This document shows positions 1 to 64,000 of a stretch of DNA of 64,000 bases, one piece after another. Positions within the stretch are counted from its first letter, which is position 1, and each line of letters opens with the position of its first letter. The translations under genes and the position numbers were made by a program. The stretch is from Mycobacterium sp. (GTDB lineage: Bacteria > Actinomycetota > Actinomycetes > Mycobacteriales > Mycobacteriaceae): assembly GCA_020438845.1 (NCBI GenBank), contig JAGQTV010000081.1, positions 32,216 to 96,215 on the forward strand, in the 5' to 3' direction. The notes beneath the pieces are model-generated. The model saw only the letters and a list, made by a program, of their open reading frames with translations, searched no databases and was not told where the DNA came from.

Positions 1-426
1 TCGGTTCAGTGCCGGACGGTCGGGATAGTCGGTGACGGTCAAATCCATTCGCATCGAGGCCAGGAACTCGTCGAAGAGACTCGGCCCGATGCCGTATCGG
101 CGCGCGGTGTGAAGGACGGCGGGCAACACCGCCTCGCTGGCCTCATCCTCGTTGAGGAAGCCCTCCAGAAGGTCGCCCGCGAGCTGCTCCAGCCGCGCCT
201 CCCGCTCGAGGACCCCGGCGTCGGAATTCAGGTCGTCGAGGATGTCGTCGGCGTAGCGGGCGAAACCATAGAGCGCGTGCACAGCCGGCCGCTGCGACGG
301 GCTGAGCAGCCGGGTGGCCAGGAAGTAAGTGCGGCCGTGCTCGGCGTTGAGTCGCCGGCAATACCGGTAGGACTCGCGCAGTCGCTCGTCGGATATGCCG
401 GCTGCACGCAATTCGGTGTTGATCAT
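1..426 (-). CDS. crtB: Phytoene synthase, partial (C-terminus beyond window edge)
   Basis: Phytoene synthase joins two geranylgeranyl diphosphates head to head to make phytoene, the first C40 step of carotenoid synthesis. About 142 N-terminal residues are visible. They contain the family pattern RESYRYCRRLNAEHGRTYF, followed by ALYGFARYADDILDDLN, whose DDILD is the first Asp-rich Mg2+/diphosphate-binding motif. The ATG at 426 overlaps the crtI stop as ATGA, so the two are translationally coupled. The rest of the gene, including the second Asp-rich motif, lies left of the window. Identification is firm from motifs plus the crtE-crtI context. Confidence 0.93.
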   Translation of the reverse strand, partial: MINTELRAAGISDERLRESYRYCRRLNAEHGRTYFLATRLLSPSQRPAVHALYGFARYADDILDDLNSDAGVLEREARLEQLAGDLLEGFLNEDEASEAVLPAVLHTARRYGIGPSLFDEFLASMRMDLTVTDYPDRPALNR

Positions 427-1970
427 GCTCCTCCCCGTCTCGCCGAAGTGGTGATCGTGGTCGGTGAACGGCCTTCGGACGCTCCGGTGATCCGCTCGGC
501 GGCAAGCCGCCCGGACACCAGGGCCGTCGGTACCCCGACTCCGGGAACCGTCGAACCGCCGGCCAGCACGGCATTCTCGATGCCGCGTACCAGATTGGCC
601 GGCCGGAACGGACCGGTCTGCGGAAATGTATGGGCCAAGGCGAACGGCGTACCCGCCGTCATGCCCTGACGCGCCCAGTCGGCCGGGGTGACCACCTCGA
701 GCACGTCGACATCTCGGTCGAGGCCCGGCAGCAGCCGCTGGGCCGCAGTGGCAAGCACCTGCTGTGCGTAGTCGGCGCCGCGATCAGCCCAATCGATGTG
801 GCCCACTTCGAGATTCGGGCATGGCGCGAGCACGTAGAGCAGGTCCCTGCCGGGAGGAGCCAGGGTCGGGTCACTTGCGGTGGGCCGGGTGATCAGCAGC
901 GACGGGTCGCTCATGAGTACCCCTTGACGGATGATCTCGTCGAAGGTCTGCGACCATTTCCCGCCGAAGCTGATGTTGTGGTGCTCCAGCGCCGGTCTGC
1001 CCGATTCTGATTCGACACGGGGCACTCCGACGTGCATGACCAATGCCGAGGGCGCCGGCCGCAACGGGACGGGTCGGCGGGGTGTCCGGCCGAGAAGCTG
1101 GTAGGTCAGCGGCAGTTCGGTAGTGAGAACGATTGCGTCACAAGCGATCCGATCGCCGGAGTCAGTGAGGACGCCGGTGACCCGCGAACCGGACCGCTCC
1201 AGGGCAGTAACGGTGGTGCCGTAGCGGAACCGCACGCCTGCCTGCGTTCCGGCGGCGGCCAGCGCTTCGGGAACAGCCCGCATGCCCCCGCGGGGGAAGT
1301 ACACCCCGGCGACGGTGTCCATGTAGGCGATCACGGCGTAGGCGGCGAGTGCCTGTTGGGGCGGCACTCCGGCGTAGAGCGCCTGAAAGGTGAAGATCCG
1401 CTGCACCCGCTCGTCGGTGATGAAGCGGCTCACCATCTTCTCCCAGCCCCGGAAACCGCCGATGGCAGCCAGGCGGGCCAGTTGCGGGGTGAGAAGCGAC
1501 AGTGGCGAGGAGAAGTTGGACCCGATGAAACCGTCGATCTCCAGGTGGTAGAGCTGGGTGAGCCATTGGCGTAACCGCTGGTATCCGGCCGCCTGGTCAG
1601 GTCCGGCGAAAGCCGCTATGGCCGAGGTCATTGCGTCGGCATCGGTGTGGACATCAAGAACGCTGCCGTCGGCGAATGACGCTCGATAGGCGGGGTCCAG
1701 GGACATCAGCTCGAGGTGGTCGCTCATCGACGCGCCGACACAGTGGAACGCCTCTTCGATGATGTCGGGCATCGTCAACACGGTTGCACCGGTGTCGATC
1801 CGGTAGCCGCGGATATCCGCCTGACCCACCCGGCCGCCGGGAAATTGGTGCCGTTCGACAACGGTGACCGACCGTCCCCGCCCAGCCAGTTGCAGCGCGG
1901 CCGACAAGCCCGACAGTCCGGCACCCACCACCACGACGTGCTCGGTACGTCCGGGCACGGTTCGCATCAT
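423..1970 (-). CDS. crtI: Phytoene desaturase (CrtI family)
   Basis: A 515-residue FAD-dependent desaturase that converts phytoene to lycopene or a related polyene at the membrane. The N-terminal dinucleotide-binding motif is VVVVGAGLSGLSAALQLAG (about residues 12-30), and the CrtI C-terminal signature is present as NAVLAGGSTVPGVGVPTALV. Length is normal for the family. Two ATG codons lie in tandem at the start (1970 and 1967) after GAGGAG, and either could be used. The gene lies 43 bases after crtE and overlaps crtB by four bases, so crtE-crtI-crtB form one operon. Confidence 0.95.
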   Translation of the reverse strand: MMRTVPGRTEHVVVVGAGLSGLSAALQLAGRGRSVTVVERHQFPGGRVGQADIRGYRIDTGATVLTMPDIIEEAFHCVGASMSDHLELMSLDPAYRASFADGSVLDVHTDADAMTSAIAAFAGPDQAAGYQRLRQWLTQLYHLEIDGFIGSNFSSPLSLLTPQLARLAAIGGFRGWEKMVSRFITDERVQRIFTFQALYAGVPPQQALAAYAVIAYMDTVAGVYFPRGGMRAVPEALAAAGTQAGVRFRYGTTVTALERSGSRVTGVLTDSGDRIACDAIVLTTELPLTYQLLGRTPRRPVPLRPAPSALVMHVGVPRVESESGRPALEHHNISFGGKWSQTFDEIIRQGVLMSDPSLLITRPTASDPTLAPPGRDLLYVLAPCPNLEVGHIDWADRGADYAQQVLATAAQRLLPGLDRDVDVLEVVTPADWARQGMTAGTPFALAHTFPQTGPFRPANLVRGIENAVLAGGSTVPGVGVPTALVSGRLAAERITGASEGRSPTTITTSARRGGA

Positions 1971-2013
1971 TGGACTCCTCGTAATTGGTCGGTTGAGAGG
2001 TAGGTCGTCTTGG

Positions 2014-3228
2014 CTATGTCATCCGCTCGGTACAGACCACAGCCATATCCGCCAACGCCGACTGCACCCAGTCGCCGAGACGGTCGTCGTCCAGGTAGTC
2101 CAGAGCGACGGAAAGCCGCTCCGCGATCAACCCTTCGATCCAGTCCACGGCACCGCTGCCCCGAATCAGAGTCCGCCAGAGGTCGATGTCGGACTCGTCG
2201 AGTTCGTCGGCAGCCATCAGTTCGGCGATCTGCCGGCGGACGTCGGGTTCGGCCATCCGGTGTGCCGCGACGATCACGCTGGTGGCTTTCCGCTCGGTGA
2301 GATCTCCGCCGACCGGCTTCCCGGTGACTGCCGGCGAGCCGAAGACACCCAGAATGTCGTCGCGCAACTGGAACGCCTCCCCGACCGCAGTCCCGTAACC
2401 GGAGAGGACGTCGATCAGGTCGGCCCGGTCGGCCATCACCGCACCGATCTCCAATGGACGTCGGACTGTGTAGTTACCGGACTTCCGACGCGCGACGTCC
2501 AAAACGGCGTCCAGGCTCGGCCGCGCTCCGGCATCGTTGGCCACGTCGGCGAACTGGCCGACGGCAAGTTCCACCCGCATGGCGTCATAGTGCGGCCACG
2601 CACGCACGAGCGCTTCGTGGGGAACTCCGCTCTCGCGCATCATCTGCTCAGCCCAGACCAGGCAGAGATCGCCCAGCAGGATCGCCAGCGAAGCCCCGAA
2701 CCGGGAGGACGACCCGGACAGCCCGCGATCGCGGTGCCACTGGCCGAACTGCAGGTGCGCTGCCGGGCGGCCGCGCCGCAGGCCCGAGTCGTCCATCACG
2801 TCGTCCTGCAGCAACGCGAATGCATGGAGCAGTTCCAGGGCCGCCGAGGCCCTCAACGCCGCATCGTCGGCGCCGGTCTGGCAGAGCGCCGCATCGTCGG
2901 CGTCGGTCTGGCAGAGCGCCGCATCGTCGGCGCCGGTCTGGCAGAGCGCCGCATCGTCGGCGCCGCAGAGCCAGCCCAGGTACATGAATGTCGAGCGCAG
3001 ACACTTGCCACCGTCGACGAACGGGGTCAGGACGTCAGCCGCAACGTCGATCCCGGTACGTTCCAACTGGGGCAGGCACCGGGTGGCCACGAAGTCGGCC
3101 AGATGGGCCAGGGATCCCCGTCGGACGTTGTCACGCCAGACGGCGAAATCAGCGGGCCGGAACTGGCCCGCGCGGCCTGGAATCTGCCTCAGTACGCTCT
3201 TCGGCGCATCAGAGTCGATCGCGCGCAA
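2014..3228 (-). CDS. crtE: Geranylgeranyl diphosphate synthase with internal 10-residue tandem repeat
   Basis: Prenyl diphosphate synthase that makes GGPP, the substrate of CrtB. The first Asp-rich motif is LLQDDVMDDS and the second is LRDDILGVFG; both are intact. I place the start at TTG 3228, eight bases after GGAG, giving 404 residues. An ATG at 3390 is open in frame, but the extra 54 residues look non-coding. Just before the first Asp-rich motif the unit GADDAALCQT occurs three times plus a partial copy, adding about 30 residues compared with a single-copy version. The repeat sits in a helical region near the active site. All flanking family motifs remain in frame, so the enzyme is probably functional. 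Confidence 0.9.
   Translation of the reverse strand: MRAIDSDAPKSVLRQIPGRAGQFRPADFAVWRDNVRRGSLAHLADFVATRCLPQLERTGIDVAADVLTPFVDGGKCLRSTFMYLGWLCGADDAALCQTGADDAALCQTDADDAALCQTGADDAALRASAALELLHAFALLQDDVMDDSGLRRGRPAAHLQFGQWHRDRGLSGSSSRFGASLAILLGDLCLVWAEQMMRESGVPHEALVRAWPHYDAMRVELAVGQFADVANDAGARPSLDAVLDVARRKSGNYTVRRPLEIGAVMADRADLIDVLSGYGTAVGEAFQLRDDILGVFGSPAVTGKPVGGDLTERKATSVIVAAHRMAEPDVRRQIAELMAADELDESDIDLWRTLIRGSGAVDWIEGLIAERLSVALDYLDDDRLGDWVQSALADMAVVCTERMT
2861..2965. repeat. 30-bp tandem repeat inside crtE (three copies plus half)
   Basis: The 30-base unit starting gcatcgtcggcgccggtctg runs at 2861-2890, 2891-2920 and 2921-2950, with a 15-base partial copy at 2951-2965. The second copy has one C-to-T change (cgtcgg for cgccgg), giving Asp for Gly. 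The unit is a multiple of three, so copy-number changes keep the frame. It resembles a mycobacterial VNTR locus but is coding. Confidence 0.97.
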
Positions 3229-3436
3229 TGATCCAACTCCTTCCGCATCACCCCGGGTTTTCCGGGCCCCTCTGACCGAAGCGACAAGACCATTCAATAC
3301 GAAATAGGCTCCTCCCGCAGCCTGGCCCCTCCCGGGCCCAACTGAGCGGAAGCACGCGCGGGGCGATCGTGTGAGCGCACAGGCCATCAATCGCGGCCGG
3401 TAGGCCTATTATCTGTGCCGGTATGGAGGGAAGTGG
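3229..3436. promoter_or_regulatory. Divergent intergenic region between crtE and the acyltransferase gene
   Basis: This 208-base region separates two divergent genes. On the plus strand TATTAT at 3407-3412 is a good -10 candidate, about 24 bases upstream of the acyltransferase ATG, and is followed by a ribosome binding site (GGAGGGA). I see no convincing -35 partner. On the minus strand no clear -10 for the carotenoid operon is visible. No operator or repeat was recognised. Confidence 0.4.
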
Positions 3437-5650
3437 ATGACATCAGCATCGTATGACGATCCATCAGCTCCGCGGGAGGAGCGGGACGGCCGCTCACGCA
3501 GTAAGGAATTCCGCCCTGACATCGAGGGTTTGCGTGCGATAGCGGTATTGGCCGTTGTCCTGTTTCACGCGAATCTGCCGGGCGTGGGGGGCGGATTCGT
3601 CGGTGTCGACGTCTTTTTCGTCATCTCGGGCTTCCTGATAACCGGGCTGCTGTGGCGCGAGGTGAGCACGGCCGGCACCGTGCGGCTGCGGCGCTTCTAC
3701 GGCGCGCGGGCTCGGCGGCTCCTCCCGGCGTCAGCCGCGGTGGGCATCATCACCATGATCGCCTCGGCCCTGCTGCTCCCCCTTCTGCAGGTCCAGACCA
3801 TCGCGATCGATGGCATCACCAGCGCCTTGTACGTCTGCAACTTCTGGTTCATTTTCGAAGGCGTCAACTACTTCGGCAACCGGTACCCATCGCCGTTCCA
3901 GCACTACTGGTCGTTGGCCGTGGAAGAGCAGTTCTACATGGTGTGGCCGGCGATGATCCTCGGAACGGCGTGGCTCATCCGGCGGGTGCGCCGGCTCAAG
4001 ACCAAGGCCGAAGCCACCTCGTCCGCACGCCCTTTCGTGGTTCTGCTGGCGCTGGTCGCCATCGTCTCCTTTGTGCTGTCGGCGGGCATTACCTACCTGA
4101 TGCCCCCACTGGCGTATTTTTCGCTGCCTACCAGGGCCTGGCAGTTGGCCGCCGGGGGCCTGGTCGCTCTGACGGCCGCCAAGTGGCGCCAACTGCCGTC
4201 ACTGCCGGCTGTGTTCACCGGATGGACAGGCCTGGCGCTGATACTGCTCGCCTGCGTCGGGTTGAGCGAATCCACCCCCTACCCGGGCATCGCGGCGTTA
4301 TTGCCGACGGTCGGCACTGTGCTGGTGATCGGCGCCGGCTGCGCCGGACCCTCTCAGGGATGCGGACGGATCCTGGGATTGTCGTGGATGGGGGCGATGG
4401 GGCGGATCTCGTACTCCTGGTACCTGTGGCACTGGCCGGTGCTGGTGTTGGCGCCGGTGTTGGTGGGCCATCCCTTGGGCCTGCCGGCCCGGTTGATTGC
4501 GGTTCTGGTTTCCGCAGCGCTGGCAGTGCTCACGCTGCGTTTCATCGAAAACCCGCTTCGTTTCTCCCCTCGTATCCGCAACTCTCCGCGAAACAGTCTC
4601 GCTCTTGGCGGTGCCGTCACCGCGGCGGCGGTTGTCGTGGGTCTGGTCCTGCCGGTATGGCTACCCAACCCGGTCGGTCGCGGGCCGGCGGTCCCGCCGC
4701 TCACCATCACTGCACAGCCGGCCCCACCCGGCTCGAGCATGGCGGTCTACGACGCAGCGGTGAAAGACGTATTCGCTCAGGTACAGGCCGTGGTCGCGGC
4801 GTCGGCCGAGCGGAACACGGTGCCATCGAACCTGGATCCACCGCTGACCTCTTCTGCAGCCCGGGATGCCGAAGTCAAGGCCATCTTGTCCGAGGGCTGC
4901 CTGCGCCTGCCGTTCCAGGTGGGGCAACCCGAATGCGCGGCGGGCGACGTCGACTCGAAGACGACGGTGGCCCTGATCGGCGACTCGCGCGGCGCGATGT
5001 TGAATCCGGCGTTCCGGAAGGTTGCCACCGAACGGCACTGGCGGCTGGAGATGCTGGCCAAGGCGGCGTGCCCGATCGTGGACTTGCCGTTCGCCACTCA
5101 CCTCGTCAACGGCTTGGCCGAAAAGATTCAAGGCTGCGCAGAGTGGCGCTCCCAGATCATGGCCCGACTGGCCGCCGAGCGCCCCCAGCTGATCGTCGTG
5201 GAGTCGTCGCGGCTTTACGGCGCCGACGGCACCGGCGCGTGGCTGCCGGGATTCAAGACGTTCAATCCGGCCTGGATAAGCAGTCTGACGCCTCTCATGC
5301 GTCAACTGCGGGACACCGGTGCGCAGGTGCTGATGCTCGGGCCTATTCCGGATCCAATGGAATCGGTGCCGATCTGCCTGTCTGCACACCTCGACGACGC
5401 GACTGCCTGCGCGGCATCACCGGAGCTGTTGAGCAAACCCGGTATCGCCGCTGAGGCCCAGGCCGTCAAAGCCGGCGGTGGCCAATACGCCGACCTCACC
5501 GAACTGTTCTGCACCGCGACCAGCTGCCCGTTCGTGGTCGGGAACACCATGGTGTACTTCGACACGCACCTGACCCGGGAATATTCCGAGCAGTTGGCGC
5601 CGGCTATGGGCGTGCTGGCCGACCGGGCGCTCGCCCACGGTTCGACCTAA
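3437..5650 (+). CDS. Membrane acyltransferase with SGNH domain (OafA/YrhL type)
   Basis: A 737-residue two-domain protein. The N-terminal half is an acyltransferase-3 membrane domain: it opens with EFRPDIEGLRAIAVLAVVLF, has VGVDVFFVISGFLITGLL and about ten membrane helices. The C-terminal third, outside the membrane, is SGNH-like, with ALIGDSRGAML as the Ser block and YFDTHLTREY as the Asp/His block. Proteins of this build O-acylate cell-wall polysaccharides or glycolipids; the substrate here is unknown. The ATG at 3437 follows GGAGGGAAGTGG. The gene stands alone between divergent and convergent neighbours. Confidence 0.88.
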   Translation: MTSASYDDPSAPREERDGRSRSKEFRPDIEGLRAIAVLAVVLFHANLPGVGGGFVGVDVFFVISGFLITGLLWREVSTAGTVRLRRFYGARARRLLPASAAVGIITMIASALLLPLLQVQTIAIDGITSALYVCNFWFIFEGVNYFGNRYPSPFQHYWSLAVEEQFYMVWPAMILGTAWLIRRVRRLKTKAEATSSARPFVVLLALVAIVSFVLSAGITYLMPPLAYFSLPTRAWQLAAGGLVALTAAKWRQLPSLPAVFTGWTGLALILLACVGLSESTPYPGIAALLPTVGTVLVIGAGCAGPSQGCGRILGLSWMGAMGRISYSWYLWHWPVLVLAPVLVGHPLGLPARLIAVLVSAALAVLTLRFIENPLRFSPRIRNSPRNSLALGGAVTAAAVVVGLVLPVWLPNPVGRGPAVPPLTITAQPAPPGSSMAVYDAAVKDVFAQVQAVVAASAERNTVPSNLDPPLTSSAARDAEVKAILSEGCLRLPFQVGQPECAAGDVDSKTTVALIGDSRGAMLNPAFRKVATERHWRLEMLAKAACPIVDLPFATHLVNGLAEKIQGCAEWRSQIMARLAAERPQLIVVESSRLYGADGTGAWLPGFKTFNPAWISSLTPLMRQLRDTGAQVLMLGPIPDPMESVPICLSAHLDDATACAASPELLSKPGIAAEAQAVKAGGGQYADLTELFCTATSCPFVVGNTMVYFDTHLTREYSEQLAPAMGVLADRALAHGST

Positions 5651-5670
5651 CCCGCTGATCGGGCCCGCAT

Positions 5671-6138
5671 TCAGGCCGACGGCCGATGCTCGAAGTGGCG
5701 CCGCACACCGGCCAACAGTTCGGTGTGGGTTGAGACCGTCCGATCCACCGCGATGCCGAGCAGCGGCCGCGGCGCGCTGATTCGCAGATACTCACGCAGC
5801 CGGCAGCCGGTTTCCCACGGCTCGAAGGCGATGACCGAGTCCACCCGGATCGTCGGGACCGGATGAAGCTCCGCGCTGAGGGCACCGGCAACTGGTACCC
5901 GCAGCCGGACTGTGTAGAAGAGCGGGACCGTTAGCCATCCCAGGGCGAGACCGTCCTGCACCCGATAGGTTTCGGCGTCGTCCCGGGCGGATTCCCGCCG
6001 GGACACGAGCCGGATGGAACCACCCGGACAGATCTCGGGGATCAGGGAAAGGTCGATGCAGAAGTCCCGAACCTCGTCGGGATCTCCGGGCACGGCCTCG
6101 GACAAGATCCGGTCGGCGTGGCCGATCACCCGCAGCAC
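5671..6138 (-). CDS. SRPBCC-fold protein (polyketide cyclase/START-like)
   Basis: A 155-residue protein that resembles the small SRPBCC ligand-binding family: it has the pattern of alternating short strands and a long C-terminal helix (HTELLAGVRRHFEHR). Such proteins bind lipids or act as cyclases; no function can be assigned. The start is GTG 6138, six bases after the stop of the DUF732 gene, so the two are probably cotranscribed. A second in-frame GTG lies three codons inside. No signal peptide is visible. Confidence 0.65.
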   Translation of the reverse strand: MLRVIGHADRILSEAVPGDPDEVRDFCIDLSLIPEICPGGSIRLVSRRESARDDAETYRVQDGLALGWLTVPLFYTVRLRVPVAGALSAELHPVPTIRVDSVIAFEPWETGCRLREYLRISAPRPLLGIAVDRTVSTHTELLAGVRRHFEHRPSA

Positions 6139-6144
6139 CGGGGG

Positions 6145-6504
6145 CTACTGGGCGGCAGCCTGCAGCACGCCGATCTGATCGGGGCAATAGGTGGTGATCG
6201 CCGCTCCGACGAACTGCCACGCCTGGGTCGGGCTACTACCGCGCGCAAGATTCTTCAGCACAAAGGCTTCCGAGGCGTAGGCGTTGGGGTCCACGCCCCT
6301 GTACAGCCGCTTGCACATGATCTTGCCCAGCCATGCGTTGTAATCCCGCGGCCCGTAGATGCCGAATCCGTGCAACTGGTTGGCGAAGTCGATGTCGGGA
6401 TCGGCGTGTGCGGGTGCGGCCATCCCGAGAGTCGCCATGGCGGCGACGATGGGGGCGGTCATAGCCGCCGCAACAGCGGCTGCGGCTCGGCTCCTGAGAG
6501 TCAT
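6145..6504 (-). CDS. DUF732 secreted protein
   Basis: A 119-residue exported protein. An Ala-rich signal peptide ends near AAPAHADPD, followed by a short mature domain typical of mycobacterial DUF732 proteins, with two Cys (MCKRLYRG and TTYCPDQ) likely to form a disulfide. Function is unknown. I start it at ATG 6504 rather than farther upstream, because this gives a proper signal peptide and because a TACAAT -10 element lies seven bases upstream, as expected for a leaderless mRNA. It is divergent from the MmpL gene and shares its 76-base control region. Confidence 0.82.
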
Positions 6505-6580
6505 AGCCCGAATTGTAAGCCGGTCAGTTACATTAGCTAAGCTATTCATCAGTGTTCGGTCCACGATCTCAGGGAATCCC
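6505..6580. promoter_or_regulatory. Divergent control region with TAGCTWAGCTA palindrome
   Basis: This 76-base spacer lies between the DUF732 gene and mmpL. On the minus strand TACAAT (6517-6512) is seven bases from the DUF732 ATG. On the plus strand TACATT (6529-6534) is a -10 candidate for mmpL. It touches an 11-base perfect palindrome, tagctaagcta (6534-6544), which would suit a dimeric repressor. The longer stretch 6528-6546 is partly like an IdeR box but needs a one-base gap to align, so I do not call it one. Confidence 0.5.
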
Positions 6581-9481
6581 ATGGTCAAGCTGTTGAAGAA
6601 CGGCAGCTCGACCACCAACACGGCCAGCAATCAGCACGTCGGCGCGCATCCAGCCATCCCGCGATTCGTCCGGCTTTTCTCGATACCGATCCTGCTCTTC
6701 TGGCTGGCCCTGGTCGTCGTGCTCAACACCACGATCCCGCAGTTGGAGGCAGTCGGACAAGCACATTCGGTCTCGCTGGCCCCCGACGACGCCCCGTCGC
6801 TGCAGGCGTTGAAGCGGGTCGGTGAGAACTTCAAGGAATTCGACTCCAACAGCTCGGCGATGATCCTGCTGGAGGGCGACAGTCCACTGGGCTCGGAGGC
6901 GCACCACTACTACGACGGCTTGATCGCCGCGCTGCGCGCCGACCACCAACACGTCCAGAATGTCCAGGACTTCTGGAGTGACCCGCTGACCGCGTCGGGG
7001 TCGCAGAGCGCCGACGGCAAGGCCGCCTACGTGCAGCTCTATCTGGCCGGCAACCAGGGCGAACGGCTGGCCAATGAGTCGGTCCAGGCGGTCCGCGACA
7101 TCGTCGCCGCCAATCCACCGCCACAAGGCCTGCACGTCTATGTCACCGGGCCTGCAGCGATGGTCTCCGACCAGCACCTCGCCGGCGACAAAGGCGTCGA
7201 GAAGATCACCGCGGTGACGCTCGTCGTCATCTTCGTCATGCTGCTGCTGGTCTACGGCTCGATCGTCACCGTGCTGCTGGTGTTGCTGATGGTCTTCATC
7301 CAACTGGCCGCCGCCCGGGGAATAGTCGCGTTCCTGGGCTTCCACAACGTCATCGGCCTGTCGACCTTCGCGGTGAACCTGCTGACGACGATGGCGATCG
7401 CCGCGGCCACCGACTACGTCATCTTCATCATGGGGCGTTATCACGAGGCTCGCCTCGCCGGCGAAGACCGCGAAACCGCGTTCTACACGATGTACCACGG
7501 CACCGCGCACGTCATCCTCGGCTCCGGGCTGACCATCGCCGGCGCCACGTTCTGTCTGCACTTCGCCCGGTTGCCCTATTTCAAGAGCCTCGGCATCCCG
7601 CTGGCCATCGGCATGCTGATCGCGGTCGTCGCGGCGTTGACGATGGCGCCGGCGATCCTCACCATCGGCAGCCACTTCGGCCTTTTCGATCCCAAGCGGG
7701 CGATGAAGACCCGCGGGTGGCGCCGGGTCGGCACGGCCGTCGTACGTTGGCCGGCACCGATCCTGGTTGCCTCCACCGCGCTGGCATTGGTCGGCCTCCT
7801 GGCGCTGCCCTCCTACGTGACCAGCTACAACGACCGCAAATACCTGCCTGCGGACATCCCCGCTAATCAGGGATACGAAGCGGCGGACCGGCATTTCCCG
7901 CAGGCGCGGTTGAACCCCGAAATGCTGATGATCGAAACTGACCACGATCTGCGGAACTCCGCGGACATGCTGGTGATCGACAGGGTCGCCAAGAGCATCT
8001 TCCACATCCCCGGGGTGGGCCGGGTCCAGGCCATTACCCGGCCGCAGGGCACCCCGATCGAGCACACCTCAATTCCGTTCATCATCAGCATGTCCGGTGC
8101 CACCCAGCAGTTGAACATGTCCTACATGCAGGACCGCATGAAGGACATGCTGAAGATGGGCGACGACATGCAGTCCACGATCGACAACATGGAACGCCAA
8201 CTGGAACTGATGACCCAGTTGGTCGGCGTCACCCACGACATGGTCACCCAGACCAAGAAGACCGTGGCCGACACCAATGAGATCCGCGACCGGATCGCCA
8301 ATTTCGACGACTTCTTCCGGCCGATCCGCAACTACTTCTACTGGGAGCCGCATTGCTACGACATCCCGATCTGCTGGACGCTGCGCTCGATTTTTGACTC
8401 GCTCGACGGAATCGACACGCTCAGTGACGATCTCGGCGCCATGGTCGTGGACATGGACAAGATGGACGTGCTCATGCCGCAGATGCTCACGGTCATGCCG
8501 CCGATGATCGAGAACATGAAGACCATGAAGACCATGATGCTGACCATGCAGTCCACCATGGGCGGACTGCAGGATCAGATGCAGGCCATGCAGGAGAACG
8601 CCACCGCCATGGGACAGGCTTTCGACGCGGCCAAGAACGACGACTCGTTCTACCTACCGCCGGAGGTGTTCGACAACCCTGAGTTCAAACGGGGCATGAA
8701 GATGTTCGTCTCACCGGACGGAAAGTCGGTGCGGTTCATCATTTCCCACGAGAACGACCCGGCGACCCCGGAAGGTCTCGCACTGATCGACAAGATCAAG
8801 GACGCGGCCTTCGAGGCGATCAAGGGCACTCCCCTGGAAGGCTCCAAGGTCTACCTGGGTGGCACGGCTTCGGCGTACAAGGACATGCAGCACGGAGCCA
8901 ACTACGACCTGCTGATCGCCGGAATCGCCTCGCTGTGTTTGATTTTCATCATCATGCTGATTCTTACCCGAAGCGTGGTGGCCGCCGCTGTCATCGTGGG
9001 CACTGTGGCGTTGTCGTTGGGGACGTCCTTCGGGTTGTCGGTGTTGATCTGGCAGGAGATCATGGGCGTCCCGCTGCACTGGATGGTGCTGGCGATGTCG
9101 GTGATCATCCTGCTGGCGGTGGGCAGCGACTACAACCTGTTGCTGGTGTCACGGTTCAAAGAGGAGATCGGAGCCGGGATCAACACCGGGATCATCCGGT
9201 CGATGGCCGGTACCGGCGCAGTGGTGACCTCGGCCGGCTTGGTGTTCGCGTTCACGATGGCCTCCATGCTCGTGAGCGACCTGTTGGTGGCCGGGCAGGT
9301 GGGCTCGACGATCGCCCTCGGCCTGCTGTTCGACACGCTGGTGGTGCGGTCGTTCATGACACCGTCCATCGCCGCACTGTTGGGTCGCTGGTTCTGGTGG
9401 CCGCAGGTCGTGCGTCAGCGGCCGGTTCCCAGGCCGTGGCCCGTCTCTGAAGCGGAACCCGCACTTGTTGGCACGAACTAG
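6581..9481 (+). CDS. MmpL family RND transporter (MmpL4/MmpL5 type)
   Basis: A 966-residue inner-membrane RND exporter with the two-repeat MmpL layout: helix 1 at about 30-50, a first periplasmic domain, helices 2-6, a long second periplasmic domain, and helices 8-12. The second periplasmic part holds a Met-rich helical hairpin (about 500-700), with CYDIPICW at its tip, typical of MmpL4/5 siderophore exporters. The Asp/Tyr pairs of the proton relay are seen in [10 protein letters not shown] and [10 protein letters not shown]. The ATG at 6581 follows AGGGA. No mmpS gene is adjacent, but an Rv0455c-like gene follows at once. Substrate is inferred, not shown. Confidence 0.92.
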
Positions 9482-9491
9482 GAGGACCATG

Positions 9492-9953
9492 ATGAGTCGC
9501 ATGCGCAACCGTTTCGCCCGCACGGGCGCTTCTGTCCTGGGACTCGTCCTGGGCGCCTTATCGGCCTCCACTGCGCCTATCGCGGGTGCCGACGCGACCG
9601 ACGACTACCCGATCCCGCACCGCATGATCATCACGGCATGCTCGGCCGAGCAGATCATGGCTGCCGCACGCGACGTCCAACCCGTTTACTACGAGCGGTA
9701 CATGATCGACTACAACAACAAGTCACCCCAGGTCCAGCAGGCCGCGCAGGATTACATCCACGACTTCTTCGCCAAGACCCAAGCCGAACGCCGGGCCTGG
9801 TCTGAGGAGATGGCAACCAACATCTACTCCGACCCGCTGGTATTCCAATGGCCCAACCACGCCAAGCTGTTTTTCAACAACAAGGGCGTGGCGGCCCGCA
9901 CCACCGACATCTGTGAGCAGTACCCGTCAGATCCCTCGGTGTGGGTGTGGTGA
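9492..9953 (+). CDS. Rv0455c-like secreted protein (DUF5078)
   Basis: A 153-residue exported protein with a signal peptide ending near APIAGADATDD. The mature part matches the M. tuberculosis Rv0455c pattern: YPIPHRMIITACSAEQI, PVYYERYMIDYNN, LFFNNKGV and a final SVWVW. Two Cys (TACSAE and DICEQY) correspond to the disulfide of that family. Rv0455c is required for siderophore secretion together with MmpL4/MmpL5. The start follows AGGAGG at 9480-9485; ATG 9492 has better spacing than ATG 9489. It lies about 10 bases behind mmpL, so the two are one operon. The role in siderophore export is inferred from homology and context. Confidence 0.87.
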   Translation: MSRMRNRFARTGASVLGLVLGALSASTAPIAGADATDDYPIPHRMIITACSAEQIMAAARDVQPVYYERYMIDYNNKSPQVQQAAQDYIHDFFAKTQAERRAWSEEMATNIYSDPLVFQWPNHAKLFFNNKGVAARTTDICEQYPSDPSVWVW

Positions 9954-10122
9954 GCCATTCCGATAGTTGCCAGCACCCAGACGCGCCCAAATCGTGACTT
10001 TGCTACCTCTGGCAATCTGAACATCAAACCCAGTACAGTTCGGTAAGTCCGTCGCAGGGCTGTCGACGTGTTGGCTTTGCCGACTTCGGCTACCCGCAGT
10101 TAGCCAGAGGCAGGAGTCGGGG

Positions 10123-12117
10123 ATGAATTCTCCCAACAGCGTCGGGCGGATCGCAGCCCTGGCGGTCGCACTGGGCGTGAGTGCCGCGGTGTCTGGCGGC
10201 GCAGGAGTCGGCTCGGCGGACCCAGGGACCCAGCAAGACACAGGCACCCAGCAAGACACCGGCACCCAGCAAGACACCAGAACAGCACCGTCGCGCGGCA
10301 CCGGACCCACCGGCAAGTCCATCCAGCGCGTGCACGGCGCCTCAGCACAGATCGGCCCTGCAGCACAGATCAATACGGACGCGGGTGGGCGGCGCGGGCC
10401 TGCCGTTCGCGAACCGGCAATTACCAGCAACTCGTCGAAAAGAGTGGCGTCGGCCGCGGCGGTCAGCCCACGGTCGGAGCTACGAAGCCGCACCTCAACC
10501 ACCGCCAGCGCTCAGGCCGGAGCCACGCCAACGGCGACCGCACCGATTAATCCCGGCCCCGATGGTCCCGCCGCGTCGATCCCCGCGGCGGTTACGGCGG
10601 TTGCCGCCCCGACCGCTGCAGCGACGGCCACCTTCGCCGCGGCCTCCGAGCTGGTCCCGCTGACAACGCCCCTCACCCGAGCTGTGGCCGCAATTCCGGC
10701 CGCCGTCGTGGACCCCGCACCGCAATTGGCTACCACGGCCCAGGCCGTTTCCGGCACAAGGACAGGTCTGGTGTCGAGAATCCTGAACCGCCTCGCGGCT
10801 CTGGGTGCCGGCTCGTCCCCCGGCGATCCGGTCGACTCGCCGGCGCTGTGGGCGCTGCTGGCCTGGGTCCGCCGGGACCGGTCCGGCACGCCCCAGCCGG
10901 CCGCCGCGGTGAGCCAGCCCAGCAGCCTGAACTCGACCCAGCTGGGCTGGGTGACCGGTCAGAAAAACAACGCCTTTCCGGGCCTGACCTGGAAGCAGGT
11001 CAACAACACCAAGTGGGCCAACGTCTATGGCACCGACCTGGGCATCATGTGGTACAACGGCGACAATGGCTTGACGCAGCTGGCCTTCGGCGACACCTTC
11101 AGCGGGGCCAACATGAGCGGCGACTGGCGCTCCAACGTGCTGCTGCTCAGCGATGACACGAATCTCACCGACGGCCTTTCGCTGATCGACACCGGACCCG
11201 CCTACCAGTTCATTCCGGCGGCACCGAACCAGGTCTTCTTCATCGGCTCGGAAGTCACCAACATTCCGACCTCGGCGCTCTACGCCAACGCCAACAACTA
11301 CGTCAGCTACATGTCGGTGAAGTCGTGGGACACCCCTGGCCGCTGGACCACCAACTACTCAGCCGTGTCGCAGTACGACCCAGCCTCCGACAAGTGGGTG
11401 CTGCAGCAATCCACCATCCGCTCGGCGGGCTGGTTCCGCGCAAGGAAGGCCTACGTCGCGGGCAACCAGAACTTCCAGCAGATGGCCTACGTACTGGAGC
11501 CGGAAAGCCAGGTGGCCCCGGGAGGCACCCGGTACGTCTACGCCTTCGGCACCCCTGCGGGCCGGGCCGGGTCGGCGTACTTGTCCCGCGTGCCGGAGGA
11601 CGCCGTCACCGACCTCAACCAGTACGAATACTGGGACGGCAGCAAGTGGGTGACGAAGCAGGCGAAAGCCGCTCCGGTCATCGGGGCCTCGACCAGATCC
11701 GGCGGGATCTTCGGCCCCATCATCGACCTGGCGAACAACCCGAAATTCTTCGGCGGCTGGTTCGCCGGGTTCACCGGGGCGAAGACCGGCGGCAACGTCA
11801 GCGAGATGTCGGTGCAGTACAACGACTACCTGGGCAAATACGTCGTGTTGTACGGAAATGGCGCCAACAACGTCATCCTCCGGACTGCCGACACCCCGGA
11901 GGGGCCGTGGTCGGATCCGATCACGATCGCAACCTCGATCCAGTACCCGGGCCTCTATGCGCCCATGATCCACCCGCTGTCCGGAACCGGCCAGTTGACC
12001 GATTCCAACGGAGACCCTGACGTCAGCAACCTGTACTGGAACATGTCGATCTGGAGCAACTACAACGTGGTGCTCATGCAAACCGACCTCACTGCACTGA
12101 AGGCCACCGTGGTGTAA
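10123..12117 (+). CDS. Exported DUF4185 protein with repeat-bearing linker
   Basis: A 664-residue exported protein. A signal peptide (about 1-33, ending GVGSADPG) is followed by about 240 residues of Ala/Thr/Pro-rich linker. The linker opens with three copies of GTQQDT. The C-terminal domain (about 280-660) matches DUF4185, with TGQKNNAFPGLTWKQVNN, YGTDLGIMWYNGD and FGDTFSGANM; the family has a five-bladed-propeller-like character and is often linked to glycan binding or hydrolysis. No catalytic residues can be named with confidence. It is followed after nine bases by another exported protein. Confidence 0.83.
   Translation: MNSPNSVGRIAALAVALGVSAAVSGGAGVGSADPGTQQDTGTQQDTGTQQDTRTAPSRGTGPTGKSIQRVHGASAQIGPAAQINTDAGGRRGPAVREPAITSNSSKRVASAAAVSPRSELRSRTSTTASAQAGATPTATAPINPGPDGPAASIPAAVTAVAAPTAAATATFAAASELVPLTTPLTRAVAAIPAAVVDPAPQLATTAQAVSGTRTGLVSRILNRLAALGAGSSPGDPVDSPALWALLAWVRRDRSGTPQPAAAVSQPSSLNSTQLGWVTGQKNNAFPGLTWKQVNNTKWANVYGTDLGIMWYNGDNGLTQLAFGDTFSGANMSGDWRSNVLLLSDDTNLTDGLSLIDTGPAYQFIPAAPNQVFFIGSEVTNIPTSALYANANNYVSYMSVKSWDTPGRWTTNYSAVSQYDPASDKWVLQQSTIRSAGWFRARKAYVAGNQNFQQMAYVLEPESQVAPGGTRYVYAFGTPAGRAGSAYLSRVPEDAVTDLNQYEYWDGSKWVTKQAKAAPVIGASTRSGGIFGPIIDLANNPKFFGGWFAGFTGAKTGGNVSEMSVQYNDYLGKYVVLYGNGANNVILRTADTPEGPWSDPITIATSIQYPGLYAPMIHPLSGTGQLTDSNGDPDVSNLYWNMSIWSNYNVVLMQTDLTALKATVV
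10225..10278. repeat. 18-bp tandem repeat, three copies
   Basis: The unit ggcacccagcaagacacc occurs three times in a row at 10225-10242, 10243-10260 and 10261-10278; the first copy differs at two positions. It encodes GTQQDT three times, directly after the signal peptide of the DUF4185 protein. Copy-number change would keep the reading frame. Confidence 0.93.
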
Positions 12118-12126
12118 GTCTTGGCC

Positions 12127-13308
12127 ATGCACATCGCGGCGGGCCGAATCGGAGCCCTGGCTGTCGGTTTGGGAATCGGTGTCCTGGGAATGGGTGCGGC
12201 CGCGGCTTGGGCGGCCCCGGCCGCCTGGGCCGATTCCAACGGCAGCACGGGTGGGGCTACGCATGCCGGGCCCCCCGACCGCCGCAGCCCGGCCGCGCGT
12301 CCCCGAATGACAAGGCCGCCAACCCAGACAGCCCCGACAAACCCGAAGGCGGCCGCGCAGGCATCGTCGCTGACGGTCCGGCGCTCGTTCCAGGGTCCGG
12401 TTCGGCTGCGTCGCGGTTCTACAGCCGCGGCCGAACTCAGCGGCATCGCCTACGGCGGGGGCACCACTTACTACGCGGTCGGGGACAACGGCGCCCCTTC
12501 GATTTGGCAACTCGACACCACGCTGAATGAGCGGTCCGGCCGAATCAGATCCGCCCTGGTCAGCGTCGACATCAGCGTTCCGTCGCTGGGCTCTGACTCC
12601 GAGGGAATAGCGTTGGGGACGGACCCGACCAAAGCCTGGGTAGCCGATGAAAATGCCTCGACGATAACGCAATTCAGTCTGTTGACCGGACTGATGCTGA
12701 GTTCGGTGGGAGTCCCGTCGATCTATCAGCCGGCCAATGTCCAGGGCAACTTCGGACTGGAGTCGCTGACCTACGGTGCCGGCACACTGTGGACCGCCAA
12801 CGAGGAGGCACTCAAGTCTGACGGACCACTGTCCACCACCGCTGCGGGCACCTGGGTGAGGATTCAGCGATTCGGCGGCCCGGACCTGACTGCGGAGAGC
12901 CAGTACGCCTACCGCACCGACCCGATCGCGGCGATGTCCCCCTTCACCACCGCAGAACGCAGTGGCGTGGTCGACTTGGTCGCACTGCCCGACGGTCAGG
13001 TGCTGGCGCTGGAGCGCGAACTCGGCGGATTCCTGCCGCATTTCCGAAACCGGATTTATCTGGTCGACTTCACCGGGGCCACCGACGTCACCGAGGTGCC
13101 CAGCTTGATCGACGGCGGCTTCACCCCGGTCACAAAAACGCTGCTGTGGCAAGGCGTTTTCGCGCTCGCGAACTTCGAGGGCATCTCCCTGGGACCTCAG
13201 TTGAACGACGGCTCGTACACACTGCTGCTGGTCTCCGATAACGGCCAGGGCCAGATGGGCCAGCGCCAGAGCCTCCTCAGTCTGAAGCTTTGGGGCCTGC
13301 TGCCGTAG
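12127..13308 (+). CDS. Exported esterase-like phytase-domain protein
   Basis: A 393-residue protein with an Ala-rich signal peptide (ending AAPAAWADSN), a Pro/Arg-rich spacer to about residue 90 and a beta-propeller domain of the esterase-like phytase group (PF13449). Supporting pieces are ELSGIAYGGGTTYYAVGDNG, SDSEGIALG, WVADENASTI, NFGLESLTYG and ANFEGISLGP, which recur like propeller blades. Such proteins are thought to act on phosphate or carboxyl esters outside the cell. ATG 12127 is preferred; an in-frame TTG at 12121 is also possible. It probably shares an mRNA with the DUF4185 gene. Confidence 0.8.
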   Translation: MHIAAGRIGALAVGLGIGVLGMGAAAAWAAPAAWADSNGSTGGATHAGPPDRRSPAARPRMTRPPTQTAPTNPKAAAQASSLTVRRSFQGPVRLRRGSTAAAELSGIAYGGGTTYYAVGDNGAPSIWQLDTTLNERSGRIRSALVSVDISVPSLGSDSEGIALGTDPTKAWVADENASTITQFSLLTGLMLSSVGVPSIYQPANVQGNFGLESLTYGAGTLWTANEEALKSDGPLSTTAAGTWVRIQRFGGPDLTAESQYAYRTDPIAAMSPFTTAERSGVVDLVALPDGQVLALERELGGFLPHFRNRIYLVDFTGATDVTEVPSLIDGGFTPVTKTLLWQGVFALANFEGISLGPQLNDGSYTLLLVSDNGQGQMGQRQSLLSLKLWGLLP

Positions 13309-13356
13309 GTGCGACGGACATGCTCGCAACCCCTGGCGCGCAGCAGCCTAGTTCTG

Positions 13357-13386
13357 TTGACGGCACGCGGCTGCACAGAACATGTT
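13357..13386 (+). promoter_or_regulatory. Possible promoter of the ABC ATPase-like gene
   Basis: TTGACG at 13357-13362 matches a -35 hexamer. After 17-18 bases comes acatgtt, a weak -10. The coding start is about 40 bases farther on. Only the -35 is good, so this is a tentative call. Confidence 0.3.
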
Positions 13387-13423
13387 GAGATGAATCTGAG
13401 CTGCCGACCAGGAGGGTTTGAAG

Positions 13424-14212
13424 ATGGGGCACCCGGGAGCCGAGGAGTCTGCCGAGACCGGTCGCCCTGAGCACATCGCGAGTCCTGAACCGCCGCCGGA
13501 TGAACCGGCCCCCACCGCTACCAAGCCACCACCGGCGGTCATCGCCAAAGGTATCTGCATGCGTGGGCCGTGGGGCCCGGTCTACGGGCCGGTGGACCTT
13601 GAGATCCCGGCCGGTGGGTTGAGCGTGCTGGTCTGCCCGGCCGGCACAGGACGGACCGCGCTGCTAATGACCATCGCCGGCCGGATGAAGCCGAAGTCCG
13701 GCGATCTGGCCGTATTCGGGGTCAAGCGGGCCCGCGACATCTTCGCCCGGTCCGGACTGGCCGGCATCAATGGCATCGATACCGTGTCGGAATCGGTGAC
13801 CGTGCGCGACCTGATCACCGAACAACTGCGCTGGGACGCATCCTGGTACCGATTCGTCCGACAGGCGGGTGAGCGGGAACTGACTCGCGTGTGCGCTCCG
13901 GTGTTCGGCGACCTGCCACTGCCCCCGCTGATGGAGTATTTCGAGCTACTGTCCGAACTCGATCAGCTGCTCCTGCGAATCGCGTTGGCCAACACCAGAC
14001 GCCCCCCGCTGCTGGTAGTCGGCGACCTGGATTTCGTCACTAGCGACTCCAACCAGCATGCGCTCATCGAGCGGCTTATCGATCTGGGACGCACCCAGAC
14101 AGTGGTCACCGCGACGGTCAATGGGATAGCGGGTCACCCGGTGCACTCTCAAATCGAGGTGGCAAACACCGATCGCGCCGAACTGGTGAAATCGCAGAAG
14201 GCAAAGGGGTAA
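13424..14212 (+). CDS. Degenerate ABC transporter ATPase-like protein
   Basis: A 262-residue cytoplasmic protein with an acidic, Pro-rich N-terminus (about 1-45) and an ABC ATPase fold. The nucleotide-binding motifs are altered. Walker A reads CPAGTGRTALL, with Arg in place of the invariant Lys. The signature LSGGQ is replaced by LSELDQ. Walker B ends VVGDLDFV with no catalytic Glu after Asp. The protein may bind but not hydrolyse ATP. ATG 13424 is seven bases after AGGAGGG. It is followed after two bases by a YhgE/Pip-type permease, so the two likely form one complex. Confidence 0.75.
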   Translation: MGHPGAEESAETGRPEHIASPEPPPDEPAPTATKPPPAVIAKGICMRGPWGPVYGPVDLEIPAGGLSVLVCPAGTGRTALLMTIAGRMKPKSGDLAVFGVKRARDIFARSGLAGINGIDTVSESVTVRDLITEQLRWDASWYRFVRQAGERELTRVCAPVFGDLPLPPLMEYFELLSELDQLLLRIALANTRRPPLLVVGDLDFVTSDSNQHALIERLIDLGRTQTVVTATVNGIAGHPVHSQIEVANTDRAELVKSQKAKG

Positions 14213-14214
14213 CG

Positions 14215-16095
14215 GTGTTAGCTGCACTGTCGCTGGGCACTGACATCAAACGGTACTCACGCGGCGCGGTCCCGCGGGTTGCGCTGCTCACCGTCATCCT
14301 TATGCCCCTGCTGTACGGGGCACTCTATCTGTGGGCTTTCTGGAATCCGTTCGGAGAGGTCAACAAGGTGCCGGCTGCGCTGGTCAACGAGGACCGCGGA
14401 GCCCAATCGCAGGGTAAGCAGGTGCGGGCCGGCGATGAGGTGGCCAAAGCGCTGGTCGACTCCGGCCAGTTGGGTCTTCACCAGGTGTCGGCACGTGAGG
14501 CAGCCGACGGGCTCGCCCACGGCCGGTACTACTTCACCATCACCATTCCCCCCGACTTCAGCTCGGACATCGTCTCGCCCTCCGGCGGAGATCCGAAGCC
14601 GGCCGCACTGCGCTTCACCTTCAACGACTCCAACAGCTATCTCGGCTCGATCATCGGCGAGAACGCGGCGCGCGCGGTCATCAACCAGGTCAACGCCAGT
14701 GTGGGGGAACAAACCGTGGTCTCGGTGCTGGACGGGCTCACCGATGCCGGTGCAGGACTGACCCAGGCTGCTAACGGGGCCGACCAGTTGGCCGACGGTT
14801 TGGTGACCGCTCGTGACGGCGCCGCGCAGCTTGCCGACGGAACCCGCCAGCTGTCGAGCGCGGTTGACAAGGCCACCGGACCACTCATCGACGTGTTGGG
14901 TCGAGTCGACCGGTTGCACCTCGACCCCGAGGTGATCGGGCTCACCGCGCAGCGTCTCAGCGGAGCCGTGGCGGCCGCGACCGACCGCATCGAGGCGCAC
15001 AACGTCGATTGGAACCAGGCCAGAGCCGTCGTCGATCAGACACTCGCGATGCTGCGGGCCAACCCCGACCCCGCAGTCCAGCAGGCTGGGGACGTATTGG
15101 CCGTCGCACAAGCTTTGTTGCGCCAACGAGGTATCGACCCGGCGAGTGACTACGGTATGCAGCGGCTACGGGCCACGGCGTCGCAATTCGAACAGGAGCT
15201 GGGCGATCCGAAGAGCCAACTGCGAATGTTCCTGACCGGCGCGCTCGACGGCAGCCTCCGCAGAGACATCGTCGATCTGCGCGACGGTGTCGACCGGCTG
15301 AACGACGGCGCTCATCAGCTCGGCACCGGACTGATCAGGCTTTCCGACGGCGGCCGCGAACTGGCCGACAAGTTGCGGGCGGGCTCAACCCAGATTCCGT
15401 CGTGGACCGACCAGCAGCGAACCGCCGTCGCCAAGACGGTGTCGTCACCGGTCAAACTTGACCTCGTCACCCACAACCCGGCGCCTACCTTCGGCACCGG
15501 GTTCGCACCGTTCTTCATGGGATTGGCGGTATTCATCGGTGCGCTGCTCATCTGGATGGTGCTCAAGCCGTTGCAGCCGCGGCCGATCATCAACGGACTG
15601 GGCGCGTTTCGAGTGGTGCTCGCGTCGTACTGGCCGGCCTTCCTGGTGGCGGTCTGCCAGGTGCTGGTGATGTACACGGTGGTGCATTTCGGGGTCGGCC
15701 TCAACCCGCGGTACCCGCTGTACACGGCGGCCTTCCTGCTGCTGGTCCTGGCTACCTACCTCGGACTCATCCAGGCGTTCAACGCGGTGTTCGGGGTGGC
15801 GGTCGGACGGGTGGTTACCCTCGCTTTTCTGATGGTGCAGCTGGTGTCCGCCGGTGGGATCTATCCGGTCGAAACCACGGCGAAACCCTTCCAGGTCATC
15901 CATCCGTACGTCCCTATGACCTACTCCGTCAACGGGCTGAGGCAGCTGGTATCAGGTGGTATCGATCACCGGCTCACCGTTGCCGTAATGGTGCTGATCG
16001 CAGTGCTGGCGGCATCGATGCTTATCAGTGCCTGGGCAATACGCCGCAGCCGGCAGTACACCATGGAACAGCTGCATCCGCCGATCGAGGTGTGA
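14215..16095 (+). CDS. YhgE/Pip-type ABC-2 membrane protein
   Basis: A 626-residue membrane protein of the YhgE/Pip group. One helix lies at about 22-42, then a large outside domain (about 45-425) begins with the typical VPAALVNEDRGAQSQGKQV. This domain holds helical repeats such as GADQLADGLVTARDGAAQLA and LNDGAHQLGTGLIRLSDGG, which suggest a long coiled coil. Five or six helices follow at the C-terminus (about 430-610). GTG 14215 starts two bases after the ATPase-like gene. The family includes phage-infection and T7SS-associated proteins; the substrate here is unknown. Confidence 0.82.
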   Translation: MLAALSLGTDIKRYSRGAVPRVALLTVILMPLLYGALYLWAFWNPFGEVNKVPAALVNEDRGAQSQGKQVRAGDEVAKALVDSGQLGLHQVSAREAADGLAHGRYYFTITIPPDFSSDIVSPSGGDPKPAALRFTFNDSNSYLGSIIGENAARAVINQVNASVGEQTVVSVLDGLTDAGAGLTQAANGADQLADGLVTARDGAAQLADGTRQLSSAVDKATGPLIDVLGRVDRLHLDPEVIGLTAQRLSGAVAAATDRIEAHNVDWNQARAVVDQTLAMLRANPDPAVQQAGDVLAVAQALLRQRGIDPASDYGMQRLRATASQFEQELGDPKSQLRMFLTGALDGSLRRDIVDLRDGVDRLNDGAHQLGTGLIRLSDGGRELADKLRAGSTQIPSWTDQQRTAVAKTVSSPVKLDLVTHNPAPTFGTGFAPFFMGLAVFIGALLIWMVLKPLQPRPIINGLGAFRVVLASYWPAFLVAVCQVLVMYTVVHFGVGLNPRYPLYTAAFLLLVLATYLGLIQAFNAVFGVAVGRVVTLAFLMVQLVSAGGIYPVETTAKPFQVIHPYVPMTYSVNGLRQLVSGGIDHRLTVAVMVLIAVLAASMLISAWAIRRSRQYTMEQLHPPIEV

Positions 16096-16298
16096 CCTCA
16101 ACGTGAAGTGAAGGGCCACTCCGGCTCGTCAACCGACGGACCGCCGTCCAGCACGACGGGTGCGAGGTTTCGCAATTCAGGCGTAGATCGCTTCGGCAAT
16201 CGGATTCGCCGCCCAACTTGTAGCATCCATCAGCAGAAAGCCCCAGTTCACCGTCCGACTCACGCCGGTATCCGGCCAGGTCCAGCAAGGGAAGCGTG

Positions 16299-18673
16299 AT
16301 GCCTGAGCAGTCGAACGCCGGCAACGACCCCGGGTGGGGTCAAGCTGCGTTCTGGCCGGAGCAAGCGCGTTGGCACGGAGTCCTGTGGATCGCGTTGATT
16401 GTCGGCACCTACGCAGGCACTGCCGCGCTCCTCCCGTGGTTTGATGGCATCGGACTCCTGTGGCTGCCCAACGCCATTCTCGCGACGGCACTGCTGAGAT
16501 TTCGGCCGCGCGATTGGTCCTCTGTTTATGTCGCGGGAATTCTTGCGGAGGTCGTCAGTACCCTGAACTCCGACTGGGTGTTGCATCAGTCCCTGGCCAT
16601 GGGCGTGCTGAACGATGTCGAAGCCACTTTGTTCGTACTCGTCGCCGCACGAATAGCAGGTGGGCGCAACAACATTGGGCTGTTGTCGGAACGTGGCGCC
16701 CTGGGTCTGGTCGCCGGAGCGATCACGACTCCGGTGGTCACAAGCACACTGGGCGGTGTTGTCGTCACGTGGTCATGGTCATTCGGCGCCGAGTACCTCA
16801 CGACGTGGCGAACTCTGTGGTTCGGGGACAGCCTGGGGCTTCTTGTCGGAGTTCCGGCCGGCCTGCTGCTGCGGGACGCCGTTCGGTCGGTGGGGCGGCG
16901 GCGCCCGGCCGCGCTGGCACTCGGCGGTGGCGGAGCCGCATTGCTGCTGTTCGTGGTGTCGGCCTTGCTCGCCGCCAAAGGCAACAGTTGGGGAGCCCAA
17001 CAAACCGCGGTGGCTGCAGCGGTGCTCCTGTCTTTGACGTTTGGAGCGATCGGGGCCCCGGCAGGGGCGATGTTCACCACGACGGCGACCATCATCGGCA
17101 TAGCACGACAGCTTGACGACATCGGCTCAGTCCCCCGCAGCCAGTTGCTACTGGTGGTGGTTTTCGCCGCTATCTACGCGATCGCGGCGACAACCGAATC
17201 CGCGTCGCGTGCAAAGGAAGAACTCGAGGCGGCCAACGCCCAGCTTTCGTCGTACTTAGGAACGGTGCAAACCGCCGTAGAGCATGCCGAGGCAGCGAAC
17301 AAGGCGAAAAGCGATTTCCTCGCGACGATGAGCCATGAACTGCGCACTCCGCTCAATTCGATTCTCGGCTTCTCGGATTTGTTGCGCAGGGATCCGACAC
17401 TGTCAGCGGATCAGCGCGACGATCTGGACATCATCAACCGCAGCGGGGGACATCTGTTGGGATTGATCAACCAGGTGCTGGACATGGCGAAGATCGAGTC
17501 GGGCCGGACCCAGCTTGAAGTGTCGCCGATGGATCTGCCACTGCTGATCGAGGACGTCGAGCTGATGATGCGGGCCAGAGCCGAAGCCGCCGGCCTCCAG
17601 TTCGTGGTCGAGGTGGCCGATGACGTGCCCCGCTACATCAGATGCGATGGTCAGAAGTTACGGCAGATCATGCTGAACCTGCTGGGCAACAGCCTGAAGT
17701 TCACTACCTCGGGCGTCGTGAGCCTCAGAGTGCACACCGCCGCGAAAGCCGGTTCGCTGCTGGTGATCGAAGTCGAGGACACCGGTGCCGGGATTCCCGA
17801 GGACCAGCAGGAACGGGTCTTCGAACCGTTCACCCAACTGCAGAAGGTGGGTGCGCCCGGCACCGGGCTGAGCCTGGCGCTGGTACGCGAGTATGCGGAC
17901 CTGATGGGGGGCAGTGTCGAACTGAGGAGCCGGCTGGGGTTCGGGTCTGTGTTCCGGGTGAGCATTCCGGTCGATCTCGCCCAGGCCGAGGATGTCAAGA
18001 CGGCCGACGAGTCCCGCCACGTTGCGGGACTCGCGCCGGGCCAACCGCAGTGGCGGGTCCTGGTCGTGGAGGACGAGCCACTCAACCGGTTGCTGTTGGG
18101 CCGCCTGCTGGAGGACGCCGGCTTCGTGGTGGCGTACACGCCGAGAATGGCGCGGAGTGCCTGAAAGTCTTCGGTGATTTCCAGCCCGACTTGATATGGA
18201 TGGACCGCCGCATGCCCCTGATGGACGGCCTGGAAGCCACGTCCCGCATCCGCCAACGCGATGACGGCCAGCTGGTGAAGATCGTCGCACTGACCGCTTC
18301 GGTCTTCGAAGATCAGCGCGACGAATGGGTCCGCGCCGGCATCGACAGCTTTGTCCGCAAACCCTTCCGGGAATCGGAGATCTTCGACTGCATGGCGCGT
18401 CTGCTCGGAGTGGAATACCTCTATGAGGAACCAGCTGAGCAACTTCCGCGGCAGTTGTCAGGCGACCTGGCCGTCACGCTATCGGAACTGCCCGAAACCT
18501 TGAGGACCCAATTGACCGACGCACTGGTGGTCGGGGGAACCGGCCAACTTACCGAAGCACTCGGGAAAGTAAGGCTTGTCTCCCCCGAATTGGCTGATGC
18601 GTTGGAGCTCTATATCCAGGAATTCAATTACACCCCGGTGCTGGAGGCCTTGGACGACCTACGGTCGCGGTAG
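16299..18673 (+). pseudogene. MASE1 hybrid histidine kinase with frameshift in the receiver domain
   Basis: The first frame (16299-18164, 621 residues) encodes an eight-helix MASE1 sensor (about 25-310), a coiled linker, the His box KSDFLATMSHELRTPLNS, N box MLNLLGNSLKF, G1 DTGAGI and G2 GTGLSLA, then the first half of a receiver (WRVLVVEDEPLNRLLL). The reading then runs into a stop. The second half of the receiver (LIWMDRRMPLMDGLEATSRI, FVRKPF) and an HPt-like tail continue in another frame to 18673. The break is at the tandem acac of 18136-18139: removing two bases restores a normal receiver. It is a real mutation or a sequencing error. ATG 16299 follows AAGGGAAG. Confidence 0.85.
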
Positions 18674-18692
18674 CTGACTGTCGGCAGTCAGC
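18673..18692. terminator. Bidirectional hairpin between convergent genes
   Basis: gctgactg, a tcgg loop and cagtcagc form a perfect 8-base-pair stem exactly between the kinase stop (18671-18673) and the end of the HNH nuclease gene. No T run follows, which is usual for mycobacterial hairpin terminators. Confidence 0.6.
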
Positions 18693-19338
18693 CCGGGCAG
18701 TCGCCCAGCACCCGGGTGATTGCGTCGTGCTCGGCCGGGGTCACCCACAGACCGTAGGTGGACTTGATAACGACGATCCGAGTGACGAACTCACAGCGGT
18801 AGGACTTGTTGGGCGGCAACCACGTTGCCGCGTCGCCGTCGCCCTTCTGTTGGTTGACCCAGCCGATCGTCGCCTGCAGGTTGAGTGGGTCGTTGGCGAA
18901 GTTGCGGCGTTTTACCTCGTCCCACTCTTGGGCACCGGTCTGCCAGGCGTCGGACAGTGCGACCACGTGATCGATTTGAATCTGATCGGATGTCCCTGGC
19001 CCGCGCAGGAATTCGACGGTCGTACCGGTGTAGGGATCGTTGAGAATCCCACTCAGTACCGTGCAACCGTTGGAACCCGGCCGGATCACCACATCGACGA
19101 GGTCCCGTCGCAGAATGTCGTTGCGGGTGTCGCAGCCGTTGTGACCGTCGGCCACCGTCACGTCGTCGGTCCACCGCTCCCCGAACAGACTGCGCTGGTA
19201 TCCGGTCTTGGGTGCCCGACCCTTCACCGGTAGCGTCTCGAGCACGGCCAGGGCGTCGGAGTCGGCGTGGGCGGGCGGCGCAACCACCAGGGCCGAGAAG
19301 AACAGCACCACCCCAACCGCGAAGCGACCCAGTATCAC
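18688..19338 (-). CDS. Secreted HNH endonuclease family protein
   Basis: A 216-residue exported protein with a signal peptide ending APPAHADSD. The mature part is of the HNH/DUF1524 (GmrSD C-terminal-like) group common in actinobacteria. The key block is IQIDHVVALSDAWQTGA, where the His of DHV is the likely general base, followed by RNFANDPLNLQA and the second part around QKGDGDAATWLPPNKSYRC. Four Cys are likely to be paired outside the cell. It is probably a secreted nuclease for nutrient recovery. It sits seven bases after the antiporter gene, in one operon with it. Confidence 0.85.
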   Translation of the reverse strand: MILGRFAVGVVLFFSALVVAPPAHADSDALAVLETLPVKGRAPKTGYQRSLFGERWTDDVTVADGHNGCDTRNDILRRDLVDVVIRPGSNGCTVLSGILNDPYTGTTVEFLRGPGTSDQIQIDHVVALSDAWQTGAQEWDEVKRRNFANDPLNLQATIGWVNQQKGDGDAATWLPPNKSYRCEFVTRIVVIKSTYGLWVTPAEHDAITRVLGDCPG

Positions 19339-19344
19339 TGGACC

Positions 19345-20490
19345 CTAACCCCACCAGAACGCAGTAGCGATCGCAACGTACAGGGCGATGAGAACCGCCC
19401 CCTCGAACCAGTTGGACTCGCCGTCGAAAGTCACCAGTACGGCTACCAGTGCCGACATCATCATCGCGGCCAATAACAGGGGTGAGAGCACCAGATCGAA
19501 CCCGGGCTGCCCCAGCAGCCCGGCTGCCAGGCAGACGATCGGGGCCACCGTCAGCGCAACCTGGATTGGTGACTGCAGAATCACCTGCACGCCATAGTCC
19601 ATCTGGTTCTTGGCGGCCAACTGGATTCCGACGACGTTCTCCACCGCGTTACCGGCGATGGCGACGATCACCAGACCCGCGAACACCTCGTTGATCCCAG
19701 CGGCGGCCATGGCAGGTTCGAGGGCGGCCACGAACCACTCTGATACGAATGCGGCCCCGATCCCGGCCAAGGCCAGCATTCCGATCGCCATCGCCAGCGG
19801 CCACTGCCCATGCTGGGTTGCCTTGCTGGCGGCCGCCGACGATTCCGCGCTCGCGGCGATTGGAAAATGGGTATGCCCGCTACCCGCTACGACATCGGAC
19901 TTGCCGCGCGCCAACGTGGCCGGCAGCGACAACGCGAACAAGGCCAGCATCACGATCGACACCACCACCGAGACAGTTCGCTCATGGGTGGCCGCCGGGG
20001 TGTGCAACGCCGCGGTCAACGTGGGCACGGCGAGGATGAACACCGCCAGGGTCAGCATGAGGCCAAGGGTTCGCCCGTCATCGGCGACGAAACGCTGACT
20101 GCCGTGTTTGAGACCGCCCACGACGAAGGCCAAGCCCAGCACCAACAACACGTTGGCCAGGATCGAGCCGACGAGCGTGGCCTTCACCACCCCGAAAAGC
20201 CCTGCCTTGAGGGCGAACAGGATGACGAACAGTTCGGGCAGATTTCCCAGCGCCGACTGCAGCACTCCGGTCGCGTTCGGCCCGAGTCGGTCCCCCAACG
20301 CCTCCACCGAACGGCCGACCAATGACGCCAACGTGGCCAGGGCGACCGCGGACACGACGAAGGCCAGCACGGCATTGCTGTGGGCGAAGTGCAGCACACC
20401 CGCCGCAACTGCGGCGGCCACCGTGACCACGACCATGACGCGGTCACGGTGCGACAGCAACGGCAGCGTGGCCGTTTCAGTCGTCGTCAC
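19345..20490 (-). CDS. Ca2+/H+ antiporter (CAX/ChaA type)
   Basis: A 381-residue membrane protein with about eleven helices arranged as two repeats. The two CAX signature helices are ALGNLPELFVILFAL and AIAGNAVENVVGIQLAA. Such proteins export Ca2+, and sometimes Na+ or K+, in exchange for protons. A His-rich/Ser-rich loop (about residues 205-225) separates the halves. I start at GTG 20490 (TTTETATLPL follows). An upstream ATG at 20553 would run over the promoter and start of the divergent gene. It leads a two-gene operon with the HNH nuclease. Confidence 0.85.
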   Translation of the reverse strand: MTTTETATLPLLSHRDRVMVVVTVAAAVAAGVLHFAHSNAVLAFVVSAVALATLASLVGRSVEALGDRLGPNATGVLQSALGNLPELFVILFALKAGLFGVVKATLVGSILANVLLVLGLAFVVGGLKHGSQRFVADDGRTLGLMLTLAVFILAVPTLTAALHTPAATHERTVSVVVSIVMLALFALSLPATLARGKSDVVAGSGHTHFPIAASAESSAAASKATQHGQWPLAMAIGMLALAGIGAAFVSEWFVAALEPAMAAAGINEVFAGLVIVAIAGNAVENVVGIQLAAKNQMDYGVQVILQSPIQVALTVAPIVCLAAGLLGQPGFDLVLSPLLLAAMMMSALVAVLVTFDGESNWFEGAVLIALYVAIATAFWWG

Positions 20491-20539
20491 ACGGCGAGTC
20501 TGACAGAACCGGGCACCCCCGGGGGAGATCAACCGGGCA

Positions 20540-20551
20540 TACAGTTGCGTC
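20540..20551 (+). promoter_or_regulatory. -10 element for a likely leaderless mRNA
   Basis: TACAGT at 20540-20545 fits the mycobacterial TAnnnT -10 pattern. The expected start of transcription falls on or next to the ATG at 20552. There is no ribosome binding site upstream of that ATG. Confidence 0.5.
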
Positions 20552-21565
20552 ATGCATGTCGATGCGATGACGATGCCGCAGCCTCTCGGTCAGATCGGCG
20601 GCCTCGCCCGCCGGGTCCAGGACGCGGGATTCTCCGGACTGCTGTTCACCGAACTGGCCCGCACCGCCTATCTCGGTGCCGCAGTGGCGTCGCAGGCAGC
20701 ACCGGGCCTGGAACTGTCCACCGGTGTGGCAGTGGCGTTTCCGCGCAGCCCGTTCGTGACCGCGGCCACCGCCTGGGAACTTCAGGAGGCCAGCGGAGGA
20801 CGATTCCGCCTCGGCCTGGGCACCCAGGTCCGCACCCACGTCGTCCGGCGGTACGGTGTGCCCTTCGAGCGCCCCGGGCCGCGTCTTCGGGACTACGTGC
20901 TGGCTGTGAAGGCCTGTTTCTCGGCGTTCCGGACCGGCAGTCTCGATCACCACGGCGAGTTCTACGACCTGGACTTCATCACCCCGCAGTGGAACGCCGG
21001 CCCGATCGCCGCCCCGGATCCCAAGGTCGACATCGCCGCGGTCAACCCGTGGATGCTGCGGATGGCGGGCGAGGTGGCCGACGGGGTGCACATCCATCCG
21101 ATCGGCGAACCCGGCTATCTGCGCCGTCACGTTCTGCCCGGCATCGCCGCCGGCGCCGCGAAGGTGGGACGCTCACCCGACGACGTCGCCGTGATCGTCC
21201 CGGCCCTGACGATCGTCGGCGACAGCGAGGAAGAGCGCGCCGCCGAACGGGAATTCGTCCGTGCCAGCATGAGCTTCTACGGGAGCACCCCGAATTACGC
21301 CTTCATCTGGGACGAGGCCGGGTTCGAGGGGACGACTGCGCGGATCCGGGAGAAGCAGAAGGCCGGCGACTTCGCCGGCATGGCAGCACAGATCACCGAT
21401 GAGCACATCGCGGCGTTCGCCACCGAGTCGAGTTGGGACGGTCTGGCCGACGCGTTGAAGGAGAAATACCACGGCTTAGCCAGCCGTATCGTGCTGTACA
21501 ACGCTCTCAACGATCCGCAACGGGTGGAGCGATATGGGGAGGTCGCCCGCCGCCTGCGGTGTTAG
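20552..21565 (+). CDS. F420-dependent LLM-class oxidoreductase
   Basis: A 337-residue luciferase-like monooxygenase-fold enzyme. Near the start it has LARRVQDAGFSGLLFTE, then STGVAVAFPRSPFVTAATAW and GGRFRLGLGTQV, which fit the mycobacterial F420-type group close to TIGR03617. It probably transfers hydride between F420 and an organic substrate; the substrate is unknown. A TACAGT -10 at 20540-20545 ends six bases before the ATG, so the mRNA may be leaderless. The PTS genes follow after nine bases, possibly in one transcript. Confidence 0.85.
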   Translation: MHVDAMTMPQPLGQIGGLARRVQDAGFSGLLFTELARTAYLGAAVASQAAPGLELSTGVAVAFPRSPFVTAATAWELQEASGGRFRLGLGTQVRTHVVRRYGVPFERPGPRLRDYVLAVKACFSAFRTGSLDHHGEFYDLDFITPQWNAGPIAAPDPKVDIAAVNPWMLRMAGEVADGVHIHPIGEPGYLRRHVLPGIAAGAAKVGRSPDDVAVIVPALTIVGDSEEERAAEREFVRASMSFYGSTPNYAFIWDEAGFEGTTARIREKQKAGDFAGMAAQITDEHIAAFATESSWDGLADALKEKYHGLASRIVLYNALNDPQRVERYGEVARRLRC

Positions 21566-21574
21566 TGTCCGGCT

Positions 21575-22354
21575 ATGTCTGGTCTGGCTGGGCTTCTGAG
21601 CGAGGACTGCGTGGCACTCGACGTCGCCGCGGCGACGTGGGAAGAGTCCGTGCTGGCCGCTGGCGCGCTCCTGGAACGGGCGGGGATCGCCGGCCCGGCC
21701 TACACCGGATCGATGATCGACAATGTCGAGACCAACGGCCCGTACATCGTGGTGGCACCGGGGTTCGCGTTCGCCCACGCCCGCCCGTCGGCCGCCGTAC
21801 ACCGAACCGGGATGTCGTGGGTGCGCCTGGCGACACCGGTTGCGTTCGGCCACAAGACCAATGACCCGGTGAACCTCGTGGTGGCCCTGGCCGCTGCCGA
21901 CGACGGGGCGCACGCCAAGGCGATGGCCGAACTCGCCAAGGTCATCGGCAATGCCGGAAAACGTGCCGCACTCGACGCCGCCGCCACCCCCGCCCAGGTG
22001 CTCTCGATCCTCGGCGTGGAGACTTCGTCCACACCCAAGGCAGCGGATTCTCGGAACCCCGTCAAAACGACCAACCTGATCCTCACTGTGTGCGGAAATG
22101 GTTTGGGCACAAGCCTTTTCCTGAAGAACACGCTGGAACAGGTGCTAGGCGCCTGGGGTTGGGCACCCTTCATCACCGTCGAGGCCACCGACACCATCTC
22201 GGCCAAGGGCCGCGCCAAGGAGGCCGATCTGATCATGACCTCCGGTGAGATCGCCAAGACCCTGGGCGACGTCGGCGTGCCGGTGAAGGTCATCGAGAAT
22301 TTCACCTCCACCCGCGAGATCGATGCCGCCCTGCGCGACTCCTACGACGTCTAG
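21575..22354 (+). CDS. PTS IIA-IIB fusion, ascorbate/fructose-type
   Basis: A 259-residue soluble protein with two phosphotransfer domains. Residues 1-150 are a IIA domain of the mannitol/fructose/ascorbate type, with the phospho-His in GFAFAHARPS. Residues 165-259 are a UlaB-like IIB domain with the phospho-Cys in LILTVCGNGLGTSLF. It would pass phosphate from HPr to the sugar carried by the IIC protein next to it. No EI or HPr gene is in the window. The IIC gene starts ten bases downstream. Identity of the sugar is inferred from the UlaA-like IIC. Confidence 0.87.
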   Translation: MSGLAGLLSEDCVALDVAAATWEESVLAAGALLERAGIAGPAYTGSMIDNVETNGPYIVVAPGFAFAHARPSAAVHRTGMSWVRLATPVAFGHKTNDPVNLVVALAAADDGAHAKAMAELAKVIGNAGKRAALDAAATPAQVLSILGVETSSTPKAADSRNPVKTTNLILTVCGNGLGTSLFLKNTLEQVLGAWGWAPFITVEATDTISAKGRAKEADLIMTSGEIAKTLGDVGVPVKVIENFTSTREIDAALRDSYDV

Positions 22355-22363
22355 GGATTCCTG

Positions 22364-23917
22364 ATGAATGTGCTTGTCGGCATCGCTCAATTCGTTGTCA
22401 ACGAAATCCTCGCCGTCCCGGCCTACCTCATCGGGATCATCACCGCCGTCGGCCTGATCGCGCTGCGCAAGAGCATGGGGCAGGTCATCGGCGGCGCGCT
22501 GAAGGCCACCCTCGGCTTCCTGCTGATCGGTGCGGGCGCCACGCTGGTCGTCGCCTCACTGAAGCCGCTTGGGGTGATGATCCAGGGCGCGGCGGGCACC
22601 AAGGGCGTGGTGCCCACCAACGAAGCCATCGTCGGCATCGCGCAGAACAGATTCGGCGCACAGGTGGCCTGGCTGATGATCCTGGGCTTCGCGATCAGCC
22701 TGCTGCTCGCACGGTTCACGCCGTTGCACTACGTGTTCCTGACCGGGCATCACACCCTGTTCATGGCCACCCTGCTGACCATCGTGCTGGCCAGCGCCGG
22801 GCTGCCGTCGGCGACCGTGGTCATCCTCGGCGGGTTCCTGCTCGGGGTGGTCATGGTCTCGTTGCCGGCCATCTCACAGCCGTGGACCAAACGAATCACC
22901 GGTGACGACAGCATCGCCATCGGCCATTTCGGGACGCTGGGCTATATCGCCGCCGGGGTCGCCGGCCGTGCCGCCGGAGGTGCCAGGAGTCGGTCGACCG
23001 AAGACCTGAAACTTCCTGAATCGCTTCGGTTCCTGCGCGACTCGATGGTGGCCACCGCCCTGTCGATGGTGCTGATGTACCTGGCGGTATCGCTGATCTA
23101 TCTGGCCAAGGCCGGCAGCGGCACGGCCTTCGCCGCCTACGCCGACGACACCGGTGCCGGCGCGGCAACCAGCGTGGGTAACTTCCTGATGAGGGGGGTC
23201 ACCGAGGGTCTGAGCTTCGGGGTTGCCGTCGCGGTGATCCTGTTCGGGGTGCGCACCATCCTCGGTGAACTGGTTCCGGCCTTCCAGGGCATCGCCGAGC
23301 GGATGGTGCCCGGGGCGGTACCCGCCCTGGACGCGCCGATCGTCTTCCCCTACGCCCAGAACGCGGTGCTGATCGGGTTCGTTTCCAGTTTCACCGGCGG
23401 TCTGGCTGGGCTGGCCGTGCTGTCGCTGTGGCTCGGGCCGGCGTTCGGCTGGGTCTTGGTACTGCCCGGCCTGGTGCCGCACTTCTTCACCGGCGGCGCG
23501 GCGGGGGTGTACGGCAACGCCACCGGTGGCAGGCGCGGCGCGGTAGCCGGAGGATTCGTCAACGGCCTGATCATCACCTTCCTGCCCGCCCTTCTCGTGC
23601 GGGTGCTGGGCTCCTTCGGCGAGGAGAACACCACCTTCGGCGATGCCGACTTCGGTTGGTACGGAATTCTCCTCGGGAACGCCGCAAAGCTGGGCTCACT
23701 GTGGGGCGTGATCGCCATGCTGACCATCGGTGCCGGGCTGCTGGCGCTGGCTGTAGGGATACAGCGCAAACTCGTTGAGACCGATTGGGATCCGGCCCCG
23801 GGCCGTGCGTGGCCCACCGCAGGCGAGACGGCCGGACCCACTGTTACTACCGGTCGCAGCTATCCCAAGATCCCGGCCCCGGCTGGGGCGCCGACACCTC
23901 CCCCGCCGCCGACTTGA
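22364..23917 (+). CDS. PTS ascorbate-type IIC transporter (UlaA-like)
   Basis: A 517-residue membrane protein with about ten to twelve helices, matching the UlaA/SgaT family of ascorbate PTS permeases: MNVLVGIAQFVVNEILAVPA at the start, LARFTPLHYVFLTGHHTLFM in the middle and ALDAPIVFPYAQNAVLIGF later. It ends in a Pro-rich tail (PAPAGAPTPPPPPT). It takes up its sugar while phosphorylating it with the IIB domain encoded upstream. Ascorbate is the usual substrate, but related pentose-like sugars are possible. Confidence 0.87.
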   Translation: MNVLVGIAQFVVNEILAVPAYLIGIITAVGLIALRKSMGQVIGGALKATLGFLLIGAGATLVVASLKPLGVMIQGAAGTKGVVPTNEAIVGIAQNRFGAQVAWLMILGFAISLLLARFTPLHYVFLTGHHTLFMATLLTIVLASAGLPSATVVILGGFLLGVVMVSLPAISQPWTKRITGDDSIAIGHFGTLGYIAAGVAGRAAGGARSRSTEDLKLPESLRFLRDSMVATALSMVLMYLAVSLIYLAKAGSGTAFAAYADDTGAGAATSVGNFLMRGVTEGLSFGVAVAVILFGVRTILGELVPAFQGIAERMVPGAVPALDAPIVFPYAQNAVLIGFVSSFTGGLAGLAVLSLWLGPAFGWVLVLPGLVPHFFTGGAAGVYGNATGGRRGAVAGGFVNGLIITFLPALLVRVLGSFGEENTTFGDADFGWYGILLGNAAKLGSLWGVIAMLTIGAGLLALAVGIQRKLVETDWDPAPGRAWPTAGETAGPTVTTGRSYPKIPAPAGAPTPPPPPT

Positions 23918-23926
23918 TCCGTATGC

Positions 23927-24637
23927 CTAGTCAGCAGCGGCCGGTGGGAAATGGATGACTTCGCCGCGGTTGATCGAAACCCAGTCGCGGGCCTCCAGAT
24001 AGGGCCGAAAGGTTTCGGTGATCGCAGCGGCGTCGGCGGCGGTTTTCGGCCGTTGCAATTCGTAGAGATGGGGAAACTCCGTCCATGCCACCACGGCGTC
24101 CCACAGACGCACGGCCGCTTCGCCTGCGGGCGGGTCGATGAGCACTGGCCCGAACAGACATTGCCCGTCGGGAAAGAACAGCGTCGGCACACCGTAGCCG
24201 GCGGCATCCACGACCCGCCGGTGGTCGGCCAGAACCTCGTCGCCAGTGGTTGGGTCGGCGATCGCTTCATCGACCAAACCGGGGTCAAAACCGAGCTCTC
24301 CCAACAGGTGCCGGGCCACGGCCTTCTCGTGCGGCTTGTGGCCCTCCTCGTGCAGGGCCCGCCCGGCCCGCTCGTACCAGGCTCCGACGTCGTCCATCGA
24401 CCGTCGGCGCAGCAGAGCTCCGATGCGCATCATCGACCACCCGTATGACCACTCGCGCTCCCACGGGTGCTTCTTGCCATCGACGCGGTTGATTTCCTCG
24501 AGACTGAAAAAACGCCAGTTCACTTGGAGGCCGGTCATCTTGCTGACTTCTCGTATCCAGCGCGAAGTCTGATAGGCGTAGGGGCACATGACGTCGAAAT
24601 GGAAGTCGACGAAGGATGGGGACGACACCCCAGTCAC
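23927..24637 (-). CDS. DsbA-fold protein (Rv2466c/FrnE-like group)
   Basis: A 236-residue cytoplasmic thioredoxin-fold protein with a DsbA-type helical insert. The active-site region reads [18 protein letters not shown]: the first Cys of the CxxC is kept, while the second is Ala. The cis-Pro region is [13 protein letters not shown]. The group includes Rv2466c, a mycothiol-dependent reductase, so a one-Cys, mycothiol-using mechanism is possible. GTG 24637 overlaps the upstream stop as GTGA; GTG 24646 and GTG 24628 are other candidate starts. It is the last gene of a three-gene overlapping operon. Confidence 0.75.
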
Positions 24638-25437
24638 CCTATCCACTGGTGCAGGATCTGATCGAAGGTGCCATCCGCCAAGGCTGATTGCAGCCAGGCG
24701 TTCACTTCGCCGGACAACCCGCTGCCCCGGGGCAACAGGTACGCCTTCTGGTCGATGGTGAAAGGCCGATCAGGGTTGACGGCCACCAGATCAGGATTCA
24801 ACTCGGCCTGGTAACGGGCTTCGATATTGTCGGTGATCATCACGTCGGCCTCCCCTGCCGCCAAACGGGCGAAGATGGTGGCGTTGTCCGGCCAGATGAT
24901 GATGTCCGCGTTGGGGAAATGCTGGCGAGCGAATTGCTCGTTCGTTCCCCCCGGGTTCTCGATGACCCGGACCCCTCGTTGGTTGATCTGGTCGATGGAC
25001 TCCAGTTGTGTTGCGAGTTCACGCCGCGCGAGAGGTATTTTCCCGGTGTCCAGGTACGGGATGGTGAATTCGCCGACCTGCTGGCGGGCCGGAGTGATCG
25101 AGATGCCACCCATGGCGATGTCGCAGTTATCCAGATCGCGGGTCAACGTGGGCCAGGTAGTAGCCACATAGACCGGAGTTCGCCCGAGGTAAGTGGCGAG
25201 GTTGCGGGCCATCTCGATGTCTATCCCGGTGTACACGCCCGTCACTGGGTCACGGTAGGTCAGCGGCGGGTAGTCACCGGTGCTGCAGACCCGCAGGTCT
25301 GGCTCCGCTGCGGCCGGCGCCGGGCCGGCAAGGACGGAAAACAGGACTACGACACCCCAGCACCGCACGGCCCACCCCCGTGAAGACCTGCCCCGTAAAA
25401 ACCAGCACCGGAACACCATCGACTCAGCCGCTCGCAT
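24634..25437 (-). CDS. Exported PheC-like cyclohexadienyl dehydratase / SBP_bac_3 protein
   Basis: A 267-residue periplasmic-binding-fold protein with a signal peptide ending [10 protein letters not shown]. The body matches bacterial PheC more than amino-acid binding proteins: [38 protein letters not shown] and [14 protein letters not shown]. PheC proteins turn prephenate or arogenate into phenylpyruvate or phenylalanine outside the cytoplasm. Mycobacteria are known to secrete a chorismate mutase, so an exported prephenate route is plausible. A binding-protein role cannot be ruled out. It overlaps the M15 peptidase gene by 14 bases; ATG 25419 is an alternative start. Confidence 0.75.
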
Positions 25438-25912
25438 CCGGCAGCAGCGGTGGGCAGTTCCCAGCGGCGTCAGCGGTCAATTCGAAATGCCACAGTTCGT
25501 TGGCGTAGGTCCGACACAGTCCAAAGCGCGAGCCGTTGGCCACCAGCCAGTGATCGGCGGCGACACCGCCGATATCCACGGCCAAGCCTTGAACGTGGTG
25601 GGATCGCTGCGGTGTCTGGACGAACTGCCGGGCGGCCGCGACGCTGCCGTAGGTGGCCACCGCGTCATCAAGCAGTTGCTGCTGAAACTCCGGCGAGCGC
25701 CATCCGGAGGTGATAGTCATGACCACCCCATCTGCCGCCGCTGCGGTAGACGCCTGCTGGACGGCGGCGAGCAGCGCTGGATTGAGATATCCGACCGCCG
25801 GATTCTGCACGTCGTAGGGGCTGAGTGCCTGGACATCGGCCCGCGCGACCGCAGCACCCGCGCCGGACAACGCGAGTGTCAACCCGATCATCAGTGTGGA
25901 GACCGTTCGCAT
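25424..25912 (-). CDS. Exported M15/VanY-type D-Ala-D-Ala carboxypeptidase
   Basis: A 162-residue exported protein with a signal peptide ending AAVARADVQ. The zinc-binding motifs of peptidase family M15 are present: SHHVQGLAVDI (His and Asp ligands) and ELWHFEL (catalytic Glu and third His ligand), plus ITSGWRSPEFQQQ. It should trim D-Ala from peptidoglycan stems in the cell wall. It leads an operon with the PheC-like and DsbA-like genes. The ATG at 25912 is the only start that gives a complete signal peptide. Confidence 0.87.
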   Translation of the reverse strand: MRTVSTLMIGLTLALSGAGAAVARADVQALSPYDVQNPAVGYLNPALLAAVQQASTAAAADGVVMTITSGWRSPEFQQQLLDDAVATYGSVAAARQFVQTPQRSHHVQGLAVDIGGVAADHWLVANGSRFGLCRTYANELWHFELTADAAGNCPPLLPDASG

Positions 25913-25989
25913 GATGTAGACATCATCGCAGGGCCTGAGCCCTGTGGTTGTAATCAGGAGTCGAGTCTAGAGAGATCGGGAGGCCGCCC

Positions 25990-27222
25990 GTGGCACTTGT
26001 CCTGGCATACGGCGTGGTGCTGCTGATCAGCGTTTCGCTGTCCGGGGTGGCGGCGCGGACCGTCTTGTCCACCGCCCTGTTGTTCCTGTTAGCAGGAGCG
26101 TTGCTCGGCCCAGGTGGGTTAGGTGTCGTCAACCAAAGCGCCGAAGACGAAATCGTTGCCGTGCTGGCCGACGTCGCGCTGTTCACGGTGTTGTTCACCG
26201 ATGGCCAACGCGCCAGCGTGCCGGCGTTGAGAGAGGGCTGGCGGCTGTCCGGCCGGGCCCTGGGACTGGGCATGCCGCTCGCGATGATCGGGATCGCCAT
26301 TCCCGCGCACTTCCTGGTGGGCCTGGACTGGGCGGCGGCCTTGCTGCTCGGCGCCATCCTCTCCCCCACCGACCCGGTATTCGCCTCGGCGCTGGTGGGT
26401 CGCAGCGACATACCGTTGCGGTTACGTCGACTGCTCAATGTGGAGTCCGGACTCAATGACGGACTGGCGTTGCCGTTCGTCCTGATCTTTCTGGCCACAG
26501 CCAAGCACGAAGACTCGCATCTGAGCACCGTGCTGCTGGAACTGGTCCTCGGCCTGGTCATCGGCATCGGAGTGGCGGCCCTCGTCGCCCTGGCCTGGCG
26601 CAGCCGCATCCTGACCGCCGAACCGCGACTTCAGCCGCTGGGCCCGGTCGCCATCGCGATCGTGGTGTACGCGATCTGCCACATGACCCACGCCAATCCG
26701 TATCTGGCGGCGTTCGCGGCGGGATCGGCGCTGGCGACCCTGGACCATGTCGCCGCCGAACATTTCGAACCCTTCGGCGACCTGCTCTCAGAACTCACCA
26801 AATTCGCCGCCTTACTGCTATTCGGCGCGCTGATCACCCCGGAGCGGCTATCCCATCTGGGGTGGCAGGGCTGGCTGCTCGCTATCCTGGCAATCGTCGT
26901 GGTGCGGCCGGTTTCCATGCTGCTGTCCCTGATCCGCACACCCATGCCGCGCTCCGAGAGACTCACCGCAGCATGGTTCGGCCCCAAGGGCTTTGCCTCG
27001 GTGGTCTACGGCCTGCTGGTCCTGCAGGCTGGAATCCCTGAGGGAGAGAAGCTCTTCGACCTGATCGCCGTGACGATCGCGCTGTCGATCATCCTGCACT
27101 CCTCCACCGACGTACCGGTGGCCCGCATACTGAGCATCGAACCGCCGGACAACCTGCCGGCCGGCCAGCACGATCCCAGCTTCGATAGGCAGGAATCCGA
27201 GAGTCCCTCAAACAAGCCTTAG
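25990..27222 (+). CDS. Na+/H+ or K+/H+ antiporter (NhaP-type CPA1)
   Basis: A 410-residue membrane antiporter with about twelve helices. The ion-binding helix reads AILSPTDPVFASALVG, followed by NVESGLNDGLALPFVLIF, the ND pair of electroneutral CPA1 exchangers. A late helix has WFGPKGFASVVYGLLV. It exports a monovalent cation in exchange for protons at the plasma membrane. GTG 25990 lies eight bases after GGGAGG. The short hydrophilic tail carries no regulatory domain. Confidence 0.88.
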   Translation: MALVLAYGVVLLISVSLSGVAARTVLSTALLFLLAGALLGPGGLGVVNQSAEDEIVAVLADVALFTVLFTDGQRASVPALREGWRLSGRALGLGMPLAMIGIAIPAHFLVGLDWAAALLLGAILSPTDPVFASALVGRSDIPLRLRRLLNVESGLNDGLALPFVLIFLATAKHEDSHLSTVLLELVLGLVIGIGVAALVALAWRSRILTAEPRLQPLGPVAIAIVVYAICHMTHANPYLAAFAAGSALATLDHVAAEHFEPFGDLLSELTKFAALLLFGALITPERLSHLGWQGWLLAILAIVVVRPVSMLLSLIRTPMPRSERLTAAWFGPKGFASVVYGLLVLQAGIPEGEKLFDLIAVTIALSIILHSSTDVPVARILSIEPPDNLPAGQHDPSFDRQESESPSNKP

Positions 27223-27247
27223 CCCGGCCCGGGCCTGGAGCCCGTTT

Positions 27248-28204
27248 TCAGGGGAATTCGATATAGCGGCCGGCCCCGCTGGCCGCAGCCCGCTCAAGCA
27301 CGAGCGAACTCAGGGCCACGTCATCCATCGCGATACCCATGTTGAGGAACATCCGCCGACCCGTGGTGGGCACATCCACTTCGGACGCCACGACGGCGGC
27401 CAGGTGCGTATTCGGCTTCGGCAGACCGAAGAAGTACAGCTCGTCGGCGACTGAGTTGTACTGGCCGAGGTCGTCCACACAATAGATGCTGGCGTCATGA
27501 AAAGCCTTGGGCGCCATGGCGTCGTCGTAGTCCACCGGGAGCAGAAGCGCATTGGGGTCGGTATTGGCGCAGTCCAGCTTCGGATCGAGCGGAACGGTGA
27601 TGGTGGTGATCACCAGGTCGGCGCCGGTCACCGCGTCGGTTGGCGATTCAGCCACTCGAGTCACCCGGTCGCCGGCCTTGTCGAGGAGGTCCCGGGCCCG
27701 GCCTGCATTGCGGTCGTAGGCCGTCACATGGGTCAGCCCGGGTTTCTCGGTCAAGGCGACCTCGAGGTGGCGACTGCCCTGCAATCCGCAGCCGACGATG
27801 GCCAGGTGCTTGAGATCGCCCGGCACATGGCGCATGGTCACTCCAGACACACCCGGGGTCCGCATCTCGGTGATCCAGCCGCCGTCGAGCAGCGCGATGG
27901 GCCGGCCCGTCTCGGCATCGTTCATGATCATGACGCCGTAGATATAGGGCAGTCCTTTCGCATTGTTTTGCTCGTAGCCGGCCACCCACTTCAAGCCGAT
28001 CTGGTCCGAGCCGCCGAGATAGGCCGGCATCGCGTGGATGAATGCGTCCTCGCGAGACGTCACTTTCGGTTTGGGTGGGTTTTGCACCAGTCCCCGCGCC
28101 TTCTGCTTGAAGGCGTCCTCGAGGACGTCGACGATCTCGGTCCAGGTCAGGCCCAGGCCCTCAAGGTCGGCCCGGTTCAACACCAGCATCTGGTTATCGC
28201 TCAT
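27248..28204 (-). CDS. Ornithine cyclodeaminase / mu-crystallin family protein
   Basis: A 318-residue NAD(P)-dependent enzyme of the ornithine cyclodeaminase family. The substrate-side Lys/Arg patch is in AMPAYLGGSDQIGLKWV and ITEMRTPGVSGVTMRHV. The nucleotide-binding loop is AIVGCGLQGSRHLEVAL. The family also includes alanine and pyrroline-type dehydrogenases and siderophore-precursor enzymes, so the substrate is open. It stands alone and is convergent with the antiporter gene. Confidence 0.85.
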   Translation of the reverse strand: MSDNQMLVLNRADLEGLGLTWTEIVDVLEDAFKQKARGLVQNPPKPKVTSREDAFIHAMPAYLGGSDQIGLKWVAGYEQNNAKGLPYIYGVMIMNDAETGRPIALLDGGWITEMRTPGVSGVTMRHVPGDLKHLAIVGCGLQGSRHLEVALTEKPGLTHVTAYDRNAGRARDLLDKAGDRVTRVAESPTDAVTGADLVITTITVPLDPKLDCANTDPNALLLPVDYDDAMAPKAFHDASIYCVDDLGQYNSVADELYFFGLPKPNTHLAAVVASEVDVPTTGRRMFLNMGIAMDDVALSSLVLERAAASGAGRYIEFP

Positions 28205-28399
28205 GACAGCACCGTAGCGTCGACGAGTCCGGCACGCTGCCGTTGCCGGATATGACGACGTCGACCGGGCCCAGCACCAGTGGACCCAGCGCGGGGACAG
28301 GCCTGACCGAGAAGCGTTGACATGTGACCACGACCACAGTTACGTTCCGTTCCCTCAGGTTTCTTTCAGGCCCAGGGTTCTTCCCGATAAGGAGACGTT

Positions 28400-29464
28400 G
28401 TGTCGACGAACGCAACCCCGGCACGGCTCGGCGCAACGGCTTTCGTGGCGGCGGCGTTCGTGTTGGGTTTGCTTGCCGGTCCGCAGACCATAGGCGTCGC
28501 AACTGCCGACACTCCGGGCTCGACGGTGGCTTCTGCCGATTCCTCGGCAGGTGTGAGCCGGTCTGCGCGGGCGGCAAGACCTGGCGTCGCGGCGGCCAAC
28601 TCCGTCGCGGGATCCCGAACTGCGTACTCGCAAGCCCCGACCCCCAAGCGGGCTCGGGCAGCGGCCGCTGCCCAACCGGCTGCCGGCATTGTGCCGGACC
28701 GGCGGATCGGCGCTGGCCAGGCGGGTTCGGTAGCCACGCAGGTGCCGGCCGGCGTCAGGACATCCCTGGCTGGCGGAGCTCCGGCCGCCGTTGCCGCACC
28801 AGCCATCGCGGTTCCCCCGCTGGACCCGACATCCACGGTTTCGACCCCGTATGGCCAGCTCGGCCAGTGGATGATCAACAAGTCCGGCAATATCGCGGAC
28901 TGGGTTGGCATTCCCCAAGACGGCAAGACGATCCTGGAAGGTATCAACATCGTCGTGGTGGACTCGGCGTCCGCCAACCCCATCCAGGCGAAGAGAAACC
29001 TCAACGCGTGGATGCGGCAGGCAGGGTTCGGCGCGTCTGCCTTCAGCAGCACCGGATACCAAGGAGTTCTGGGAACAACGACCTATGGCCAGCAGCCCGC
29101 CGGACCCAGCCAAGCGTTCCGTAACGCCTATTTCTTCCTCTCCAACAGCCATGGCAGGGTCTTCGGCCCGTACCTGAATCCGGATGGTCCCGGTTACCTG
29201 TGGATAGCTTCACTGAGCAAGGAGAACCTCGACCTGAAAAACTTCAGCCACGGCTACGACTCTTTCCAGGTCGCCCGTGCGGACCTGGTGGCCGGCATGC
29301 TCGGCGCCGGTGCCCAAGACCTCGGCACGATCTTCATGGACAACGTGTACAACGTCGGCGATTTCTCCACCGGCGACGCCAACGGTTACGCGACGGTGCT
29401 GGGGATCAACACCGTCCTCAAGACGGCGAAGGCACCGAGAGGGGCTACCAAAGCCAAGAACTGA
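28400..29464 (+). CDS. Exported protein of unknown function with Ala-rich linker
   Basis: I do not recognise this 354-residue protein. It has a signal peptide or anchor (about 10-37, ending GVATADTPG), an Ala/Arg/Pro-rich linker to about residue 145, and a compact C-terminal domain. That domain has EGINIVVVDSASANPIQAKR, NAWMRQAGFG, FFLSNSHGRVFGPYLN and IFMDNVYNVGDF. No catalytic motif is obvious. GTG 28400 lies five bases after AGGAGA. It is convergent, with six bases between, to a PE-PPE-domain hydrolase gene of similar layout. Confidence 0.7.
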   Translation: MSTNATPARLGATAFVAAAFVLGLLAGPQTIGVATADTPGSTVASADSSAGVSRSARAARPGVAAANSVAGSRTAYSQAPTPKRARAAAAAQPAAGIVPDRRIGAGQAGSVATQVPAGVRTSLAGGAPAAVAAPAIAVPPLDPTSTVSTPYGQLGQWMINKSGNIADWVGIPQDGKTILEGINIVVVDSASANPIQAKRNLNAWMRQAGFGASAFSSTGYQGVLGTTTYGQQPAGPSQAFRNAYFFLSNSHGRVFGPYLNPDGPGYLWIASLSKENLDLKNFSHGYDSFQVARADLVAGMLGAGAQDLGTIFMDNVYNVGDFSTGDANGYATVLGINTVLKTAKAPRGATKAKN

Positions 29465-29470
29465 ACGCGA

Positions 29471-30616
29471 TCAACCGGCGTTCCTGGTCGCGGCGGCTGC
29501 GCGCACGGCCTTCGCGGGCTTCGAGTTCGAGCGCCGGTTCACCCCTGCGTTGGATCCTTTGCCGAGGCCGCCGGCGGTGGCGGCAACCCGGCTGCCGGCC
29601 TTCGATGGCGACGCAGTCAACTTGGCCGCAGTGCTCGAGGCCGCCGGGACCGATCCTGATGGCTGGCCGACCGGGGTGGACACCTCGGAACCGGCGCCCG
29701 TGTCGGCGACGGCGGCGGCAACGGTGCTCACCGAGGTGTCGACCGGACTCGAACCGGCCGAACTCGCACTCGCCGCCTTGGCGTCATTCCTCGTGTATCC
29801 CTTGTCGATGATCTTCTTCAGTTTGGCTTCCTGCGACTTGAGGAAGGGGAGCATCTTCACCAGCGGCAACGTCTCGGCGGGAATGAGGTAGCTCGTGGTC
29901 ACCCCGCCCAACGCGTTGGTGGTCGAGGTGATGTTCTCTGCCGGGACGTTATCCAGATTGGACAACATGGTCGGGACATGGACCGCAACGATGCCGGCGA
30001 CTGCATTGAGGTCTGCCAGCAGGTTCAACGGTCGATCCGGGAAATCGGCAAAACCGTCGTATTCGCCCGTAACCACGGTGGTGTCGTACTCCGTGACCGG
30101 AGGCCCCTGGAACGTGTAGTCCAGAATCTTGTCGTAGCGGTTGTTGCTGCTCCAGAGATGGTTCCCGTCGGCCACAACGACGAAATTCAGCTTGCTTTTG
30201 TCCGGGGCGTCGGGGCTGGCTGCCAGTTGGCGCATGAACTCGTCGGCCACCAGTGCGCCGGCTGACAACCCGACGATTGTGACGTGTTCGCCGGGACCGA
30301 TCTTCGCGAGCGCGGCCGGGAGGGCGGCATCCAGATTCTCGACACCGATCGCGATCGAGTCACCCAGTTTCAGGCTGTTTTTGCCGGTGTACGGCCGGGC
30401 CTGCTCCGGCCAGGACACCGCGGTGCGCCCGTAGTTGAGGAATTCGCCGTGCAGGATGCCGATCATCGCGAGCTGGGTCAACTCCCCAGCGGCGAGGCCG
30501 TTCAAGAACAATGCCTGATTGGCAGCCTGGGCCGATGGCGCTCCGGAGAAGCCAAGAACCGCGGCGGAACTGGCGGATGCGACAATGATGCCGATCGATC
30601 GAGCGAAAGTACCCAT
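29471..30616 (-). CDS. Exported PE-PPE-domain alpha/beta hydrolase
   Basis: A 381-residue exported protein. A signal peptide ends near APSAQAANQ. Residues 35-270 are an alpha/beta-hydrolase (PE-PPE, PF08237-type) domain, seen free of any PE or PPE part: the nucleophile elbow is VTIVGLSAGALVADEFM, and VVTGEYDGFADFPDRPLNLL is typical of the family. The last 110 residues are a Ser/Ala/Lys-rich tail. It is probably an esterase acting on cell-wall lipids. ATG 30616 gives the proper signal peptide; an in-frame TTG lies at 30640. Confidence 0.82.
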   Translation of the reverse strand: MGTFARSIGIIVASASSAAVLGFSGAPSAQAANQALFLNGLAAGELTQLAMIGILHGEFLNYGRTAVSWPEQARPYTGKNSLKLGDSIAIGVENLDAALPAALAKIGPGEHVTIVGLSAGALVADEFMRQLAASPDAPDKSKLNFVVVADGNHLWSSNNRYDKILDYTFQGPPVTEYDTTVVTGEYDGFADFPDRPLNLLADLNAVAGIVAVHVPTMLSNLDNVPAENITSTTNALGGVTTSYLIPAETLPLVKMLPFLKSQEAKLKKIIDKGYTRNDAKAASASSAGSSPVDTSVSTVAAAVADTGAGSEVSTPVGQPSGSVPAASSTAAKLTASPSKAGSRVAATAGGLGKGSNAGVNRRSNSKPAKAVRAAAATRNAG

Positions 30617-30789
30617 GAGCGGATTCCGTTTCTCAGCCAAGTCATCAGTCTATGTTCAGCAAACTGGATGCTACAAGGATTGCCTTACTGAACGTACCGC
30701 TTTGCCTTGCACCGCTGGCTGTTCTCCGCGGGATTAACTAAGGCAGGAAACGAATCCAGAAAGTAAGCCAGCTACGACCAGGAGATCAG

Positions 30790-31725
30790 ATGAGCAAAAT
30801 CGCCAACGACGTAACAGAGCTCACCGGGGGAACTCCGCTCGTACGGTTGCGGCGAGTCACCAAGGTGTCCGTGGCTGAAGTGGTGGCGAAACTGGAGTCC
30901 CTGAATCCGGCCGCCAGCGTCAAGGACCGCATCGGAGTCGCGATGATCGACGCCGCCGAGCAGGCCGGTCGGATCGGGCCGGACACCATCATCCTGGAAC
31001 CCACCAGCGGCAACACCGGCATCGCCTTGGCCATGGTGTGCGCGGCCCGCGGCTACCGGTGCACCCTGACCATGCCGGAGACCATGAGCCGGGAGCGACG
31101 GATGCTGTTGCGGGCATATGGCGCTGAGTTGATCCTCACCCCCGGCCCGGAAGGGATGGCGGGGGCCATCGCCAAGGCTGAGGAACTGGCAGCCACCGAC
31201 TCCCGGTACTTCATCCCGCAGCAGTTCGAGAACCCGGCCAACCCCGCGGTCCACCGAGCCACGACCGCGGAGGAGATCTGGGCAGACACCGACGGTGGCG
31301 TCGACATCCTGGTGGCCGGAGTCGGCACCGGGGGCACTTTGACCGGCGTGGGTGGAGTGCTCAAAGAGCGCAAGCCCGCGGTGCGGGTTATCGCCGTCGA
31401 GCCCGCCGCCTCACCGGTGCTCTCCGGCGGCCAGAAGGGCCCGCACCTGATCCAGGGAATCGGCGCCGGATTCGTTCCGGAGGTGCTCAACACCGATCTG
31501 GTCGACGAAGTCATCCCGGTCGGCAACGAGGAAGCCCTCGAGATGGCCCGCCGACTGGCCCGCGAGGAGGGTCTGCTCGTCGGCATCTCCTCCGGCGCAG
31601 CAACCTGGGCCGCACTCCAGGTGGCGCGTCGGCCCGAGAACGCCGGCAAACTCATCGTGGTGATCCTGCCCAGCTTCGGCGAGCGCTATCTGAGCACCGC
31701 CCTCTTCGCTGACCTGGCCGACTGA
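30790..31725 (+). CDS. cysK: O-acetylserine sulfhydrylase (cysteine synthase A)
   Basis: A 311-residue PLP enzyme that makes cysteine from O-acetylserine and sulfide. The PLP Lys lies in [13 protein letters not shown], the substrate loop is [13 protein letters not shown] and the PLP phosphate loop is [11 protein letters not shown]. Length and motifs match M. tuberculosis CysK1. The ATG follows AGGAGATC. The gene is two bases from cysE, and the two enzymes form the cysteine synthase complex. Confidence 0.96.
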
Positions 31726-31727
31726 TC

Positions 31728-32423
31728 ATGCTTTCGGACATCCGGCGCGACGTGCAGTCGGTCAGGGAACGCGATCCGGCAGCCCGGTCGGCCGCGGAGG
31801 TCGTGTTCTGCTATCCGGGCCTGCACGCGGTCTGGGGCCACCGGGTAACGCACTGGCTGTGGCAGCACCATGCCAAGTTGGCCGCCCGGTTCCTCGCCGA
31901 GATCGTGCGCAAGCTGACCGGGGTGGAGATCCACCCCGGTGCGGTTCTGGGTCGCGGCGTGTTCATCGACCACGCAACCGGTGTGGTGATCGGTGAGACC
32001 ACCGAGATCGGCGACAACGTGACCATCTACCAGGGAGTGACGCTGGGGGGAACCAGTCTGGAGCCGGGCAAGCGCCACCCCACCATCGGGGACAACGTCA
32101 CTGTCGGCGCAGGCGCAAAGGTTTTGGGCGCCATCACCATTGGCGCCAACAGCCAGATCGGCGCCAACTCCGTCGTCATCAAACCGGTGCCACCGGATTC
32201 AGTGGTGGTCGGAGTCCCCGGGCAGATCGTCGACCGGGGAATCGAACACGGCCATCCCACACGGGCGGCTCAATTCAAATTGCCCGACCCCCTGGGGGTG
32301 AGCCTGAAATCCCTGCTGACCCGTGTGGCAAGACTGGAAACGCAGACCAACGGCCCACAAGCCGACCCCGTTATCCGACCGCCGGAGGCCGGGGTCTGGC
32401 ATGGCGACGACTTCTCCATCTAG
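31728..32423 (+). CDS. cysE: Serine O-acetyltransferase
   Basis: A 231-residue left-handed beta-helix acetyltransferase that makes O-acetylserine from serine and acetyl-CoA. Catalytic His residues are seen in [12 protein letters not shown] and [13 protein letters not shown], and hexapeptide repeats run from about residue 65 to 165. The C-terminal extension beyond residue 180 is longer than the short tail that docks in CysK. It starts two bases after the cysK stop, in one operon. Confidence 0.95.
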
Positions 32424-32482
32424 AACACTTGCGCTACAAATTGGTGCATCAGATAGGTTTCCGACCCGCTTAGACTCGGAAC

Positions 32483-32842
32483 ATGCCCTCCCGGGATCCA
32501 TTCGAGTTGTGCCTGCGATTACGTTCCACGGCAGCGGATTCCATCACCGATTCGATGCAATTCCTCGCCGGGGACGATCGGGCCCCGACGGCAGACGAAG
32601 CGGCGGGCCGCTGGATCGAAGCCGCCGAACTCTGGGAGGACGCCTTGGGTCTGCTCGCGCGGCAGATCAGCGTTCCCGAGGACATGCCCTGGCTGGAAAG
32701 GGCCGCGGTCTCTCGCGGCGCCGGTCAACTCGACGTCACTGCCCTGGCCGAACTTCTCCGTTCGACAGCGATCGCAGCGCAGACCGGTGCTGATCGGATT
32801 CGCGAGGCCAGGCTGGCGGTGTTGACGGCCCTGAGCGCATAG
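32483..32842 (+). CDS. Conserved small protein of unknown function
   Basis: A 119-residue, mostly helical cytoplasmic protein that I do not recognise. It starts MPSRDPFELCLRLRSTAA and has no signal peptide or membrane helix. Codon use is normal for the window (GC-rich third positions). It lies 59 bases after cysE on the same strand and is convergent with glnQ. A role in cysteine metabolism would be a guess from position only. Confidence 0.6.
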   Translation: MPSRDPFELCLRLRSTAADSITDSMQFLAGDDRAPTADEAAGRWIEAAELWEDALGLLARQISVPEDMPWLERAAVSRGAGQLDVTALAELLRSTAIAAQTGADRIREARLAVLTALSA

Positions 32843-32864
32843 CGCTCGCCGGCCTTCGAGCCGA

Positions 32865-33611
32865 TTAGAGCAACTGGGAGAGGAACCGCTGCAGCCGCTC
32901 GGTCTCAGCGGCGGTGAAAATCTGTTCCGGACAACCGGATTCCACAACGACGCCACGGTCCATGAAGACCACTGAGTCAGCCGAAGACCGGGCGAAACCC
33001 ATCTCGTGAGTCACGACCACCATGGTCATGCCGTCGGCACCGAGTTCCCCTATCAACGTGAGGATTCCCTTGACCAGTTCGGGATCCAGCGCCGAGGTGG
33101 CCTCGTCGAAGAACATGACCTCTGGCTGCATAGTTAGTGCACGGGCAATCGCAACCCGCTGCTGCTGGCCACCGGAAAGCGTCGAAGGCCGCACTGCGGC
33201 CTTGTGCCGCAATCCCACCCGGTCCAGCTGGGCCAGTGCGAGTTCGCGGGCCTGGTCGGCCGAGAACCCCTTGAGCTTGCGGGGCGCCAGCGTGATGTTG
33301 TCCACAACGCTCTTGTGCGGGAAGAGGTTGAAGTTCTGGAACACCATGCCGATGCGCTGGCGCAGTCGGTCCGGATCGTCCCGAAGGACCGAGCGACCGT
33401 CGAGCAGGATGTCTCCCCGGTCGGGCTCATAAAGCCGGTTGAGACAGCGCAACAGAGTCGACTTGCCCGATCCGGACGGCCCGATGACTGCTGTTGTTGT
33501 TCCGGCAGGGACGTCTAGTTCCACTCCCCGCAGGATGGCGTTGGATCCCAGGGAGAGATGAAGATCCAACGCACTCAACGAGACCGGCTGCGGACGCTGG
33601 TGGGCTGCCAT
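32865..33611 (-). CDS. glnQ: Amino-acid ABC transporter ATPase (GlnQ type)
   Basis: A 248-residue ABC ATPase of the polar amino-acid family: Walker A VIGPSGSGKSTLLRCL, signature TLSGGQQQRVAIARAL, Walker B VMFFDEATSALDPEL and the H-loop VVVTHEMGFARS. It powers uptake by the fused binding protein/permease encoded upstream. ATG 33611 shares one base with the upstream stop (TGATG) and is seven bases after AGGAGA. The next GTG (33614) is also possible. The pair forms a complete importer, probably for glutamine, glutamate or a similar amino acid. Confidence 0.9.
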   Translation of the reverse strand: MAAHQRPQPVSLSALDLHLSLGSNAILRGVELDVPAGTTTAVIGPSGSGKSTLLRCLNRLYEPDRGDILLDGRSVLRDDPDRLRQRIGMVFQNFNLFPHKSVVDNITLAPRKLKGFSADQARELALAQLDRVGLRHKAAVRPSTLSGGQQQRVAIARALTMQPEVMFFDEATSALDPELVKGILTLIGELGADGMTMVVVTHEMGFARSSADSVVFMDRGVVVESGCPEQIFTAAETERLQRFLSQLL

Positions 33612-35392
33612 CACACCATCTCCTGACTGGCCGCCACGTCCAGCGGATCCTCCTCGGCTGGGGGCCGTCCGTGCCGCAATCGGTGATCGACCAGGTTGAC
33701 CAGATGAGTCAGCGGGATGGTGAGAGCCAGATAGAACAATCCAGCCGCCACCAGCGGAGACAGGTTCCCGGTCTGGGCGTTCAGATCTCGTCCGACCTGA
33801 AACAGTTCGCGTTGACTGGCCACCAGCCCGAGGAAATACACCAGGGAGGAGGCCTTGAGCAGCGAAATGAACTGGTTCATCAGTGCCGGCAGAACCCGCC
33901 GCACACCCTGCGGAATAACCACGAGGCGCATCGAGGAGGAGTAACTGAACCCGAGGGCGCGGGACGCCTCAAGCTGTCCGGTTTCCACACTCTGTATTCC
34001 GGATCGGAAGATCTCCCCGATGTAGGCCGCCGCCATCAACCCGAGTGCAGCAATACCGAGCGGGAAAGGGTTATTACCGGTGAGCGGACCGACAATCGGG
34101 CCGATGCCGAGGCCGATGATGAGGATGATGACCACTTCGGGCAGGCCTCGAAAGATATCGGTGTAGATCCGGGCTGGAACCCGCAGCCACGCCGAGTGCG
34201 AAATCCCTGCCACGGCCAGCACCAAGCCCAGCAGAAGCCCGATGACGCCGGCGCTGATGGTCAGAATCAGGGTGTTGGGCAGCCCGGTTTTGAACAGGTC
34301 GGGGATTGCCTGCTTGTACAAACTCCAGTCCAGGAACGACTCTCGCAACTGAGTGAGCACCGATTTGCTCACGACCGGGGCGGGCGCTGCGTCGTGCCGA
34401 TCGGCGGCGATGGCCGCGAAGTCCGGAAGCTGGGGCAGCGGAGCCGCCTTCGACCCCGGTTTCCAGCCCGGGGGCAGCGCGCGGGGAACCCAGTCCGAAT
34501 AGAGTCGCGACCAGGTCCCGTCGGCGATGACCGCATCGAGGCCGGAATTGAGCGCGTCGATCAGCGGGCGGTTCTCTTGGGCGACAGCGTAGGCGACGAA
34601 ATTATCCAGGCTGAAGGTGTTTTCGACGATCGTCGCCGGGTCGCCCGGCCGGACCGTGCCGCGGGCCTGCTGGGAGGGCGCAACCCAGGCATCAATCTGC
34701 CGGGTCTTGAGGCTGGCGTAAACGGTGTTGTAGTCGGGGAACTTCACCGGCTGCAAACCGAGGGTGTCCACGACATAGGCTTCCTGCACGGTGCCCTGCA
34801 CCACGCCGATCCGCTGCCCGGCCCGCAACTTGTCGAATCCAGTGATCGCGGAGCCGGACGGCACCACCAGTGAGAAGTAGCCGAAGTCGTAGCCGTTGGT
34901 GAATCCGACTGTGCGCCTGCGAGCTTCGGTGGTGGTAATGGACGACGAACCGACATCGAACCGTCGTCCGGCGACCTGGGCGAGCAGCCCGGAGAAGTCG
35001 GTTCCGACGAATTGAACACGCAGGCCGATCTTCTCGGCGATCGCCCTGAGCAGTTCGTTGTCGAATCCGGTGAACTCGCCCTGCGAGTTGATGCAGATGC
35101 TGGGGGGCGCGTCCGAGAGCGTGCCCACCGTCAGCGTTCCCGGGGTGATCAGGTTCAGCCGATCAACGTCGACGGCGCTCAGGGGTTGGGTGGTTGTGGT
35201 GGTGTACTTGTCGTCTTTCGGCCCGGCCGCTGCCGCCGCGAGATTGGTGGGCAGCGCACTGGCCGACTGTTCACCCGGCGGGGCGCACTGATCGGCGTGG
35301 GCTGTCGGCGGTACCACCGCCAGCAATCCGACGGCAAGCAGCAGAACCACGCTCAGACAAAGTCGGCGAAGGCTGCCCCACACAGAGAACAT
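33611..35392 (-). CDS. Fused substrate-binding protein and permease of amino-acid ABC importer
   Basis: A 593-residue fusion. A signal peptide or anchor (about 8-33, ending TAHADQ) is followed by an SBP_bac_3 domain (about 80-320; TVGTLSDAPPSICINSQGEF, TDFSGLLAQVAGRRFDVGSS). The C-terminal part (about 370-575) is a HisM/GlnP-type permease with EAA-loop ASRALGFSYSSSMRLVVIPQ. Such SBP-permease fusions import polar amino acids. The ATG at 35392 lies in the left copy of a 20-base tandem duplication, so the start region is present twice. Confidence 0.9.
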   Translation of the reverse strand: MFSVWGSLRRLCLSVVLLLAVGLLAVVPPTAHADQCAPPGEQSASALPTNLAAAAAGPKDDKYTTTTTQPLSAVDVDRLNLITPGTLTVGTLSDAPPSICINSQGEFTGFDNELLRAIAEKIGLRVQFVGTDFSGLLAQVAGRRFDVGSSSITTTEARRRTVGFTNGYDFGYFSLVVPSGSAITGFDKLRAGQRIGVVQGTVQEAYVVDTLGLQPVKFPDYNTVYASLKTRQIDAWVAPSQQARGTVRPGDPATIVENTFSLDNFVAYAVAQENRPLIDALNSGLDAVIADGTWSRLYSDWVPRALPPGWKPGSKAAPLPQLPDFAAIAADRHDAAPAPVVSKSVLTQLRESFLDWSLYKQAIPDLFKTGLPNTLILTISAGVIGLLLGLVLAVAGISHSAWLRVPARIYTDIFRGLPEVVIILIIGLGIGPIVGPLTGNNPFPLGIAALGLMAAAYIGEIFRSGIQSVETGQLEASRALGFSYSSSMRLVVIPQGVRRVLPALMNQFISLLKASSLVYFLGLVASQRELFQVGRDLNAQTGNLSPLVAAGLFYLALTIPLTHLVNLVDHRLRHGRPPAEEDPLDVAASQEMV

Positions 35393-35426
35393 CCCCGCAC
35401 CTTAGGGAACATCCCCGCACCTTAGG
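35387..35426. repeat. Perfect 20-bp tandem duplication over the start codon
   Basis: The unit gaacatccccgcaccttagg occurs at 35387-35406 and 35407-35426 without mismatch. Each copy holds, on the minus strand, the GCGGGG stretch and an ATG. The copy nearer the gene supplies the start of the importer fusion. The other opens a 19-codon frame that overlaps it out of frame. Confidence 0.95.
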
Positions 35427-35493
35427 GTGAAACGACCAGAAGCCGCAGGTTTCTTGGCCGGAGGGTTCGCCGGCCCGTTTGCGGTCCCCGCGC

Positions 35494-37107
35494 TTACTGC
35501 GGTCGCCAGACCGGATCGTTGACCCGGTACAGGCGCCAGTTCGGCTGTCCGTCACCGTCATTGGGAACTTCGAGTTCCAGAGTGGCGATGTCGGCGCCGT
35601 TGTCGTAAAGCGTCGGATATCTTTTGTTCAGCGTGTCGGACGTCCCGCGCCCGACGGGTGGTACCGCCAGGAGGTACTTGGCCCCGCGCATTGACGGGTC
35701 GTTGAGAATTCGGACGAAGTCGGGATCGGAAGGCAGAACGAACATCTTCGGTTTGCGGGACGCCGCCACAATGGCGAAGCCGTACACCGTGTCGGCCACC
35801 ACCGAACTCTCCGGCAGATTCAGGTCGTCCAGATAGCCGGCGATGGCCCTTTCGGTGGAGAACGTCCGCGCGATGCGGTGTTCGTCGGCCTTCTTGACGC
35901 TGATGCTGTCCGGTGCGGGGTTGAGTACCGCCGCGAGTGCATATTCCTGTGGCGCGTAGCGCGGCAGACTCATCCCCCACGCTGCCGACACGGCGCAGAG
36001 CGCGAACGCTACGGCGACGCCGGCGTAGCCGCGGCGGGTCCTCGTCGACGGGATCGCGTTGTCGGGCGGCGCGTTCCGTCCGCGGCGGATCGGCGCAACG
36101 AAGACGCCGTCCGGAACGGCCAGCAGCGAAAGAGCGGCGGCGAACGGAACGACGATGATGTAGAAGCGGAGGAAGGCGAAAGTCCCACCTGCAGCGTAGG
36201 TGAGCGATTGAAAGGCCAGGGCGGCACCGAAGATCACTACGGGCGGTACCAGCATCGCTGCCTTCGGGCGCCGCCACCGGAGGAAGCCCGCCCACGCACC
36301 GATCCCGATCAGTGTCGGGGCCAGCAGCAGCGTGCAGGTGGCTGCGAAGGCCAATCCGTGTAACGCGCCAGGATGCGTCGCACCCCACTGTGCGAGGATC
36401 GCCTTGTTCCCGTACTCCGAGGTGAACTGCGCGAAAGCCTCCCCCGTAATCAGCCAACTTGCGATCGCCCATCCGGCGAAGGCAACCGAGCCCGGCGCAC
36501 TGATGACGATGACGTCGAGCATTGCGCGCCGAACCCTCGGGGATCGTGGCGCACGCCGGTAGGTGGTCACCCCCACGACCGCTCCCGCGGCGCCGATACA
36601 TGCGAGCGCGTCGTACCTGGTCAAGTAGGCCAGCCCCATGGCTATGCCGCCGGCGACGATCAGGTGGTGCACATCATCGTCGACCATCCAGAGAATGAGT
36701 CGCCGCACCGCCCAGGTCATGAAGAAGACGAACGGCGCCTCGCTCATCCCGTTGGATCCGTAGAACACGATCATCGGGTGCACTGCAAACAAAGCTGCGA
36801 TGGTGAGGCTGTACCACCGGGGCAGGCCCCGGTCGATACCCATGGACAGGATCTGGACCACCGCGCCGGCCATGAAGAGTGCCGACATGATGCTGGCCGA
36901 AAATGCCCGCACAGACAACGCCGGCCACAGCGGGCTCAGGGCGATCATCGGGAGCTGAGCCGTGGCGGTCAGCGGTGAGAAGATGAAACCGATTGCCGCC
37001 AGGTGGGGGTCGCGGCTGAACAGCACGCTCTGCGCAGCAACAACCCGGGATAGCGCGTCACCGAGGATGAACCCGTTGCGAACTTGCAGCCAATAGCCCA
37101 CTGCCAC
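35494..37107 (-). CDS. GT-C-type membrane glycosyltransferase-like protein
   Basis: A 537-residue polytopic membrane protein with about ten helices and a C-terminal outside domain of about 150 residues. The N-terminal pattern NGFILGDALSRVVAAQSVLF, with its Asp after the first helix, and GSNGMSEAPFVFFMTWAVR resemble GT-C (GT39/ArnT-like) transferases that use lipid-phosphate sugars. The most upstream start in frame is GTG 37107, because a TAG lies at 37138-37140. This leaves only about 15 residues before the conserved Asp, so the usual first helix seems to be missing. It may be N-terminally truncated. Confidence 0.7.
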   Translation of the reverse strand: MAVGYWLQVRNGFILGDALSRVVAAQSVLFSRDPHLAAIGFIFSPLTATAQLPMIALSPLWPALSVRAFSASIMSALFMAGAVVQILSMGIDRGLPRWYSLTIAALFAVHPMIVFYGSNGMSEAPFVFFMTWAVRRLILWMVDDDVHHLIVAGGIAMGLAYLTRYDALACIGAAGAVVGVTTYRRAPRSPRVRRAMLDVIVISAPGSVAFAGWAIASWLITGEAFAQFTSEYGNKAILAQWGATHPGALHGLAFAATCTLLLAPTLIGIGAWAGFLRWRRPKAAMLVPPVVIFGAALAFQSLTYAAGGTFAFLRFYIIVVPFAAALSLLAVPDGVFVAPIRRGRNAPPDNAIPSTRTRRGYAGVAVAFALCAVSAAWGMSLPRYAPQEYALAAVLNPAPDSISVKKADEHRIARTFSTERAIAGYLDDLNLPESSVVADTVYGFAIVAASRKPKMFVLPSDPDFVRILNDPSMRGAKYLLAVPPVGRGTSDTLNKRYPTLYDNGADIATLELEVPNDGDGQPNWRLYRVNDPVWRPQ

Positions 37108-37308
37108 GGTGTATGAATCGATGGAGCGAATTGAGAGCTAGCCCGAGAGGCCTCACACCTTGCTCGCGTACCGGGGAGCAACTCCAGACGGGAGCCCGAC
37201 CAGTTCTCAACACACCACAGCAAACTTCAAAGGGCTTCTGTTGCATATCGCACGGGCTAGCATCTCACCATGAGACGTTCCTCTCAGGAACTGCCGAGGG
37301 GGTTGACG

Positions 37309-38235
37309 ATGACGAAAGCAGCACGGGTGGGCCGCGGCGGAGGTCTGGCGTTCCTGTTCGGAGTGGGATTGGCCGGGGCGGGTTTGGCAGCAGCCACCGG
37401 AACGGCGGCCTCGGCGTGGGCCTCCCCCGCCGACCCCGGAAGGAGCGCTGCCAGCGAGGCGGCGACGGCACACTCGGGTGTCCGAGGCGAGCAGGTGCGG
37501 TCCTCATCTCGCCGCTCAGCCCTGCGCAACGCGGTCAGTTCCCCGGCGCGTACGGCGGCTTCCAAACCGGCAGCGAACGTTCCCCGCCCGGCTCCGCGAG
37601 TTCCTCACTCGGTGGGGCAGGTCCCCGCGGCGGCCGGCGTGCCCCTCCGCAAAGTCCCGTCACCAGCCCCCGCGGCAGCCGCAGTGAGCGCCCCCGTCGC
37701 GCGACAGGTCGGGGTCGCCGGGCCGTTCGCCAACTACCAGAGGACCATCACGATTCTGCCGAAGTTCCCGCTCGGGCTTCCCCCGGTCACCATCCCGTTC
37801 GTCAAGAAGGTGAACGGGATCGCCACCTTCACACCCAAGTCCGTTTACGACCTTCACAGCGTCGACCAGTACGACTGGAACAAGCTGAGCGGCATCTCGT
37901 TCAACATCCCCGGCGACGTCAATTCCTCTCTGGTGGCCTGGCGGTACAACGTGACCTCCGGCGACTTCGAAGTGGCGCCGTTCTTCAACGTCGACCGAGC
38001 GCGGATCCTGCCGACCCCGGCGGACATCATCACCGTGCCCATCGGCGAGACTTTTGATTTCACCGTCGACTACGACGGCATCACCATTAGCTATGGGGAC
38101 CAGACGGTGTACAAGGCAACCCCGGAGGGGCTTACGCCGAACTTCTGGACGTCCTACCGGACCAGTGTCTGGTTCGGCGGAACGAGCCTGCCGCCCAAGC
38201 TGATCCAGCTCAAGCTCAGGGTGCGTTCGTGCTGA
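37309..38235 (+). CDS. Exported protein of unknown function with beta-rich C-terminal domain
   Basis: A 308-residue exported protein that I do not recognise. A long signal peptide ends AASAWASPADPG. A Ser/Ala/Pro-rich linker runs to about residue 155. The C-terminal domain (about 160-308) is rich in beta strands: TITILPKFPLGLPPVTIPF, SGISFNIPGDVNSSLVAW, DFTVDYDGITISYGDQTVY and SVWFGGTSLPPKL. It looks like a jelly-roll binding domain, but this is only an impression from strand pattern. ATG 37309 follows GAGGGGG; an ATG at 37270 is also in frame. Confidence 0.68.
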   Translation: MTKAARVGRGGGLAFLFGVGLAGAGLAAATGTAASAWASPADPGRSAASEAATAHSGVRGEQVRSSSRRSALRNAVSSPARTAASKPAANVPRPAPRVPHSVGQVPAAAGVPLRKVPSPAPAAAAVSAPVARQVGVAGPFANYQRTITILPKFPLGLPPVTIPFVKKVNGIATFTPKSVYDLHSVDQYDWNKLSGISFNIPGDVNSSLVAWRYNVTSGDFEVAPFFNVDRARILPTPADIITVPIGETFDFTVDYDGITISYGDQTVYKATPEGLTPNFWTSYRTSVWFGGTSLPPKLIQLKLRVRSC

Positions 38236-38242
38236 TGGCCGT

Positions 38243-39076
38243 CTACTCGGTGGCCCTGCCGGCGTCGCGGCGCACCCGCTCGTCGTAGTCCGCCCTCGCC
38301 TGCGTGTCCAGGGTGCGCAGCACCCGGTCACGGGTGAGCCGGCCACGTACCGCCCCGAGGACCTTGTCCGGCGCCAGTGCCGCGACCGCCTCGTAACTGC
38401 GCATCCACCCGGGCACTGCGACGATCGCCGGCCGGCCTTTGCACGACTCCACGATCGCTGCGGCGATGTCCTCGGGGTCGACGGTCGGCAGCAGTCCACC
38501 GAGCTTGACCCCCGACACCAAGTCGGTGCGTACCGCCGAGGGCAGCACGCAGGTGACCGTGACGCCCGTTTCGGCCAGTTCGTCGCGCAGGGATTCGCTG
38601 AAGCCGACCACCGCGTGCTTGGTGGCGCAGTAGGTGGCCAGTCCTGCGGCCGGCGCCTTACCCAGATAGGACGCGACGTTGACGATGTGACCGGAACCCC
38701 GGGCAATCATGCCGGGCAGCGCCAGCTTGGAACCACGCAGCACACCGTTGAGGTTGACGTCGACGATCGCGTCGGTCACCGCGTCCGACTCCTCGACGAA
38801 CCGGCCGGCCGGCATGATGCCGGCATTGTTCACCAGAACCTCTACCGGCGGTTTGATACCCGCCAGGAACTCGGCGAAAGACTCCCGCGAACGAACGTCG
38901 AGGCCGGTCCCGGTGCAGCCCAGTTCAGCAGCCGCCGCCTTCGCCAGGTCAGCATCGAGGTCACCGATGAAAACCTGCGCCCCTTTGTCGACAAACGCCT
39001 TCGCAGTGGCATAACCGATACCGCGGGCCCCGCCGGTGATCGCCACCGCTGCGCCGGACAACTCGATGGCGCTCAC
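38243..39076 (-). CDS. Short-chain dehydrogenase/reductase
   Basis: A 277-residue classical SDR. The NAD(P)-binding motif is VAITGGARGIGYATAKAF, the NNAG motif is VLVNNAGIMPAG, and the catalytic Ser...Tyr-x-x-x-Lys lies in IVNVASYLGKAPAAGLATYCATKH. Substrate is unknown. GTG 39076 has GGGGG six bases upstream and overlaps, as GTGA, the stop of a ten-codon leader ORF that has its own strong ribosome binding site. Confidence 0.88.
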   Translation of the reverse strand: MSAIELSGAAVAITGGARGIGYATAKAFVDKGAQVFIGDLDADLAKAAAAELGCTGTGLDVRSRESFAEFLAGIKPPVEVLVNNAGIMPAGRFVEESDAVTDAIVDVNLNGVLRGSKLALPGMIARGSGHIVNVASYLGKAPAAGLATYCATKHAVVGFSESLRDELAETGVTVTCVLPSAVRTDLVSGVKLGGLLPTVDPEDIAAAIVESCKGRPAIVAVPGWMRSYEAVAALAPDKVLGAVRGRLTRDRVLRTLDTQARADYDERVRRDAGRATE

Positions 39077-39105
39077 AGCGCGCCCCCTGTGATGGATGTT
39101 GGCAT
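39073..39105 (-). CDS. Leader ORF of ten codons before the SDR gene
   Basis: ATG 39105 lies directly downstream of AAAGGAGAAGGC, a better ribosome binding site than that of the SDR gene itself. The frame encodes MPTSITGGAL and stops at 39073-39075, overlapping the SDR GTG. It may load ribosomes for the SDR by translational coupling. It could also be chance, as no protein data exist here. Confidence 0.4.
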   Translation of the reverse strand: MPTSITGGAL

Positions 39106-39197
39106 GCCTTCTCCTTTCCCCCGTGAGAGTAGTGCCGGGCGGGCTTCCTTCATCGAATCTTCAAGGGATCTCCGCTGCGGGAAGCCAGCGACTCTCA

Positions 39198-39833
39198 TCA
39201 GCCGGCGTTGACACGGTCGGCGATCTGCTTCAACACTGCAGTGGCGATCCGGTCGGAATCCCCGAAATGCACCGCATCCACCCCGATCAGAATCGGGCCC
39301 ATCGCCCGATAGAGCGTCGAGCACTGCGTGAAACACACCGCCACCGTTGACCGGTCGAGTTGCTGAACATTCGGTGCCATGTTCGGCACGTGCAGGTCTG
39401 AGCACGCCGCCACGCTCGTGGCGAGACGGATCAAGGTTGCGCGCGCCGCGTCTGCGCTCGGGTAGATACCGATTGCCTGCGTAACGGCCCGGTTGGCGAC
39501 ACCGGAGTACGCGACCGTGCGGAACTGGCTGAAATTCGAGCCGAAGGCGACGTCCTGGTCGAAGAGCGGTTGACACTCACTCGGGTATTCCGAGTCGTAT
39601 TGGTGCATACCGCGAGGCTGACGCAGATCGAGATCCGGTTTGGAAGCCAGATCGGAGACCCCTACGATCGCTTCGACGTCCTCGAGACTGAGGATCAGCG
39701 AGTCCACTGATTGCGCCGGCGCCTCGGGTGCGGCGGCCGCCGTCACCGGCAGCATCCCGAACAGTCCGAGGACCAGGCAACCGACCCCAATCGCGAAGTT
39801 CCGCCAGGTTGTGCGGCTACCCGTCACTGTCAC
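39198..39833 (-). CDS. Exported PknH-like sensor-domain protein
   Basis: A 211-residue protein with an N-terminal signal/anchor (about 12-36, ending AAAAPEAPA) and a PknH extracellular-like domain (PF14032). Family features seen are the opening SLEDVEAIVG, the repeated Cys (SECQPLFD, AACSDLHV, AVCFTQCSTLY) and a DRSTVAVCF strand. It has no kinase part. In mycobacteria such free sensor domains are lipoproteins or secreted proteins of unknown ligand. GTG 39833 is the start. Confidence 0.83.
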   Translation of the reverse strand: MTVTGSRTTWRNFAIGVGCLVLGLFGMLPVTAAAAPEAPAQSVDSLILSLEDVEAIVGVSDLASKPDLDLRQPRGMHQYDSEYPSECQPLFDQDVAFGSNFSQFRTVAYSGVANRAVTQAIGIYPSADAARATLIRLATSVAACSDLHVPNMAPNVQQLDRSTVAVCFTQCSTLYRAMGPILIGVDAVHFGDSDRIATAVLKQIADRVNAG

Positions 39834-39922
39834 ACCTCGATGCCTCGTTCACGACTGCGTCCGGAAAAAGCATAATCGCCGAGGCAGCCGGTCACGGTCG
39901 CCAATTCGCCGGCCGGCCCGAA

Positions 39923-40822
39923 TCAGGAAGCCGGAGCAGGAGCCTTGGTGGTCGGAGACGCCGGGGCGGCTGCCGGAGCCGGGGTTGCTGCGGCGGCCGG
40001 CGCACTGGCCGTCGGCGCGGCAGCCGGAGCGGTGGCCGTTCCTTGCGCGGAGGGCACCTGGGCCGGGCTCGTGGCGGGCGCAGTCGTGTCGTGCACGTCC
40101 AGTGGTGCCGTGGCGGGTTTGGGCTGTGCTGCCGTCGCGGCTCCGTGCACGTCATCGGCCGCGGCGGCCGAAGCGCCCGGAACCGACTGGCCAGCGGCCT
40201 GATTGGGTGTGGCTTCGGCGGACGCGGCCCCCGCCGATCCGGTGCTCGACCCCGACTGAGGCATTCCCGACACCGACTGACCGCCGGTAGCGGGCCACGC
40301 GGCGGACCCGTTGTAACCGCTCGGGCCGGTCTCCGCGCTGGGCGGTGGCTGTACCCAGATCAGCTGATCCTGGCCATCGTCGGTGTAGACCACAGAGTCC
40401 GGGACTGCGGCGGTGACGTCGAAGTACAACTTGCCCGTGGTCGACTGTCCCTGCGCCAGGCCCGAGGGGTTGACGCCCAGAGCGGTAGGCACCTGCCACA
40501 GGGCTCGGTAGTCGTCGCCGTTGGCAGCCCGGGCGCTGAACGCCGGGATGAGAGGGATTGCACCGCCGGCAACCGCCTGATCGGTAGCCGTGGCTTCCCA
40601 CAGCACGCCACCCGGCTGATAGGGGATCGCGTCGACGCTGGGCTGCAGGCCAGTGACCGTCCAGCTCTGGACACTACCGCCGTCGACGACCTCTCCCTGC
40701 TGACCCAAGGGCTGGACCGCCGGGTCTACGCCTTCGGCCCAGGCTGCCGCTGCTCCTGCCAGCCCTGCAGCTCCCGCCGCTGCCGTGGTGATCGCGGCTG
40801 TCAGGAAACGTGCCTGTTTCAT
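39923..40822 (-). CDS. MPT63-like DUF1942 secreted protein with long Ala/Pro-rich tail
   Basis: A 299-residue exported protein. After a signal peptide (ending AAAWAEGVD), residues 30-160 match the immunogenic beta-sandwich protein MPT63: GGVLWEATATDQAVAGG, FSARAANGDDYRALWQVP, GKLYFDVTAAVPDSVVY and DQLIWVQPP. M. tuberculosis MPT63 ends there. This one adds about 140 residues of Ala/Pro/Thr/Ser-rich low complexity, which may span the cell wall. ATG 40822 gives a proper signal peptide. Function is unknown. Confidence 0.85.
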   Translation of the reverse strand: MKQARFLTAAITTAAAGAAGLAGAAAAWAEGVDPAVQPLGQQGEVVDGGSVQSWTVTGLQPSVDAIPYQPGGVLWEATATDQAVAGGAIPLIPAFSARAANGDDYRALWQVPTALGVNPSGLAQGQSTTGKLYFDVTAAVPDSVVYTDDGQDQLIWVQPPPSAETGPSGYNGSAAWPATGGQSVSGMPQSGSSTGSAGAASAEATPNQAAGQSVPGASAAAADDVHGAATAAQPKPATAPLDVHDTTAPATSPAQVPSAQGTATAPAAAPTASAPAAAATPAPAAAPASPTTKAPAPAS

Positions 40823-40987
40823 GGTGCTCCCGTGCTGATTCCGCGACCGCCACTCGGCCGCCGGCGAAATGCACAGTAGCAAAACCGCGAGGCGCATAAG
40901 CCCAGTTGAAGACAGCCGGAACGGTCGCTCGGGCTACGCGCTGCAACATCAACCGCAGGTCTTGAGCACCCGGTGGCGGGGACCAGG

Positions 40988-41770
40988 TTATTTCTTGTGG
41001 CTAAGGCCCACGTGCTCGGGGATCGGAGGCGTAGAGATGTCGCCCAGATACGGATATGACAAATCCAGTACCAGGAAAATATTCACCGCCACCAGCACGC
41101 TGACGGTGAGCACGATGGCGTGATGCAAGCGCGAACTTTCGACGCCGTAGGTGATCGCCGCTCCCAGAACCAACCCGCTGGTGACCAGGACGACCAGCCA
41201 CAGCGGCCAGTTCGCCCCCTGATGGTTCTTGGCTTGCATCAGTCGCTGGGTCCGCGATGTGCTCATGGTTTCGAGGTTGCCGATCATGGTGCTTCGAAAG
41301 TCCTGTTGGATCGGGTCAGAGGCGGGCACTTCCCTGATCGTTTGATAGAGCTGTTTCAGCGCCAGATCGGCTTGCGGGGAGGCTTCGCCGCGCGAGGCGA
41401 GCGGCCACTCGGCGAGAATCGCCTGCTCGTAATTCCTGAGGCTGGCCATGACCCGCTCAGCGTCTGGCGGGTCGAAGGCGAACCGGTCGCGGGCAATCTG
41501 CACGCCAGCCGCAGTTTCTGCCCTGACCAATCCGTCGCCGGTGGTGACCTCGTTCCAGAGACCATTTGCGACAAAACCAACGAAGAACGCGTAAACGAAG
41601 CCAACCACGCCGTAGGCGAATTTCAGGGCATCGTTGTGCTCATCGGTCCGCAGTTGCGGAAACCGGCGGCGCAGAAGCAGGCCGACGATCGTGGCAGTTC
41701 CCGCAGTTAGGACGACAAGACCAAGCAGGATAAGCCAGGACGGAACATTGACGATGATCCATAGGGCTAT
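40988..41770 (-). CDS. DUF4239 membrane protein without a standard start codon
   Basis: A four-helix membrane protein of the DUF4239 (bestrophin-like) group, about 260 residues if read from 41770. The family-type N-terminus is fully in frame: NVPSWLILLGLVVLTAG, then RRRFPQLRTDEHNDALKFAY and GFVYAFFVGFVANGLWNEVTT. Yet between the upstream stop (TAA) and residue 55 there is no ATG, GTG or TTG. The first standard codon, GTG 41608, would delete the first helix. The codon ATA at 41770, followed by GCC CTA TGG, stands where an ATG is expected. The gene may use ATA, or its start has been lost. Confidence 0.75.
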   Translation of the reverse strand: MALWIIVNVPSWLILLGLVVLTAGTATIVGLLLRRRFPQLRTDEHNDALKFAYGVVGFVYAFFVGFVANGLWNEVTTGDGLVRAETAAGVQIARDRFAFDPPDAERVMASLRNYEQAILAEWPLASRGEASPQADLALKQLYQTIREVPASDPIQQDFRSTMIGNLETMSTSRTQRLMQAKNHQGANWPLWLVVLVTSGLVLGAAITYGVESSRLHHAIVLTVSVLVAVNIFLVLDLSYPYLGDISTPPIPEHVGLSHKK

Positions 41771-41845
41771 TGCTGATCCGAAAGAGCGCAGAGTTCGTTA
41801 TGCATCGAGTACCACTCTGGTGGAGGTCGCCGATTGAGGTCAAAC

Positions 41846-41912
41846 GTTGAAACCACTGGTGAGCGGTCACCCGCGCGACACCGTTGCGATGCACCCACGC
41901 CACGAGATTCAT
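41846..41912 (-). pseudogene. Relic of IS607-family recombinase N-terminus
   Basis: Reading the minus strand from ATG 41912 gives MNLVAWVHRNGVARVTAHQW followed by FQR. This closely resembles the MerR-like DNA-binding start of IS607-type serine recombinases of mycobacteria, whose proteins begin with a similar MNL-W-GV--TAYRWF pattern. Similarity ends after about 23 codons, and no resolvase catalytic domain or partner tnpB follows. It is a decayed fragment of a mobile element next to the ESX-1 block. Confidence 0.6.
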
Positions 41913-41963
41913 CCCGTCGTCGCGAGAAGCACACAACAACCGACAGCGACCGGACCGCTCACC
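41858..41963. repeat. 11-bp perfect inverted repeat, 84-bp spacing
   Basis: ggtgagcggtc at 41858-41868 is matched exactly by its reverse complement gaccgctcacc at 41953-41963. The left arm lies inside the recombinase relic. It could be a hairpin, a binding site pair or ends of a small element. Confidence 0.7.
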
Positions 41964-42091
41964 GGGCAACGGCTGGTGCTCTGCGCCGCAATTTGTGCAT
42001 CTAGCCGCATCCGGTGGGCACTAATATCGCTGTTCGGACCCAAGGTATATGGCCTTGAGATTCGAATGATCCACGACGGGAGTTGAGGCAC

Positions 42092-43438
42092 TTGAGGAGA
42101 GTTGCCGCAGCGACGTTGGCCGTGGCATTCGCCCTCACCAGCGCTCCGCCGGCTACCGCCCTGGAACCGCCGGTGATCGACCCCGGCGCGACTCCGCCGG
42201 ATGCGACCGGACCCGACCATCCCACTGAGCAGCGCCGCCAATGCGCCACACCACAGACGCTGCCGAATTCCAATTTCGCCGACGCGCCCTGGGGTAACTC
42301 CTACCTGCGGGTCGCCGATGCGCACCGGTTCGCCACCGGGGCGGGAGTCACGGTAGCGGTCATTGACACCGGCGTCATGGGGTCGCCGCGTGTACCCGCG
42401 CAACCCGGCGGTGACTTCGTCACGGGCGGCGGTGACGGGATGTCGGACTGCGACGCCCACGGGACCTTGACCGCGTCCATCATCGCGGGCCGCCCGGCCC
42501 CCACCGATGCTTTCGTGGGCGTCGCCCCCGACGCCAAAATCCTTTCGCTGCGTCAAACTTCCGAGGCTTTCCTGCCGGTCGGGATGCAGGTCGATCCCAA
42601 CGATCCCAACAGTTCGCCGACAGCGGGTTCACTGCGCAGCCTGGCCAGGGCCATCGTGCACGCCGCCAATCTCGGCGCCGGTGTCATCAACGTCAGCGAG
42701 GCGGCCTGCTACAAGGTGACCCGGCCGATCGACGAACGCGGCCTGGGGGCCGCGGTCAATTACGCGACCAACGTCAAGAACTCCGTGATCGTCGTCGCCG
42801 CAGGCAACACCGGCCGGGATTGCAGTCAGAACCCGCCGCCGAATGCGGCCGTGACCTCTGACCCACGCGGCTGGCAGGGAGTCCAGACCATCGTCTCCCC
42901 CGCCTGGTATGCACCACTGGTTCTCACTGTCGGGGGCATCGGCCAGAACGGCGCACCCTCCAGCTTTTCGATGACCGGGCCCTGGTTGGGGGCGGCGGCA
43001 CCGGCGGAGAACATTGTCGCTCTCGGTTTCGACGGGAAGCCGGTCAACGCCCTGCAGGGCCAGGACGGCCCCATCCCGATCAACGGCACATCATTCGCGG
43101 CGGCTTACGTATCTGGCGTGGCTGCGCTTGTGCGGCAACGATTTCCCCAACTGACGGCAACCCAGGTGATCAACCGGGTGATGTCGACGGCCCGCCATCC
43201 AGGAGGTGGGATCGACAACGTGGTCGGCGCCGGGGTGGTGGATCCGGTTGCCGCATTGACCTGGGACATCCCGGCCGGCCCCGCAACACCGGAATATCGG
43301 ATCAACGAATTGCCGCCGCCCCCACCGGTGCAGCCGCCCGATCGCGGTCCCATCACGGCGGTGGTCCTGATCGGCGCGGGTGCGTTGTTCGCGGTGGCCC
43401 TCGGCATGGCTGCCCGCCGAGCGTTGGGCCGGAAATGA
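42092..43438 (+). CDS. mycP1: Mycosin protease of ESX-1
   Basis: A 448-residue membrane-anchored subtilisin-like protease of type VII secretion. It has a signal peptide (ending PATALEPP), the catalytic triad in TVAVIDTGVMG (Asp), DCDAHGTLTASII (His) and INGTSFAAAYVSG (Ser), a Pro-rich linker, and a C-terminal membrane helix (about 415-440). It stabilises the secretion complex and cleaves EspB. TTG 42092 has GGGAG nine bases upstream; an in-frame TTG at 42083 is also possible. It leads the operon mycP1-eccE1-espB-espL and overlaps eccE1 as ATGA. Confidence 0.93.
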   Translation: MRRVAAATLAVAFALTSAPPATALEPPVIDPGATPPDATGPDHPTEQRRQCATPQTLPNSNFADAPWGNSYLRVADAHRFATGAGVTVAVIDTGVMGSPRVPAQPGGDFVTGGGDGMSDCDAHGTLTASIIAGRPAPTDAFVGVAPDAKILSLRQTSEAFLPVGMQVDPNDPNSSPTAGSLRSLARAIVHAANLGAGVINVSEAACYKVTRPIDERGLGAAVNYATNVKNSVIVVAAGNTGRDCSQNPPPNAAVTSDPRGWQGVQTIVSPAWYAPLVLTVGGIGQNGAPSSFSMTGPWLGAAAPAENIVALGFDGKPVNALQGQDGPIPINGTSFAAAYVSGVAALVRQRFPQLTATQVINRVMSTARHPGGGIDNVVGAGVVDPVAALTWDIPAGPATPEYRINELPPPPPVQPPDRGPITAVVLIGAGALFAVALGMAARRALGRK

Positions 43439-44823
43439 CCGCATCGGTCCTGGGTCTAAAACTCGCGACCGGCCAGGCTCTGGTCGCAGCAGCTGTCGCA
43501 CCGGCACTGCTTGCACTGGGTGCAGCGATGGGCCGGCTATGGCTGGGAATAGTGTTGAGCGTTCTCGCTCTGGGGCTGGGTCTGGTGGCGGTCCGTGGCC
43601 GGACCGCCACCGGCTGGGTCCGGGCTCTTTATTCGTGGCAGCGCCGCCGGATGGCCGCGCCGCCGGCGCCGTCGGAACCGGTCGTGGGCGCTACCGTCAT
43701 GCCCGGCGACCACGTCGCGGTGCGTTGGCACGATCAGGAAATGGTCGCGCTCATCGAGCTGGTTCCGCGGCCGTACACCCCGAGCGTGATGGTTGACCAC
43801 CACTGCTTCACCGACGACGTCATTGACACCGCCCTGGTGGAGCGACTGCTCGACGCCCATTGCCCCGACCTGGAGGCTGATGTGATCTCGGCCGGCTACC
43901 GGGTGGGCAAGACCGCGCCGGCCGGGGTCGTCTCGCTCTATGAGCAGATGATCGGCACGCTCCCGGCCCCGGCGCACCGGCGTACCTGGGTTCAACTGCG
44001 GGCCGATCCCGAGCGCACCCGCCGGTCTGCTCAGCGCCGCGCGGAGGGCGTCGCAGGCTTGGCGCGCTACCTCGTCGCATCGACTACCCGGATCGCCGAC
44101 CAGTTGGCCGAACACAACGTCGACGCCCGCTGCTCCCGCAGTTTCGATGACTTCGACCAGGCGACCGCGGTGAGCTTCGAAAATGAGCTGTGGTCGGCAA
44201 TCAAGGGCCGCAGCACTTTCACCGCCGCCTACAGCGCACCCGGCGGGCCGGATGTGTGGTGGTCGGCGCGGGCTGATCACACCATCACCCGCGTCACCGT
44301 GAAGCCCGCAAGCGCGCCCACTTCGACGGTCCTGCTGACCACACTGAGCACACCGACATCACCGCGCGGGTTTTCACGACTGTTTGGCGGGCAGCGTGCC
44401 GCGCTGGCCGGGGTCAGCCCGGTGACAGACCAGCACCATGAGCTACCCATCGGCTCGGCCGGTGTCCTCATCGGAGAGACCACTGAGCGCCATCCGGTAT
44501 TTCTACCGTTCGACGACGTCGACAACCGGATCATCGTCGGCGACGGACTGGTGTTCAGCCAGTTCATGGTGCGGTCCGCGGCCGCAGGAGCGGTGGTGAC
44601 CGTGGATGCACGGCTGCGGGAGTTCGGCAGCATGGTCAACGCCCGGTTCGGGGAGCCGAGGTTGACTTGGCCCGGCGCCACAACGTATTTCGCTCCGCAC
44701 CACCGAGTCGGTCAGGTGACTCTTCACCGCAATTACATCGCCACCCCGCGGCATGGCAAGCTGCCCATCCGTCTAGTGCAGCCCAGGGAAGAAAGCCGCT
44801 ACGCCGATGCCCTCAAACGCTGA
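43435..44823 (+). CDS. eccE1: Type VII secretion protein EccE (ESX-1)
   Basis: A 462-residue membrane protein with two N-terminal helices (about 12-52) and a large periplasm-facing domain. EccE sits at the rim of the ESX membrane complex next to EccB, EccC and EccD. Identification rests on the helix pattern, length, a VRWHDQEMVALIELVPRPYT block early in the domain, and position between mycP and espB as in M. tuberculosis Rv3882c. Its partners EccB, EccC and EccD are not in this window. Confidence 0.9.
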   Translation: MTASVLGLKLATGQALVAAAVAPALLALGAAMGRLWLGIVLSVLALGLGLVAVRGRTATGWVRALYSWQRRRMAAPPAPSEPVVGATVMPGDHVAVRWHDQEMVALIELVPRPYTPSVMVDHHCFTDDVIDTALVERLLDAHCPDLEADVISAGYRVGKTAPAGVVSLYEQMIGTLPAPAHRRTWVQLRADPERTRRSAQRRAEGVAGLARYLVASTTRIADQLAEHNVDARCSRSFDDFDQATAVSFENELWSAIKGRSTFTAAYSAPGGPDVWWSARADHTITRVTVKPASAPTSTVLLTTLSTPTSPRGFSRLFGGQRAALAGVSPVTDQHHELPIGSAGVLIGETTERHPVFLPFDDVDNRIIVGDGLVFSQFMVRSAAAGAVVTVDARLREFGSMVNARFGEPRLTWPGATTYFAPHHRVGQVTLHRNYIATPRHGKLPIRLVQPREESRYADALKR

Positions 44824-44844
44824 GTCCGATAGGTCGAACGAGCA

Positions 44845-46509
44845 ATGACCAGCCCGCTGAACTTCACACCTGACGCGATACGCAACGACGCGGCGGCCAT
44901 TGCCGCGCTGCCCATGCACGCCGAGTTCGTCCAGGTATTGGCACCATGCGCCCTGGACTCGGCCGAATCGGCGGCGTCGACACTGAACCGGGATGCCGAA
45001 AACTTGATCGACGAGCAGAATCAACTGACCGAGGAACGTAACCGGATCTGTGACTACATGTGCGAGGGGGCGTCGAGGTATATGGGGACCGTCGAGGCAT
45101 CCGCCGAGGCGTTGAACGGAACCGTGGGCGGTGGTGCCGGCATGTCCACCGCGGGTTCGGCCCCCCTGACTCCGCCTAGCCTCAATCCGTTCTTTCCCCC
45201 TCTTCCCCGGCGTCCACTCACTCCCCCACCTGCGGCCACCGCACCAGGTGGGTACAGCGAGGTGCCCACCACCGAGGCTGCCATCTCCGCCCCCGACACC
45301 GGAACGTCGCTGGGCGCGGCACTCACCGCATGGATGGCCAACGCTTCGACCCTTCAGTCCACGGCAGCCGCCTTGCCCATGGCGTTCAGCGACTGGGAAG
45401 GCAGGGCCGCCGAGGCTGCCTCGGCCCGTATTCGCGCCCTCAAGGCCAAATTGATGACGTTGGCGGAGGACTGGCAAGCGCTTGCCGCCAAGGGCAACGG
45501 CTTCCTCGGGGCACATACGGCCCTGAAGGCGAGCCACCACAGCGTGTACGAGGAGTATGTCGCGTTGAAGTTGGCCTGGGAGCAGGCATTCAAAAACAAC
45601 AACGCGGATGCGTTGGCTGCCATCACCCAGCGACTGCAGCAGACCCAACAAGAGTCCGACGAAATCCGCCGAGAGTATGAGCAGGCCGCCCAGCTGCCGC
45701 CGGGACCAGTCCCGCACGATTCAGGGGGTAAGTCCACCACTTCCGAGTCGGGGGGTCGCCCGACGCAACGGGGCAACCGCGAGCAGCGCTCGATCGGAAA
45801 CTCTGCTGCTGCAAGCGATTCCGGAGAAATCGGCCCGTCGCCAGGCACCCGGCCGGGCCAGCCCGGTTCGGGAAGTCCTGACGCCACTGGGGCGCCGACC
45901 CGGCCTGAGAGCCTTCCCGAAGGAAACGAAGGCAAGCAGTTGGGTCAACCGCCTTCTGGCGGGGCACCGCCCGGTGGGCTGCCCTCCGGTGGGCCTCCGC
46001 CCGGGGCCGGGATGCCCGGGGGGCTGCCTGGCACAATGCCCGGCGCCGGAACTCCTGAGCCCAAGCCACTTTCGCCGCCTGCGGGCGCAGGCGGCGGAAA
46101 GGGTGGTGGCGGTGCCGGTGCAGGCGGTGGCGGCAAAGGTGCGGGTGGCGGAATGGGCGGAAGGCCGCTTTCGCCCGCGGCGGTCGCAGTCGGACCCACT
46201 CCCACTTCCCAAGGCGCGGGTCCCGGTCCGGGAACACCCGATCGCGCACCCGTCGGAACTGGTGCCGTCGGCGCCGGAATGCCGATGATGGGCCATGGCG
46301 CGGGACACAACCAGGGCAAGGAGAAGAAGCGTTCGCCGGAACGCTCGCCGGACGAGAGCGTCTACACCGAGGACCGGCCCTGGACGGAAGGCGTTGTGGG
46401 GCACAGTCGCCGGGAAGTACAGGGCCGCCGGGAGCCAACACCGGCAAGCCGGGCAATTCAAGGTCGCCGGGAGGCGGAGGGCGACCACGGATCAAAGGAC
46501 ACCACATGA
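44845..46509 (+). CDS. espB: EspB-like ESX-1 secreted substrate
   Basis: A 554-residue EspB homologue by position and build. The N-terminal 290 residues form the PE/PPE-like helical bundle; the WxG turn is in FSDWEGRAAEAAS. A Gly/Pro-rich region (about 330-480) follows, then a charged tail. The usual YxxxD/E export motif is not clear: the aligned region reads SRYMGTVEASAEAL, which puts Val where Asp is expected and Glu one place later. EspB is exported by ESX-1, trimmed by MycP1 and forms ring oligomers. It starts 21 bases after eccE1 and overlaps espL as ATGA. Confidence 0.87.
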   Translation: MTSPLNFTPDAIRNDAAAIAALPMHAEFVQVLAPCALDSAESAASTLNRDAENLIDEQNQLTEERNRICDYMCEGASRYMGTVEASAEALNGTVGGGAGMSTAGSAPLTPPSLNPFFPPLPRRPLTPPPAATAPGGYSEVPTTEAAISAPDTGTSLGAALTAWMANASTLQSTAAALPMAFSDWEGRAAEAASARIRALKAKLMTLAEDWQALAAKGNGFLGAHTALKASHHSVYEEYVALKLAWEQAFKNNNADALAAITQRLQQTQQESDEIRREYEQAAQLPPGPVPHDSGGKSTTSESGGRPTQRGNREQRSIGNSAAASDSGEIGPSPGTRPGQPGSGSPDATGAPTRPESLPEGNEGKQLGQPPSGGAPPGGLPSGGPPPGAGMPGGLPGTMPGAGTPEPKPLSPPAGAGGGKGGGGAGAGGGGKGAGGGMGGRPLSPAAVAVGPTPTSQGAGPGPGTPDRAPVGTGAVGAGMPMMGHGAGHNQGKEKKRSPERSPDESVYTEDRPWTEGVVGHSRREVQGRREPTPASRAIQGRREAEGDHGSKDTT

Positions 46510-46859
46510 CGGCTGGCGACGGCCTGCCCCCCGACATGCACCCCGATGTGGCAGCCATCCTCCGAGAGGCCAAGCGACTCGAGGACGTCCTCGAGGAAAG
46601 ACTTCACCAAATTCGCACGGGTCGATTCACCGCCTCCGACGAGGCGGGCACCGTGGAGGTCACCTTGGACGGCCAGCACCGTATCGTCGATGTCTTCATC
46701 GCCGAAGGTGCTCTGCGAAAAGGCATTTCGGCGGTCGAAGATGCCGTCAACGAAGCCTTGGTCAAAGCCAACGCAGAAGTGGACGCCTCAGCGTCGGCAG
46801 CCTCGGTCAAAATCAACGAGGTGGTGGCCGAGATCACCGGGCGCCCTGGCGCGATCTAG
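46506..46859 (+). CDS. espL: EspL, YbaB/EbfC-like ESX-1 protein
   Basis: A 117-residue cytoplasmic protein of the YbaB/EbfC fold with the helix-strand-strand-helix pattern: EAKRLEDVLEERLHQIRTG, then DEAGTVEVTLDGQHRIVDVF and a long helix. In M. tuberculosis, EspL (Rv3880c) stabilises EspE, EspF and EspH. ATGA overlap with espB shows coupling. In M. tuberculosis espK follows; here the next gene, 250 bases away, is an unrelated M19-like peptidase. Confidence 0.87.
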   Translation: MTAGDGLPPDMHPDVAAILREAKRLEDVLEERLHQIRTGRFTASDEAGTVEVTLDGQHRIVDVFIAEGALRKGISAVEDAVNEALVKANAEVDASASAASVKINEVVAEITGRPGAI

Positions 46860-47066
46860 GACGGCTTTAGCCCCTCTGGGACGGATTTCTCGCGGAATGC
46901 CGGTTTAGCTGGTTGTTGATAAGCCACAGTGTCTGTCCTGATATTGGGTCTCGCCTCGGGTTCCATATGTCGAGCGGTGGGCACCTCGCAGGCGAAGACT
47001 CGGCGGCCTTGAGCTGAAACAACCCAGCGCGGCCCGACTCGCGCTGGTCTCGCGGTGGCGAGCCGT

Positions 47067-47098
47067 TTGAGTCTCCCCCGCCCGCATTAGTTTATGGT
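47067..47098 (+). promoter_or_regulatory. Possible promoter of the M19-like gene
   Basis: TTGAGT (47067-47072) and TATGGT (47093-47098) are separated by 20 bases, slightly long. The coding GTG is 12 bases downstream of the -10. The rest of the 250-base gap after espL shows no gene or hairpin. Confidence 0.3.
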
Positions 47099-47110
47099 TA
47101 CGTTGTTCCT

Positions 47111-48328
47111 GTGACTCAGGGTCCCCCAAAGGCCGCGTCCCAGAACGAACTCAATTTGATCGCTGCCAGCTTCGAGGAAAGCCCGACCTATCTGGCGACC
47201 TACCGGGCCTCCGACAGGGCTAGGGCGTTGTGTCGAGAAGCACTTCTGTTGGACACACTGTTCTCCGGCGTGTACCCGCTGCAGTGGAGGAACGACGATC
47301 AGTTCGACTCGGTGATGGACGACATGATCGCCACCGGATTCGATGTCCTGGGGATGTGCACTGGCGCCGACTCAGCCGGTTCTGATCCAGGTGTGGTCCT
47401 GCGAGCCGCTCGCTTCTACGCCAAGAAGGTCTACGCGAACCCCACCAGGTACCAATTCGTCAGAACGGCGCGTGAAATCCGCGAGGCGAGGCTGGCTGGA
47501 AGGCTGGCCATCTACCTCACGCATCAGGGCACGAACGTTCTCCAGGGAAACGTCGACAACGTGGCGCTTCTCAAAGCCCTGGGCTACGGCTACTGCTTGC
47601 TCGTCTACAACGTGCGAAACGCCGTCGGCGGTGGCTGCGCCGAGCCTGATGACCCTGGCCTGTCCGGGTACGGTCGGAATGTCGTGCGGGCCTTCAACAA
47701 GTACGGCATGGTGGTCGACGTCAACCACACCGGAAACAGGACCGCTCTAGACGCCTGCGAGGTCAGCACCAAACCTGTGATCTTCTCCCACTCAGGTGCC
47801 CAGGGCGTTTATCCGGCATTCCGGAATTGCACCGACGAACTCATCAGGGCTATCGCTGAGACCGGCGGGGTCTGTTCGATGTTCGGCACGGGCGCCTACA
47901 TCGACCCGGCCAACCCGCCGTTCGTCGGGCCGCAGATCCTCTTTGAGCACTTCGATTACATGTGTCAGCTACACGGCAACGCCGATCACGTGGGCTACGG
48001 CTCGGACTTTATCCCGGATATGACCCAGACGATGAAGCTGGTCCTGGCCAACCCCGCCACCTACCCAGACGGGGCCGGGATGAAGCCCGGGACAACGCGG
48101 AAGGCCATCGAGATGTACGGCCCCACCGCCAACCCGGCGCGGATCCTGCCGGCGCTCGTTGATCAGTTTCTCGACCATGGATACGCCGAGGAGGACATTC
48201 ACAAGATCCTCGGCGGCAACATGATGCGTGTCTTCGATGAGGTCTGGGATGGCGCCGAGGTTGAGGTCGGCACCGAATCAGCCCTGACTCTTGAATCCGT
48301 CTTCCACGAATTGGGTGCCCCGAACTAG
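47111..48328 (+). CDS. Divergent M19 membrane-dipeptidase-like protein
   Basis: A 405-residue amidohydrolase-fold protein of peptidase family M19. Three metal-site elements are kept: MVVDVNHTG, VIFSHSGAQG and VGYGSDFIPD. The N-terminal HxD pair of classic dipeptidases is absent: the matching region reads ALLLDTLFSGVYPLQW. The bridging Glu region (YLTHQGTNVLQG) is also changed. The active site may therefore hold one metal or a different reaction. No signal peptide is visible, so it is likely cytoplasmic. GTG 47111 is the start. Confidence 0.8.
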   Translation: MTQGPPKAASQNELNLIAASFEESPTYLATYRASDRARALCREALLLDTLFSGVYPLQWRNDDQFDSVMDDMIATGFDVLGMCTGADSAGSDPGVVLRAARFYAKKVYANPTRYQFVRTAREIREARLAGRLAIYLTHQGTNVLQGNVDNVALLKALGYGYCLLVYNVRNAVGGGCAEPDDPGLSGYGRNVVRAFNKYGMVVDVNHTGNRTALDACEVSTKPVIFSHSGAQGVYPAFRNCTDELIRAIAETGGVCSMFGTGAYIDPANPPFVGPQILFEHFDYMCQLHGNADHVGYGSDFIPDMTQTMKLVLANPATYPDGAGMKPGTTRKAIEMYGPTANPARILPALVDQFLDHGYAEEDIHKILGGNMMRVFDEVWDGAEVEVGTESALTLESVFHELGAPN

Positions 48329-48380
48329 CGAGGTAGCTGAGCTCGACCTCAGCAGCCCGGTCGTTGGGGCCGCCCTCGGG

Positions 48381-49025
48381 ATGTGCACAATCGTGAGCGT
48401 GAACAACCGTTGGAAGACCGGTCGTTTGGAGGCCTTCAGCGACGGTGTTTTCGCTATCGCAATCACTCTGCTGGTCTTGGAGATAGATATTCCGGACAGC
48501 GGCTTCGATAACCTCTGGGCGGGCGTTCTCAGCCAGTGGCCCTCCTACCTCGCCTATGTGACCAGCTTCCTGACGATCGGCGTGACATGGCTGCATCACC
48601 ACTTGATCTTTCGCCGTACCGCATGGCTGGACTCCATGGTGATGCGCCTGAACCTGCTGTTGCTGATGTTGGTGGCGTTCCTGCCGTTTCCGACCATGCT
48701 CATGGCCAGGGGGCTCGATAAGACGACCGACGCCGAACGGGTGGCCGTCGTCTTCTACGGGATTGTGTTGCTGGTGATCGCCGTGACAATGTTCGCGATC
48801 TGGCATCAAGCCACTCGCCGCCAGCTACTTGAACCGAATGTCACCGACGCGGAGGTGCGGGCGGTAACCCGCCTTACCCTGCCCATCGTGGGCTATAACG
48901 TGGCCGTCGTCGTCGTCGCACTCTTCGCGCCGAAGGCGGCCGTTTTCGGATACCTGCTGATCGCCCTGGTTGCGCTGTTCCGCCAGCACGGTGAGATATA
49001 CGAACCATCCGAGAGCGGTGATTGA
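48381..49025 (+). CDS. TMEM175-type potassium channel (DUF1211)
   Basis: A 214-residue six-helix membrane protein. Helix 1 has the family signature GRLEAFSDGVFAIAITLLVLE, including FSD and the pore-lining Ile/Leu residues. Bacterial TMEM175 proteins form tetrameric K+-selective channels without a classic selectivity filter. ATG 48381 or GTG 48393 may start translation; neither has a strong ribosome binding site. It lies 52 bases after the M19-like gene. Confidence 0.85.
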   Translation: MCTIVSVNNRWKTGRLEAFSDGVFAIAITLLVLEIDIPDSGFDNLWAGVLSQWPSYLAYVTSFLTIGVTWLHHHLIFRRTAWLDSMVMRLNLLLLMLVAFLPFPTMLMARGLDKTTDAERVAVVFYGIVLLVIAVTMFAIWHQATRRQLLEPNVTDAEVRAVTRLTLPIVGYNVAVVVVALFAPKAAVFGYLLIALVALFRQHGEIYEPSESGD

Positions 49026-49148
49026 ACAGCTCCGAAGGGGCCATCGGATCCGCTTGCCGCCGGACCTATCCCGGCCCCGGACCGCGGCCGCGTCTATCGA
49101 TGCGATCGAAGAGGCTTACTAGGCCGATCGAGGCCCTTCTGCGCCGAT

Positions 49149-51056
49149 CTAGTCGATAGGTTCACTAACCGACTCGTCGCGGGCACCCAACGCCGCCACC
49201 CAACCGGTGACCTGGCGGGCTACGTTCCGTTCGGTCAGCCCGACCTCGTCAAGTACTTGACTACGACTGGCGTGGTCCAAGAACCGTTGTGGCACACCGA
49301 CATCGCGACATGGGATGTCGATATCGGCGGCTCGCAGCGCTGCCGAGACCGACGATCCGACTCCGCCCCGCACACCGTTGTCCTCGATCGTGACCACTAG
49401 CTTGTGCGAGCGGGCAAGCGGGAGCAGCGCCTCCGGAACTGGCAGCACCCAGCGCGGGTCCACCACCGTAACCCCGATGCCCTGGTTGCGCAGGCGCTCG
49501 GCAACCTTGAGCGTCATACCCGCGAACGCCCCGACCGCGACCAGCAGAACGTCGTGGCCCAACCCGTCTGCTGGACGCGCCAGGACGTCCACCCCCGCGA
49601 CTCGGTCAACAGCCGGGATGTCTTCGCCGACATCACCTTTCGGGAAGCGCAGCGCAGTTGGGCCGTCCTTGACGTCAAGCGCCTCGCCGAGTTCCTCCCT
49701 GAGTCGGGCACCGTCCCGGGGTGCCGCAACCCGCATGCCCGGGACGATGTTGAGAATCGACAGGTCCCACATGCCGTTGTGACTGGCCCCGTCGTTGCCG
49801 GTCACCCCCGCACGATCAAGCACGAGGGTCACAGGCAGCCGGTGAAGCGCGACGTCCATGAGGACTTGATCGAACGCCCGGTTGATGAAAGTCGAATAGA
49901 TCGCCACCACGGGGTGCATGCCGCCCATCGCCAACCCGGCGGCTGAGGTCATTGCGTGCTGCTCGGCAATGCCGACATCGAAGAGCCGGTCTGGGTAGTG
50001 CTCCCCGAACGCAGCCAGTCCGGTTGGGCCCGGCATGGCCGCGGTGATCGCGACGATGTCGCGACGCTTGGCTGCGCAGCCGATCAGCGCGTCGGAGAAC
50101 ACCGCAGTCCAACCCGGCGCCGAAGCGGTGGCAGCCTGCCCGGTGCGCGGGTCGATCACCCCACAGGCGTGCATCTGCTCAGCCTCGTCATTCTCGGCCG
50201 GCGCATACCCCATGCCCTTGCGGGTAACCACGTGCACGAGGACTGGCCCCTGGAAACCACGCGCGTGCCGTAGCGCATTCTCTACGGCATGCTCGTCGTG
50301 GCCGTCGATCGGACCGACGTACTTCAAGCCCAGGTCGGTGAACATGGTCTGGGGCGCCACCGCATCCTTGATACCGGCCTTGACGCTGTGCAAGGCCTGG
50401 TAGGCAACCTCTCCGAGGATCGGCAGAGCCCGCACGACGTTGCGGCCCTGGTCCAGCAAACGCTCGTATCCCGGTTGCAGCCGGAGTCCGGCCAGGTGGT
50501 CAGCCAGGCCTCCGATGGTCGGCGCGTAACTGCGACCGTTGTCATTGATAACGATGACCACGGGCCGCTGCGCCGCAGCGATGTTGTTCAATGCCTCCCA
50601 GCACATACCCCCGGTAAGGGCGCCGTCCCCCACGACGGCCACCACGTGGCGGTTGGTCTGTCCGGTCAACTCGAACGCCTTGGCCAGCCCGTCGGCATAG
50701 GACAGGGCAGCCGAGGCGTGACTCGACTCGACCCAGTCGTGCTTGCTTTCGGTACGCGACGGATAACCGGACAGTCCGTCCTTCATCCGCAGAGTGTCGA
50801 ACCGGTCGAGACGGCCGGTCAGCATCTTGTGGACGTAGGCCTGATGTCCGGTGTCGAAGATGATCGGGTCGTGGGGCGAATCGAACACTCGGTGCAGCGC
50901 CAGTGTGAGTTCGACGACACCGAGATTAGGCCCCAGGTGCCCACCCGTGGCGGCGACTTTGTGGATGAGGAACTCACGGATTTCGGCGGCCAACTCGGTG
51001 AGCTGTTCTTGGGAAAGTCGCTGCAGATCGGCTGGACCGCGGACCTTCTCGAGCAT
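49149..51056 (-). CDS. dxs: 1-deoxy-D-xylulose-5-phosphate synthase
   Basis: A 635-residue thiamine-diphosphate enzyme, the first step of the non-mevalonate isoprenoid pathway. ThDP-binding is seen in [20 protein letters not shown] and the following VVIVINDNG; the catalytic His/Glu regions are in [17 protein letters not shown] and [15 protein letters not shown]. It is close to M. tuberculosis Dxs1 over its whole length. It feeds the carotenoid genes at the left of this window as well as menaquinone and polyprenol synthesis. ATG 51056 is preferred over the preceding ATG 51059. Confidence 0.97.
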
Positions 51057-51153
51057 CAACTCAGTCTACGCACCTTCCGTGGCGCTCTCTTGGCATATGC
51101 CCGGGTATCACATGGCGGCCCCGGGCCCTGGCCACGACCGTTCGGTGAGGAGT

Positions 51154-52383
51154 TCACCTGCGGGAACTCGGCGCCGAGATCAGCGCGATGCACTCCACGT
51201 GGTGAGTAAGCGGAAAAGCGTCGAACACCCGAATCGCCTCGACCTGGTAGCCGGCCCGTTGGTAGAGGCCGACGTCACGGGCGAATGCCGCTACCTCGCA
51301 ACCGACGTGAATGACTCTCGGGACCGCGGCCCGAGCCAGTAGGTCGATGATTTCCCGGCCGGCACCCGCCCGCGGCGGGTCCAACACGGCAATATCGGCC
51401 GATCCTGATTCCGTCGGCTGGTCGGCTAGAAATCGCCGCACGGAACCCGAAACAACCTGAACGCCGGGCAGATCGGCAAGCGCGGAACGGGCGGCCGCCG
51501 AAGCAGCCCGTGCGGTGTCGACGGTGGTGACCGAACCGCAGGGATCGGCCAGCGCCCCTGCGAACAGTCCCGCGCCGCCGTAGAGATCCCAGGCCCGGGT
51601 GGCTCCGCTCGCGGTCGCCCACTCGGCGACCAGGGTGCTGTAGGCCGCCGGGGCCTCCCGGTGTGCTTGCCAAAAGGTGGTCAGCGGCAGCCTCCAGATC
51701 CGCTCTCCCACCCGTTGCAGCGCCTCCCCGGCACCCTCCACCACAGCGCCCCGTCGGCGACCGCGAGCGGTGGCCATCACGTGGCGGTCCCCACCGTCGT
51801 CGACCGCCACGTGCACGTGGTCCCAGCCGCGCCACCGGGGCCCCTCGATCCCGGCGAGCATGCCTTCGGGCAACTGACCGCACCGCAGATCGGTGACCAG
51901 GTCAGTGCTGTGGTAGCGGTGGAATCCCGCCCAGCCGGCGGTATCGACACCCAGCCGCACCCGGGTTCGCCATCCGCGCGCCGATCCGGATCCAACCGGC
52001 TCGGCGACGCCCTCCCAGGAGTAATTCGCAAGCCGGGCAAGCTGATTGGCGACAACCTCCCCTTTGATCACCCGCGCCGCAGCGGGGTCGGCGAAGGCCA
52101 GATCACAGCACCCTGCGCCATGCGCCTCGGCGGTCGGGCCAGCAGCGATTGGACACAGCGACTCGATACGATCGGTCGACGCCTCGAGTACCTCGACAAC
52201 CTCGGCATGGCAGTAGGCCCCACGCTCGGCGGTCACCCGCACCCGCACTAACTCTCCCGGCAATGCGTAGCGGACGAACACCACCCGTCCGTCGTGCCGG
52301 GCGACACAACTGCCCCCGTTCGCGGCCGGGCCGGTCGTCACAATCAGTTCGGCCGAGGGATCGCCCCGGAGGGCTCCAGTCAC
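51154..52383 (-). CDS. TrmA/RumA-type RNA 5-methyluridine methyltransferase
   Basis: A 409-residue SAM-dependent RNA methyltransferase, homologue of Rv2689c. It has an N-terminal TRAM domain (about 10-65), Cys residues of an Fe-S site (SLCPIAAG, GAGCCDLAF), SAM motif WDLYGGAGLFAGAL, DPPRAGAG and the catalytic Cys in VIHVGCEVAAFARDV. It methylates a uridine in tRNA or rRNA. GTG 52383 overlaps the stop of the upstream permease gene as GTGA and gives the length of the family. Confidence 0.88.
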   Translation of the reverse strand: MTGALRGDPSAELIVTTGPAANGGSCVARHDGRVVFVRYALPGELVRVRVTAERGAYCHAEVVEVLEASTDRIESLCPIAAGPTAEAHGAGCCDLAFADPAAARVIKGEVVANQLARLANYSWEGVAEPVGSGSARGWRTRVRLGVDTAGWAGFHRYHSTDLVTDLRCGQLPEGMLAGIEGPRWRGWDHVHVAVDDGGDRHVMATARGRRRGAVVEGAGEALQRVGERIWRLPLTTFWQAHREAPAAYSTLVAEWATASGATRAWDLYGGAGLFAGALADPCGSVTTVDTARAASAAARSALADLPGVQVVSGSVRRFLADQPTESGSADIAVLDPPRAGAGREIIDLLARAAVPRVIHVGCEVAAFARDVGLYQRAGYQVEAIRVFDAFPLTHHVECIALISAPSSRR

Positions 52384-54377
52384 TCCACGAAGCCCCTGCG
52401 CACATCGCCCGGCGCGTTCAACTCCTCCAACTGCCGGACGCGCTTGGAAGACTTCAACTGCCACGGCACCGAAACCACCATCACGTTCGGGATGAACAGC
52501 AGTCGGGTCTTTAGCCGCAACGCACTCTGATTGTGCAGCAGGCCTTCCCACCAGTGGCCCACCACATACTCCGGAACGAAGACGGTCACCACCGTGCGCG
52601 GTGCCTCTTTGCTGATCCGCTTGATGTAGTTCAGCACCGGTCCGGTCACCTCCCGGTAGGGCGAGGCGACGACCTTCAACGGAACGCTGACCTCACTGTC
52701 CTCCCATTCGTCGGTGAGCCGCCGGGTCTCGGGGTCGTCGACGCTGACTGTCAGCGCCTCCAGGACGTCTGGCCGCATGGCCCTGGCGTAGGACAGCGCC
52801 CGCAAAGTCGGCAGATGCATGTTGGACACCAGCACCACGGCGTGATTGCGGCTCGGCAGGATGATCGCGCTGCGCTCCTCATCAGGCTCGGGAGTGAGCT
52901 CCCGGGAGACCTTGCTGTAATGCCGGTTGATCGCCTTCATCACCGCGAACAGCGCCGTCATGGCGACGATCGCAATCCAGGCACCGGCGAGGAACTTGGT
53001 GATGAGAACGATGATCAGCACGGCGCCGGTGGCGATGAATCCGATAGTGTTGATCGTCCGGGACCGGATCATGCGGCGGCGTTCAGCCGGGTCGTCCTCA
53101 CTGCTCAGCAGCCGGTTCCAGTGCCGCACCATCCCGATCTGGCTCAGGGTGAACGACACGAAAACCCCGACGATGTAGAGCTGTATCAGCGCGGTCACCT
53201 CGGCCTTGAAAGCGACGATGAACGCGATCGCGGCGAGTGCCAGGAACAAAATGCCGTTCGAGAAAGCCAGCCGGTCACCGCGGGTGTGGAGCTGCCGGGG
53301 CAGGTAACGGTCCTGAGCGAGGATCGAGCCGAGCACCGGGAAGCCGTTGAAGGCGGTGTTTGCCGCCAGCACCAGGATCAACGCCGTGACGCCGGTGATC
53401 AGGAACAGACCGGGCGCGAACCCGTGGAAGACACTCTCCGCGAGCTGGGCGACCAACGTCTTCTGACGGTAGTCGGAGGGCGCCCCGATGAGCTGTATCT
53501 CCGGCCGCTCGGCGATCTTCACCCCAACGTCGACAGACAGCAGGATGATGCCCATCAACAGTGTGACCGCAATGCTGCCCAGCATCAGCAGCGTGGTTGC
53601 AGCATTCCGTGACTTCGGTTTCCGGAAGGCCGGAACCCCGTTACTGATCGCCTCGACGCCGGTCAGTGCTGCGCAACCCGACGAAAATGACCGGGCGACG
53701 AGGAACACCAGCGCCAGCCCGGTGATCTCGCCGTGCTCGGAGTGCAGCTCGAACTTTGCCGACTCGGCTTCGAGGTGGTGTCCGAGTACGTGGATTTGAA
53801 ATAGGCCCCAGATCAGCATCAGGAACATGCCGATGATGAATGCGTATGTCGGCACTGCGAACGCGGTACCGGACTCACGGATACCGCGCAGGTTGATCGC
53901 GGTCAGAATCGATATGGCAATGACGGCGAACCACACCTTGTGCTGGTCGATGAACGGCACTGCCGAGCCGATGTTGGACATCGCCGATGCCATCGACACC
54001 GCCACCGTGAGCACGTAGTCGACGAGCAATGCGCTGGCCACAGTCAGCCCGGCAGTGTGCCCGAGGTTGGTCGTGACCACCTCGTAGTCCCCGCCCCCCG
54101 ACGGATACGCGTGCACATTCTGGCGATAGGAAGCCACGACGACCAGCATCACCAGGGCAACAGCCACGCCGATCCAGGGCGCCATGGTGTAGGCGGACAG
54201 GCCTGCGACCGAGAGCACCAGGAAGATTTCTTCCGGAGCGTAGGCCACCGACGACATGGCGTCGGAGGCGAATACCGGCAACGCTATGCGCTTCGGTAAC
54301 AGCGTGTGGCTCAGCTTGTCACTGCGGAAAGGCTGCCCAATAAGGACGAGGCGCAGGCTTTTGGAAAGCTTCGACAC
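52380..54377 (-). CDS. APC-superfamily permease (Rv2690c-like)
   Basis: A 665-residue membrane protein with about twelve helices and a C-terminal cytosolic domain of about 160 residues. The N-terminal block LLPKRIALPVFASDAMSSVA and the unwound-helix motif AYAPEEIFLVLSVAGLSAYT match the Rv2690c/KUP-like APC group. Next to the two TrkA-type genes on the opposite strand it may carry K+ or an amino acid. GTG 54377 (SKLSKSLRLVL) agrees with the M. tuberculosis protein start. It is coupled to the methyltransferase gene. Confidence 0.9.
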   Translation of the reverse strand: MSKLSKSLRLVLIGQPFRSDKLSHTLLPKRIALPVFASDAMSSVAYAPEEIFLVLSVAGLSAYTMAPWIGVAVALVMLVVVASYRQNVHAYPSGGGDYEVVTTNLGHTAGLTVASALLVDYVLTVAVSMASAMSNIGSAVPFIDQHKVWFAVIAISILTAINLRGIRESGTAFAVPTYAFIIGMFLMLIWGLFQIHVLGHHLEAESAKFELHSEHGEITGLALVFLVARSFSSGCAALTGVEAISNGVPAFRKPKSRNAATTLLMLGSIAVTLLMGIILLSVDVGVKIAERPEIQLIGAPSDYRQKTLVAQLAESVFHGFAPGLFLITGVTALILVLAANTAFNGFPVLGSILAQDRYLPRQLHTRGDRLAFSNGILFLALAAIAFIVAFKAEVTALIQLYIVGVFVSFTLSQIGMVRHWNRLLSSEDDPAERRRMIRSRTINTIGFIATGAVLIIVLITKFLAGAWIAIVAMTALFAVMKAINRHYSKVSRELTPEPDEERSAIILPSRNHAVVLVSNMHLPTLRALSYARAMRPDVLEALTVSVDDPETRRLTDEWEDSEVSVPLKVVASPYREVTGPVLNYIKRISKEAPRTVVTVFVPEYVVGHWWEGLLHNQSALRLKTRLLFIPNVMVVSVPWQLKSSKRVRQLEELNAPGDVRRGFVE

Positions 54378-54451
54378 GAGAGCCAAGGGTATGCCCTCTG
54401 TGTCTTGGCGGTAGCGTTCCCCTATCACGCAGCAGTCGAAAGGACCTTTAG
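54378..54451. promoter_or_regulatory. Divergent spacer between APC permease and ceoB
   Basis: A 74-base spacer with genes diverging on both sides. AGGACC lies eight bases before the ceoB GTG. I see no certain promoter hexamers or repeats. Confidence 0.3.
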
Positions 54452-55123
54452 GTGCGGGTTGTGGTGATGGGATGTGGACGTGCCGGTGCCGCACTTGCCG
54501 AGGCGCTGTCCCGGCTCGGCCACGAGGTGGCGGTCATCGACCGAGACGCTGCGGCGTTCCACCGGCTCTCCTCGGAATTCTCCGGGGATCGGATACTGGG
54601 GATGGGCTTCGACCGAGACGTCTTGCTACGCGCGGGAACCGAGCATGCCGACGCCTTCGCTGCGGTGTCCTCCGGGGACAACTCCAACATCATCGCCGCC
54701 CGGTTGGCCCGCGAAACATTCGGAGTGAAGCGGGTGGTGGCCCGCATCTACGACGCCAAGCGCGCAGCGGTCTACGAGCGGCTTGGCATCCCGACCATCG
54801 CCACCGTGCCGTGGACGACCGACCGGTTGCTCAACGCGCTCACCGGGGAGAACCGGACCGCACGCTGGCGCGACCCGACCGGGACAGTCGCCGTGTGTGA
54901 GGCCGACCTCCACGAAGGCTGGGTCGGCCACCGTGTCACGGCTCTCGAGGAAGCCACCGGGGCCAGAGCGGCGTTCCTGATCCGATTCGGTACCGGGCTG
55001 CTACCGGAGAAGAAAACCGTCATCCAGGCCGGTGATCAGGTCTACCTTGCTGCTGTCTCGGGGCGGGCCGCCGAAGCTCTGGCAGTGGCCGCCCAGCCGC
55101 CCGCGGAAGAGGTCGGAGAGTGA
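54452..55123 (+). CDS. ceoB: TrkA-type K+ uptake regulator CeoB
   Basis: A 223-residue TrkA protein: an N-terminal RCK/NAD-binding domain (VVVMGCGRAGAALAEAL, then EVAVIDRD) and a C-terminal RCK_C domain (about 135-215). It matches Rv2691. Together with CeoC it gates or regulates a K+ transporter in response to NAD(H) or ATP. It overlaps ceoC by four bases (GTGA). GTG 54452 is the start. Confidence 0.93.
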   Translation: MRVVVMGCGRAGAALAEALSRLGHEVAVIDRDAAAFHRLSSEFSGDRILGMGFDRDVLLRAGTEHADAFAAVSSGDNSNIIAARLARETFGVKRVVARIYDAKRAAVYERLGIPTIATVPWTTDRLLNALTGENRTARWRDPTGTVAVCEADLHEGWVGHRVTALEEATGARAAFLIRFGTGLLPEKKTVIQAGDQVYLAAVSGRAAEALAVAAQPPAEEVGE

Positions 55124-55785
55124 AAGTCGCAATCGCCGGGGCCGGTGCAGTGGGCCGGTCAATCGCCCGGGAACTGGTGGACAACAACCACGACGTCACT
55201 CTCATCGAACGCAATGCCGACCATTTCGACATCGACGCGATCCCGGCGGCGCACTGGCGCCTCGGCGACGCCTGCGAGTTGAGCCTGCTGGAAGCCGTCC
55301 ACCTCGAGGACTTCGACGTGGTGATCGCCGCGACCGGCGACGACAAGGCCAACGTGGTGCTCTCCCTGCTGGCCAAGACAGAGTTCGCCATTCCACGTGT
55401 GATAGCCCGGGTCAACGATCCGCGCAACGAGTGGCTGTTCGACAACTCCTGGGGCGTCGATGTCGCTGTGTCGACCCCGCGCATGCTGGCCTCCCTGGTC
55501 GAAGAGGCGTTCGCGGTCGGAGACCTGGTGCGGCTGATGGAATTCCGGAAGGGTCACGCCAACCTGGTGGAGATCACGCTGCCCGATGCAACCCCATGGG
55601 GCGGTCGGCCGGTACGCAAGATGAAGCTCCCCCGCGACGTGGCGCTGGTGACGATTCTGCGCGGCCGGCGGGTGATCGTTCCCGAACCTGATCAGCCGCT
55701 CGAGGGCGGTGACGAACTACTCTTCGTCGCCGCTCCAGAAGTCGAGGACGAACTGCGTCGGCTGCTCGCCGACGGACTGGCCTGA
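55120..55785 (+). CDS. ceoC: TrkA-type K+ uptake regulator CeoC
   Basis: A 221-residue TrkA protein paired with CeoB, homologue of Rv2692. The NAD-binding motif is VAIAGAGAVGRSIARELVD with VTLIERNADH after it, and an RCK_C domain follows at about 140-215. GTG 55120 overlaps the ceoB stop. The two proteins probably form a hetero-oligomeric gating ring. No TrkG/H channel gene is adjacent. Confidence 0.93.
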   Translation: MKVAIAGAGAVGRSIARELVDNNHDVTLIERNADHFDIDAIPAAHWRLGDACELSLLEAVHLEDFDVVIAATGDDKANVVLSLLAKTEFAIPRVIARVNDPRNEWLFDNSWGVDVAVSTPRMLASLVEEAFAVGDLVRLMEFRKGHANLVEITLPDATPWGGRPVRKMKLPRDVALVTILRGRRVIVPEPDQPLEGGDELLFVAAPEVEDELRRLLADGLA

Positions 55786-55804
55786 TGTCCCAGTCCGGCT
55801 GACG

Positions 55805-56458
55805 CTAGTCCGGCCGGCGGGCGTGCGCGGCGTGCACCGCGCGCTGGGCCGCCCGGACCGCGAGGTAGCTGACCAGCGCGGCTACCGCCGTCAGCGGCCA
55901 GCCCATGGCGATCCGAGCCACCCCCAGCAGGCCGGTCCGGTCGGCGTCATAGAGGTGATGCTGAACGGCGAATCGCGCACCGAACACCAGGACCCAGGTC
56001 AGCGTTGCCAGGTCGAAGGCCACCACCGCCCGTCGGGACGCGCGCCAGCTGCGGTCGTGACCGTTGACCCAACTCCAGATGTAGCCCACCACCGGCCGGC
56101 GGATCAGCACCGATACCAAGAACACGGCGGCCCACAACAGTGAGGTCCAGATCCCCAGCAGAAAGTAGCCTTTCGATGCCCCGACCAACCAGGCGATCAG
56201 CGCGCTCACGCCGACGCCGAAGAAGCCGGCGACTGCAGGCTGCACCGAGTCGCGCCGGAACAGCCGCCAGAACAGGATCGCCGCAGCGACGGCAAGAGCC
56301 GACACGATGGCCGGTAGCAGGCCGAATGCGGCTGACACCGGTACCAGAACCGCGACCGGCAACGCGGAGTAGATCAGGCCGCTGACCCCTCCCATCTGGC
56401 CCAGCAGAGCCTGGGCGGGAGTGCGGGCCGCGGGAGCGCCGACCTCGCTCTCGGTCAA
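55805..56458 (-). CDS. DUF3159 membrane protein (Rv2693c-like)
   Basis: A 217-residue protein with six membrane helices, opening with LLGQMGGVSGLIYSALPVAV. It has no catalytic motif and belongs to the actinobacterial DUF3159 family. TTG 56458 overlaps the stop of the OB-fold gene as TTGA and agrees with the family length. It is the second gene of a two-gene operon. Function is unknown; genetic linkage to the K+ genes is conserved. Confidence 0.88.
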   Translation of the reverse strand: MTESEVGAPAARTPAQALLGQMGGVSGLIYSALPVAVLVPVSAAFGLLPAIVSALAVAAAILFWRLFRRDSVQPAVAGFFGVGVSALIAWLVGASKGYFLLGIWTSLLWAAVFLVSVLIRRPVVGYIWSWVNGHDRSWRASRRAVVAFDLATLTWVLVFGARFAVQHHLYDADRTGLLGVARIAMGWPLTAVAALVSYLAVRAAQRAVHAAHARRPD

Positions 56459-56826
56459 CGTTGAATCTCGTAGTGCGGGTTGTAGATCGCTTTGGTCCCG
56501 TTGTCGAGCATCCCGAGCCTGCCGTGGACCCGAAGCGTCCGGCCGCACTCGATGCCGGGAATCCGACGCTGGCCCAACCAGACCAGCAGCACGGTGTCGG
56601 TGCCATCAAAAAGTTCCGCTTGGATGCCGGCGCCACAGCCCTTGGCGTTGGTCTCGACGCAACGCAGGGTTCCGACCATGGTGACCTCTTGGCCGCGCTT
56701 GCAGTCAATCGCGCGCTGCGCTCCGGTGCTGGTGGCCTCGTCGGTGAGTTCCTCGGCATCGCGGTCCTCGGGGCTCTCCGTCAAACGGCGGGTGAGCCGA
56801 CGCATAAAACTTTCCGCCGTAGCCAT
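56455..56826 (-). CDS. OB-fold nucleic-acid-binding-like protein (Rv2694c-like)
   Basis: A 123-residue cytoplasmic protein. The first 30 residues are charged and helical; the rest is an OB fold: GQEVTMVGTLRCVETN, GIQAELFDGTDTVLLVWLG and TLRVHGRLGMLDNGT. Two Cys lie in RCVETNAKGCGAG. It is conserved with the DUF3159 gene across mycobacteria. Nucleic acid binding is inferred only from the fold. Confidence 0.87.
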   Translation of the reverse strand: MATAESFMRRLTRRLTESPEDRDAEELTDEATSTGAQRAIDCKRGQEVTMVGTLRCVETNAKGCGAGIQAELFDGTDTVLLVWLGQRRIPGIECGRTLRVHGRLGMLDNGTKAIYNPHYEIQR

Positions 56827-56942
56827 GGCATCTCCTGACCTCTCATTAATGCAAACGTCACCGTAGACCCTTGAAGTTCCGCAGCGCCAAACCGTCCCAC
56901 CCCAATGGCCCGCCCAGCCCTGCGGCCAGGCACGATCGTGGG

Positions 56943-57680
56943 GTGGCAGGCGACACGCGGAAGACCTTGCGAAGCATCCCGGACGGCGCTGTGGCGGTGT
57001 TGCTGCCCGGCACGGGCTCCGACGACGAGTACATCCGACGGGCCTTCGAAGGCCCGTGGACCAAGGCCGGTGCGATGCTGGTTGCGGTCGCCCCGGACCC
57101 GGCCGACGTGGTTGCGGGGTATCTGCGCGCCCTTGACGCCGCGGCCGCCAGTGGAGCAGTCATCGTTGGTGGGGTATCACTCGGAGCGGCTGTGGCCGCC
57201 AGCTGGGCGCTCGCCCATCCAGATGGGACCATCGCCGTTGTGGCGGCGTTGCCGGCCTGGACCGGGGCATCGGACGGCGCACCTGCGTCACTGTCGGCCC
57301 GGCATACCGCCGCCCTGTTGCGCCGCGACGGACTCGCGGCGACGACGGCCGCCATGCGCGCCTCGAGCCCGGCGTGGCTGGCCGACGAACTGGCCCGGTC
57401 CTGGCAGCGGCAATGGCCGTCGCTGCCCGCCGCACTGGACGAGGCGGCAGGCTTCGCCGCACCAAGCCGGGAGGAGTTGAGCCTGCTGACGGCACCATTG
57501 GCTGTGGTGGGGGCCGTCGACGACCCGATCCACCCGATCGCGGTGGCACGTGAATGGGTTGCGGCCGCACCCCGGGCGGCGCTGCGTACGACGACGTTCG
57601 ACGAGTTCGGCCCGAACCCGCCTGCCCTTGGTGACGCATGTTTGCAGGCACTGGCGGAGGCACTGCAGCAACCCGACTGA
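56943..57680 (+). CDS. Alpha/beta-hydrolase (Rv2695-like)
   Basis: A 245-residue alpha/beta-hydrolase. The oxyanion region is VAVLLPGTGSDDEYI, the nucleophile elbow is VIVGGVSLGAAVAASWAL, and the acid lies near VVGAVDDPIHP. Substrate is unknown. GTG 56943 matches the start seen in M. tuberculosis Rv2695; the frame is open farther upstream but there without family-like sequence. It is convergent with the DUF3710 gene. Confidence 0.85.
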   Translation: MAGDTRKTLRSIPDGAVAVLLPGTGSDDEYIRRAFEGPWTKAGAMLVAVAPDPADVVAGYLRALDAAAASGAVIVGGVSLGAAVAASWALAHPDGTIAVVAALPAWTGASDGAPASLSARHTAALLRRDGLAATTAAMRASSPAWLADELARSWQRQWPSLPAALDEAAGFAAPSREELSLLTAPLAVVGAVDDPIHPIAVAREWVAAAPRAALRTTTFDEFGPNPPALGDACLQALAEALQQPD

Positions 57681-57687
57681 GCGGTGC

Positions 57688-58674
57688 TCAGCCTCCGGTG
57701 CCTCGCAGTTGCTGCATGGCCGACCCTTCGGCGGCGCGGCGCTCGCCTGGCGGTTCAGGTTGTTCGGGAACCTGCGCCTGGGCTTGTTCGCGAGCCTGCT
57801 CCTGCTGCAACTGCTGCTGGGCCAGCCGCTGCTGAGCGAGTCGCTGCTGGGCAAGTTGCTGCTGTGCGAGTTGTTGCTGGGCGAACTGCTGTTGCTGAGC
57901 AAACATGGCCTGTTGAGCGGCCAGCATGGCCTGCTGGGCCTGCTGAGCCTGCTGGGCCTGCTGGGCGGCGGCAGCGCGCAACTGCTCAGCTAGTTCCTCC
58001 GGTAGCTGAACGGGAAGCGGCGTCCGAACCGGCATGGGGGTGTCCCCGCGGCGAACAACACTGTCAGCCAGTGCGGTCCGCGCCTCAGCCGCGAGCGCCG
58101 CGATGGTGTGCGGTGCGCCGTTGACCACGCACCGGACCATCCAGCGGTAACCGTCAACACCGACAAACCGGACCACCCCAGCACCGGTGCCCACCACTTC
58201 GCGTCCCCATGGACCATCCTCGATGGAAACCGACGCGTTGTCGTTGCGAAGGGCCTCGGCCAATTCGCTGGCCACCTCGCGCCACAGCCCGGGCGACTTC
58301 GGCGCAGCATAGGCGGCGATGGTGAACCGGCCATTGGGGGTCACCACCCAGATCGCGCTGGGGACGCCCTGCTGGTTGAGCTCCACCTGAATTTGGCCAC
58401 CCGGCGGCATCGGGACCAGGACCGAACCGAGGTCCAGCCGAGCCTGGAGCGCTTCATCGGGGTTGTCAAAATCCTCGATATCGAACGGGCCTTCGAAATC
58501 ACCCTCGAAGTCAACCTTGGACACCGTGCCCGAGTCCGCCTCCGATTCGCCCCCGGACTGGACACCGTCGGCGGGTGCGGCTGCGACCTCGCCGCTAATG
58601 CCCTGCTCATCGCCCTGCCCAGCCGTGCCGCCGGTACCGCTGTCCCGGTCTTTCTTACGTCTGCCGAATGCCAT
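57688..58674 (-). CDS. DUF3710 protein with Gln-rich C-terminal tail (Rv2696c-like)
   Basis: A 328-residue cytoplasmic protein. Residues 75-235 are the DUF3710 domain (LDLGSVLVPMPPGGQIQVEL, FTIAAYAAPKSPGLWREV, GYRWMVRCVVNG). The N-terminus is acidic. From about residue 235 to 310 comes a Gln/Ala-rich coiled stretch with repeats of LAQQQ and FAQQQ, which makes this protein about 70 residues longer than M. tuberculosis Rv2696c. ATG 58674 shares one base with the dut stop (TGATG), so it is coupled to dut. Confidence 0.87.
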   Translation of the reverse strand: MAFGRRKKDRDSGTGGTAGQGDEQGISGEVAAAPADGVQSGGESEADSGTVSKVDFEGDFEGPFDIEDFDNPDEALQARLDLGSVLVPMPPGGQIQVELNQQGVPSAIWVVTPNGRFTIAAYAAPKSPGLWREVASELAEALRNDNASVSIEDGPWGREVVGTGAGVVRFVGVDGYRWMVRCVVNGAPHTIAALAAEARTALADSVVRRGDTPMPVRTPLPVQLPEELAEQLRAAAAQQAQQAQQAQQAMLAAQQAMFAQQQQFAQQQLAQQQLAQQRLAQQRLAQQQLQQEQAREQAQAQVPEQPEPPGERRAAEGSAMQQLRGTGG

Positions 58675-59138
58675 CACAAACTCGCATGTCCGCCGGAGGA
58701 ACCGTGACCGCCCTGGCCACGGGTGGTGTCAGCCAGTCCGGCCTCGTCGAACGAGACCACTTCGACCAGCTCGGGAAGCTCGACTCGCTGGACCACCAGT
58801 TGAGCGATCCGATCACCGCGCCGAATCGAGATGGGCGCGGCCGGGTCGAGGTTGATCAGGGCCACCTTGACTTCACCGCGATAGCCGGCATCGATGGTGC
58901 CCGGGCTATTGACGATCGAAAGTCCAAGGCGTGCAGCCAAACCGGAGCGCGGGTGAATCAACCCCACCATGCCATGCGGAATGGCCACGGCGATTCCGGT
59001 CGCCACCAGCGACCGCTGGCCCGGCCCCAGTTCGACGTCCTCTGAACTGAACAGGTCGATGCCGGCGTCACCATCGTGGGCTCGGCTGGGCATCGGCAGA
59101 TCGCGGTCCAGGCGAACCACCGCAAGACTGGCGGGCAT
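58674..59138 (-). CDS. dut: dUTP diphosphatase
   Basis: A 154-residue trimeric dUTPase that hydrolyses dUTP to dUMP, keeping uracil out of DNA. All five family motifs are seen, among them [55 protein letters not shown] and the C-terminal [12 protein letters not shown]. Length equals that of M. tuberculosis Dut. ATG 59138 sits in a catgatg sequence near the divergent DUF3093 gene. Confidence 0.97.
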
Positions 59139-59163
59139 GATGGGAAAGACTACCCTTGGCCGA

Positions 59164-59640
59164 GTGTCAAGTTCGCGTGTGATGTCGCAAACCGTGCGGT
59201 ACCGCGAGCGGCTCTGGGTGCCGTGGTGGTGGTGGGCCGTCGGCGTCGGCTTGGCGGCGCTGTTCGCAACTGAGATCAACATGGGTGTTCAGGGGCTTCC
59301 CATCTGGCTCTCCTACGCCGTGTTGGGGGCGGCCGCTGCCGGGGTTTTGCTGTGGCTGAGCCGGACTGAGGTAAGGGTTGTCGACACTGACGGCGACGTC
59401 GAACTGTGGGCAGGGCAGGCACACCTCCCGGCAACCGTGGTGTCCCAGTCGGCGCCGGTCCCCCGCACCGCGAAATCCGCGGCGTTGGGCCGCCAACTGG
59501 ACCCTGCCGCCTTCATCGTGCATCGGGCCTGGATCGGCCCCATGGCCCTGGTCGTCCTGAACGACCCCGACGACCCGACGCCGTACTGGTTGGTGAGTTC
59601 CCGCCACCCCGAGCGTTTGCTCTCGGCCCTGAGCCGCTGA
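59164..59640 (+). CDS. DUF3093 membrane protein (Rv2698-like)
   Basis: A 158-residue protein with two N-terminal membrane helices ([20 protein letters not shown] and [18 protein letters not shown]) and a C-terminal cytosolic beta-rich domain ending [13 protein letters not shown]. It is an actinobacterial DUF3093 protein, conserved next to dut. Function is unknown. GTG 59164 is chosen because upstream residues are not family-like; GTG 59179 and ATG 59182 are alternatives. Confidence 0.87.
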
Positions 59641-59692
59641 CCCAATCCGACCGCGTTCCAGGCCCGGCGCAGACCCGGCCCCAGACACACTG

Positions 59693-59995
59693 TCAGGCGG
59701 CGCAGTCGGTGCAGATCATCACACCGTTCTTCTCGGTGGCGAGCCGACTGCGGTGATGAACCAGGAAACAACTCGAGCAGGTGAACTCGTCAGCTTGCTT
59801 GGGCACCACCCGCACCGACAGTTCCTCACCGGACAGATCGGCACCCGGTAGCTCGAAGGATTCTGCAGATTCGGTTTCATCGACGTCGACGACGGCCGAC
59901 TGCGCTTCGTTGCGGCGCGCAGTGAGCTCTTCCAGCGAATCCTCGGACACATCATCGGTCTCGGTACGCCGTGGGGCGTCATAGTCAGTAGCCAT
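59693..59995 (-). CDS. DUF4193 zinc-ribbon-like protein (Rv2699c-like)
   Basis: A 100-residue acidic cytoplasmic protein of the DUF4193 family, the same length as Rv2699c. Two CxxC pairs, FTCSSCFLVHH and MICTDCAA, form a likely zinc ribbon at the C-terminus. The N-terminal half is acidic and probably disordered. ATG 59995 follows GAGGGA. It is highly conserved in actinobacteria, but its role is unknown. Confidence 0.92.
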   Translation of the reverse strand: MATDYDAPRRTETDDVSEDSLEELTARRNEAQSAVVDVDETESAESFELPGADLSGEELSVRVVPKQADEFTCSSCFLVHHRSRLATEKNGVMICTDCAA

Positions 59996-60170
59996 CGTCA
60001 TCCCTCGTCAGATCTCAGCAGAGTGTTGTATCAGCGCAGAACGCATGTGCATACGGATTCCCGCCCGTTTGCGCGTCTCTTTTCGTGTGATTTACATCAC
60101 TTCGGTTGGGCAATGCCGCCCCGCGTGGTCAAACGGCGACGGTAGCCGCCGGTTTGTTCACAGCTACCAC

Positions 60171-60182
60171 TACAGTGCACAC
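60171..60182 (+). promoter_or_regulatory. -10 element for a likely leaderless cei mRNA
   Basis: TACAGT at 60171-60176 fits the TAnnnT -10 pattern and ends six bases before the cei GTG at 60183. No ribosome binding site precedes that GTG. Confidence 0.5.
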
Positions 60183-60833
60183 GTGGTCGCACTCATCACC
60201 GACGGCTCAGTGTACGACAAGGACGGGCAGCCGTTCCGGCGGCGCAACTACCGACCGGGCATCATCGCCGCGGCTGTGCTCTTCCTCGTCACCGCGGTGG
60301 TCTGGGCCTACGCGCTGTCCCGGCCCGTCGCCGTTCAGGAGGCCGCGGCGTGCAACGCCCCGCCGACCGCGACTTCTCCGACAGCACCGAAGCTGGGCCA
60401 GGAAGTGGCCCCAGTGTCGATGATCGAGGTCTCACCCGCCAAGCTGGCCGACACCAAGATCCGGGTCCTGAACGCAAGCGGCCAGGGCGGGCAGGCAGGC
60501 GACGTCGCGGGAGCCCTCCGCGACTTGGGCTTCGCTGCGCCGACAGCCGCCAATGACCCGGTCTATGCCGGAGCGCGACTTTCCTGCCAGGGCCAGATTC
60601 GGTTCGGCGAGGCTGGTCGACACGCAGCGGCTACAACCTGGCTGGTCGCGCCGTGCGTCCAGCTTTATCAGGACGACCGCAAGGATGATTCGGTCGATCT
60701 GGTGATCGGCACCGACTTCACAACGCTGGCCAACAGCGACGACATCGCCGCGGTGCTGTCGAGCCTGCGACCTGGGGCCGCTGAGCCGGCAGACTCGACG
60801 TTGATCGCCAAGATCCACAACGAAACCTGCTAA
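60183..60833 (+). CDS. cei: Cell envelope integrity protein Cei (LytR C-terminal domain)
   Basis: A 216-residue protein, the same length as M. tuberculosis Cei (Rv2700). It has one membrane helix (about 28-48, AAAVLFLVTAVVWAYAL) and an outside LytR_C-type domain (about 95-200) with VLNASGQGGQAGDVAGALRD. Cys residues near the helix and in the domain are likely paired. Cei is needed for envelope integrity and virulence in M. tuberculosis. The gene is convergent with suhB; their stop codons overlap. Confidence 0.93.
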   Translation: MVALITDGSVYDKDGQPFRRRNYRPGIIAAAVLFLVTAVVWAYALSRPVAVQEAAACNAPPTATSPTAPKLGQEVAPVSMIEVSPAKLADTKIRVLNASGQGGQAGDVAGALRDLGFAAPTAANDPVYAGARLSCQGQIRFGEAGRHAAATTWLVAPCVQLYQDDRKDDSVDLVIGTDFTTLANSDDIAAVLSSLRPGAAEPADSTLIAKIHNETC

Positions 60834-61684
60834 CGAGGCTCTAATCCCGAGTAACGCTCCAGCGCACCCATGAGCTGTGCGGCCACTCCGGGCGCAGCCG
60901 CCACGAGTAAGGCGCCCGCATCGGCACCGGTCGCTTCCGGCAGGGCGACGAACGCCCCGGCTTCGGCGGCGATCAGGGCGGCTGCGGCCCAGTCCCACAC
61001 GTTGAGCCCGTGCTCGTAGTAGACGTCGAGACGACCTGCGGCGACCATGCACAGATCCAGTGCCGCGGCGCCCATCCGCCGCACGTCGCGGACCAGGGGC
61101 AGCATTTGCGCCAACAGTGCGGCCTGCGCCGCCCGTCGAGAGCTGTCATAACCGAACCCGGTACCCAGGAGGGCCTGGGAGAGTTCCGCGACCGCACTGC
61201 ACCAGAGCGGCCGGCGTTCGCCATCGACGAGCAGATGGGCACCTCCGCCCACCGCGGCGGAGTAAATCTCTGCGTTAGCGACGTCGGCCACCGCGCCCGC
61301 CACCGACACGCCGCCACGCTGAGCGGCGATCGAGACCGCGTAAGCCGGAATTCCGTAGAGAAAGTTCACCGTGCCGTCGATGGGGTCGAGCACCCAGCGA
61401 ACCCGAACGGAGTCCACGTCATGGCAGCCACCGCCTTCTTCGCCCAGTATCGAGTCATCCGGACGCAGCTGCTGCAACCGGTCACGCAGAAACTGCTCGG
61501 TCTGGGTGTCGACGATGCTCACCGGATCGGTCGGGCTGCTCTTGACCCGGATGACCGGAGTCGTCTGAACGTTCGCCGGACCGGCTCCAAATAACTCCGC
61601 CCGCCGCCGGCGGACGAACGCCGCGGCCTCGGCGGCCAGGTGCTCGGCCACGGTGCGCAGGCGTTCAGGATCGTCGTAGCTCAC
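60830..61684 (-). CDS. suhB: Inositol-1-monophosphatase family protein SuhB
   Basis: A 284-residue Mg2+-dependent, Li+-sensitive phosphatase. The metal site is seen in ILGEEGGG, WVLDPIDGTVNFLYG and NVWDWAAAALIAAEAG. In mycobacteria it supplies inositol for phosphatidylinositol and mycothiol. GTG 61684 leaves eight residues before the conserved RLRTVAEHLAAEA, as in M. tuberculosis; ATG 61708 and GTG 61714 are upstream alternatives. Confidence 0.93.
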   Translation of the reverse strand: MSYDDPERLRTVAEHLAAEAAAFVRRRRAELFGAGPANVQTTPVIRVKSSPTDPVSIVDTQTEQFLRDRLQQLRPDDSILGEEGGGCHDVDSVRVRWVLDPIDGTVNFLYGIPAYAVSIAAQRGGVSVAGAVADVANAEIYSAAVGGGAHLLVDGERRPLWCSAVAELSQALLGTGFGYDSSRRAAQAALLAQMLPLVRDVRRMGAAALDLCMVAAGRLDVYYEHGLNVWDWAAAALIAAEAGAFVALPEATGADAGALLVAAAPGVAAQLMGALERYSGLEPR

Positions 61685-61851
61685 CAGTCCATCGCAACAC
61701 AGGGCCATCGCCACCCACGCATGACCGCCACAACACGAGCGCGCGGCAATCCAGCCTTGGCCGACCGGCCGACCAACTACTGTTTGAGGACTTCCGTTTT
61801 GGATTGACGTCGGTTGGATCTGGCCGCCCGCCGCGAGAGGAGATGACCGTT

Positions 61852-62625
61852 ATGAACGGCACCGACCCGGAAATCACGCAACGTCTGGCGTTGGGGATCG
61901 ACGTCGGAGGCAGCGGGGTCAAGGGCGCGATCGTCGACCTTTCCACCGGCCAACTCGCCAGCGAACGGTTCCGGCTGGAGACCCCGCAGCCCGCCACCCC
62001 GCCGGCTGTTACGAGCACCATCGCAGAAGTCGTGCGCCACTTCGGCTGGACCGGTCCGGTCGGGGTGACCTACCCCGGCGTCGTCGTCAACGGCGTCGTG
62101 CAAACCGCGGCTAACGTTGACTCATCCTGGATCGGGACCAACGCCACCGAATCGATCAGCGCTGCTTTGAACGGCCAGAAGGTGACCGTGCTCAATGACG
62201 CCGACGCCGCCGGCCTAGCCGAACAGCACTACGGCGCGGGCCGCAACCACAACGGCGTCATCGTGCTGCTGACGTTCGGGACCGGCATCGGCTCAGCAGT
62301 GATCCACGACGGCAAACTCTTGCCCAACACCGAGTTCGGCCATATCGAGGTGGGTGGAAAGGAAGCCGAACACCGGGCCGCGTCTTCGGTGAAGGAGCGC
62401 AAGGAATGGAGCTACCACCGCTGGTGCAGGGAGGTCACCAAGGTTCTCATCGCTATCGAGAACGCGATCTGGCCCGACCTGTTCATCGCAGGTGGAGGTA
62501 TCAGCAAGAACGGCGACAAGTGGATTCCGTTGTTGAAGAACCGCACTCCGGTGGTAGCGGCCGTTCTCCTCAACAGCGCCGGAATCGTCGGCGCCGCAAT
62601 GGCCAGCCAACCCGATCTGTCGTGA
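61852..62625 (+). CDS. ppgK: Polyphosphate glucokinase
   Basis: A 257-residue ROK-fold kinase that phosphorylates glucose with polyphosphate or ATP. The phosphate-binding motif is LGIDVGGSGVKGAIVD, the second is LTFGTGIGSAVI, and the polyphosphate-specific region includes GGKEAEHRAASSVKE. ATG 61852 is nine bases after GAGGAG; ATG 61843 touches that site and is unlikely. It is the homologue of Rv2702 and lies directly upstream of sigA. Confidence 0.95.
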   Translation: MNGTDPEITQRLALGIDVGGSGVKGAIVDLSTGQLASERFRLETPQPATPPAVTSTIAEVVRHFGWTGPVGVTYPGVVVNGVVQTAANVDSSWIGTNATESISAALNGQKVTVLNDADAAGLAEQHYGAGRNHNGVIVLLTFGTGIGSAVIHDGKLLPNTEFGHIEVGGKEAEHRAASSVKERKEWSYHRWCREVTKVLIAIENAIWPDLFIAGGGISKNGDKWIPLLKNRTPVVAAVLLNSAGIVGAAMASQPDLS

Positions 62626-62654
62626 GTGTGGCCTGTGCAATCGCAGGCAGTCGT

Positions 62655-62660
62655 TACAAT
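62655..62660 (+). promoter_or_regulatory. Candidate -10 of the sigA promoter
   Basis: TACAAT at 62655-62660, 30 bases after the ppgK stop, is a good SigA-type -10. No clear -35 is seen 17 bases upstream. It would give a leader of about 130 bases before the sigA GTG. Confidence 0.45.
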
Positions 62661-62670
62661 GGAACGCGGC

Positions 62671-62701
62671 CTCCGGCGTGAAACACGGCGGGAGGGCCAC
62701 C
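62671..62701 (+). promoter_or_regulatory. Imperfect hairpin in the sigA leader
   Basis: The segment runs ggcctccggcgtg, aaa, then cacggcgggagggcc. The arms pair with a few bulges. It ends just before the ATG of the first leader ORF and would bury its GGGAGG ribosome binding site in the 3' arm. Confidence 0.4.
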
Positions 62702-62758
62702 ATGCTTAAGAAATCCGAGCGGGACCACCCCGACATTCATAGCCGACGCCTGGGGTAA
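62702..62758 (+). CDS. sigA leader ORF 1 (18 codons)
   Basis: ATG 62702 is six bases after GGGAGG, a stronger ribosome binding site than that of sigA itself. It encodes [18 protein letters not shown] and stops at TAA 62756-62758. It lies 42 bases upstream of sigA. It may control sigA translation; the sequence alone cannot prove it is translated. Confidence 0.5.
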
Positions 62759-62761
62759 GGC

Positions 62762-62797
62762 ATGTCCCAGCTGAAGCCCGCACGACTGAAAGGGTGA
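62762..62797 (+). CDS. sigA leader ORF 2 (11 codons)
   Basis: ATG 62762 begins three bases after leader ORF 1 stops. It encodes [11 protein letters not shown] and its TGA (62795-62797) ends two bases before the sigA GTG at 62800, close enough for ribosomes to re-initiate. Its own ribosome binding site (GTAAGG) is weak, so it could be read by coupling from ORF 1. Confidence 0.4.
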
Positions 62798-62799
62798 AC

Positions 62800-64000
62800 G
62801 TGGCAGCGACCAAAGCCAGCGCGTCCTCCGATACGCCGGCGAAGCGTACCGCCGCCAAGAAGCAAGCCAGCTCCGCTGAGCAAGACGCTCCGTCCGCCGC
62901 GGGCGCTCAGGGCGTGTTCGCCCGGGCCGCCAAGGCGGTTGCGGACACGGCGACAAAGGCCGTCACGGCCTCCAGGTCCGCTAAGGCTGACCCTTCCGAG
63001 TCTTCCGAGGCCACTGCGCCCCCGGCCGCGACAGCACCCGCCAAGGCAGCACCCGCCAGGACAGCGGCCAAAAGGGCTGCACCGGCTAAAAAGGCATCGG
63101 CAGCCAAGGCCGCGCCCGCCAAGAAGGCCGCTCCGGCCAAGGCAGCCGGCGCAAAGGCTGCGGTAGCCGCCGGATCGGCTGCACCCAAGGCCCCACGCAC
63201 TCGTGCCAAGAAGGCCGCCGCGCCGGCTGATGGGGCCACCGTCGAAACCGATGCCCAGGACGATCTGGAGCCCGGCCTCAGCGAGGGCGACCTCGACACC
63301 GCCACAGACCCCGATCTCGACGACCTCACCGACGACTCCGACGACGAAGGGGCCGTCAGCACCCCAGCGGCAAAGAGCGCAGCCGAAGACGAAGTAATCG
63401 CCGAGCCCTCCGAGAAGGACAAGGCATCCGGGGACTTCGTCTGGGACGAAGAAGAGTCCGAGGCTCTGCGTCAGGCCCGCAAGGACGCAGAGCTCACCGC
63501 ATCGGCCGATTCGGTACGCGCTTATCTCAAGCAGATCGGCAAGGTCGCCCTGCTCAACGCCGAAGAGGAGGTTGAGCTCGCCAAGCGCATTGAGGCCGGC
63601 CTGTATGCCACGCAGAAGATGGCCGAGTTGGCAGAGGGCGGCACCAAGCTGCCGGTGCAGCAGCGCCGCGACATGCAGTGGATCTGCCGGGACGGCGAAC
63701 GTGCGAAGAACCATCTGCTGGAAGCCAACCTGCGACTGGTTGTGTCGCTGGCCAAGCGCTACACAGGTCGCGGCATGGCGTTCCTGGACCTCATCCAGGA
63801 AGGCAACCTCGGCCTGATCCGCGCGGTGGAGAAGTTCGACTACACCAAGGGCTACAAGTTCTCCACCTACGCCACGTGGTGGATCCGCCAGGCCATCACG
63901 CGTGCGATGGCCGACCAAGCCCGCACCATCCGCATCCCGGTTCATATGGTCGAGGTGATCAACAAGCTCGGCCGCATCCAGCGCGAGTTACTCCAGGACC
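62800..64000 (+). CDS. sigA: Primary sigma factor SigA, partial (C-terminus beyond window)
   Basis: The housekeeping sigma factor of RNA polymerase. The visible 400 residues contain the long Lys/Ala-rich and then acidic N-terminal region (region 1.1-like, about 1-220), region 1.2 ([20 protein letters not shown]), the non-conserved region, and region 2 with [17 protein letters not shown] and [19 protein letters not shown]. Regions 3 and 4 lie outside the window. GTG 62800 follows GAAAGG with seven bases between; GTG 62794, two codons earlier, is also in frame. From residue 210 on it is nearly identical to M. tuberculosis SigA. Confidence 0.97.

What the first reader, a model, noticed from the sequence alone, without database searches (positions are those of the whole stretch)
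42092..46859. Detached ESX-1 end block: mycP1-eccE1-espB-espL without espK or the core genes
In M. tuberculosis these four genes stand in this order and are followed by espK, with the eccA-D and esxAB core nearby. Here espL is followed by an M19-like peptidase and the dxs block, and the left side is a DUF4239 gene. So the ESX-1 locus is split, or this is a second, partial set. If the core lies elsewhere, its assembly needs proteins from two sites; if not, EspB, EccE and MycP would be orphans with a new use.
Basis: partly seen in the sequence, partly recalled or inferred. Interest (0 to 1): 0.72.

Follow-up and report, generated by a model that had tools for sequence, protein, structure and literature searches.

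The report
Secretion system scattered by two inversions
In this mycobacterium the genes of one protein-secretion machine, normally side by side, lie in three separate places, apparently because two chromosome flips broke the cluster between its gene groups while its core parts stayed intact.

Summary
In detail: window 42083-46859 encodes MycP1, EccE1, EspB and an EspL-like YbaB protein, with no ESX-1 core beside them. The core is not missing. It lies mid-contig at two other places: C25 (espE, EspF-like, regulator, espG1, espH, eccA1, eccB1, eccCa1, eccCb1) and C112 (PE35, PPE68, esxB, esxA, espI, eccD1, espJ-like). So ESX-1 is in three pieces. Comparison with the nearest relative found (a Lake Loclat MAG, 93% EccCb1 identity) and with distant mycobacteria explains both breaks as inversions. 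Inversion 1 joined espL to dxs and espJ to the rnd side; the Loclat MAG shares it. Inversion 2 joined eccCb1 to dacB2 and PE35 to Rv2915c/ffh; it was seen only in the window genome. The machine genes are under purifying selection like housekeeping genes, so the likeliest reading is one working ESX-1 assembled from three unlinked operons. Detachment of this end block alone is not unique: in 12 of 58 genomes with both genes on one contig, mycP1 is 67-239 kb from eccCb1. The eccCb1/PE35 break was seen in none of 87 other loci. Secretion itself is untested. In passing: no ESX-3 or ESX-4 was detected in this genome.

The parts
42083..43438 (+). mycP1, membrane-anchored mycosin protease of ESX-1
   Evidence: TIGR03921 389 bits; best PDB matches are MycP1 structures, 677 bits; 92% identical to Loclat copy, dN/dS 0.06
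43435..44823 (+). eccE1, ESX membrane-complex component
   Evidence: TIGR03923 258 bits, PF11203; dN/dS 0.08 against Loclat copy
44845..46509 (+). espB, ESX-1 secreted PE-PPE-like protein with Pro/Gly-rich tail; WxG at residue 184, no YxxxD/E motif
   Evidence: PF21856, PF18625; EspB structures matched; motifs
46506..46859 (+). espL-like YbaB/EbfC-family gene
   Evidence: PF02575; 83% identical copy in same position in Loclat
46860..49148 (.). junction of inversion 1 (espL end joined to dxs end); here it also holds an M19 peptidase (47111-48328 +) and a TMEM175-family channel gene (48291-49025 +), both absent at this place in Loclat
   Evidence: In Loclat the espL match ends at 10961 and the dxs match begins at 10969 of L120; Pfam
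49149..51059 (-). dxs, the neighbour on the far side of breakpoint 1; faces rnd across 1.1-1.8 kb in other mycobacteria inspected
   Evidence: TIGR00204 635 bits; rnd|dxs neighbourhood in two of two other genomes inspected
40988..41608 (-). Bestrophin-like (DUF4239) gene, left neighbour of mycP1
   Evidence: PF14023 149 bits

Best explanation
The window block is the mycP1-eccE1-espB-espL operon of the genome's only ESX-1 system. Two chromosomal inversions, each with one breakpoint inside an ancestral single ESX-1 locus, scattered it into three gene groups. Inversion 1 (ancestor of window genome and Loclat MAG): breakpoints espJ|espL and rnd|dxs, giving espJ|rnd-side and espL|dxs. Inversion 2 (window genome's lineage): breakpoints eccCb1|PE35 and dacB2|Rv2915c, giving eccCb1|dacB2 and PE35|Rv2915c. 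Each piece keeps a whole transcription unit (unit boundaries are inferred from gene order and strand), so the proteins are made from three sites and the EccBCDE1 complex, with MycP1 associated, assembles after synthesis. Shown: the gene content, the junctions, the ancestral adjacencies in relatives, the low dN/dS. Inferred: that the events were inversions rather than some other exchange giving the same junctions, that each unit is transcribed from its own promoter, that the complex assembles and secretes, and that EspB is still a substrate.
For: Core pieces lie mid-contig on C25 (35,616 bp) and C112 (80,766 bp), identified by profiles and by PDB matches for EccCb1 and EccD1. In Loclat one contig holds espE to espJ contiguously and then the nitroreductase-rnd-hemE side, and another holds mycP1-eccE1-espB-espL next to dxs: the same site as the window. 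In two of two distant genomes inspected (G002, G118) rnd faces dxs across 1.1-1.8 kb and the window's genes beyond dxs are colinear. In eight of eight genomes inspected, Loclat included, a dacB2-type gene and rpsP lie on the Rv2915c/ffh side: in six the dacB2-type gene is within 0.7 kb of Rv2915c, in two (G087, G099) it is 3.6-4.7 kb away with kinase-like genes between. In the window genome these two ends are apart, one joined to eccCb1 and one to PE35. The two new junctions share no match longer than 15 bp. Sequence upstream of PE35 in Loclat aligns with the DNA upstream of the window genome's PE35, while the Loclat alignment with C25 stops at the eccCb1 stop, which places the break just there. 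dN/dS against Loclat: mycP1 0.06, eccE1 0.08, eccA1 0.07, eccB1 0.09, eccCa1 0.07, eccCb1 0.05, eccD1 0.10, esxB 0.05; comparators dxs 0.08, ffh 0.06, glnD 0.10.
Against: The window genome is a 118-contig assembly; nothing closes the chromosome, so distances and inversion sizes are unknown. Inversion 2 rests on one assembly (two reciprocal junctions), and only one close relative was found. espB (dN/dS 0.37), espE (0.29), espH (0.26), espJ-like (0.21) and esxA (0.19, few changes) score higher; window EspB lacks the YxxxD present in Loclat and espK was not recognised at either junction, so EspB export may be weakened or changed. The roughly 470 bp between mycP1 and its left neighbour do not align with Loclat beyond about the last 30 bp, so no conserved promoter was shown for the window operon. 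In Loclat and here extra genes lie between espJ and rnd that are not between rnd and dxs elsewhere. Low dN/dS shows constraint over the divergence from Loclat, not function after inversion 2.
Confidence: 0.82

Rival explanations
1. Assembly or binning artefact: the ESX-1 locus is intact in the organism and the assembler mis-joined contigs.
For: 118 contigs, estimated contamination 2.41%; ESX regions hold paralogous genes that can confuse assemblers.
Against: The block's site next to dxs is also found in the separate Loclat assembly. The second break shows two reciprocal junctions that share no match longer than 15 bp, which independent mis-joins would hardly give. All three pieces lie inside contigs, not at their ends.
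Confidence: 0.08
2. The dispersed ESX-1 is a decaying system: the splits are tolerated because the machine is no longer needed.
For: espB, espE, espH and espJ-like evolve fast; window EspB lacks YxxxD; espK not recognised at the junctions; ESX-1 losses in other mycobacterial lineages are reported (PMC4791881, passages read).
Against: The membrane and ATPase genes have open frames in both genomes and dN/dS 0.05-0.10, like the comparators (no stop inside the matches); the mycosin Asp/His/Ser signature motifs (recalled) are present in the translation printed. Fast evolution of EspB may be normal: among 147 other genomes searched, no match of 400 residues or more exceeded 42% identity.
Confidence: 0.12
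3. The window block is an orphan or second partial set with a new use, independent of an ESX-1 complex.
For: It stands alone in the window.
Against: Two mycosin loci, two EccD and two ESX-type EccC loci in the genome; the other set, ESX-2/5-like, has its own mycP and eccE. The pieces on C25 and C112 lack precisely mycP and eccE. In relatives where the end is visible, the same block ends the ESX-1 locus.
Confidence: 0.02

Closest known systems
ESX-1 locus of other mycobacteria (e.g. M. aurum L030, M. neoaurum L032)
   Same: Same order inside each piece: espG1-espH-eccA1-eccB1-eccCa1-eccCb1, PE35-PPE68-esxB-esxA-espI-eccD1, and mycP1-eccE1-espB-espL in opposite orientation.
   Different: There one locus within about 22 kb; here three pieces on three contigs.
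   Same: mycP1 stands 67-83 kb from eccCb1 in 10 genomes and 204-239 kb in 2 more.
   Different: Eleven of these twelve keep mycP1 downstream and convergent. Of the four I inspected (G011, G118, G141, G162) none has the block next to dxs and eccCb1-PE35 is intact. A core-gene tree puts G011, G118, G130 and G162 in another group than the window genome.
Split ESX-2 of the M. avium complex (transposed EccB2-EccC2; Newton-Foot et al. 2016, PMC4791881, passages read)
   Same: An ESX locus with eccB-eccC parted from the rest; this genome's ESX-2/5-like set is parted likewise (C110 and C1).
   Different: That concerns ESX-2; here ESX-1 too is broken between eccCb1 and PE35.

Membership tests
ESX-1 type VII secretion system | EccB, EccC (as separate EccCa and EccCb), EccD and EccE of the ESX-1 type | tested here: met
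   EccB PF05108, split EccCa/EccCb, EccD and EccE profiles; PDB best matches EccCb1 and EccD1
ESX-1 type VII secretion system | MycP1 mycosin | tested here: met
   677 bits to MycP1 structures against 356 for mycosin-5
ESX-1 type VII secretion system | EsxA/EsxB pair, PE35, PPE68 and Esp proteins (E, F-like, G1, H, I, B, L-like) | tested here: met
   WXG100, PE, EspA_EspE, EspC, EspG, EspB and YbaB families; PPE68, EspH and EspI by position and by tblastn to relatives only
ESX-1 type VII secretion system | EspK, chaperone of EspB in M. tuberculosis (PMC9811218, abstract read) | tested here: inconclusive
   Not recognised beside espL or espJ in the window genome or Loclat; no EspK query was run, locally or genome-wide
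ESX-1 type VII secretion system | Genes in one contiguous locus (usual, not essential) | tested here: not met
   Three mid-contig sites on C25, C112 and C62
ESX-1 type VII secretion system | Secretes EsxA/EsxB/EspB | not testable with these tools
   Needs a cultured strain

The most novel reading that the evidence does not exclude
A functional ESX-1 nanomachine is built from three chromosomally unlinked operons, made by two successive inversions at transcription-unit boundaries, in a mycobacterial lineage that has also dispensed with ESX-3 and ESX-4; co-localisation of T7SS genes would then be unnecessary for assembly, and the three sites offer a natural test of whether the subunits must be made together.
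Probability: 0.5. Interest if true: 0.6.

Novelty: new variant of a known kind. Interest (0 to 1): 0.45.

Why it matters
T7SS membrane complexes are multi-subunit assemblies usually encoded as one locus, and MycP1 is needed for the stability of the EccBCDE1 complex in M. marinum (PMC5082899, abstract read). A lineage that keeps these parts under strong selection while encoding them at three sites argues that operon-level co-expression is not required, and marks where natural transcription-unit boundaries lie. It also warns that 'partial' ESX loci in draft genomes should not be called orphan or deleted without a genome-wide search.

Tried and rejected
Rejected: 'orphan set' (own-genome counts); 'second copy' (one MycP1, one EccCb1); 'the split is unique'; 'ESX-3' for the second set (EccC closest per length to EccC2, EccD matches EccD5 and not EccD3 at E 0.001, mycosin closest to mycosin-5); 'PE35 break through a repeat' (no match longer than 15 bp between the junctions); 'truncated espG in the second set' (a start miscall by my gene finder; the frame runs on upstream).

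Weak or negative: the 13-base string upstream of PE35 shared by window genome and Loclat is only partly conserved in 87 loci (7 with 0-2 mismatches, 21 with 3, 59 with 4-6; one mononucleotide shuffle per locus gave 0, 1 and 85, and one with 7), so an own promoter for that unit is suggested, not shown. No conserved promoter region was found before mycP1. A plasmid search with the block gave 38 records, all in the 60-80% identity band; the 20 listed all match under mycP or S8-peptidase annotations.

Papers: eight searches, several with capped lists. In their titles and shown abstract starts I saw no report of a three-piece ESX-1 or of a mycobacterium naturally without ESX-3, but I opened only four papers, as passages or abstract, and most subscription papers are not held. 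One search failed on a file format and was rerun.

Full report
WHAT IS IN THE WINDOW. Window 42083-46859 (+) carries mycP1, eccE1, espB and an EspL-like YbaB gene, overlapping or closely spaced. PDB sequence matches specify MycP1 (677 bits; mycosin-5 356) and EspB. Left neighbours on the minus strand are Bestrophin-like, DUF1942 and PknH_C-domain genes; right neighbours are an M19 peptidase, a TMEM175-family gene and dxs. The window ends at the end of contig C62 (96,215 bp), but the block is 17 kb inside that end.

WHERE THE REST IS. The genome (G000, 4.53 Mb, 118 contigs, completeness 99.78, contamination 2.41) has two mycosin loci, two EccD loci and two ESX-type EccC loci; weak EccC hits on a third contig stay far below the cut-off. 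ESX-1 piece A is on C25: espE, an EspC-family gene (EspF-like), an HTH_3 regulator, espG1, espH, eccA1, eccB1, eccCa1, eccCb1, then a small open frame on the other strand, dacB2-type genes, rpsP and its usual neighbours. Piece B is on C112: PE35, PPE68, esxB, esxA, espI, eccD1, an espJ-like gene, then a decarboxylase, a gene without Pfam match, a nitroreductase, rnd and hemE; on the PE35 side Rv2915c-like and ffh. Names of the Rv type and rnd, hemE, dacB2, ffh, rpsP, espJ, espH and espI come from my recall of the M. tuberculosis map and from synteny; only some were checked by Pfam. A second ESX set, ESX-2/5-like, is itself parted: eccB-eccC on C110, and PE-PPE-esx-esx-espG-eccD-mycP-eccE-eccA on C1.

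THE NEAREST RELATIVE. A genome-contig scan with EccCb1 found 125 relatives and kept 80 loci; the best is a MAG from Lake Loclat (93%), the next 80%. In Loclat one 56-kb contig holds the kinase, espE to eccCb1, PE35 to eccD1 and espJ without interruption, then nitroreductase, rnd, b193 and hemE; another, 19 kb, holds mycP1-eccE1-espB-espL directly followed by dxs. So the window's end-block site is shared by two separately assembled genomes, and the eccCb1|PE35 break is not.

INVERSION 1. In the two distant genomes I inspected (G002, G118) hemE, b193 and rnd stand in a row facing dxs across 1.8 and 1.1 kb, and the window's genes beyond dxs follow colinearly. In 56 of 58 genomes with eccCb1 and mycP1 on one contig, mycP1 is downstream of eccCb1 and convergent with it. 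Old adjacencies espJ|espL and rnd|dxs became espJ|rnd-side and espL|dxs, which on one circle is an inversion; the alternative pairing would have excised a circle. The nitroreductase and a further gene now between espJ and rnd, in both genomes, are not between rnd and dxs in G002 or G118. Of the 80 loci, 16 show espL, eccE1 or mycP1 at 40% identity or more inside the fetched stretch; the other 64 end too early or lack it.

INVERSION 2. In eight of eight genomes inspected (Loclat, G173, G011, G118, G087, G053, G099, G002) Rv2915c and ffh lie on one side and dacB2-type genes and rpsP on the other; in six the nearest dacB2-type gene is within 0.7 kb of Rv2915c, in G087 and G099 it is 4.7 and 3.6 kb away with kinase-like genes between. 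In the window genome dacB2 is joined to eccCb1 and Rv2915c to PE35. The break lies just after the eccCb1 stop, and the junctions share no match longer than 15 bp. In 87 of 87 loci examined (80 named plus 7 unnamed, three of which are the same as named ones) PE35 or PPE68 follows eccCb1 by 104-354 bp.

HOW UNUSUAL IS THE DETACHED BLOCK. Among 148 genomes of the genus, eccCb1 was found in 86 and mycP1 in 88 at E up to 1e-150. Both occur in 86; in 58 they share a contig: 46 within 5.9-25.1 kb and 12 at 67-239 kb. The 28 on different contigs include the window genome and cannot be judged in general. Of six of these that I fetched, one (G019) has eccD1 and espL about 6 kb apart, one (G043) is undecided at a contig end, and four (G060, G068, G130, G154) have the block more than 20 kb inside a contig on which eccCb1 was not found. 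The SZAS-8 MAG (G173) has its block on a 122-kb contig and its core on a 54-kb one. A tree of five core proteins (70 rows: 69 of 87 loci plus the window genome; the other 18 lacked a full gene; quick method) pairs the window genome with Loclat (support 100) and puts G011, G118, G130 and G162 in a group of 16 rows (support 90) elsewhere. I did not test the number of independent detachments formally.

IS IT STILL A MACHINE. dN/dS against Loclat is 0.05-0.10 for mycP1, eccE1, eccA1, eccB1, eccCa1, eccCb1, eccD1, esxB and PE35; 0.10-0.12 for the regulator, espG1, espI, PPE68 and espL; 0.19 for esxA; 0.37 for espB, 0.29 espE, 0.26 espH, 0.21 espJ-like. Comparators: dxs 0.08, ffh 0.06, glnD 0.10, sdr 0.10, Rv2915c 0.11, rnd 0.14, rpsP and dacB2 0.14; mycP2 and eccE2 of the second set 0.28 and 0.30 (Nei-Gojobori, my script; dS 0.35-1.9, so partly saturated). 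The ESX-1 machine genes are thus about as constrained as ordinary chromosomal genes and more than the two tested genes of the second set. Since the ESX-1 complex consists of EccBCDE1 and needs MycP1 for stability in M. marinum (PMC5082899, abstract), the proteins from all three sites must meet. EspB may be the weak point: its YxxxD is lost here but present in Loclat and in all 12 of 12 relatives that have residues at that place, Loclat included (2 more rows had gaps), and no espK was recognised at the junctions; EspK keeps EspB monomeric in M. tuberculosis (PMC9811218, abstract).

KNOWN CONTEXT. Newton-Foot et al. 2016 (PMC4791881, passages) report that eccE and mycP of ESX-1 are inverted in most cases, that the M. 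[quoted passage not shown] leprae, which lost ESX-4. The window genome departs from the last statement as far as these profiles can tell. Against a firm claim: G019, 99% complete, also gave only two mycosin matches, and the window genome holds two further WXG100 genes above cut-off on C86 and C49 that I did not follow.

VERDICT. Real, well explained, a new arrangement of a known system. The mechanism of the split is firm for inversion 1 and good for inversion 2; preserved function is an inference from constraint.

Noticed in passing
whole genome G000; ESX-2/5-like set at C110 (L015) and C1 (L016): No ESX-3 or ESX-4 was detected: two mycosin loci, two EccD, two ESX-type EccC and two PE genes; Loclat also shows only two mycosin loci with a MycP1 query. 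[quoted passage not shown] leprae for ESX-4. G019 also shows only two mycosin matches.
   Followed up: partly
L015 7662-13240 and L016 9490-18900: The second ESX set (ESX-2/5-like) is also parted between eccC and PE, on two contigs, and gives dN/dS about 0.3 for mycP2 and eccE2.
   Followed up: partly
window 44845-46509: EspB has lost the YxxxD motif (reads YMGTV) that 12 of 12 alignable relatives keep; its WxG is intact.
   Followed up: partly
window 47111-49025: An M19 dipeptidase-family gene and a TMEM175-family channel gene sit between espL and dxs here but not in Loclat, where espL and dxs nearly touch.
   Followed up: partly
L012 9009-9782 (C25): An HTH_3-domain regulator lies between the EspF-like gene and espG1; related genes lie upstream of espG1 in many of the 80 ESX-1 loci.
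   Followed up: no
L017 5385-7991 (C112): An Orn/Lys/Arg decarboxylase-family gene stands between the espJ-like gene and the nitroreductase; Loclat lacks it there but has a piece of a relative at the end of its mycP1 contig.
   Followed up: no
window 39198-40897: A PknH_C-domain protein and a DUF1942 protein, both minus strand, neighbour the block; Loclat keeps both.
   Followed up: no
G000 C86:192645-192887 and C49:2649-2900: Two further WXG100-family genes above cut-off, in longer frames and outside both ESX sets.
   Followed up: no
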